IMG/VR virus record: IMGVR_UViG_3300009034_000169
Coordinates: 1-29,503 of that record
DNA length: 29,503 nucleotides
Direction: 5' to 3' (one strand)
DNA from: a virus
Under the pieces are notes generated by a model. That model had not been told where the DNA came from, made no database searches, and worked only from the letters and a program-made list of their open reading frames with translations. The first letter of the stretch is position 1, and every line of letters begins with the position of its first letter. This document shows, one piece after another, positions 1-29,503 of this stretch. The position numbers and the translations under genes were made by a program.

Positions 1-665
1 GTAACATAAGCTTGACATCGTAATGTCTGATTCCCAGGACTATACCAACGCTTTTTGTTTTTCCCTTCATGATTAATATATTCTATTGGCGTTTCAAGTT
101 TTTCTTTTCTCTTATGACATGGAGTATGATAACCGAAATAACGCCATAAGCTTGATGCATGCCTAGCTTTATGAATATCAATATAAGTCAAACAAGCAGT
201 GATAAATATTTCTCCGACTCCATTAACTGATAACATAGATGATATAATAGGAATATTTTTATTTTCCTTAACCCAAATTTTTATTTGTTTTTCTTTAGCT
301 TTTTCTTTGTCTAATATTTCTTTCAAAATATTATCAAGGAAAGCCATATCGATTTCATCAAGCGTATCGGTATGTCGCTTCGATGCCAAGATCTGATTAT
401 TTACCTTTAATCTTGTTTTCTGAATTTGTTTATAACCATCAAATAATGATTTCAATTGATCTAGATTTTCTTCTCTGTTTTTAAAAGTATCGTGTTCTTT
501 CATATGGCATGTAGCACAAATAAGATCATAATTTTTTTGATTATAAATACCTCCATCCATACGTAATGTTTTTCTATGAGTATCGTATTTACTCATTTCT
601 TTTGGTAATGATTTCCCGCACTTAATACATTGTTTAGATTTGGGTCGCTTTAATGCTTCTTTCAT
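1..665 (-). CDS. HNH-like zinc module fused to IS110/IS116-type C-terminal domain (partial)
   Basis: The gene reads leftward from an ATG at 665 and is still open at base 1, giving 221 codons; its 3' end is outside the window. GGAGG lies 6 nt before the ATG (671-676 on the plus strand). The N-terminus holds CIKCGK, then a DTHRK stretch and CATCHMKEH, so two CxxC pairs plus D/H, N and H residues arranged like an HNH/zinc endonuclease. After a charged helical stretch comes LSVNGVGEIFITACLTYID, SSLWRYFGYHTP and SPGNQTLR. This order matches the helix-hairpin-helix Transposase_20 domain of IS110/IS116/IS902 transposases (GIGxxTA, F..A..LAAYLGL, GN..LR). No RuvC-like DEDD domain precedes it, and the Ser-Gly usual after the GL.P motif is not visible (TPCHKRK instead). 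It could be a mobile endonuclease or a DNA-binding relic of an IS110 enzyme. Domain calls rest on motif recognition only. Confidence 0.72.
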   Translation of the reverse strand, partial: MKEALKRPKSKQCIKCGKSLPKEMSKYDTHRKTLRMDGGIYNQKNYDLICATCHMKEHDTFKNREENLDQLKSLFDGYKQIQKTRLKVNNQILASKRHTDTLDEIDMAFLDNILKEILDKEKAKEKQIKIWVKENKNIPIISSMLSVNGVGEIFITACLTYIDIHKARHASSLWRYFGYHTPCHKRKEKLETPIEYINHEGKNKKRWYSPGNQTLRCQAYV

Positions 666-682
666 ATTTTGCCTCCATATTA

Positions 683-711
683 AATCTAATATATTTTATT
701 ATTTTTGTCAA
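683..711 (-). promoter_or_regulatory. Minus-strand sigma70-like promoter with SD leader
   Basis: On the minus strand TTGACA (706-711) is a perfect -35 box, followed by a 17-nt spacer and TAGATT (683-688). A short leader with GGAGG then leads to the ATG at 665. The sequence from the -35 through the spacer closely resembles the promoter at 29475-29503, so both leftward units probably respond to the same polymerase. Confidence 0.65.
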
Positions 712-742
712 CACTTTTTTAGGAAAAAAAATAAAAAAACAC

Positions 743-771
743 TTGAAGTAAAATATTAATATGTATAAAAT
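743..771 (+). promoter_or_regulatory. Plus-strand promoter of ACTTGAA class, near-leaderless start
   Basis: ACTTGAAG contains a -35 box TTGAAG (743-748). A 17-nt spacer leads to TAAAAT (766-771), or a 15-nt spacer to TATAAA (764-769). Transcription would start about 6-8 nt further on, at or just before the ATG at 779. The ATG at 761 lies inside the promoter, which argues against using it. The same layout recurs at 3901 and 7481. Confidence 0.6.
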
Positions 772-778
772 AGTATAC

Positions 779-2155
779 ATGGAACTGCGCAGACTTAATT
801 TAAAACAAGAAAATAAAGCGAAATTATTAAAAATTGATCCTGATTCTATCCCAAATCTTGTTCCAGAAAAAATATTAGCTGACTGGATGAAAGATGACGA
901 AAATCCTTATTTTAAAATTCAAGCAATTAATTATCCTATCACAGCAAATGGGATCAATTATCAGGAATCTTTTTTTGAGGAATTTATTTCCAAATTGAAA
1001 AATCATCCCATTCCCGGAGATAAATTCGGACATGAAATGCAATGGGGTAAAAGGCCTACTACTGATTTTATATTAATTGGTGCTAGAATTGACAAAAAAA
1101 ATAATGGCAAAGGAACGGTATATCTGAAAAATTATATACCACCTGTTGGGGAATCTGGGGATAATGCTATTTTTATTCGTGAAAATAAAAGTAACATGAT
1201 TCATTATTCGTTAGTATCTTATACAAAGGACGAAATCCTTAATGATAAGAATGGGAAAACGATTATAAATGTAGTTGGTTCAGTCAAAGGCGAAAGAAAT
1301 GATGCTGTTGAAATTGGACTCGGAGCAATGGATCAGAAAACAAATGATGAGAAAAAATATAATCCATATCCGAATGAACACTCCGCCAGAATTCGTGATC
1401 CTGGAGATTTTCAAAAAGGTTCTTTTAGACGGAAAACTATTAAAAAAGGTATAAGTATAATAATAGGCAGACTCAAAGGGGAAACTACGACTACTACGCA
1501 GGCATATAGATTTGATGCAAAAGTATTCACGGCAACACAAGCAAAAGCGTGGTTGAAAAAAAATAAAATAAAGTATATTTCTTTTGAAAAAGCCACAGGT
1601 AAAGGAAATATCATCAACGATGATATTGATTATTATGATTATAAGGAGGGAAATTATATGAATAAAGAGGAATTATTAGAGGTTATTACAACGATGAAAA
1701 CTAATGCAGAAATTACACTAGTTGAAATAGCGGAAGCAATGGGATTGAGTGACCAAGTTGTATCCGAAAAACATAAAAATGCTATTGCAATTAGTGAAGA
1801 ATTTGTGAAACTTAATATTGAAAATCCTGTTGAGGTTTTTCAGATTATGCAAAAACAAATCAAAGAGAATGAAAAAGCTATCTTTAATGCTCAAATGACA
1901 GAAGAATTCGGCACAGATAAACTGCAAAATGGATCTGAAAATCTTTTAAAAATTTATGCAATTGATAAATTAAAAAATATTGAATCTGATAAACTTGATG
2001 AAGCAATTAAAAATCTCAAAGAAAATGATCCTATTGCCAAAAAGTTATCTGCTGATATTGCTGATTTTTCAAGCGATATTAATACTATTGCAGTAGTAGA
2101 GCAGAAAGAAAAAAATCCTGCAAAATCTAATAGACGAAAAGTCGATAAAGTATAA
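779..2155 (+). CDS. Capsid maturation protease with C-terminal scaffold
   Basis: The product (458 residues from the ATG at 779; 464 if the ATG at 761 is used) sits directly upstream of the decoration and major capsid genes, where phages encode the prohead protease. Numbering from 761, three parts are seen. Residues 1-195 look protease-like, with HPIPGDKFGHE near 82-92 and IHYSLVSY near 147-154 as candidate catalytic His and Ser. Residues 200-280 carry NEHSARIRDPGDF, FRRK and an IIIGRLKGE stretch, a domain I know from phage head-protein regions. Residues 300-464 are acidic, helical and lysine/glutamate-rich, like an internal scaffold. I prefer start 779 because the promoter -10 box covers 761-771 and neither ATG has an SD. 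Protease family assignment (Mu gpI/S78-like) is inference from weak motifs plus strong context. Confidence 0.68.
   Translation: MELRRLNLKQENKAKLLKIDPDSIPNLVPEKILADWMKDDENPYFKIQAINYPITANGINYQESFFEEFISKLKNHPIPGDKFGHEMQWGKRPTTDFILIGARIDKKNNGKGTVYLKNYIPPVGESGDNAIFIRENKSNMIHYSLVSYTKDEILNDKNGKTIINVVGSVKGERNDAVEIGLGAMDQKTNDEKKYNPYPNEHSARIRDPGDFQKGSFRRKTIKKGISIIIGRLKGETTTTTQAYRFDAKVFTATQAKAWLKKNKIKYISFEKATGKGNIINDDIDYYDYKEGNYMNKEELLEVITTMKTNAEITLVEIAEAMGLSDQVVSEKHKNAIAISEEFVKLNIENPVEVFQIMQKQIKENEKAIFNAQMTEEFGTDKLQNGSENLLKIYAIDKLKNIESDKLDEAIKNLKENDPIAKKLSADIADFSSDINTIAVVEQKEKNPAKSNRRKVDKV
1658..2155 (+). CDS. Nested in-frame scaffold protein (internal start)
   Basis: Inside the protease gene and in the same frame, an ATG at 1658 is preceded by AAGGAGGG (1643-1650) with 7 nt spacing, one of the strongest ribosome binding sites in the window. 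It would make a separate 165-residue protein equal to the C-terminal part of the fusion. The product is highly charged and predicted mostly helical, without cysteines. This is the arrangement of lambda C/Nu3 and Mu I/Z, where a protease-scaffold fusion and free scaffold are made from one gene and the free form is in excess. A chance SD of this quality at precisely the domain boundary is unlikely. Function is inferred from position and architecture. Confidence 0.75.
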   Translation: MNKEELLEVITTMKTNAEITLVEIAEAMGLSDQVVSEKHKNAIAISEEFVKLNIENPVEVFQIMQKQIKENEKAIFNAQMTEEFGTDKLQNGSENLLKIYAIDKLKNIESDKLDEAIKNLKENDPIAKKLSADIADFSSDINTIAVVEQKEKNPAKSNRRKVDKV

Positions 2156-2167
2156 AGGAGGAAAATT

Positions 2168-2593
2168 ATGGCTGCAAAAACTTTACCGGGAAGCGAAAAT
2201 ACACTTGATGATTTTCGCAACTGGATTATAAAAGAATCTGTCGGGAATGAAAGCGGATCACATATCCTTAATCCTGCCGCAGATCAAGCATATCAGCAAT
2301 ATGATATGTGTGTAGCAGAACCTTGGTGCGGAATTGTAGATAATGGAGTTGCTCTTGGAGCAGAATTCACTATGCATGTAACTGAAGGTATTCAAATCGA
2401 TACCGATGAAATAGAAACAGGAGCGCTTTTTACTGCATTCGGCCAGGATGTATGGTATAATCCGATAACGAAGGTATATTCTGATACTGAAAGCGGAGAT
2501 GTGTATCTGGTTGGATACGTTATCATCCCCACGAATGCCGATGGTGTAATGCGTTTTGAGAAACGCAGATATGTTGTTCAAGGCACGACTTAA
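2168..2593 (+). CDS. Capsid decoration/cement protein, DUF2190-like
   Basis: The 141-residue protein starts 12 nt after the protease stop, with AAAGGAGG before its ATG, and is followed closely by the major capsid gene. In phages of this layout the gene between scaffold and capsid encodes a small trimeric cement or decoration protein on the outside of the head. The segment GQDVWYNPITKVYSD, then GDVYLVGYVI, resembles the beta-rich core of DUF2190-type proteins, in which a glycine-led strand is followed by a variable loop and a hydrophobic strand. The N-terminal 45 residues are less structured and could contact the capsid lattice. Family match is by pattern only; context supports a head role. 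Confidence 0.55.
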   Translation: MAAKTLPGSENTLDDFRNWIIKESVGNESGSHILNPAADQAYQQYDMCVAEPWCGIVDNGVALGAEFTMHVTEGIQIDTDEIETGALFTAFGQDVWYNPITKVYSDTESGDVYLVGYVIIPTNADGVMRFEKRRYVVQGTT

Positions 2594-2609
2594 AAAGGAG
2601 GATTGAAAG

Positions 2610-3869
2610 ATGAAAGAAATTAAAGATTTAGTTTTAACTAAAAATAAATTAATCAAACAGCGAGTTGCAAGCGGAGAAGGTATCCCCTCGGCTATGTTCT
2701 ATGGAAAAATGGATTCTCAAAATGTCGGAAAGCCTGATTATGTTGTAAAATCAAACAGAGATCGTCTTGAATCTGTTGTAATTCCTGCTGGTGAAAAATG
2801 GATTAATAGTGAAGGTTATAATAATCTGTGGAGCGAAATTGAAGATTTGATGAAACGGACACGAAATCAATTTGAACGAAAAGTCAATCTTAATCAATTT
2901 CCTGATGATTATTATGATCTGATTAATAGAATTAGAATCGATATAACCAGACGCAGAATAGAGCAGATGGATTTTACAGGATTAATGACAGTCGAGTTGA
3001 ATAATCCTAATTTTTCAAAGGCTGTTGACTTATTGGAATTTATTCCGTTTGCTGGAGCATTTGAAGAAATTAAAGGAACTGGAGATAATGTTCCGATGTT
3101 GGAACAGAAGACAGGGGCAAAAGGCGCTGTTCATATATATCTATATGGATTGGGGCATGCAAGAACGCTTGAAGATGAATTATATAATCTTGATATTTTT
3201 TCACTTGAAAAAGTGAATGCTGCCGTTGCTAGAGGTCATACAGCATTAAGAAATGATCTTTGCCTTGGAACGCTCGTTGCTCTGACTAATGCTGGAGCTT
3301 GGAATGCTTTTCAAACTGTGGCAGCAACTACTACTGGATCACTCGATCAGAGATATTATGAAACAATTAGAAATGCTATTCGACAATTGATGGGATTAAG
3401 AGATCCGCAGACTGGACAGGAAATTGATACAAGCAGAATGGTTCTTGTAGTAGGTAGCAATGTCATAGCTTGGGATTTGAATAGAGTATTAAGCGGGCGT
3501 GTATTACGTGGCGAAAATCAAATTATAAATCTTGAAGCGTTGCCAATTGATGATGTTTGGATTTATAAAGGAGATACGATTAATGTAGGGCCTAGACCTC
3601 ATGCTTACCCTGGGGTCCCTGACGGAACAGCTTACTTACTTGTACCTGGGCCAGCAGGATCTCCAATTTGGACGTTGAATAAGCGTCAACTTACGATGGA
3701 AATTGGACGTGGTGATGTTCTCCAACTTGCACGTGAACGAAGGGCTTGGTATTTTGGACAAGGTGAATATCAAGAAGAATTCCTAGGATCAAGTGGTGAT
3801 CTTACATTAGATACTTCGACTGGTTATGGATATGTTGTAACGATTGATTTACCAACTGACGAAACTTAG
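2610..3869 (+). CDS. Major capsid protein
   Basis: The 419-residue protein follows protease/scaffold and decoration genes, has a strong AAAAAGGAGG binding site upstream, and ends the transcription unit at an intrinsic terminator. Size and position fit an HK97-fold major capsid protein. The N-terminal 100 residues are charged and helical, like the N-arm and E-loop. The region around 150-330 has alternating alpha/beta character, with a VARGHTALRNDLCLGTL helix typical of the spine helix, followed by a TSRMVLVVGSNVIAWDL strand-helix. The last 90 residues contain GRGDVLQLARERRAWYFGQG, comparable to the P-domain stretch in which capsid proteins report substrate-like loops. No close family can be named by eye, so the call rests mainly on gene order. 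Confidence 0.78.
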   Translation: MKEIKDLVLTKNKLIKQRVASGEGIPSAMFYGKMDSQNVGKPDYVVKSNRDRLESVVIPAGEKWINSEGYNNLWSEIEDLMKRTRNQFERKVNLNQFPDDYYDLINRIRIDITRRRIEQMDFTGLMTVELNNPNFSKAVDLLEFIPFAGAFEEIKGTGDNVPMLEQKTGAKGAVHIYLYGLGHARTLEDELYNLDIFSLEKVNAAVARGHTALRNDLCLGTLVALTNAGAWNAFQTVAATTTGSLDQRYYETIRNAIRQLMGLRDPQTGQEIDTSRMVLVVGSNVIAWDLNRVLSGRVLRGENQIINLEALPIDDVWIYKGDTINVGPRPHAYPGVPDGTAYLLVPGPAGSPIWTLNKRQLTMEIGRGDVLQLARERRAWYFGQGEYQEEFLGSSGDLTLDTSTGYGYVVTIDLPTDET

Positions 3870-3891
3870 AAAAAATAATAATTAAATATTG

Positions 3892-3922
3892 AAAGGGGAC
3901 TTGAAAAAGTCTCCTTTTTTTT
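3892..3922 (+). terminator. Intrinsic terminator after the capsid gene
   Basis: An 11-bp stem (3892-3902 with 3907-3917, one G-U pair) closes on a GAAA tetraloop and runs into eight T residues (3915-3922). It lies 22 nt after the capsid stop codon. It would end or attenuate head-gene transcription before the glycosyltransferase cassette. The loop and the top of the 5' arm are also the -35 box of the next promoter. Confidence 0.85.
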
Positions 3923-3929
3923 GTATAAC
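3901..3929 (+). promoter_or_regulatory. Promoter embedded in terminator; leaderless start of GT cassette
   Basis: TTGAAA (3901-3906) is separated by exactly 17 nt from TATAAC (3924-3929), and ATG follows 7 nt later at 3937. The start site would fall on or next to the ATG, so the first glycosyltransferase mRNA should have almost no leader; no SD is present. The -35 box overlaps the terminator hairpin loop, and the spacer is the 3' arm plus the T-tract. Confidence 0.7.
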
Positions 3930-3936
3930 TAAGTAA

Positions 3937-4656
3937 ATGCAAATAGTTACTGTTCAATTCAATTATCCGAAAAGATCAAATTACAAAACAATGCTTGATG
4001 TATTCCGATATTCCTGCCAATTATATATGCCAAAAGTAAAATTCAATGAAATATGCATTCCACCACCACCTCCAAATCCTAGACGAAAAGAACTTAACTT
4101 CATGTATAATGGTGTGAAACTTAAACTTTGGTTAGATTTCCTAGAAAAAACCAATGATAATATTATTTTTGCCGATTGCGATATGCTGGCCGTGAAATCG
4201 GCTGAACATGCTTTTGATATTCCTTTCGATGTGGCCTTCACTGCGAGAACGCATACAACACGAATTCCTATGAATGGCGGAATTATGATGGTACGTCCAA
4301 CCGAAGCTGCAAGGAGATTTTTCCGAGAAATGCTATTGATTAATAATAAAATGTATAAAGATATTAAATTTCATAATCAATGGCGCAAAATATATGCCGG
4401 CATGAATCAAGCAGCTTTTGGATATACATATAAAAAAGGAAAACATGGAGCAAAAGTACATAGATATATTACAAGAGAATGGAATGCGGTTGATTGTGAT
4501 TGGACAAATATTCAAAAAAATACAGTTTTCATTCATTATAAATCCAAATTGCGTAAAATGGTATTAGGTGAAAGACGACATAAACCAGAATATAAATATG
4601 TAATTGATCTTTGGAATAATATGAGACAAAATATGCTAAAAAGAGGTAAGGCATGA
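3937..4656 (+). CDS. GT-A fold glycosyltransferase 1 (GT8-like)
   Basis: The 239-residue protein is a probable nucleotide-sugar-dependent glycosyltransferase. DNIIFADCDML (residues 74-84) supplies the metal-binding DxD (D80, D82) at the end of a hydrophobic strand. It is followed by MNGGIMMVRP, YAGMNQAAFG and, near the C-terminus, a FIHYKSKLR stretch, in the order seen in GT8-like enzymes (NGG substrate loop, then a C-terminal His-x-x-x-K). There are no membrane segments, so it is cytoplasmic. It is paralogous to the gene at 6605 (shared VQF, IPPP, NDNI.F.DCDM, NGG, YAGMNQAA). A run of five prolines at 42-46 is unusual. It opens a five-gene cassette with its own promoter. Acceptor and donor sugar are unknown. 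Confidence 0.82.
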   Translation: MQIVTVQFNYPKRSNYKTMLDVFRYSCQLYMPKVKFNEICIPPPPPNPRRKELNFMYNGVKLKLWLDFLEKTNDNIIFADCDMLAVKSAEHAFDIPFDVAFTARTHTTRIPMNGGIMMVRPTEAARRFFREMLLINNKMYKDIKFHNQWRKIYAGMNQAAFGYTYKKGKHGAKVHRYITREWNAVDCDWTNIQKNTVFIHYKSKLRKMVLGERRHKPEYKYVIDLWNNMRQNMLKRGKA

Positions 4657-5336
4657 AATTAATTACAATTTATTTTGAAAGGAAAAAAAAGTTTAAAAAA
4701 TTTTTAAAAGTTTTTCAAAATTCTGCTAAAAAACATATGCCGAATGTAAAAACAGAAATAGTTAAAATTTCTATGCCTCCCGATGTGGATCACAAAAGAG
4801 ACACTGCTTATGCTTTTCTAGCTGCTGCTGAATATGCCTTGCAATCAAGAGAACCCTTAGCTATTGCCGATATAGATTTGATGTTCACAAAATCTATAAT
4901 GGATATATTCAAAAGACGTTTTGATCTTGCAATCACAGTTAGAGATAGAAAAACGCTTCGATATAATACAGGATTATGGTTTTATAAGCCTTCTCAAAAA
5001 GCAAGACTTTTTGTAAAAGATTGGATTAAATATACTAAAAGATTAATGAAAAGTTTTTGCAAAAATGAGGAATTCGTACATACGCATGGAGGAATAGACC
5101 AAGCCTCATTACATATGACTATAAAAAGAAATACGGCTGCAAAAATATTAGAATTGCCTTGTCTGGAATGGAATGCAACTCAATCAGAATGGAAACATAT
5201 TGATGAAGAAACAAATACTAGAGTAATTCATGTTAAATCGAAATTAAGTCTTGCTGCTTTTGGACGGATAGAAATCCCTGAAAGCATGGAATATATGAAA
5301 CCAATCATCAAAATATGGAAAGGATATTTAAAATGA
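4653..5336 (+). CDS. GT-A fold glycosyltransferase 2
   Basis: The 227-residue product starts in an ATGA overlap with the previous gene, indicating translational coupling. LAIADIDLMF (residues 69-78) gives the DxD (D73, D75). YNTGLWFYKPS replaces the NGG loop, GGIDQASLH corresponds to YAGMNQAAF in the paralogues, and VIHVKSKLSLAAFG matches the C-terminal His-Lys motif. It is therefore a divergent member of the same family as its neighbours, probably with a different acceptor or sugar. It lacks signal and membrane segments and has a very basic first 30 residues. The next gene overlaps its stop codon by four bases. Confidence 0.77.
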   Translation: MKLITIYFERKKKFKKFLKVFQNSAKKHMPNVKTEIVKISMPPDVDHKRDTAYAFLAAAEYALQSREPLAIADIDLMFTKSIMDIFKRRFDLAITVRDRKTLRYNTGLWFYKPSQKARLFVKDWIKYTKRLMKSFCKNEEFVHTHGGIDQASLHMTIKRNTAAKILELPCLEWNATQSEWKHIDEETNTRVIHVKSKLSLAAFGRIEIPESMEYMKPIIKIWKGYLK

Positions 5337-5926
5337 TAATACCTGAAAGTTGTATGCCCTGGATAAAACTTCAAAGACATGGCGCTAAATATTCTATAAA
5401 TAAAAAAGAATATATAACAGAAATGGAAAAAGAATTTAAATTGATATTGCCATTTTTACTAAAAAAATGTAATTCGATTTTGGATATCGGTTGTGGTGTA
5501 GCGGGTATAGATGTTTTACTTTCTAAGCATTATGATAATCCAAAATTATATTTGCTTGATACGGATTTTAAAAATGATGTTGTTTATGGATTTGGAAATA
5601 AAAAATCTTTTTATAATTCATTATCAGCTACAAAAAACATGATGGATTTTAATAATGTTTTAAATTATCATATACTTGATTTTAACCATGAATTAAAAAA
5701 TCTGGAAAATATTGATATAATAATTTCTACACTTTCTTGTGGTTATCATTATCCTGTTGATACATATCTTGAAAAAATAAATAAAATATTATCAAAAAAT
5801 GGAATATTAATTATTGATATCAGAGAGAATACAGATGGGATAAAAAAAATAGGAAAATATTTTCAATATATAAATATAATTAGTAATTATAATAAATCAG
5901 CAAGAATTTGCGCAAGGAGAATATAA
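5333..5926 (+). CDS. Class I SAM-dependent methyltransferase 1
   Basis: The start at 5333 is chosen because its ATG overlaps the previous stop as ATGA; an in-frame ATG at 5315 would overlap by 22 nt. The 197-residue protein carries ILDIGCGVAGIDVLL (residues 49-63), the classical motif I for S-adenosylmethionine, then LYLLDTD (72-78) as the acidic end of strand 2, and IDIIISTLSCGYHYP as motif IV. ILSKNGILIIDIREN resembles the strand before motif VI. It most resembles small-molecule or sugar methyltransferases rather than DNA methylases, as no DPPY or NPPY motif is present. Lying between glycosyltransferases, it may methylate a sugar or acceptor amino acid; that substrate is inference. Confidence 0.78.
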   Translation: MIIPESCMPWIKLQRHGAKYSINKKEYITEMEKEFKLILPFLLKKCNSILDIGCGVAGIDVLLSKHYDNPKLYLLDTDFKNDVVYGFGNKKSFYNSLSATKNMMDFNNVLNYHILDFNHELKNLENIDIIISTLSCGYHYPVDTYLEKINKILSKNGILIIDIRENTDGIKKIGKYFQYINIISNYNKSARICARRI

Positions 5927-5927
5927 A

Positions 5928-6605
5928 ATGAGACGTAGGAATCCGTACTTTTTGAAACCTAGACAAAAAATAAAAAGCACAAGACAAAAATTAAAAAAAA
6001 AGGATAAAAAAATAGTCAGGATCCAAATCAAACCAAAAAAATATAAAAAAAGGCAAAGATGGGATGCTATACTCGATAGATTGCCAAAAGATGTCCATCT
6101 CGTAGGCGCTGAAATCGGAGTTCTTAATGGCAATACTGCACATAGAATATTATTAGCAAGACCGTTATTGAAACATATAATGATTGATCCTTGGTGTGTT
6201 CCTGAAAAGGGCAGTTCTTACGATTCGGCAGGAAAAGCAGGAGATACAAACGCAAGCAAACCACAGAAAGAACATGAAAAAGCATATCAAAAAACTAAAG
6301 GGCTTGTAGCTTTTGCTGGTAATCGTGCAGTAATTATGCGTATGATGTCTCATGAAGCAGTGCCGAAAATAGAAGATAATTCTCTTGATTTCGCTTTCAT
6401 TGATGGAGATCATAGTTATGAGGGAACTAGTCTTGACATAAAATTATGGTTACCGAAAGTAAAAAAAGGCGGTTGGATCGGAGGTCATGATTATAAACAT
6501 GAATCAAGACCAGACTTGCATGGAGTTGACAAAGCTGTTGAAGAAGCATTTGTAAAAAAAGATATTGAGACAGACGATAACCATACGTGGTTTGTGAAAT
6601 TATAA
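5928..6605 (+). CDS. Methyltransferase 2 (Methyltransf_24 type) with basic N-terminal tail
   Basis: The 225-residue protein has an extremely Lys/Arg-rich first 45 residues, then a Rossmann methyltransferase of the family seen with sugar O-methyltransferases. AEIGVLNGNTA (61-71) is the SAM-binding motif I, IMIDPW follows as strand 2, and DFAFIDGDHSYEGTSLD near 154-170 with GGWIGGHDY near 181-189 is the typical FIDGDHxYxxVxxD...GGxxxxHD signature that binds metal and substrate. It starts one base after the previous stop, preceded by AAGGAGAAT. The basic tail could bind nucleic acid, ribosomes or an acidic partner. This family often methylates sugars in O-antigen and antibiotic pathways, so a glycan role in this cassette is plausible. 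Confidence 0.8.
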   Translation: MRRRNPYFLKPRQKIKSTRQKLKKKDKKIVRIQIKPKKYKKRQRWDAILDRLPKDVHLVGAEIGVLNGNTAHRILLARPLLKHIMIDPWCVPEKGSSYDSAGKAGDTNASKPQKEHEKAYQKTKGLVAFAGNRAVIMRMMSHEAVPKIEDNSLDFAFIDGDHSYEGTSLDIKLWLPKVKKGGWIGGHDYKHESRPDLHGVDKAVEEAFVKKDIETDDNHTWFVKL

Positions 6606-7468
6606 TGAAAATAGTATCTGTACAATTTGATTACATGGGATTCAAAAAATATGATATATTATCCAGAGTTCTAGAATATAGTATACAAAAAAATTGTCCA
6701 GATGCAGATTTGGAAATGCTTAGAATCCCTCCTCCGAAGGGATATCCAAGCAAGCGATGTTTTGCTGCTAATACCCTAAAAATGCAGAAATGGGTTGATA
6801 TAATGAATATCACAAATGATAATATTGTCTTTCTTGATTGTGATATGCTGGTTTTGCGTGATATTTCAGATATTTTTGAAGATGATTTTGACATTGGATT
6901 GACAATAAGAGGTACTGGTAGTATTCCATATAATGGCGGTGCAGTTTTTGTTCGTAATTCACAAAAAGCAAAAGATTATATGGAATTATGGAACGAAGTT
7001 AATATTCATCTATATAATAATCCAAAAGAACATAATTATTGGAGAAATAAAAAAGGATATGCTGGAATGAATCAAGCAGCTCTGGGATGCTTGATGGAAA
7101 CGAAAAAATATCAGGCAAATGTAAAAAAATATCCATGTGCTATTTGGAATCTTTGTAGAAATCATTGGAATAAGATTACAGATGAAAGCCGAATTTTGCA
7201 TATAAAAAGCGGATTAAGAAAGGCTGTATTTGCTAGAGCATCTTCTATTATAGTTGCAAAATATCAAAAAGCAATTTCAATATGGTTGCAATATGCAAAA
7301 GAAGCAGGGATTCATACCAATATGGAGGTTAAAAAATTTCTTGATACTCAAGAAAAAATAAAAGAAAAGGCAAAATCTAAATTGAAACGGAGAAGAACTT
7401 GGTTTGAAAAAGCACTTGGTAGAAAATATTCTGATATTGCAAAAATATCAAGAAAACGAAGGCGTTAA
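6605..7468 (+). CDS. GT-A fold glycosyltransferase 3 with basic C-terminal tail
   Basis: The start at 6605 forms a TAATG overlap with the preceding stop; the longer in-frame ATG at 6587 is less likely. The 287-residue product is a paralogue of the first glycosyltransferase: it shares IVSVQFDY, IPPP, NDNIVFLDCDML (DxD at D78 and D80), YNGGAVFVRN, YAGMNQAALG and ILHIKSGLRKAVF. It has an additional 70 residues at the C-terminus rich in Lys and Arg, ending in SRKRRR, which recalls the basic N-terminal tail of the neighbouring methyltransferase. Such tails suggest a shared docking partner or nucleic-acid contact. It closes the five-gene cassette; no hairpin terminator is visible after it. Confidence 0.82.
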   Translation: MKIVSVQFDYMGFKKYDILSRVLEYSIQKNCPDADLEMLRIPPPKGYPSKRCFAANTLKMQKWVDIMNITNDNIVFLDCDMLVLRDISDIFEDDFDIGLTIRGTGSIPYNGGAVFVRNSQKAKDYMELWNEVNIHLYNNPKEHNYWRNKKGYAGMNQAALGCLMETKKYQANVKKYPCAIWNLCRNHWNKITDESRILHIKSGLRKAVFARASSIIVAKYQKAISIWLQYAKEAGIHTNMEVKKFLDTQEKIKEKAKSKLKRRRTWFEKALGRKYSDIAKISRKRRR

Positions 7469-7480
7469 TAAAAATAGTAC

Positions 7481-7509
7481 TTGAAAAAATATCTTTTCTT
7501 AAATATAAT
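7481..7509 (+). promoter_or_regulatory. Promoter of ACTTGAA class for the connector/tail operon
   Basis: TTGAAA (7481-7486), a 17-nt spacer and a perfect TATAAT (7504-7509) precede the ATG at 7515 by only 5 nt. No SD is present, so the transcript should be leaderless. This is the best-matching promoter of the plus strand and shares ACTTGAA with those at 743 and 3901. Confidence 0.75.
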
Positions 7510-7514
7510 AAATT

Positions 7515-8006
7515 ATGGCTACATTTGCACAAATAGTTAATTTGCGATTAGAAATTTGTGATCCATATGGCGTTATAAATCTTCTTGAAATAGCTACAAA
7601 ACCAGATTTGCCAGTTACCCCACAATCTCAAACTGCTTACAAAGTTACAACCGATGGAGCATATTACAAAACAGATATTGAAAGTGGAGCAGTTGAATCA
7701 GATTATAGTAGAATAGAATTACAATTATCAGATTCTAGACTTGGCGATATGATAGATATGCATGGAGCTGCAAAGGCTGTCCGAGTTGCATTATTAGCAA
7801 TCGTGAAAAGATTAGGAACTCAATTTCCTATTGTGCGAAGTCAATCGGGTGCTGAATCTACTGAATATCAAAAACTTTCAGATTTATATAAATTTTATAA
7901 AGCGCTTGCTGATGATGCTAAAGAACAAGAAGCTGAAGACTCAGGCACTAATGCAGGACGATGGTATGCTATGAAAACACCTACTATTGGCGGAGGTAAT
8001 CTGTAA
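7515..8006 (+). CDS. Head-tail connector (adaptor) protein, putative
   Basis: The 163-residue protein is the first gene of the connector block, between capsid and head-closure genes, where the adaptor ring that binds the portal is encoded. It contains TDGAYYKTD, DYSRIELQLSDSRL, a helix IDMHGAAKAVRVALLAIVKRLG and TEYQKLSDLYKFYKALADDA. The mostly helical second half fits the four-helix fold of gp6/gp15-type adaptors, though I cannot name the family with certainty. Its mRNA is predicted leaderless. The stop codon overlaps the next start (TAATG), so both are probably co-translated. Confidence 0.5.
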   Translation: MATFAQIVNLRLEICDPYGVINLLEIATKPDLPVTPQSQTAYKVTTDGAYYKTDIESGAVESDYSRIELQLSDSRLGDMIDMHGAAKAVRVALLAIVKRLGTQFPIVRSQSGAESTEYQKLSDLYKFYKALADDAKEQEAEDSGTNAGRWYAMKTPTIGGGNL

Positions 8007-8401
8007 TGGATTATCGCATGCTTGAACAGGCGAGACGAGGTTTACAGAGACAAATAAATGAAAATCCTGAATCGATTATTATATATAGAAAACCAGTCAA
8101 AGCTGATGGATTTGGTGGATATGTAGAAGATCCTTATGGAACGCCTGTTCCGTACAATGTGAAATGTAGAATTAGCAAAGAAGTTCGTGGCCTGGAAGGC
8201 TTTTCAGAAAATGCAGTTGGTCTTAGTACAGCAGGTTCTTGGTTTATTCTAGTCGACTTTAAGACGCAAATATACAAGGATGATATTTTTGAGGCGAGAG
8301 ATAGACAATGGAGAATTGGAGCAGTTACGCAAATTAAGCAATATGGCGGAATCATAGCATATGAAGCGCCTGTAATTGAGGCCGAAACAATTGAGGAATA
8401 A
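8006..8401 (+). CDS. Head closure / head-tail joining protein
   Basis: The 131-residue protein overlaps the previous stop as TAATG. The pattern IIIYRKPVKADGFGGYVEDPYG, then VKCRISKE, STAGSWFILVDFKTQIYKDDIFEARDRQWRIGAV and YGGIIAYEAPV is that of SPP1 gp16/HK97 gp7-like head-closure proteins. These are small beta-barrels that begin with an R-x-x-x-D-G-x-G loop and end with a D-x-F-x-x-x-x-x-x-W-R-I strand pair. It would form the ring that seals packaged DNA and receives the tail. The position after the adaptor gene agrees. Length is normal for the family. Confidence 0.62.
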   Translation: MDYRMLEQARRGLQRQINENPESIIIYRKPVKADGFGGYVEDPYGTPVPYNVKCRISKEVRGLEGFSENAVGLSTAGSWFILVDFKTQIYKDDIFEARDRQWRIGAVTQIKQYGGIIAYEAPVIEAETIEE

Positions 8402-10207
8402 ATGAGTATAGAGATAGATTATCCGTTTGATAATCCTAATAATTATAATTATGATACAGATTTAATTGCCGTCCAATCAAGCAAGGCTTTATTGAAATTG
8501 ATTAATAATCCTCTGCAACAATTTACAGAAGATTATGCAAATGATACCGGCTTCACATATGATAGTAATGAAGCGGAATTTGTCGGGGGGAAAGTACAGC
8601 AAAAAAATAAAAGACCTACAAATGCAACTTTTTATGCTTCTTATACAAATAATATAGATGGATCATGGGGCGATGGTATTTTGACAGGCACAGCAGGCGG
8701 AGGGGCTTCTGTGGCTGGCGGAGCTTTGGATTTAAAATATTCTGATATTCGATATGTAGATTATGATGCCAATTTAAATGCTGACAGTCAGCAAACTGGA
8801 TGTATTAGATTACGTTTCCGACCTAATTATGCAGGATCTCCAGTAGGCGACACAATCGTAATGTTTGCAATTTGCAAATCAGTAGGACTTGGAAATAATA
8901 TGATTTTGCTACAACATACTGTTGCTGGACAAATCAATATTGGTATATTTGACTCGGCAGGAGCAGGAATAATTCAAGTAAATTTGGGTGCATGGGCTCC
9001 GGTATCAGGAACTATTTATGAATTCGAATTCAACTGGGATATAACTACAGGCGCTACTAGATTATTTTTGGATGGTAACCAATTTGGAGCAACACAAGTA
9101 AATACTGGAACAAGAGATTCAGATATAAATTTACTTGTAGTTGGTAGTAATCTTGATCATACAAAAATATCCAATTTTGAAATATTAGATTTTCTTATTT
9201 TTTCTACTGTTCAACATACAGCAAATTATACACCCGATTGGACAAATATATATGAATATGATTATTTAGAGTCAAAAGTAGATTTACCTTCATTTTCTTA
9301 TACTGGGAATGGTTCTATACAATCATTTGATAATTTTGTAACTATCGGAGCTAATGAACGATATATTATTAATAATCAATATTGGAATGGTTCAGTATGG
9401 GCTGTTTCAAATGGGACTTATGCACAAGCGTCAAATTCTGCTGATATTTTAGCGAATTTGGCAACTATTACAATATCAGGAACTATTAATATATCTATCG
9501 TTTTTGAAGATACTAATACTAATAGAGGTGAAGCAGATAATTTAATTTTCACTTATACAGGGCAAATTTATCCGACTTCAAATCCTATTATTTCTTTTTC
9601 TACTACTTTTCGTTGTGAAGGGATAGATGAATTCACGGAAACATCTACAAAAACAGGAAGCGATGAGATAAAATACAGAATAAGAATAGGTACGAATTAT
9701 GTTTATTGGAATGGAACTGCTTGGATAACTTCTGATGGTACATATGCTCAATCGACTACGGCAGCGGATATAAATACAAATAAAGCAACTCTTGTTACTT
9801 CTGCTTCCAATGTAGCAATAGGAGCTTATCTGCATTCTGGAGATGGAAGCACGACTCCGGAACTTGATAATGTTCAAATATTATTTGATTTTTCAGGCGA
9901 TGAAGCTGATGATATTGAAAAATGTATTATATGGGGGTATAGCCGAGATGCTCAAGGCAATGCATTGAATGAAGAAATATTTGTAGAGCTTGCGCCGGAT
10001 GTTGTAGAATATAAAAATAATATAACAATTGAAAGCGATCAAATTATTATAACTCCAAATTCAAGTGGATATTGGGAAGTTGAGCTTGCAGATAATGCAA
10101 ATATGAATGTAGGATCAAAATATATTTTTACAATTAATAATAAGACATATTATAGAATTATTCCAAATGAAATTTCAAAGGCTTTCAATGAATTAGAAGA
10201 GGCATAA
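8402..10207 (+). CDS. Virion adhesin with LamG/concanavalin-like domain and internal repeats
   Basis: The 601-residue protein starts right after the joining protein. Residues ~72-280 look like a concanavalin A/LamG jelly roll: ATFYASYTNNIDGSWGDG at the start, GCIRLRFRPNY, IYEFEFNWDITTGATRLFLDGNQFG and LLVVGSNLDHTKISNFEILDFLIF. Two copies of a second module follow (~300-388 and ~400-497), each with YWNGxxWxxSxGTYAQxxxxADIxxNxATL, then a beta-rich tail at 505-590 resembling an Ig-like or carboxypeptidase-regulatory-like fold. Such proteins bind carbohydrates or decorate capsids and necks. Its place between head-closure and tail-completion genes suggests a head or neck fibre rather than a tail-tip fibre. 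The target is unknown. Confidence 0.62.
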   Translation: MSIEIDYPFDNPNNYNYDTDLIAVQSSKALLKLINNPLQQFTEDYANDTGFTYDSNEAEFVGGKVQQKNKRPTNATFYASYTNNIDGSWGDGILTGTAGGGASVAGGALDLKYSDIRYVDYDANLNADSQQTGCIRLRFRPNYAGSPVGDTIVMFAICKSVGLGNNMILLQHTVAGQINIGIFDSAGAGIIQVNLGAWAPVSGTIYEFEFNWDITTGATRLFLDGNQFGATQVNTGTRDSDINLLVVGSNLDHTKISNFEILDFLIFSTVQHTANYTPDWTNIYEYDYLESKVDLPSFSYTGNGSIQSFDNFVTIGANERYIINNQYWNGSVWAVSNGTYAQASNSADILANLATITISGTINISIVFEDTNTNRGEADNLIFTYTGQIYPTSNPIISFSTTFRCEGIDEFTETSTKTGSDEIKYRIRIGTNYVYWNGTAWITSDGTYAQSTTAADINTNKATLVTSASNVAIGAYLHSGDGSTTPELDNVQILFDFSGDEADDIEKCIIWGYSRDAQGNALNEEIFVELAPDVVEYKNNITIESDQIIITPNSSGYWEVELADNANMNVGSKYIFTINNKTYYRIIPNEISKAFNELEEA

Positions 10208-10210
10208 ATT

Positions 10211-10489
10211 ATGATAAGAAAATATACGATCAATTCAAGATCATGGACAGCGATAACATCTGCTGGACAATCAGGTATATGTTGGATTGAAAAAAATATA
10301 AGAGGAAATGGATTAATAAATATAAATCATTCTGATTCTGGAAATACAAATAATGCCGGGTTTAGACTCAAAAAACCTTTAGCAAATAATGATATCTGCA
10401 TAATTTCACCTGATAATGATAATGATATTTATTATGCCAGGGTTTTGAATTCAAAAAATATTGTAAAAATAGTGGTGGATGTAGCATGA
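10211..10489 (+). CDS. Small putative virion protein, unknown function
   Basis: The 92-residue protein is encoded 3 nt after the adhesin, with AGAGGC 9 nt before its ATG, and overlaps the next gene by four bases (ATGA). It is polar and beta-rich, without membrane segment or cysteine cluster (two scattered Cys). The stretch ITSAGQSGICWI resembles the small beta-barrel phage proteins that open with 'T..sG....WL'. It probably belongs to the same surface structure as its neighbours. No family is recognised. Confidence 0.55.
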   Translation: MIRKYTINSRSWTAITSAGQSGICWIEKNIRGNGLININHSDSGNTNNAGFRLKKPLANNDICIISPDNDNDIYYARVLNSKNIVKIVVDVA

Positions 10490-11010
10490 TTGGAGTACCA
10501 AGCTTAGTAGAAATAAAAAAAATATATGAAGCAGTTGGAAACAAAGACGATCTTGTCATAGTACCTTTCGTACCAAACATTAGTTCTATTTTTGCGCATT
10601 TGAATACGGCTTATTATCATGTTCATGGACAAGCATTTATATATCCTAATCATGCAGATGAAATACAATTAACCGCTGGTTCTGGGGCTTGGGATTTGTC
10701 AGGAACAATATTGCAAGTAATTCCATTGGATGCTTTGAATGTTGCAGATTTTGATTTGCACTGGATTAATATTAGTGATATTTCTGCTAATGGACAAATA
10801 CAAATTGATATATATGCAGATAGTGGAGAAGGAAATGTTTTGATAGGGGCTACAAGATCGGTTAGAACAGCGGTACAATCAAGAAATGCTCCACAAAGAA
10901 TACAAGTGCCACAATTGCCAGTTAATACAAAAATTTCATGTAGATTATCGGATTCAACCGCAGGTGCTTTGACTTGTAATGTTAGTTTTGAAGGACATTA
11001 TTACGCATGA
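10486..11010 (+). CDS. Beta-rich virion surface protein, putative
   Basis: The 174-residue protein overlaps its neighbours at both ends by four bases. An N-terminal helix is followed by YYHVHGQAFIYPN, IQLTAGSGAWDLSG, ILQVIPLDALNVADFDLHWINI and a C-terminal CNVSFEGHYYA. I recognise this overall pattern from unassigned phage structural genes; the alternating strands suggest a jelly-roll or TNF-like trimer such as a head fibre or decoration protein. Located in the connector block next to the LamG adhesin, it may be part of a neck or capsid appendage. No enzymatic motif is seen. Confidence 0.5.
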   Translation: MIGVPSLVEIKKIYEAVGNKDDLVIVPFVPNISSIFAHLNTAYYHVHGQAFIYPNHADEIQLTAGSGAWDLSGTILQVIPLDALNVADFDLHWINISDISANGQIQIDIYADSGEGNVLIGATRSVRTAVQSRNAPQRIQVPQLPVNTKISCRLSDSTAGALTCNVSFEGHYYA

Positions 11011-11210
11011 AAATACCTTTTCCAGAAAGAGATAAAAATATTCCAGGATTAAATGAGGCATATATAAGAAATCCATATCCTGGAAAAGAATTATTAACAG
11101 TAGAGGAAGCATTAGATTCTATTAATAGAATTTCAGGAATGATATTGATTGATAAGAGGTATCGACATAATGGCAGTTATCGGAACTCCTCAAGTTTTAA
11201 AAAATATTAA
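11007..11210 (+). CDS. Small protein in connector block, unknown
   Basis: The 67-residue reading frame starts in an ATGA overlap with the previous gene and overlaps the next by 41 nt, which is longer than usual here. It begins MKIPFPERDKNIPGLNEAYIRNPYPGKELLTVEEALDS, divided here as two short motif-like parts, IPFPERD and NPYPGKE, followed by a helix. The last ~20 residues lie in the overlap and are low in hydrophobic residues. The ATGA coupling and the ordinary codon use of the first 50 codons favour a real gene. No family is recognised. Confidence 0.5.
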   Translation: MKIPFPERDKNIPGLNEAYIRNPYPGKELLTVEEALDSINRISGMILIDKRYRHNGSYRNSSSFKKY

Positions 11211-11529
11211 TACTATTTATGATCGCAAAAAAGTTGCGACATATGCATTATGTCTTGAATATGCAGCATTAGCACTTAATTATTTTAGACAGGCTCAAAG
11301 TGTTAATAAATTCTGGATTAATCGTACAGGCCAGGCGAAAGATTTAATGTTCACGGATGCAAAAATGACTACAACTTATATAAGTTGGTTAATGGCTCAT
11401 GGCATAAAATATGGTGTATATTTAGAACTTGCAAATGATGGACAAAATGAAGCAATTCGACCTGTTATAATGCATTTTTTACCTCAGTTTAAAAAAGATT
11501 TATCAAAATTATGGGAGAAAGATTTATGA
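11170..11529 (+). CDS. Tail completion protein, HK97 gp10-like
   Basis: The 119-residue protein uses the ATG at 11170, with AAGAGG 11-12 nt upstream; a TTG at 11149 in the same frame is less likely. FWINRTGQAKDLMFTD, then a helix ending in LMAHGIKYGVYLELANDGQNEAI, is the pattern of HK97 gp10-type proteins, which carry W-x-N-x-T-G near the N-terminal third and G-x-x-Y-x-x-x-L-E near the middle. These proteins sit between neck and tail tube and allow head-tail joining. The next gene overlaps its stop as ATGA. Confidence 0.65.
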   Translation: MAVIGTPQVLKNINTIYDRKKVATYALCLEYAALALNYFRQAQSVNKFWINRTGQAKDLMFTDAKMTTTYISWLMAHGIKYGVYLELANDGQNEAIRPVIMHFLPQFKKDLSKLWEKDL

Positions 11530-12287
11530 GCAAAATCCTTATTATTGGTTATGGAATCGTTGGACAAAATATTCATAAAATATTCACGGATGCCGATATT
11601 TATGATCCTGATAAATGTGAAGGCGTATTGAAAAATATAACTTATGATTTTGCTTTTATCTGCGTTCCAACTCCAAAAAAAGAAAATGGAGAATGTGATT
11701 ATTCAATTGTAGAAGAAGTTATCAAAAAGCATAAAGTAAAAATATTCATAATTAAATCTACAATTCCACCTGGGACTACTGAACTTTTAGGAAGTAAATT
11801 TCTAAAAAAATGTGTATTCTCGCCAGAATATTACGGGGAAACCGTTCATGCTAATGATAATAATTATGAATTTGTGATTCTAGGCGGTAATAAAATCAAT
11901 ACCAGAAAGGTAGCTGAATTATATAAAAATTATTATACAGGAAGATTAAAAATATTTCAGACAGATACAAAAACAGCGGAATTATGTAAATATATGGAAA
12001 ATGCTTTTCTTGCAACTAAAGTTATTTTTTGTAATGAATTCTACAGAATTGCTGAACGATATGGAATTGATTATAATGAATTAAGAGAACTCTGGCTTGC
12101 TGATCCTCGAATTAATAGAAGTCATTCTTTTGTCTATGAAAAGCACCCCTATTATGAATCGAAATGTCTTGACAAAGATTTGCCTGCAATACTGGAAGCA
12201 TCCAAGCAAAAAAATTATGAACCTAAATTATTAAAATATGTTATCGAAATAAATAAAAAATTCAAAAAGGATTTTCATGATAACTAG
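11526..12287 (+). CDS. Short UDP-glucose/GDP-mannose dehydrogenase family protein
   Basis: The start at 11526 overlaps the previous stop as ATGA. The 253-residue protein follows the family order closely: Rossmann GYGIVG (8-13) for NAD, FICVPTP (44-50), IIKSTIPPGTT (75-85), SPEYYGE (99-105), and TAELCKYMENAFLATKVIFCNEFYRIAERYG (split as TAELCKYMENAF and VIFCNEFYRIAERYG) in the helical domain. ESKCLDKDLPA (211-221) places C214 where the catalytic Cys lies, although the usual GGxCxPKD is degraded. Complete enzymes have ~390-470 residues; the C-terminal UDP-binding domain is absent. It may oxidise a nucleotide sugar to a uronic acid or be a repurposed fragment. It is out of place between tail-completion and tail-terminator genes, and may feed the glycosyltransferase cassette. 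Confidence 0.85.
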   Translation: MSKILIIGYGIVGQNIHKIFTDADIYDPDKCEGVLKNITYDFAFICVPTPKKENGECDYSIVEEVIKKHKVKIFIIKSTIPPGTTELLGSKFLKKCVFSPEYYGETVHANDNNYEFVILGGNKINTRKVAELYKNYYTGRLKIFQTDTKTAELCKYMENAFLATKVIFCNEFYRIAERYGIDYNELRELWLADPRINRSHSFVYEKHPYYESKCLDKDLPAILEASKQKNYEPKLLKYVIEINKKFKKDFHDN

Positions 12288-12633
12288 GATAATTGAAAAA
12301 CTCAAAACAGGTAAAATAAAAAATGTCGTTCCATATGGAACGCATCCACTTCCGGCAGCTCCTTACGTAGTTGTCAGGGCTGAAGCAGATGGATTAGGTC
12401 GTGGGAAAATATATAGAATTTTCGCTCATTTTCTTCCAGGCCAAATTTGCGATTTAGAAGATTATATATTCAATGATTTAACTTTATTATTGAGAAATTT
12501 TGAAGCATTAAGTCGACATGGAAATCGCAATAAGCTATGGACAGAACAAGATTATTCTGATATTATAACTAATAATGATGACGGCACGATTTCAATGGAA
12601 CGTAGATATTTGATGCCGTCTAAATTTTTCTAA
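12277..12633 (+). CDS. Tail terminator protein, putative
   Basis: The 118-residue protein overlaps the dehydrogenase gene by 11 nt with AAAAAGGA just before its ATG. It lies directly upstream of the tail tube gene, the usual place for the tail terminator (gpU/gp17-type), which caps the tube and sets its end. PYGTHPLPAAPYVVVRAEADGLGRGKIYRIFAHFLPGQ shows the typical P-Y-V-V-V strand and a long beta segment (motif given here in parts: PAAPYVVVRAE, IYRIFAHFLPGQ), and a helix LEDYIFNDLTLLLRNF follows. Final residues give a beta strand ISMERRYLMPSKFF. Confidence 0.55.
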   Translation: MITRIIEKLKTGKIKNVVPYGTHPLPAAPYVVVRAEADGLGRGKIYRIFAHFLPGQICDLEDYIFNDLTLLLRNFEALSRHGNRNKLWTEQDYSDIITNNDDGTISMERRYLMPSKFF

Positions 12634-12644
12634 GGAGGAAAAAT

Positions 12645-13589
12645 ATGTTAAGAACAGATGCTAATTATATTTTTGGATTGCCTTTTGCTAGGTTTCTCCC
12701 TCTTAATCCAGATTTGCACAATCCTACTAAGACGGCGGGTGAAACACAAATAAGAATTGTTGGAGGCATTGGGCCGTTTGATTTTTCAGACGAAGCCGAT
12801 CCCTCGGCTATCCCTTTAATAATCAAATTTGATAATGAAACAGCGGAAACTGTTAATGTTGATCTTTCAGGTGCTGCTTGTGCTGATATTTCGGCTGTAA
12901 CTGTAACGGAATTGGTAGCAGCCATTACTGCTGCTGGTCCTACTGATATTGATGTAAGCGAAGAGGCTGTGACTGGCAGAATATTATTTGAATATGGCGG
13001 AACTGGAACAGAACCAGATTATATTCAAATATATGGAGCTTGCGCTGAAATATGTGATGTCGGTCAGGGACTTGGCGTTAGATTCATACGTGTTGATACG
13101 CTTGAATCCTGCGGAGATGAACCAGTCCTGAAAGAATCCGAAACGATAACGGTCACAGATGCAAGGGGGAAAGACACTTCGGTTGTAACTGATTCATATA
13201 GGAAAGGCGCTACTGCAACCGTAATTGATACTGCATTCGATCAGATGTTAAGAGAATTGATTGAAGGTGGTCATATAGATCCAGTCACAGGCGTATATGA
13301 AGTTCCTACAAGTGAGGATGATAAGATTTATTTTCTTATTGAGGCTTTCTATCCTTATTATGAGGAAGGTGAAAATCTTGAAGCTAATATTGCTGGATGG
13401 TACAAAAAATTATTGAGAAAATGCAAAGGCGAACGTGGCGGAATGATGCATAGTAGAGAGTTTGGGAAAACGACATATACAGTTAATGTTACACCTTATC
13501 GAAATATATCGGGGGTCTTGTATGGCGATACTTCAGAAACTCCGCTCACTATTGAGCAATACGACGCCTATGACGTCTATAACGTCTAA
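12645..13589 (+). CDS. Major tail (tube) protein
   Basis: The 314-residue protein has a strong TAAGGAGG site 8 nt before its ATG, as expected of an abundant product. It lies between tail terminator and tail chaperone genes, just where the tube protein belongs. Residues ~30-150 contain an inserted beta-rich domain with IPLIIKFDNETAETVNVDLSG and VTELVAAITAAG, a pattern common in phage proteins that describe short repeats on tubes. The C-terminal half (SETITVTDARGKD, YPYYEEGENLEANIAGWYKKLLRKC) carries the tube-fold beta strands. Its last codons are three 9-bp tandem units and overlap the chaperone start. Confidence 0.72.
   Translation: MLRTDANYIFGLPFARFLPLNPDLHNPTKTAGETQIRIVGGIGPFDFSDEADPSAIPLIIKFDNETAETVNVDLSGAACADISAVTVTELVAAITAAGPTDIDVSEEAVTGRILFEYGGTGTEPDYIQIYGACAEICDVGQGLGVRFIRVDTLESCGDEPVLKESETITVTDARGKDTSVVTDSYRKGATATVIDTAFDQMLRELIEGGHIDPVTGVYEVPTSEDDKIYFLIEAFYPYYEEGENLEANIAGWYKKLLRKCKGERGGMMHSREFGKTTYTVNVTPYRNISGVLYGDTSETPLTIEQYDAYDVYNV
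13560..13586 (+). repeat. Three tandem 9-bp units at the tail tube/chaperone junction
   Basis: TACGACGCC, TATGACGTC and TATAACGTC follow each other directly before the TAA stop at 13587, encoding YDA-YDV-YNV. The chaperone ATG (13570) lies inside the second unit. Changes by whole units would keep both overlapping frames. Confidence 0.8.
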
Positions 13590-14262
13590 GACTCTTGATA
13601 AGATAGAAGTTGCGAAATATCCGATTTTATATGTTCCTTTTCATGGGACTTATATTTGGGTAAAACTTAAAGAATTAACTCTTAATCAAATTAATAATTG
13701 CGGTGATATCTCTCTCATCGAAACATTTCAGGATAAAATTCGAGCAAAAAAATTAAGACGCAGAGATATCATAAAATATTCAGAAACACAATATAAAATT
13801 GTTAAAGAATCGCTTGTTTCACCCACATATGAAGAAATACTCGAAAAAATTGGACAGGATAAATCTATAGAAAATAAAAAAATAATATTAACAGAATTAA
13901 AAGAAAAAATTAAAAGTATAAAACCCGGACTTAAACGGTCTGCATTAGAAGAAGAAATTGATACTTACAAAATTTGGATTAATTTAATTCTTCCAGATGA
14001 TTTTATCGGAACTGTTGTTTCATATGCATTGGGAATTCATAAAAGTGATATAAAAGGAATTAGTGAAAAAATATTACTTGATGCTGCAATAATAGCAGAA
14101 AAATATAAAAAACGACCGTCTGAAATAGTCTGTGAAGATGGAAATTTTTCTACATTCAATAAAATGGATATTGATAAACGAGCTATGTATATATTATATG
14201 AACATAGAGAAAATAATAAACAAAGAAAACCAGGGAAGGAGAGATTAAAAATTGGCCGTTGA
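13570..14262 (+). CDS. Tail assembly chaperone, putative
   Basis: The 230-residue product sits between the tube and the tape measure genes, where tail assembly chaperones (lambda gpG-like) are encoded. I chose the ATG at 13570, which overlaps the tube gene by 20 nt; in-frame ATGs at 13522 (with GGGGG upstream) and 13462 would overlap by 68 and 128 nt. The protein is helical and lysine-rich, with YVPFHGTYIWVKLKELTLNQI near the N-terminus, typical of phage chaperones that begin with a short beta-hairpin, and a C-terminal acidic-helical half. No slippery heptamer or downstream frame extension for a gpGT-type product was found. Its stop lies inside the first codons of the downstream endonuclease gene. 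Confidence 0.6.
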   Translation: MTSITSKTLDKIEVAKYPILYVPFHGTYIWVKLKELTLNQINNCGDISLIETFQDKIRAKKLRRRDIIKYSETQYKIVKESLVSPTYEEILEKIGQDKSIENKKIILTELKEKIKSIKPGLKRSALEEEIDTYKIWINLILPDDFIGTVVSYALGIHKSDIKGISEKILLDAAIIAEKYKKRPSEIVCEDGNFSTFNKMDIDKRAMYILYEHRENNKQRKPGKERLKIGR

Positions 14263-14974
14263 TGCTGATCTGGAAAGAAAAGAAAAATTTAGAGAATATT
14301 ATGCTAAATATCGTGCGATAAATCGTGAGAAGATTAGGAAAAGAAATCTAAAATGGTATAATGATAATCGAGAAAAATGTCTTGAAAGTGGAAGAAAATA
14401 TCGTCTTAATAACCTTGAAAAAAATAGAAAAAGATGCAGGGAATATGCAAGAAATCATAAAGAAAAAAATAAAGCATATAAAAAAATATGGGAAGTTAAT
14501 AATAGAGATAAAGTTAATGCAACAGCAAGAAAATCAAAAAGAAAAAATCATGAAAAAGTAATTGCATGTATGAAAAAATGGAGAAGTGAACATAAAAAAG
14601 AAATATCAGATTATTCTAATAAATATATGAAAAGACGTAGAGAGCAATATCCTTCAATAAAAATACTTGGTAATTTAAGAACTAAAATGAGAATTGCTCT
14701 AAAAAGTAACGGCACAGAAAAAAAAGAGCGAACGGTAACTTTAATAGATTGCACTCCTAATGAATTAAAAATATATCTTGAATTACTTTTCAAGCCAGGA
14801 ATGTCATGGGATAATTACGGTAGAAAAGGTTGGCATATAGATCATATTATTCCTTGTGCTATATTTGATTTGACGGATAAAAAACAGAGAAAAAAATGTT
14901 TTCATTATACAAATTTGCAACCGTTATGGGCACAAGAAAACTTGAAAAAAGGTAAACAATATTATGGCTGTTGA
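14252..14974 (+). CDS. HNH homing endonuclease inserted before the tape measure gene
   Basis: The 240-residue protein begins with TTG at 14252, 8 nt after AAGGAGAG, giving fM-A-V-D-A-D. Residues ~10-130 are highly basic with recurring W/Y-x-x-N-R-E-K units (YRAINREKIRKRN, WYNDNREKCLESG, YRLNNLEKNRK), as in the N-terminal regions of many phage HNH proteins. The catalytic part is WHIDHIIPCAIFDLTD and CFHYTNLQPLWAQEN near residues 193-234, a clear HNH-type His-Asp-His, N and H/E arrangement. It overlaps the chaperone end by 11 nt and the tape measure start by 11 nt. Its first five codons specify the same MAVDA as the tape measure, a sign of insertion into that gene's start. Confidence 0.88.
   Translation: MAVDADLERKEKFREYYAKYRAINREKIRKRNLKWYNDNREKCLESGRKYRLNNLEKNRKRCREYARNHKEKNKAYKKIWEVNNRDKVNATARKSKRKNHEKVIACMKKWRSEHKKEISDYSNKYMKRRREQYPSIKILGNLRTKMRIALKSNGTEKKERTVTLIDCTPNELKIYLELLFKPGMSWDNYGRKGWHIDHIIPCAIFDLTDKKQRKKCFHYTNLQPLWAQENLKKGKQYYGC
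14253..14265 (+). repeat. Left copy of 13-bp imperfect direct repeat flanking the HNH gene
   Basis: TGGCCGTTGATGC matches TGGCTGTTGACGC at 14965-14977 in 11 of 13 positions; both differences are at synonymous third positions of the MAVDA frame. Each copy contains the stop TGA of the upstream gene and the first codons of the downstream gene. Confidence 0.8.
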
Positions 14975-17900
14975 CGCAGGGACAATTTTCTCGGAAGTAC
15001 GTATAAAGCTCGATAAGCTCAAAGGTGATATTACCAATGTCGAAGCGCAGTTTAATAAATTTTCAAAAACGAATGCCACAATGGCAACACAGACTCAAAA
15101 AAAATGGACTGATTCTTTCAAGAATATTAATCTACAGGGTGTTGTAGCAGTTGCAGCATTAACCATGGCAGTTAAGGCTTCTATTTCTACTTTTGCAAAT
15201 TTTGAACAAAGCCTTGCTAATGTTCAATCAGTCGCTCGTGCTACTCCTCAAGAATTTGAAGCATTAGAAAAAGCAGCAATCGAGGCTGGCGAGACGACCA
15301 GATTCACGGCAAGTCAAGCGGCCGATGCGATGTATAGCTTGGCTAGTGCTGGATTAGATACTAAGCAAACAATGGAAGCACTTGATGGGGTACTCCAACT
15401 TGCAGGAGCAACTCAATCGGATTTGGCTTTTACGGCCGATGCAGTTACAGCAACCTTATCTCAATATAATTTGGAAGCTTCAAAAGCAATAGATATTTCA
15501 AATATATATGCTGCTGCAATTGCAAACAGCAAGGCTACTATGGACAAACTTGCGACTTCAATGCGCTATGTCGGCCCGGTTGCTTCCGCTTTCAATATGT
15601 CAGTAGAGGAAACCGTTGGAGTTCTTCAAATATTATATGATGCTGGCATAGAAGGCTCTGCTGCGGGTACTGCATTACGCAGAGTCTTGGCTGATCTCGG
15701 TAATTCTATGGGGCCGGTAATATCGAAATTAGAACGGTACGGAATTACTTTTGAGGATATCAACCCAGAAGTACATAGTTTTGCAGAAATTATTGAAACA
15801 TTAAAAATGCACGGAGTTGAGGGTGCGGATGCTTTGGCAATATTCGGCGCTAGAGCTGGACCAGCAATGATAAAATTATTAGAAGGTGGCAGAGAAGAGT
15901 TGGAAGCATATACAGAAGCGGTGACGGATACCAATGCAGCAGCCGAAGCTTATGCAATTCAAAATGATACACTGGCTGGCAGTTTGGATTTCCTAAAAAG
16001 CGCAGCCGAAAGTGCTCAAATTTCATTAGTCAAAGAAATGTCTCCTGCAATCCGTGGTATTGTTGATCTTCTCACAGCATTAGTGAAAGGATTCACAAGT
16101 CTACCAGGCCCGGTGAAATTATTTTTCGGAATAGTTGCCGTTGGAATTCCCGTTGTCGCCGGATTGACATTTGCAATAAGTTCTCTAGCTGCAGCAATCG
16201 GAGCTTCTTTGGGGCCGATAACGGCAATCGTGGCTGGAATAGCGGGATTGATTACGATTGTTTCTGCAATAAGTTCTGCCATGGATTCTTATACAACAAC
16301 TACTAGAAATCTTAATCAAAAAACAGAGGAATTGAATGATACGAATGATGAGCTGAATGAAATTAACAAAAAACTTGCGGATTCAACAGATACTCTTAAT
16401 GAAGAAGAAAGAAAAACTCTTGAAAATAGAAAAAAATTATTAAAACAAAATATGGCGTATAATATAGCAACACAGGCCAAGGCCATAGCAGATGCTCAAG
16501 CCGAAAGTGGAAAATTAAATACAGAATTAGCAAAACAAAAAAAATTATATGACGAAATAAATGAAACAGGAAAAGCGACACGGGATACTTGGTATGAAGT
16601 ATATGGAGCATGGGGAAATTATCGAGATGGAACAAAAGAATATCTACCTCAATTATCAAAATCAATTGATGAAATAAATGGAAAACAAGCGAATCTAAAT
16701 ACAACTATAGAAATGGGAGTTGAAGCACTTGCGGAAGGCGTACTTGCAGAAAATATAAGTCTTGAACAAATACAACAGATTAATAGTGGATTAGCTATCA
16801 AAGTAGGTTGGTTAGTATCAATAATGAAAGTTGAAAAAGAAAGAGTCGATTTGGAGGCTGAAATTGCAGAAGAAGAGGAAAAGGCTGCTAAAGATAGAGT
16901 CTTAGCAGATGAAGAAGAGTTGAAACGATTAGAAGAATTAAGGAAAGCCTGGGAAGAAAATAATAAAAAAAGAATTGAGTTTGAAAAAGAATATAGCGAT
17001 AAGGTTTTTGAGGAAACTCATAATAGATTAGAAATTCTTGAAAAAGAAAAAGAAGAAGCGCTTGCAGAAGCTGATGAGTTAGGCGCATCACGGACAGATA
17101 TTGAAAGATATTATGGATTAGAACGAGTCAAAATAATGCAAGAAGAAGCTAAGGCAAAAAAAACAGCAATTAAAGAGGAGTTGAAAACTGCTAAAGAAGC
17201 ACATAAAAAATATATTGCAATGGCAAAAGAACGTCGGGATAAAAGACGAGCAATTTTTCAAAAAATGAAAAGTGATTATGAAGATGATCTACAAGCAATG
17301 TTAGATGCAACAGAAGAATTTGGTTTTTCAGTAGGTAGCGTTTTGAGTAATTTAAATTCTGTGTTGGCTGAAAATAGAATCGCAGAACTTGACAGGCAAT
17401 TACAAGCAGAATTACAAGCTGCTGGAGTCGCAGAAGAAACTACGATTGAAAGATTGAATAGAGAACTTGAAGCAGCCAAAGAAGCAGGGGATGCTGAACT
17501 AGTTGCTGAAAAAGAAAAAGAATTAAAAAGAGCAGAAATTACGCTTGAATTCGAACGCAAAAAAGCACAAATAAGATATGATGCAGAAATGGCTGCATGG
17601 AGAATCTCATTATTACAAGCAACTGCAGAAGCAGCAAGAGCAATAATTATAGGTGCATTAAGTGCGCCTTTCCCATTCAATCTTCCCGCAATTGGTTTTG
17701 CTTCGGCTCTGGGAGGGTTGCAAATTGGCACTATAGCTGCATCAGAACCGGTCAAACCAACATTTCAAACAGGAGGAATCGTGCTAGGAACACCTGGTAT
17801 AGATAATGTAGATGCAAAAGTAACTCCAGGCGAAATGATATTAACAAAAGAACAGCAGGCAAAATTATTTGATCTTGCTACTGGCAGGGAAACAGTTGAA

Positions 17901-18002
17901 AAAAATCAATATATAACTATACAATTTTATCAAGACGATAGACGAACAGCCGAAAAAACAGTACAATATATTAATGGTGGAGTTGTGAGGTTGAAATTAT
18001 GA
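14964..18002 (+). CDS. Tail tape measure protein
   Basis: The 1012-residue protein is the largest of the tail block. Residues ~75-370 form the TP901-type core (FANFEQSLANVQSVARATPQ, AAIEAGETTRFTASQAADAM, LASAGLDTKQTM, AAIANSKATMDKLATSMRYVGP in pieces). Hydrophobic segments near 370-440 are followed by a long coiled coil with many Glu/Lys heptads (~450-850). The C-terminus has FQTGGIVLGTPGIDNVDAK and VTPGEMILTKEQQ, the GG-I-V...D-x-V...PGEM ending typical of this family. At ~0.15 nm per residue the tail would be roughly 150 nm. Its SD (AAAAAAGG, ~11 nt upstream) is weak because the HNH insertion displaced the original upstream region. Confidence 0.95.
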   Translation: MAVDAGTIFSEVRIKLDKLKGDITNVEAQFNKFSKTNATMATQTQKKWTDSFKNINLQGVVAVAALTMAVKASISTFANFEQSLANVQSVARATPQEFEALEKAAIEAGETTRFTASQAADAMYSLASAGLDTKQTMEALDGVLQLAGATQSDLAFTADAVTATLSQYNLEASKAIDISNIYAAAIANSKATMDKLATSMRYVGPVASAFNMSVEETVGVLQILYDAGIEGSAAGTALRRVLADLGNSMGPVISKLERYGITFEDINPEVHSFAEIIETLKMHGVEGADALAIFGARAGPAMIKLLEGGREELEAYTEAVTDTNAAAEAYAIQNDTLAGSLDFLKSAAESAQISLVKEMSPAIRGIVDLLTALVKGFTSLPGPVKLFFGIVAVGIPVVAGLTFAISSLAAAIGASLGPITAIVAGIAGLITIVSAISSAMDSYTTTTRNLNQKTEELNDTNDELNEINKKLADSTDTLNEEERKTLENRKKLLKQNMAYNIATQAKAIADAQAESGKLNTELAKQKKLYDEINETGKATRDTWYEVYGAWGNYRDGTKEYLPQLSKSIDEINGKQANLNTTIEMGVEALAEGVLAENISLEQIQQINSGLAIKVGWLVSIMKVEKERVDLEAEIAEEEEKAAKDRVLADEEELKRLEELRKAWEENNKKRIEFEKEYSDKVFEETHNRLEILEKEKEEALAEADELGASRTDIERYYGLERVKIMQEEAKAKKTAIKEELKTAKEAHKKYIAMAKERRDKRRAIFQKMKSDYEDDLQAMLDATEEFGFSVGSVLSNLNSVLAENRIAELDRQLQAELQAAGVAEETTIERLNRELEAAKEAGDAELVAEKEKELKRAEITLEFERKKAQIRYDAEMAAWRISLLQATAEAARAIIIGALSAPFPFNLPAIGFASALGGLQIGTIAASEPVKPTFQTGGIVLGTPGIDNVDAKVTPGEMILTKEQQAKLFDLATGRETVEKNQYITIQFYQDDRRTAEKTVQYINGGVVRLKL
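14965..14977 (+). repeat. Right copy of 13-bp imperfect direct repeat flanking the HNH gene
   Basis: This copy lies over the HNH stop (TGA, 14972-14974) and the tape measure codons 1-5. It pairs with 14253-14265. The two copies give both junctions the same 11-nt stop/start overlap. Confidence 0.8.
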
Positions 18003-18712
18003 AAATACTTTTTGAAAATTATTTTGATTCGGCAACATTAAGCTCTGTTAATGCCAGCCTTAATTATCCTATTGAAAATTTGCAAGATTCTTTTCTACAT
18101 ACTCGTTATCAATCAAGTATTGATGTCGATACCATCACAGCTTATTTTGCAGAAGACGTTAGTATCTCTGATTTTTTTTGGGGATTTACAAATGCCACAA
18201 AATTAATATTAAGATTATATGATTATGAAAATGTATTATTATTTTCTATAACAATTAATAATCCCGATCCAGCAATAGATGGGATAGAATTTGATACAAT
18301 TGACGATGTGGATCATGCAGAATTATATATTGAAGGATTAGCAGTAGGAACATATCTCGGCGGAATAGGAATCGGCTTATGCTATATCATGCTTGATCCT
18401 CTTAGTGCTTGGGAAGAACCCGATTATGATAATTCTGATTTTGATGAAAGTTCAGGCGGTCAGACATTGCAAAATTATGTCAGACCATTGCGTGGCTATT
18501 CATTATCATTTACAGATATTCCTAGAGAAATTACAGACGAAATTATGACATTGTATAGAAGTGTAGGAATTGGAAAACCGTTATGGGTTGATATTACAGA
18601 ATTAGCGCATGATTTTGTTTCACCTATATATGGAAAAATAATGTCTGCAATATCACCACGGCGAAATGGTCGACGATACGATTTTGACATAACAATCAAG
18701 GAGGCTAGATAG
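17999..18712 (+). CDS. Distal tail protein (Dit-like), putative
   Basis: The 237-residue protein begins in an ATGA overlap with the tape measure stop. It is the first gene after the tape measure, where siphoviruses encode the distal tail ring. It opens MKILFENYFDSATLSSVNASLNYPIEN in two parts (MKILFENYFDSA, ASLNYPIENLQD), and contains SISDFFWGFTNATKLILRLYD and a C-terminal half with LRGYSLSFTDIPREITDE and PLWVDITELAH, followed by PRRNGRRYDFDITIKEA. The last strand pair resembles the C-terminal belt of tail-tip proteins, in which W and D residues flank a long strand. No domain is certain; the role is inferred from order. Confidence 0.55.
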   Translation: MKILFENYFDSATLSSVNASLNYPIENLQDSFLHTRYQSSIDVDTITAYFAEDVSISDFFWGFTNATKLILRLYDYENVLLFSITINNPDPAIDGIEFDTIDDVDHAELYIEGLAVGTYLGGIGIGLCYIMLDPLSAWEEPDYDNSDFDESSGGQTLQNYVRPLRGYSLSFTDIPREITDEIMTLYRSVGIGKPLWVDITELAHDFVSPIYGKIMSAISPRRNGRRYDFDITIKEAR

Positions 18713-19485
18713 TGATTGAGCGAATACCATATCCAAATGCTTTATTTACGGAAATGGGTGATTACGTGAAACAGAATAATTTGATTAAAACTGGGTTTTT
18801 ACGTGTTAATGATCCATGGCCAGTGGTAGGTGGGAATATTGTCAGAGGATCTGTTTTTCAAATAGGCGGGACGGTTTATCTTGCTACAAGCGATACTGTA
18901 ATAGGCGGAGTACAATCTGCTTATGTGAAATTGACACCGAGCGGAGACGGCTCTACATGTGCGCCAACTTATGTGGCTAATTTAGCAGGCGTATCATGGA
19001 ATGATGCATATAATATTTATGATGATGTCGGCGGAAATCTTTATGTGTTCGATGAAGTCTTGGCAGTCTGTAATGGAGAACTAGCAGCATATAATACTAG
19101 GCTTGCTTATGCTACAAGATATGATTATGCAATATATCAAGACAGTGCTGACGTAGAAACATTGAAAAGAATTGATACTAAAATAATTGAAATTGGCGAC
19201 TGGAATATGGATGGTACTGCGTCAGTTTCTATAGATTGTAATTTAGATAATACAAAAATAAGAGATATTCAAGTAATAATAAGACAAGATAGCTCTTTTG
19301 GCGTGGCGAGAGAAACTTTTCCTATAGACCATGGCCTTGGAAATGTAGTTAATGGCAGATGGTTTTTCTCTTATGCTGATTCTAATATATCATTAACAAG
19401 ATCAACTGATGGATTTTTTGATAATGCTGATTTTGATGAAATTACATATAACAGAGGTTGGATTACAATTAAATATGAAATATAA
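18712..19485 (+). CDS. Minor tail protein, GTG start
   Basis: A GTG at 18712 is the start: AAGGAGG (18698-18704) precedes it by 7 nt and the GTG overlaps the previous TAG by one base. The 257-residue protein is beta-rich with GGTVYLATSDTVIGG, GGNLYVFDEVLAVC and a C-terminal GRWFFSYADSNISLTR and GWITIKYEI. The second half (DGTASVSIDCNLDNTKIRDIQVIIRQD, given in parts DGTASVSIDCNL and IRDIQVIIRQD) resembles short fibre or tail-tip domains that display a receptor-binding jelly roll. It sits between the Dit-like and hub genes and is probably part of the tail tip. No named family. Confidence 0.55.
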   Translation: MIERIPYPNALFTEMGDYVKQNNLIKTGFLRVNDPWPVVGGNIVRGSVFQIGGTVYLATSDTVIGGVQSAYVKLTPSGDGSTCAPTYVANLAGVSWNDAYNIYDDVGGNLYVFDEVLAVCNGELAAYNTRLAYATRYDYAIYQDSADVETLKRIDTKIIEIGDWNMDGTASVSIDCNLDNTKIRDIQVIIRQDSSFGVARETFPIDHGLGNVVNGRWFFSYADSNISLTRSTDGFFDNADFDEITYNRGWITIKYEI

Positions 19486-19488
19486 ATT

Positions 19489-21360
19489 ATGATAATAGGC
19501 GAACTTGCACAATATAACGATCTCGATATTGCAATAAATCAAGCTCCTTTCACGTACAAGACTTTACCAGCATCTTATCAATGTCCACAATTTTTCCTTG
19601 ATATCACAGGAATTCCTGATCCATCGATTACAATTCAAAAATATATATCTGGTTTTGTAAGGCGAAATCTTATATTTTATTCAATGATGATTTCACTACT
19701 TGACTGTATCGACCAAGAAACATCCTTTTTCTGGGATCAAACATCGGAAATATTATATTTCCATTATGAACACGATCAATGTTGGTGGACTGATTATTAT
19801 GAATACGGAACACAACTTGGTTTCTCCGACAAAGATGTCGTCTATATCGATAATGTAAAATATAGTCCGCTATTGAAATCTGTGTTATCTATTGCGCAAC
19901 AGCAAGACCTAGTTAATTATGACAAACTAAGTACAATTACCGGTGATATTGTAATCCAAAATAGAGAAGGTATACTTGACGAATTGATAGAAAGGAACGT
20001 ATATGGAAATGATTTTAGATTATATCATCTTGACGAGATTCCCAATCAATATAATTATACACGATCTGAATTAGTTTCCCTTGCTTCTCTTTTCATAGAT
20101 GATTATGATTTTAGCTTGCTTGAAATTACAGCTCGATTGCAGGATAAACGTCTATCCCAAAATATTAAAATTCCTACCGACGTTTTTACGCTTGCAGATT
20201 ATCCTGATATTGATGAAAAATATATAAATAAAATTATTCCGCTTGTCTATGGATTAATTAAATCCAGTATTGGTATTCCAATTGATGGTGATGCTGGCTC
20301 AGGGAATAATGTAACTTTCAGACAAGGATTATTATTAACAAGTCTCGGAACGATTCAAGTCAAAATAGAAGATGTTTGGACTACCAAAACTCCAACAGCT
20401 TCAGACTTGACAGTTGGAGAATTTACACTTGCAGAAGCCGATGGCAGAAATGCAAGCGGAGCGCCTTATGAATGTAGAATCCTTGGATCAATAGGGATAG
20501 AAAATACATATGCATCCGATATTATTCTTGATTTGAATGAACGATATTTAGGCATTCCTTATATTGATAGTTCTTATAATCGTACCGAATGGGCGGTGGA
20601 AGAAATACAACTAACTACAATAGGAATTATTTTTGACAAAAGTATAGAATTATTTGAAGCGATTAGAATTATTCAGGCTCAATCTAATGTTGGTTTTCGA
20701 TATGAAATATTACCAGATGGAAGGCGGACTATTCGCATTGATGATTATGAAAGAACGCCTGCATATGAGCATATTCCTAAAGAACTAATATTGAATAATA
20801 ATAGTTTGCCGATTTCTACCGATAGAGATTTACTTGCAGCAAAAGTAATCATTAATTATGGATATAATTATTTTGACGACTATTATCAGCAAGTTGAAAA
20901 TGATGATTATTATTCAGATGTAATTAAGAATTACAGACTATTTCCAACAATGGAAGTTGAAACTGCCTTAACTACTCAGGCACATGCAGAAGCCAGGGCG
21001 TTATGGAATGCAGAAAGATTTCACGATATACCGAAAATTATTGAATTAATATTAATGGGAAAAGAGTTTTTCACATTGCGAATATATGATATACTTGATA
21101 ATGTTGAAATCACTCGAATGATGATAGATGTTGCTAATGGATTCATATTAGATTCTGAAAGAGAATATTACGGGATTTGGAATATTCAGGTATTAAGCAT
21201 TAATCCTGATTTTCAGAAATTGACAAATAAAATAACGGCACGATTGATTGAAAAAAAAGATTTCGTAGATATTAGTGAAACGATATATGTCAGGGGCACA
21301 ACAAGCGGAGCTTATAGGATTTTAGCAGACGCAATTTCAATCAAAAGGGGAATATTATGA
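19489..21360 (+). CDS. Tail tip hub protein (Tal/gpJ-like), putative
   Basis: The 623-residue protein follows the minor tail gene by 3 nt and is the largest tail-tip protein here. Its central part (~250-470) includes YINKIIPLVYGLIKSSIGIP, RILGSIGIENTYASDIILDLNERYLGIPY and the acidic linker IDDYERTPAYEHIPKELIL, patterns I associate with phage hub/tail-associated proteins ('K.IP.v.G', then '..a.di...l'). Residues 500-580 give HDIPKIIELILMGKEFFTLRIYDILDNVEI, a beta-barrel-like segment like the OB part of T4 gp27-type hubs. The C-terminal ~30 residues are non-globular. There is no recognisable peptidase motif, so cell-wall penetration by this protein is not evident. Confidence 0.6.
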   Translation: MIIGELAQYNDLDIAINQAPFTYKTLPASYQCPQFFLDITGIPDPSITIQKYISGFVRRNLIFYSMMISLLDCIDQETSFFWDQTSEILYFHYEHDQCWWTDYYEYGTQLGFSDKDVVYIDNVKYSPLLKSVLSIAQQQDLVNYDKLSTITGDIVIQNREGILDELIERNVYGNDFRLYHLDEIPNQYNYTRSELVSLASLFIDDYDFSLLEITARLQDKRLSQNIKIPTDVFTLADYPDIDEKYINKIIPLVYGLIKSSIGIPIDGDAGSGNNVTFRQGLLLTSLGTIQVKIEDVWTTKTPTASDLTVGEFTLAEADGRNASGAPYECRILGSIGIENTYASDIILDLNERYLGIPYIDSSYNRTEWAVEEIQLTTIGIIFDKSIELFEAIRIIQAQSNVGFRYEILPDGRRTIRIDDYERTPAYEHIPKELILNNNSLPISTDRDLLAAKVIINYGYNYFDDYYQQVENDDYYSDVIKNYRLFPTMEVETALTTQAHAEARALWNAERFHDIPKIIELILMGKEFFTLRIYDILDNVEITRMMIDVANGFILDSEREYYGIWNIQVLSINPDFQKLTNKITARLIEKKDFVDISETIYVRGTTSGAYRILADAISIKRGIL

Positions 21361-22364
21361 GTATAGAAATTAAAACAATAAATCAACTTCCAGATGCAGA
21401 AGCTTTGACTGGAAATGAATTATTAGAATTGGAACAGAATTCGAAAAGTGTTAAGGAAGATTGGAATACGCTTGTTGCATTTTTTAAACCGACTGAAAAT
21501 GTTATTCAAGTTAATTCTGATTATACGATTCTTGATACGGATACGCCTTGTACTATTGCGATGTCCACAGATGGACAAGATAGAACAGTGACACTACCAA
21601 CACTAGCTGATAATTTAAAGAAAATTATAAGGATTTATAATGTCGATTCTGGAAGTGGACGAATAAAGGTAGATGGCGAAGGTGCAGAAACTATTAACGG
21701 AAAAACAGAAATATATCTTCCTTCCAGATATGATTACATTGAATTAATAGCAGGTGCCAGCGAATGGATTATCCTACACATAAATGTTAATATTTGGAGT
21801 GGTTGGATTTCAAGAAGTGATTATACTAATGCCCATTGTGGATATCCAAATATAGATTATGATAATTTATCTGGGACTTTTCTACTTGGCGAAATTGTAA
21901 CAGAAGGAACAACTGGAGATACAGGGATAATTATATATGATTCTGGAAGTACATTAATAGTATATGATGTGACAGGTGGAGGGATTTTCAATAATAATAA
22001 TAGTCTCACGGGCGGGACTAGTGGTGCAACTGCTCTAGTGAATGAAGCAGGAACAGGAACTACAAAAGACCTTGATTCTGAGATAGCCCATTATTTCGGT
22101 AAAAATTTACGTGAATTGGATGTGAAGGTTTTTTTCAGTTCAGATGGGGCTGAGGGGAATTGTATAGAATGTTTAGATAAAATATGGCGTTATAGTACCG
22201 CTGGGGAATTTAATCAAGTCTATGGTATTGATTTGAATCAAATTGATGCGGATAACTTCACGGTTCACACTGGAGCTAATGGGGAAATCGTACTAGATGC
22301 TGCTGGTGGGATAGCATATCTTGGAGATGAATTTATTAATATAAAAGTGAGTTGGAGGATATAA
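21357..22364 (+). CDS. Tail fibre / receptor-binding-like protein
   Basis: The 335-residue protein overlaps the hub stop as ATGA with AGGGGAA upstream. INQLPDAEALTGNELLELEQNSKSV is divided as INQLPDAEALTGNELLELEQ, the widespread N-terminal tail-fibre motif that attaches to the tail tip. Residues 50-140 give a small beta domain (PCTIAMSTDGQDRTVTLPTL, RYDYIELIAGASEWIIL). Then comes a GEIVTEGTTGDTGIII...GGGIFNNNNSLTGGTSGA pattern of a repeat found in phage proteins that display adhesive loops. The C-terminal ~100 residues (LRELDVKVFFSSDG, GIAYLGDEFINIKVSWRI) form a likely trimeric head. It is the best receptor-binding candidate of the window. Confidence 0.65.
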   Translation: MSIEIKTINQLPDAEALTGNELLELEQNSKSVKEDWNTLVAFFKPTENVIQVNSDYTILDTDTPCTIAMSTDGQDRTVTLPTLADNLKKIIRIYNVDSGSGRIKVDGEGAETINGKTEIYLPSRYDYIELIAGASEWIILHINVNIWSGWISRSDYTNAHCGYPNIDYDNLSGTFLLGEIVTEGTTGDTGIIIYDSGSTLIVYDVTGGGIFNNNNSLTGGTSGATALVNEAGTGTTKDLDSEIAHYFGKNLRELDVKVFFSSDGAEGNCIECLDKIWRYSTAGEFNQVYGIDLNQIDADNFTVHTGANGEIVLDAAGGIAYLGDEFINIKVSWRI

Positions 22365-22657
22365 TGACTAATGCAGTAATAGAAAATAATGCAGTGATTA
22401 GCATAGGGAAAGTTAAATATAAAATAACAGGAAGTCAAGAACTAGTAGAGGTGAAAAGTTGGCCTATAGGGAAAAAGAAAAGTGAAGTTTATCATGTAGG
22501 TGATGGAATTTTTGAAGAAAAAACACAAGCTATGCTGGATATAGAATTAGCAGCACAAGAGAAAAAAGATAAAATTACTGAAATTAAAGATAAATTGGCA
22601 GAAGTAATATATAATAAGGGTGATAATCTAACTATAGAGGATTTAAAAAATATATAA
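22364..22657 (+). CDS. Small protein after the tail fibre, possible fibre chaperone
   Basis: The start at 22364 overlaps the fibre stop (TAATG) and GGAGG lies 5-6 nt upstream at 22354-22358; an in-frame ATG at 22352 would place that SD inside the gene. The 97-residue protein has a short beta segment (IGKVKYKITGSQELVEVKSW, VYHVGDGIFEE) and then a long helix with many Glu and Lys residues, ending in TIEDLKNI. Position after the fibre and coiled-coil character resemble small fibre-assembly chaperones, but no sequence match is recognised. Confidence 0.5.
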   Translation: MTNAVIENNAVISIGKVKYKITGSQELVEVKSWPIGKKKSEVYHVGDGIFEEKTQAMLDIELAAQEKKDKITEIKDKLAEVIYNKGDNLTIEDLKNI

Positions 22658-22672
22658 GAGGATATTAATTTT

Positions 22673-22927
22673 ATGAATGGAGATGAATTAAAATTATTAT
22701 ATCGAATTGACGAAAAGGTTGATAATTTAGTTAAACAAGGCGATAAATTTGAAGCTAAGATTGATGAACTTTCAGAAATAATACCAACATTAGTTCCTTA
22801 TATACGATGTAGTAATATAAGAAAAGATCAAAAAAAAGATAAACGTGGAACTTATGCAATGATAACGGCAGCTATTAGTGTTGTTATTGCAGCCGGTTCT
22901 TTTTTGATAAAATTGGCAATACCATGA
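22673..22927 (+). CDS. XhlA-like coiled coil plus C-terminal membrane protein
   Basis: The 84-residue protein has an N-terminal heptad-like helix (LLYRIDEKVDNLVKQGDKF, AKIDELSEIIPTLVPYI), a basic patch (IRKDQKKDKRGT) and one membrane segment (~61-82, AMITAAISVVIAAGSFLIKLA). This is the layout of hemolysin XhlA and related phage lysis-cassette proteins, which associate with the cytoplasmic membrane. AAGAGGA precedes the ATG. It opens the probable lysis region after the fibre genes. Confidence 0.6.
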   Translation: MNGDELKLLYRIDEKVDNLVKQGDKFEAKIDELSEIIPTLVPYIRCSNIRKDQKKDKRGTYAMITAAISVVIAAGSFLIKLAIP

Positions 22928-22936
22928 GGAGGGTAT

Positions 22937-23143
22937 ATGAAAAAATTATTTATTTCTATTTTTACAAGGATTTTAAAATTAATTATTAAGCTAATTTCAG
23001 TCAAAGGCCTGGTTTTTTTTATGGGTACGACGCTTGTTTTTCACAAAGTGATTGATGGCTGGATTTGGTTTGCTTTAGCAATTCTAATTGTCAGCACACG
23101 TATGTTTGAAAAATTTATTGCAAAATTACCTGGGATAAAATAA
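22937..23143 (+). CDS. Holin candidate (two membrane segments)
   Basis: The 68-residue protein has two hydrophobic stretches (ISIFTRILKLIIKLIS with GLVFFMGTTLVF, and GWIWFALAILIVSTRMF), separated by a short polar turn, and ends in basic residues (FIAKLPGIK). GAGGAGGG precedes its ATG. Size, topology and position between other small membrane genes and an enzyme gene match a class II holin. The downstream gene overlaps its stop by one base. The function is inferred; no family is certain. Confidence 0.55.
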   Translation: MKKLFISIFTRILKLIIKLISVKGLVFFMGTTLVFHKVIDGWIWFALAILIVSTRMFEKFIAKLPGIK

Positions 23144-24048
23144 TGGAAAATATTGTAATTATTATAATTGGTATTATAGTTTTTATATTAGGATATTTAG
23201 GATTTTCTTTAAATAAAGATAAAAAGAAATCTAAAAAGGAGTTAGAAAATGATCTACAAACGATGGATAGCAATGCTATTATTGACAGCCTTGATAATTC
23301 CGATGTTGTGGAGTCAACCATTGACAAAGGAGGAGATCGATTCAGCGATAAAGTCAGAGGACTTATTTTTGGGTTCGGACGTAAAAATATTGATATGGCA
23401 AATATACCAGGAAGCACTACTGGAAATAAAGGAGACAAGCAAGGAAGCAGTGAAACAAGCAGTAATTCCATTATTGGCACAGATACAAATTCAGGATCAG
23501 GGAATGGATCAGATAAAAATGGAACAGGGGATAATGGGTTGGATAATAGGTGGGGAGACGATAATAATAACGGGATTGATATTTCTAATATTGATAAAAT
23601 AAAAGTTTATCAATTAGATTCTGAATTGCCAACTCAAATCAGAAAAACTGGTTGTAATATTTTGGTTTGCGGATTTTTAGCCTCATTATTTTCTAAAAGA
23701 AAATTAATAATAGATAATTATAAAGTTATTTATCATTATTTAATTAGAAAAAAATTAATTAATGATAAATGTGTTGTTCTTGATATGGAAAAATTGATAA
23801 CTCATTTTTTTAAAATGCTAAAAGAGAATAAAAAATGTATTCATGTTGGAAATTCAGAACCACGTTTTGATGACGTAAAAACAGATATGACTATATTGAA
23901 ATATAAGACGACTTTTGGCGGTGAATATGGATTTGAACATTATAAGGCAGGTGATCAAAAAGGTAAAAAAATATATGATCCCATGCATGGAAAACTTGAT
24001 AATGATATAATTTTTAAAGAATTTTTAAGATTCAGGATAGATATTTAA
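23143..24048 (+). CDS. Membrane-anchored cysteine-peptidase-like protein with disordered linker
   Basis: The 301-residue protein starts in a TAATG overlap with the holin candidate. Residues 4-23 are a strongly hydrophobic anchor followed by KDKKKSKK. Residues ~36-154 are a hydrophilic, largely Gly/Ser/Asn/Asp linker (GSGNGSDKNGTGD is typical). The folded C-terminal part (158-301) contains TGCNILVCGFLA with C171, YGFEHYKAGD with H266, and KIYDP with D279. The Cys-His-Asp order and the final YDP are those of C39-like/DUF261 papain-fold proteins known in phages. It may be a tethered or signal-arrest lysis peptidase; a non-catalytic role is possible. The linker region doubles as a coding region for another protein in a second frame. 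The 3' end overlaps the convergent gene by 17 nt. Confidence 0.62.
   Translation: MENIVIIIIGIIVFILGYLGFSLNKDKKKSKKELENDLQTMDSNAIIDSLDNSDVVESTIDKGGDRFSDKVRGLIFGFGRKNIDMANIPGSTTGNKGDKQGSSETSSNSIIGTDTNSGSGNGSDKNGTGDNGLDNRWGDDNNNGIDISNIDKIKVYQLDSELPTQIRKTGCNILVCGFLASLFSKRKLIIDNYKVIYHYLIRKKLINDKCVVLDMEKLITHFFKMLKENKKCIHVGNSEPRFDDVKTDMTILKYKTTFGGEYGFEHYKAGDQKGKKIYDPMHGKLDNDIIFKEFLRFRIDI
23249..23602 (+). CDS. Nested overlapping membrane/secreted protein, spanin-like topology
   Basis: This 117-residue frame lies wholly inside the previous gene in another frame. It has its own AAAGGAG (23235-23241) with 7 nt spacing to the ATG. The product starts like a signal sequence (MIYKRWIAMLLLTALIIPML, then WSQ), continues as an amphipathic middle (EALLEIKETSKEAVKQAV) and ends with a second hydrophobic stretch (~98-116, WIIGGETIIITGLIFLILI). 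The host gene is low-complexity exactly here, so the constraint seems to be on this frame. N-terminal signal plus C-terminal membrane segment is the topology of unimolecular spanins, and nested genes are known for Rz/Rz1, but no lipobox Cys is present. Function is unproven. Confidence 0.65.
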   Translation: MIYKRWIAMLLLTALIIPMLWSQPLTKEEIDSAIKSEDLFLGSDVKILIWQIYQEALLEIKETSKEAVKQAVIPLLAQIQIQDQGMDQIKMEQGIMGWIIGGETIIITGLIFLILIK

Positions 24049-24253
24049 TTCCGCAATTAGGACAAAATATAGGTTGTATTGGATTTATAAATTCTTTTCC
24101 AGAATAATTTCCAAAAATATCTTTTTCTTGATATCTAATATAAAAACTTATATATTCTTTTCCAGTTGTTAGATTTTTCATAGTTTTTAATCTTTTTGTT
24201 TTGTTTTCTTTCTGCATTCTCTCATTTATTTCATTTATACAATTACAACTCAT
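24032..24253 (-). CDS. Small zinc-binding phage protein (CxC...CxxC)
   Basis: The 73-residue protein is last in the leftward cluster and starts in an ATGA overlap with the radical SAM gene. It opens MSCNCINEINERM and ends IFCPNCGIKYL: one CxC and one CxxC pair, probably one zinc site joining both ends of a short beta domain (NLTTGKEYISFYIRYQEK). I know this 'CNC...N..TG...FCPxCGxKY' pattern from unassigned phage early genes. Function is unknown. It overlaps the late operon by 17 nt tail to tail; no intrinsic terminator is visible between the converging units. Confidence 0.65.
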   Translation of the reverse strand: MSCNCINEINERMQKENKTKRLKTMKNLTTGKEYISFYIRYQEKDIFGNYSGKEFINPIQPIFCPNCGIKYLS

Positions 24254-25122
24254 TTATATTCTTTCCATTTCACAGTCTTGAAAATTGCTTTATGATTAAC
24301 CCATCTACAAAATTGTTTTTGTTTTTTTGTTATTTTTATATTATCAAAATCCATATAAGGTTGTGCAAAAAAATCTAATTTTAAATATCTTAATTTATTT
24401 ATTCGATATAAAGCATCTTCAATCTCTTTTACTAAAATATATATAAAATAATTTTTAGGAGTTGTATTATATCTTCTTAATAATTCAACAGCTTTTATCA
24501 CTGAATCAATTTGACTTTTTTTATCACAAGCCATTCTAACAGGTTTTAACCATTTGACTTTAGATAATAATTTAGCAATATCTTCTATAATTAATCTCGC
24601 ATCAAGCCCTTGATTAAAGTCAACTTTAATTCCTAATTTTATTATTTTTTCTATTTGTTGCAAACCCCATTCATGAGATAATACATTATTATCAAGTAAA
24701 ATTGCTGATTTTTTATCTTCAATAAATTCTTTTATATCTTGATATTTTTGAATATATCCTTCTTTTTTATATACTAAACAAAAACTACATTTCCTGATAC
24801 AACCTCTTGTCAAAAATCCATAAGCATGTTGACAACCATATAAATTATAATCTGGTTGTATATATTCAATATTTTTATCTAATTTTATATTATAATTTTT
24901 ATATCCACTTCCACCTTGAATAATTTTATCAGATTGTATAATAGTTTTATTTTCTTTTGTCCAAGTAAAAACTTTTGATTTATATACAATATCATATTGA
25001 AATAAATTATTCATAAACTCTACATTATCCCCTTGTTTTTTATGATAAGTAGATAATTTCATTAATGCTAAATTAGGGAAATTATGCCCATCAACATCAT
25101 ACAACCCTATATTAATCATCAT
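24250..25122 (-). CDS. Radical SAM protein with cobalamin-domain-like N-terminus
   Basis: The 290-residue protein carries GCIRKCSFC (107-115), the CxxxCxxC that binds a 4Fe-4S cluster in radical SAM enzymes (C108, C112, C115). It is followed by an aromatic-rich LVYKKEG and, later, VDFNQGLDARLI near 170-182, typical of the beta strands of the partial TIM barrel. The first 45 residues (IGLYDVDGHNFPNLALMKLS) resemble the beginning of the B12-binding domain in MiaB/B12-radical SAM groups, but the domain is too short to be complete. Similar proteins are known in phages; their substrate is not known to me. It is encoded with DUF3310 and small membrane genes. Confidence 0.85.
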   Translation of the reverse strand: MMINIGLYDVDGHNFPNLALMKLSTYHKKQGDNVEFMNNLFQYDIVYKSKVFTWTKENKTIIQSDKIIQGGSGYKNYNIKLDKNIEYIQPDYNLYGCQHAYGFLTRGCIRKCSFCLVYKKEGYIQKYQDIKEFIEDKKSAILLDNNVLSHEWGLQQIEKIIKLGIKVDFNQGLDARLIIEDIAKLLSKVKWLKPVRMACDKKSQIDSVIKAVELLRRYNTTPKNYFIYILVKEIEDALYRINKLRYLKLDFFAQPYMDFDNIKITKKQKQFCRWVNHKAIFKTVKWKEYK

Positions 25123-25270
25123 TCTTTCTCTCTAGTTCTACTTGTATTCTTTGCCACCATTCCGCAAATCCTAGAATAATAAATAATATTAATAATATTG
25201 AGATAATTATTACTGTAAATATAGGCTCTGTTGTCTTGTTGAATATTATTTTCATTATTTTTTCAAACAT
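25112..25270 (-). CDS. 52-residue single-pass membrane protein
   Basis: The frame starts at an ATG at 25270 (AGAGGAGA 8 nt before it), overlaps DUF3310 by 8 nt and the radical SAM gene by 11 nt. It reads MFEKIMKIIFNKTTEP, then one membrane segment IFTVIIISILLILFIILGF, and a charged tail FAEWWQRIQVELERKNDD. Tight overlaps on both sides and a good SD support a real gene. Function unknown. Confidence 0.65.
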   Translation of the reverse strand: MFEKIMKIIFNKTTEPIFTVIIISILLILFIILGFAEWWQRIQVELERKNDD

Positions 25271-25469
25271 TATTTTTTCTCCTCTCAATTTCTCTTTTTA
25301 CATACCATAATGCTTTTCCTAAATCTTCTAAAGCATTATCTTTCAAGTCAGCTCTCCAGATATATTTTATTGCATTTCCCAGACAAAAATTCATATGCTC
25401 CACAATTTCTATACACTCAATTCCTGATGGATGTTTCGTGTAATGTTTTGGATGATCGACTTTATCCAT
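25263..25469 (-). CDS. DUF3310 family protein
   Basis: The 68-residue protein matches the short phage DUF3310 (SaV-like) family throughout: DHPKHYTKHPSGIECIEIVE, then NFCLGNAIKYIWRADLKDN, then EDLGKALWYVKREIERR. The family is very common in early regions of phages; proteins are sometimes labelled nucleotide kinase, which the sequence does not support as there is no P-loop. It starts directly after the stop of the preceding membrane gene. The length is normal for the core of the family. Function is not established. Confidence 0.88.
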   Translation of the reverse strand: MDKVDHPKHYTKHPSGIECIEIVEHMNFCLGNAIKYIWRADLKDNALEDLGKALWYVKREIERRKNNV

Positions 25470-25745
25470 TTATTTTCCTTCAAAACCTTCCAAATTTAAT
25501 AATAGCAATCTCCTTTCAAGAATATTATCATCGTAACTTAATATTATATCATGTATTAATTTGTTAATTATTGTAAGTTTTTCCATATAAATATTATGCA
25601 TTTTGCTTAAATATATAATTTCATTTTTATATTTGTTTGTAAAAACTGATAAAACAAAAACACTAAATAATATAATCGAACAAATAAAAAATATAATAAT
25701 CCAGAATAAAATTTTAATACTTTTATGAAGGACGATGGTTTTCAT
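25470..25745 (-). CDS. 91-residue membrane protein
   Basis: An N-terminal HKSIK basic stretch is followed by a long membrane segment (LFWIIIFFICSIILFSVFVLSVF, here split LFWIIIFFICSI and ILFSVFVLSVF) and then a ~55-residue helical, charged domain with heptad-like leucines (IIYLSKMHNIYMEKL, NILERRLLLLNLEGF). It overlaps the upstream 47-residue frame by 23 nt and ends at the base adjoining the DUF3310 start. N-in/C-out or C-in topology cannot be decided. Function unknown. Confidence 0.6.
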   Translation of the reverse strand: MKTIVLHKSIKILFWIIIFFICSIILFSVFVLSVFTNKYKNEIIYLSKMHNIYMEKLTIINKLIHDIILSYDDNILERRLLLLNLEGFEGK

Positions 25746-25866
25746 CTTCGTATTTCTCTAGCTCCTTATCTGTCATATTCAACCAGCATTTATAACATAA
25801 TTGCTCATACCAAAATGCAGTTTGCTTTTTATCACATTTTTTACATATCATATATTCTTTCTTCAT
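25723..25866 (-). CDS. 47-residue zinc-ribbon protein
   Basis: The ATG at 25866 has AGGAAA upstream at good distance and overlaps the previous stop as ATGA. The product reads MKKEYMICKKCDKKQTAFWY, then EQLCYKCWLNMTDKEL and an acidic tail. CKKC and CYKC, 15 residues apart, form a zinc-ribbon-like knuckle pair. It is too short to be listed as an ordinary gene but both overlaps and the Cys pairs support it. A role in binding nucleic acid or protein is plausible; none can be named. Confidence 0.62.
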   Translation of the reverse strand: MKKEYMICKKCDKKQTAFWYEQLCYKCWLNMTDKELEKYEDENHRPS

Positions 25867-25955
25867 ATCTTTTTTTTCCTCACTATGCAATATAGAGTTT
25901 TAATTATTTCAAATAATAGAAATATACTGCATAAAATTATTATTATCATATACAT
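25863..25955 (-). CDS. 30-residue membrane peptide
   Basis: The frame gives MYMIIIILCSIFLLFEIIKT and then LYCIVRKKKI: one hydrophobic helix with a basic C-terminus (N-out/C-in expected). It ends in an ATGA overlap with the 47-residue gene, which suggests coupling. The upstream site (TAAGAATAA) is a poor SD. It is the first frame after a terminator, so it may be a leader or a real micro-membrane protein. Evidence is modest. Confidence 0.4.
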   Translation of the reverse strand: MYMIIIILCSIFLLFEIIKTLYCIVRKKKI

Positions 25956-25963
25956 TTATTCTT

Positions 25964-26035
25964 AAAAAAAAATGGACGATCTTATAAAAATAATAAAATA
26001 TATATACTTAAAGGAGGTATTTGACCGCCCATTTT
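25964..26035 (-). terminator. Probable intrinsic terminator after the nuclease/membrane genes
   Basis: Read on the minus strand, AAAATGGGCGGTC (26035-26023) pairs with GATCGTCCATTTT (25981-25969) over 13 bp including two G-U pairs, and is followed by further T residues, so the 3' arm runs into a tract of nine T (25972-25964). The 41-nt loop is long for a terminator. The loop holds ACCTCCTTTAAG, complementary to an SD. The G-U pairs exist only on this strand, which favours leftward function. Confidence 0.6.
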
Positions 26036-26043
26036 AATAAATT

Positions 26044-26247
26044 TTATCCCCAAATAGATTTTTTCGTTTTTATATTATCATAAATAATAGCACATTCTAC
26101 AATCAATATTAGTGCTGTACAGACTAATTTAATTGCAAAAGCAAACCCTGCCCAAATAAGAATTAACCAGAATATTAAACCAATCCATCGGAATAACGTT
26201 AAAATAATTTTTTTTATTGCTTTTTCTTTTATTATTTTTGATTGCAT
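26044..26247 (-). CDS. 67-residue membrane protein
   Basis: The protein overlaps the end of the nuclease fusion gene by 16 nt, so it is probably translated from the same mRNA. A basic start (MQSKIIKEKAIKK) precedes a hydrophobic stretch of ~45 residues (IILTLFRWIGLIFWLILIWA, GFAFAIKLVCTALILIVECA), long enough for two membrane helices joined by a tight turn. It ends with NIKTKKSIWG. Function unknown; a tether for the DNA-processing enzyme or an early inhibitor are possibilities only. Confidence 0.58.
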   Translation of the reverse strand: MQSKIIKEKAIKKIILTLFRWIGLIFWLILIWAGFAFAIKLVCTALILIVECAIIYDNIKTKKSIWG

Positions 26248-29200
26248 ATCAATTCCTTCACATTAATATTATTTTGAATGTAATTATGCGTATCAGGTGC
26301 ATGTGATATTACAATCACTTGATTCGATTTACCATCAAAATATTTTTTTTGCATTTCGTAGTATTCTTGAATTCTGTGCGGTTGAATAGGAGCATCAGCT
26401 TCGTCAGAAATGATGGGACTATAATTTTTCTGCGTTCTTTCATTTCTTTTTCTAATAAGAGCTTTCACATACGCATCATTGAAAAAAGCTTTTTGACCAA
26501 CTGAATATTTCAGGAATGATCGTTCTTCGCCGATTTCAGAATCGTATATTTTTATGTCAAAAATATCTTTCAGCCCTTTTTTGCTTACATCCTGAGTAAT
26601 AGTTCTAAAAGTAAATCTGCCAGTTTCATATTCTGATATCAACCTATTAGCCTCAGCATCAATCGAATCAGTGATAAGACTTAATTCTAATGCAGGAATT
26701 TTATCAGACTGTAACATAGATGCAATATATTTCCAATCAATAAGATCAAGATTAAATAATTTAAGAGATTGCCTTTTATTTTTTATTTGATCTTTTATTT
26801 TTTTAGCCTTTTCAATTGATTCCTGTTTGTTTTTTATTTGCGTTTCAAGTATAGAAACCGCCTGTAATAACTCATTCCTATGATGACTCAAAGCTATAAT
26901 ATTTTTATTTATTTCTATCAATTTGGATTCTATTGTATTATCTATATTATATATTTGTGTTTTTAATATTTTCTGTTCAAATTTTAATTCAGTTATATTA
27001 GTTTCAATTTCTGCAATCAATTTATCAGATGAATTAATTTCATTAAGAATATTTTGTAATTCAACACGCTTAGAATCAGTAAGAATTTTTGTTAAATTAA
27101 ATTTTTCAGGCATCTTTGGTTCGATAAGATTTTCAATTATACATTTTCTTTTTTTTAATTTTGCTGGTATGGTCGCAAGTTCGCTTTGCAATTTATCAAT
27201 TTGAATTTTATTTTCTGGATCAATATATCCGCATTGCGGACATATTTTTTCAAGGATTCTAATTTTATCTGCAATGACCATGCTTCTCGTATCAAGCTTT
27301 CTGATTTCATTAGTAAATTTTGTATTCTCAATTCTATATTCTGATAATAATCTTTCATATTTACGTTGCTCCTTTATTTGTTTTTTCTCCAATTTTTGCT
27401 GTTCCGCATCAACAGCTAATTTAGATTCTATTTCTTTTTTTCTTTTCATTTGTAATTTTATTTTTTCTATACGTTCATTTTTATTATTAATATTTTCAAT
27501 TATTTCAAGAAATATTTTTGTATCATTATTTTTTCGATTTTTTGCAATATCATTTTTTATTTTTTCTTCTTGCAACTTGTTTCTAATAATTTCAGATTTA
27601 GAAAATTGATTTTTCAAATTTTGCTGTTCATTATTTTTTTTATTAAGTTCAAATAGCAAATTTTCGATTTCCATTTCAATTGGTTTTATATTAATATCAA
27701 ATTGTTCAGCACCATTTAACCAATTTTCTGTATTAGTTATTTCTTGATTTATTTCTTTGACTTTATCCAAGGCATATTTTTTTTCGCTATCTCTATCTAC
27801 TCCAGCGATTGATTGTACCAGATCCCGAATATCTGTCATATTTGCCATCATAAGTCCGCTCGTACCATGGCGTGATTGTAATGGCTGAACGTAGAATGAT
27901 GTAAGCATATAATCTTGAAATGATCCATAAAGTTCCTCGCATTTATTATGCATTTCATCAAATGCTCCTTTTTCTAATACAGGGAATCCACCGACTATTA
28001 AGGAACATATTACTTTAGGATTTTTGGTATGTGCTCCTTGGATTTGAATATTATGTATATGTTCAATTTTATTGATAACAACCCATTTTTTTATATAAGA
28101 AACAGGCTGATCAAAAAAATCCTTTATTGCACTTGAACGTCCTGAATTTGTATCTTTGCCTATTATACAAGGATAAGGATGACAAAATGCTACTGTCGAT
28201 GATTTCCCAGAACCATTGTCTCCCATAAGAGAATTCAGACCTGTGGGTGATTCTCCTAAATTCCATTTCAATGTTTTGCTACCAAATAATGTGCATCCTG
28301 CTATCTCGATACCCATTAATTTAAAATTTATAGGTTTCAAAGATAATTCTGGAATATATTCTGTAATAGTTTTTACCTTTTTGCAAACGTCAGAGGAGAC
28401 AGTCGGATCAATAAGTTTGAATAAATCCGTCAAGCAAGTTATTTTTGCTGCCTGTTCCTCAGTAATACGTTGCGTTTTTATTCTTTTTTCATCATAAGTT
28501 ATCCTAGACCAAGGATGTCCTGCAGGATATTTATCATTGGGATTATTTGTTACTAGCCAATAAGCGATTTCTGGATTATAAAAATCTAAAGATTTTGTTA
28601 TTTTTCTACGCTCAGGAGTTCCATAAGAAATAGAATCATTTAACACGATATTATCTGAATGATTTATCGTTATCAAATTCATTCCTGGAATAAAATCTAA
28701 ATAATTCCAAGGCCTGTCATCAATCCCGCAGTACCCAGCATATCCAGCACATATTTTTTCTGACTCCCATGGGATATGCCTATGGCCAAGAGAAAGCCTG
28801 TCAAGCCCTGCACGCTCCAATATTTCTGTATGGATTACTATATTAGAACATTTTGTAATTATGTCGTTTGAATTCTCTTGTAGACTGTCAGACACCTCTC
28901 CATGGAAAAGCATAATTGCAGGAATATCGTTATATTTCAATCGCATGGGTGCTACATATTCATCAATATATTTCTCGAATAGATCAACTGCTTTTTTATT
29001 AGCCTGTTCAGAAGTAAGCTTTGTTTTTGCTAGAATATTTTTTGTAGTGAGTTCAGATACACCGAAAATAATACAATCTGAATTTTCCTCAATAGATTGA
29101 TTTAATTTTTGTATATTCCCACAATCAAATATATTATTATACCCATACACATTATCAGGCCTCAATAATACCAACCCGATATCCTCAAGTGGTTTATACA

Positions 29201-29456
29201 TCTCCTCATTTTCATGGCCAGGCGTACCTACCACGGCACAGACTGGACAGATTTTTATAAGTTCTTTGATCTTTTCACGTAATTGATTATAGGCCTTGGT
29301 AAGATAGAAATTCTTGTTATGCATATCCCCAGGAAATGCTACAAAATCGACCTTTTCTTTTTTTGCTGTCTCGATAATTTTATCAAGACAATTTAACGTT
29401 GTATCAATCCAGCGTTCATCCGCATGAATATCACTTGCTTCAATATATTTTATCAT
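26232..29456 (-). CDS. Single-chain SbcD/Mre11 nuclease - SbcC/Rad50 ATPase fusion
   Basis: The 1074-residue protein starts at an ATG with GGAGG 6 nt upstream. Residues 1-~285 are a metallophosphoesterase: SDIH (8-11), PGDMHN (42-47), GTPGHE (77-82), FHGEVSD (184-190) and LGHRHIP (223-229), the five Mre11/SbcD motifs in order, although the third lacks the usual Asn of GNHD/E. Residues ~376-1074 are an SbcC/Rad50-type ATPase: Walker A GDNGSGKSS (412-420), a coiled coil (~560-735 and ~745-900) around a zinc hook CPQC (739-742), KYSVGQKAFFNDAYVKAL (983-1000) as ABC signature, Walker B IISDEAD (1015-1021) and SHAPD (1051-1055). It would process DNA ends in phage replication or recombination, as T4 gp47/gp46 do as two chains. 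Its size is close to gp47 plus gp46 with longer coils. It lies in a leftward early-type unit. Confidence 0.93.
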   Translation of the reverse strand: MIKYIEASDIHADERWIDTTLNCLDKIIETAKKEKVDFVAFPGDMHNKNFYLTKAYNQLREKIKELIKICPVCAVVGTPGHENEEMYKPLEDIGLVLLRPDNVYGYNNIFDCGNIQKLNQSIEENSDCIIFGVSELTTKNILAKTKLTSEQANKKAVDLFEKYIDEYVAPMRLKYNDIPAIMLFHGEVSDSLQENSNDIITKCSNIVIHTEILERAGLDRLSLGHRHIPWESEKICAGYAGYCGIDDRPWNYLDFIPGMNLITINHSDNIVLNDSISYGTPERRKITKSLDFYNPEIAYWLVTNNPNDKYPAGHPWSRITYDEKRIKTQRITEEQAAKITCLTDLFKLIDPTVSSDVCKKVKTITEYIPELSLKPINFKLMGIEIAGCTLFGSKTLKWNLGESPTGLNSLMGDNGSGKSSTVAFCHPYPCIIGKDTNSGRSSAIKDFFDQPVSYIKKWVVINKIEHIHNIQIQGAHTKNPKVICSLIVGGFPVLEKGAFDEMHNKCEELYGSFQDYMLTSFYVQPLQSRHGTSGLMMANMTDIRDLVQSIAGVDRDSEKKYALDKVKEINQEITNTENWLNGAEQFDINIKPIEMEIENLLFELNKKNNEQQNLKNQFSKSEIIRNKLQEEKIKNDIAKNRKNNDTKIFLEIIENINNKNERIEKIKLQMKRKKEIESKLAVDAEQQKLEKKQIKEQRKYERLLSEYRIENTKFTNEIRKLDTRSMVIADKIRILEKICPQCGYIDPENKIQIDKLQSELATIPAKLKKRKCIIENLIEPKMPEKFNLTKILTDSKRVELQNILNEINSSDKLIAEIETNITELKFEQKILKTQIYNIDNTIESKLIEINKNIIALSHHRNELLQAVSILETQIKNKQESIEKAKKIKDQIKNKRQSLKLFNLDLIDWKYIASMLQSDKIPALELSLITDSIDAEANRLISEYETGRFTFRTITQDVSKKGLKDIFDIKIYDSEIGEERSFLKYSVGQKAFFNDAYVKALIRKRNERTQKNYSPIISDEADAPIQPHRIQEYYEMQKKYFDGKSNQVIVISHAPDTHNYIQNNINVKELICNQK

Positions 29457-29474
29457 AATTTACCTCCAATAATT

Positions 29475-29503
29475 ATAATAATATGTTTTATGCTTTTTGT
29501 CAA
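29475..29503 (-). promoter_or_regulatory. Minus-strand promoter for the nuclease fusion gene
   Basis: On the minus strand TTGACA (29498-29503) at the window edge is a perfect -35. A 17-nt spacer leads to TATTAT (29475-29480); a TATAAT also occurs 3 nt further. GGAGG lies between this and the ATG at 29456. TTGACAAAAA, an ATAAAA in the spacer and the SD leader match the promoter at 683-711. Confidence 0.65.

Follow-up and report, generated by a model that had tools for sequence, protein, structure and literature searches.

A cassette of five genes in IMG/VR virus record IMGVR_UViG_3300009034_000169 (positions 1 to 29,503, the whole stretch analysed and hereafter the window) encodes three putative glycosyltransferases (GT1-GT3) and two putative methyltransferases (MT1, MT2). 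On balance, we favour the reading that it is a late-expressed cytoplasmic pathway which glycosylates the phage's own head proteins, likely at C-terminal Ser/Thr. Head proteins are favoured as the acceptor because the cassette always lies in the late module, its enzymes are apparently soluble, acidic Ser/Thr ends are found on head proteins, and mycobacteriophage Che8 offers a parallel. A preliminary description of this region had proposed that the cassette could build and methylate a glycan on capsid, tail or host surface, or else modify another macromolecule. Glycan synthesis with methylation finds good support in the enzyme families, in their catalytic motifs and structure, and in the tailoring genes that relatives carry; among the acceptors, comparison favours head proteins.

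Organisation and enzymes of the cassette

The features of the cassette, and of a related gene downstream, are as follows.

3891..3918, + strand: intrinsic terminator at the capsid gene/cassette boundary (-15.6 kcal/mol, z = -5.2)
3901..3929, + strand: candidate cassette promoter TTGAAA-N17-TATAAC, from sequence, overlapping the terminator
3937..4656, + strand: GT1, GT8/PF03407-like GT-A glycosyltransferase, 239 aa; orthologues in L002, L003 and L009
4653..5336, + strand: GT2, glycosyltransferase paralogous to GT1, 227 aa, overlapping GT1 by 4 bases; orthologues in L003 and L009
5333..5926, + strand: MT1, class I SAM methyltransferase with LDIGCG, 197 aa
5928..6605, + strand: MT2, Methyltransf_24 (TylF-like) methyltransferase with FIDGDHSYEG and a basic N-terminal tail
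6605..7468, + strand: GT3, paralogous glycosyltransferase, 287 aa, with a basic, helical C-terminal tail
11511..12287, + strand: short UDP-glucose dehydrogenase (PF00984, 3e-20), without the C-terminal UDP-binding domain

The five open reading frames, in the order GT1-GT2-MT1-MT2-GT3, span 3937-7468, with overlaps of 4, 4 and 1 bases and a single remaining gap of 1 base; the likeliest start of GT3 is ATG 6605 rather than GTG 6587. This bears out the tight coupled operon of the preliminary description, and its placement between capsid and connector genes also holds, with a capsid gene upstream (weak PF25209 match, phrog_3116) and connector-like genes downstream. The upstream terminator it named is strong, with no shuffle equally good, and L002, L008, L009, L012, L064 and L081 have a stem-loop with a T-run in the corresponding position. 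The private promoter is plausible, in that the same overlay was judged by eye in L002 and L009 (-35 in the loop, -10 past the T-tract), but promoter-like sites in the region are not above chance (65 observed vs 66.6 expected from shuffles).

The three GT-A enzymes that had been described are genuine paralogues. Over the alignment, GT3 shares 36% identity with GT1 and 27% with GT2, and all three match PF03407 (Nucleotid_trans), GT2 above the cut-off of 22 bits (23.0) and GT1 (20.8) and GT3 (19.9) slightly under it. Among 57 relatives of these enzymes, 43 match PF03407 at E<=0.01 and the DxD, N.G, G.NQ and H.K motifs are conserved; D78, D80 and H199 are invariant and K201 nearly so. The AlphaFold2 model of GT3 (pLDDT 90.8) has a GT-A fold that matches glycogenin, Skp1 GalT and LgtC at Z 15-16.5 (glycogenin 16.5) and the capsid glycosyltransferase of PBCV-1 at Z 16.4 (rmsd 3.0). 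GT1-GT3 are thus probably GT8-like GT-A glycosyltransferases, likely retaining. Neither tblastn with GT3 nor a search with the capsid protein returned a homologue from an isolate phage.

Both SAM methyltransferases were likewise recovered. MT1 matches Methyltransf_23/31 weakly, keeps an intact LDIGCG motif and has six relatives at 37-53% identity. MT2 matches PF13578 at 5e-16 (59.9 bits vs a cut-off of 26.3), and within FIDGDHSYEG D159 is invariant and H162 nearly so. The best match of its profile among solved structures is PDB 6g7d, 'Methyltransferase domain protein' (1.3e-5), which we take to be MeT1, a mycobacterial sugar O-methyltransferase. The relationship is distant and the likeness is one of sequence profile. 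MeT1 O-methylates mannose oligosaccharides (PMC9883506).

The UDP-glucose dehydrogenase lies outside the span given in the preliminary description. Its catalytic C219, K160 and D223 are invariant in 12 sequences and it adjoins GT/MT2 genes in many relatives; judged from sequence, it is probably the donor-sugar gene of the cassette's pathway.

Distribution and tailoring genes in relatives

Some 25 relatives in IMG/VR, the most distant with about 28% capsid identity, have versions of the cassette. Its position is always within the late structural module but differs between them, with at least four slots in use, and the slot label requires 9 changes on the capsid tree. The cassette had been called an insertion; that describes it incompletely, for it is an old, mobile feature of a whole phage clade and has changed slot repeatedly. 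No tRNA was found as an insertion site, and an Rfam search returned nothing. The exact order GT-GT-MT-MT-GT, which had been taken to suggest stepwise synthesis, is kept in the nearest relatives only, and in L003 and L009 a sulphotransferase sits between MT2 and GT3. Nine contigs of at least 30 kb without the cassette have no glycosyltransferase of its family, no GT2 and no Methyltransf_24. Only two weak MAG links to a host were obtained (Elusimicrobia, Treponema), with no cassette in either stretch.

Several tailoring genes are exchanged between versions: a sulphotransferase with an APS kinase, the short UDP-glucose dehydrogenase, a PEP mutase-cytidylyltransferase with LicD, and a TupA-like ATP-grasp enzyme. 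The APS kinase match in relatives reaches 2.9e-41. The putative sulphotransferase is assigned on motif and sub-threshold Pfam matches: K10-S11-G12-T13 of its KSGTT PAPS-binding loop are invariant in nine sequences, and PF13469 matched 8/9 (best 8.1e-5, the first member being below the cut-off). A sequence search with it among solved structures gave nothing meaningful, and neither a sulphotransferase nor an APS kinase was seen within the 29.5 kb of the window. A second sulphotransferase at 13650-14264 of L048, guessed from 'PRTGGT', was rejected as it had no Pfam support. In L075 a PF13714-PF01467 fusion carries the EDKXXXXXNS motif and is accompanied by LicD. Such a gene complement speaks for a glycan pathway and not for one acting on DNA.

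Head proteins as candidate acceptors and the competing readings

Two genes upstream of the cassette encode the candidate acceptors.

2168..2593, + strand: cement/decoration protein, PF09956-like (3e-4, below cut-off), ending ...VVQGTT
2610..3869, + strand: major capsid protein, ending ...LPTDET (codons for DET at 3858-3866)

In cassette-bearing phages a terminal Ser/Thr is found on 20/21 cement and 16/21 capsid proteins, as against 16/193 when the other structural families are summed, con2 being kept apart. An acidic residue followed by terminal Ser/Thr, a motif defined after inspection of the data, ends 16/21 capsid and 14/23 cement proteins vs 4/194. The codons of the terminal motif vary, and diverged proteins at the cement position in L028 and L064 end in DELST and EEAT. 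Exceptions to the motif are L088 and the capsids of L071, L074, L075 and L106. In phages lacking the cassette, with which the preliminary description had suggested a comparison, cement proteins end in Ser/Thr in 0/14 cases, though in most such lineages the cement protein is of a longer type, and their capsids do so in 16/19, after an acidic residue in 2/13. Only about three changes are seen on the tree for the cassette, and about as many for the cement C-terminus, which leaves their association inseparable from ancestry.

Directly seen are which genes and families are present, their catalytic motifs and fold, how far they are conserved, the changes of slot and the C-terminal pattern; enzyme activity, donor sugars, step order and acceptor we infer as follows. 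The three GT8-like enzymes would start and then extend a short chain from nucleotide sugars, one donor probably being a UDP-uronate made via the phage's short UDP-glucose dehydrogenase, and MT1 and MT2 would O-methylate the chain in a SAM-dependent manner. In relatives, sulphate may be added by the sulphotransferase fed by the phage APS kinase, and the LicD/PEP-mutase pair may add phospho or phosphono groups. The chain would likely be attached to capsid and cement proteins through the free Ser/Thr at their C-terminus; as to benefit, shielding of the virion or adhesion is our guess.

The cassette could instead act on the surface polysaccharide of the host, remodelling it late in infection for superinfection exclusion or release and leaving the virion untouched. 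UDP-glucose dehydrogenase, LicD, TupA and sulphotransferases belong to the usual repertoire of bacterial surface-polysaccharide clusters, and phosphonate tailoring of cell surfaces has been described (PMC6697681). We nevertheless consider this unlikely, given that the cassette is always in the head module and that head proteins carry the C-terminal Ser/Thr pattern. Moreover, no flippase or polymerase was recognised in the cassettes, none of the five enzymes has a hydrophobic membrane segment, and no clear one is seen in the dehydrogenase of the window or in the APS kinase and sulphotransferase of L003. It is improbable that the cassette alters adsorption by decorating tail proteins or receptor-binding proteins, the LamG-like one (8402-10207) for example. 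The cassette does adjoin tail/receptor-binding genes, and the glycosylated tail tube of mycobacteriophages is a precedent (PMC12619734), but no relative of the LamG-like gene was found in the cassette-bearing L003 and L009, and Val is the usual last residue of the major tail protein (Ser/Thr in 2/18).

Modification of the phage's own DNA (glycosylated, methylated bases) against restriction is disfavoured, and we hold it to be very doubtful. Phages do glycosylate DNA, the GTs and MT2 are basic (charge +18 to +24), which would suit nucleic acid, and one PHROG matched by MT2 (5.5e-23) bears the name 'DNA methyltransferase'. However, in cyanophage records that name is no more than an annotation, and the best solved match of MT2 is the presumed sugar O-methyltransferase 6g7d. 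We know of no role in DNA modification for sulphation, APS kinase, LicD or TupA, and a thymidylate-synthase-type hydroxymethylase was found in 0/12 relatives' records (possibly fragments), with positive controls in 9 genomes. A TET/JBP oxygenase was also found in 0/12, where the controls likewise gave no match. That the genes are a chance collection of cargo is scarcely credible, since content and slot do vary, yet deep divergence has left the gene set and its catalytic residues in place and the pairs are biochemically coherent (sulphotransferase with APS kinase, LicD with cytidylyltransferase).

Returning to glycosylation of the head, we advance a broader proposal tentatively, as possible rather than probable: that these uncultured tailed phages, as a whole clade, bear on their heads an acidic glycan which is sulphated, O-methylated or phosphonylated, sits on capsid and cement C-terminal Ser/Thr and is made by a roaming cassette with exchangeable tailoring genes. 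The viral genes for APS kinase, PEP mutase and UDP-glucose dehydrogenase, commonly taken for metabolic helpers, would on this view serve virion decoration. Virion glycosylation in tailed phages is known mainly from mycobacteriophages, and no report of a GT/MT/sulphotransferase cassette in a phage structural module was found among the papers searched. If true, the proposal would bring virion glycosylation into a large lineage of uncultured phages that uses another enzyme family, and would add sulphation and phosphonate chemistry to it. The acidic-Ser/Thr C-terminus of shell proteins would become a sequence rule predicting acceptor sites, and a different reading would be open for some of the 'auxiliary metabolic genes' that viruses carry for sulphur and sugars.

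Comparison with known glycosylation systems

The closest parallel is Che8 (cluster O), whose virion glycosylation was reportedly studied by Freeman et al. in 2023. Its capsid and tail tube are reported to be glycosylated, with the glycans at C-termini (PMC12619734, PMC11600133, PMC11256854). Only 2/14 of its structural proteins end in Ser, the major capsid protein (...NKTGS) and the tail tube (...YSDGS). As in the window, the phage encodes a set of glycosyltransferases and a Methyltransf_24/TylF O-methyltransferase, the latter domain being fused to one of three annotated GTs. The Che8 enzymes are, however, GT2 and GT25 rather than GT8-like, their genes lie at the right end of the genome rather than inside the structural module, and the tail tube of the window's phage lacks the Ser/Thr end. 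Sulphation or phosphonate genes, present in the window's relatives, are not annotated in the stretches of Che8 read.

The fusion and motif of L075 are those of the bacterial phosphonyl-tailoring (Ppm-cytidylyltransferase fusion) pathway (PMC6697681), but here the genes lie in the structural module of relatives and are absent from the window itself. Serotype conversion of the gtr type needs a membrane flippase and a membrane glucosyltransferase, unlike the five enzymes of the cassette. Glycogenin and Skp1 galactosyltransferase (GT8 and kin) share the fold and DxD region of GT3 and both act on protein-attached sugars, although they are cellular enzymes with about 16% identity to it. The PBCV-1 capsid glycosyltransferase is a top structural match of GT3, yet only about 13% identical in sequence. 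In the same chlorovirus A064R methylates a terminal rhamnose (PMC7826918); it belongs to an N-linked system of an algal virus and is a single fused protein, whereas the cassette consists of separate genes. Synthesis of the PBCV-1 capsid N-glycan nonetheless follows a GT-GT-methyltransferase logic on a viral capsid, as proposed here.

Organisation and enzymes of the cassette

The five-gene cassette of the window, in the order GT1, GT2, MT1, MT2, GT3 (GT, putative glycosyltransferase; MT, putative SAM methyltransferase), is best read as a virion-glycosylation cassette, a reading we consider probable. The window, an IMG/VR virus record of 29,503 bases with a G+C of 32%, holds a structural module of a protease-like gene, cement protein, capsid, cassette, connectors, tail genes and tape measure. 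The preliminary description of a tightly coupled operon with an upstream terminator and three related glycosyltransferases is borne out: three of the four gene junctions overlap, by 4, 4 and 1 bases, and the fourth leaves a 1-base gap, an intrinsic terminator (3891-3918, z -5.2) separates capsid gene and cassette, and GT1-GT3 are paralogues of a single family (identity to GT3 27-36%). A stem-loop with a T-run lies at the matching position in L002, L008, L009, L012, L064 and L081 (L-numbers denote contigs compared with the window). By eye, the window, L002 and L009 have TTGAAA in the terminator loop, then 17-18 bases and a -10-like hexamer past the T-run, so the terminator and a cassette promoter may overlap; promoter-like sites overall showed no enrichment.

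The GT family is related to PF03407. All 57 viral relatives share D78, D80, D96, N110, G112, G154, Q157, N182 and H199, and nearly all share K201. The predicted structure of GT3 (pLDDT 90.8) matches glycogenin (Z 16.5) and the PBCV-1 capsid glycosyltransferase (Z 16.4, rmsd 3.0, 191 residues), with further matches to Skp1 galactosyltransferase and LgtC. MT1, a small methyltransferase of class I, was aligned with six relatives. MT2 belongs to the Methyltransf_24 family; its top solved-structure match by profile is 6g7d (1.3e-5), titled only 'Methyltransferase domain protein', which we take to be MeT1. MeT1 is an oligomannoside O-methyltransferase (PMC9883506, where entry 6g7d is not named). A further sugar enzyme lies downstream:

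11511-12287, + strand, short UDP-glucose dehydrogenase

The enzyme lacks the C-terminal domain that cellular enzymes have; its catalytic Cys, Lys and Asp are shared by all 12 sequences compared. Microbacterium phage Jayden has a 786-base gene of similar length, annotated as UDP-glucose dehydrogenase, adjoining a glycosyltransferase.

A roaming cassette

Searches by capsid protein, GT and MT2 gave about 25 distinct same-group contigs with some cassette version. Structural gene order is constant in these relatives; cassette position varies.

Cassette slots in the window and its relatives
After the capsid gene: window, L002, L008, L009/L010, L012, L028, L064, L072, L081
Upstream of portal: L066, L067, L068, L071, L077, L083, L087, L088, L107
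Portal/MuF interval: L048, L074, L086, L092, L098
MuF/protease interval: L075, L106

With absence counted as a fifth state beside the four slots, cassette position takes 9 changes on the capsid tree; the fewest possible would be 4, and shuffling gives 18.5 on average. The cassette therefore moves, yet stays within the late module. HNH-like endonuclease genes are possible drivers of gene shuffling. The window has two, alongside other genes:

3-665, - strand, HNH-like endonuclease gene
14252-14974, + strand, HNH-like endonuclease gene
24250-25122, - strand, protein with a CxxxCxxC-like radical SAM signature (by eye)
26232-29456, - strand, 1074-aa protein with an SbcD phosphoesterase-like start and SbcC continuation (by eye)

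The last looks like a single-chain SbcD-SbcC fusion, its phrog_77 match covering the SbcC part only; the gene at 24250-25122 is strongly AT-rich (GC3 0.10). Relatives of the 14252-14974 gene lie elsewhere in L027 and close to the tape measure in L011.

In L008, a tRNA-like 3' half (GTGAGTTCGAATCTCACCCGAACA) lies at 2810-2890, past the capsid gene and ahead of the cassette; ARAGORN called no tRNA in this element. A GT also adjoins MT2 in L013, L020, L031, L057 and L060, where no clade capsid protein was recognised; the GT-MT2 pair may thus be a unit that occurs more widely.

C-termini of head proteins as candidate acceptors

Attachment of the glycan at C-terminal Ser/Thr is a testable sub-claim that we put forward tentatively. 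Among phages with the cassette, Ser/Thr is the last residue of the cement protein in 20/21 and of the capsid protein in 16/21, against 16/193 for the remaining structural families; con2, a connector left out of that count, is intermediate (12/18). An acidic residue directly precedes the Ser/Thr end in 16/21 capsid, 14/23 cement, 7/18 con2 and 4/194 other structural proteins, a motif defined post hoc from the same data. The terminal codons vary among phages, so the constraint acts on the protein. Diverged cement-position proteins end DELST (L028) and EEAT (L064), the latter matching the IEEAT end of the L064 capsid. Partial exceptions are L088, L071, L074, L075 and L106.

In cassette-less lineages no cement protein ends in Ser/Thr (0/14), and 11 of their contigs (9 of at least 30 kb) gave no cassette-family GT, no enzyme of Pfam family GT2 and no Methyltransf_24, controls having worked for the GT2 and Methyltransf_24 Pfam searches. 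Cassette presence and cement C-terminus have each undergone only some three changes on the tree, and shared ancestry may therefore explain the association. Cassette-less cement proteins are mostly a longer type, and LPT/LPS is a frequent capsid end in phages without the cassette.

Tailoring genes and known systems

The tailoring genes differ between relatives. KSGT is invariant in nine sulphotransferases (PF13469 match in 8/9), with which an APS kinase is found (2.9e-41; L003:8472-9326, L021:9151-10020, L009:7412-7984), preceded in L003 and L021 by a nucleotidyltransferase-like N-terminal domain. The structural module of L075 holds a PEP mutase-cytidylyltransferase fusion with the EDKXXXXXNS motif (3126-4415) and a LicD gene (6848-7426), apparently phage-encoded phosphonate or phosphocholine tailoring; a comparable system is described in PMC6697681. 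L034 and L064 have a TupA-like ATP-grasp. These are glycan-decorating chemistries. We know of none on DNA; no thymidylate-synthase-type enzyme was found in the records of 12 relatives, and the TET/JBP search lacked a working control.

Glycans are reported on the major capsid protein of mycobacteriophage Che8 (PMC11256854) and at the C-termini of mycobacteriophage capsid and tail tube subunits (PMC12619734); for cluster O phages, PMC11600133 describes a tandem of three GTs adjoining an O-methyltransferase. Examination of 14 Che8 structural-module proteins showed a terminal Ser only on the capsid (...NKTGS) and tail tube (...YSDGS) proteins, and Thr as the last residue of the terminase small subunit. 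The Ser-end rule thus fits a case studied by others, although one phage is one data point. What is new is the enzyme family, the optional sulphate and phosphonate, the mobility of the cassette and the rule for acceptors. The Che8 cassette, which encodes a family GT25 enzyme and two of family GT2, one of them fused to a Methyltransf_24/TylF domain, follows the same logic as that of the window, whose GTs fall outside the Che8 families, and PBCV-1 A064R works alike.
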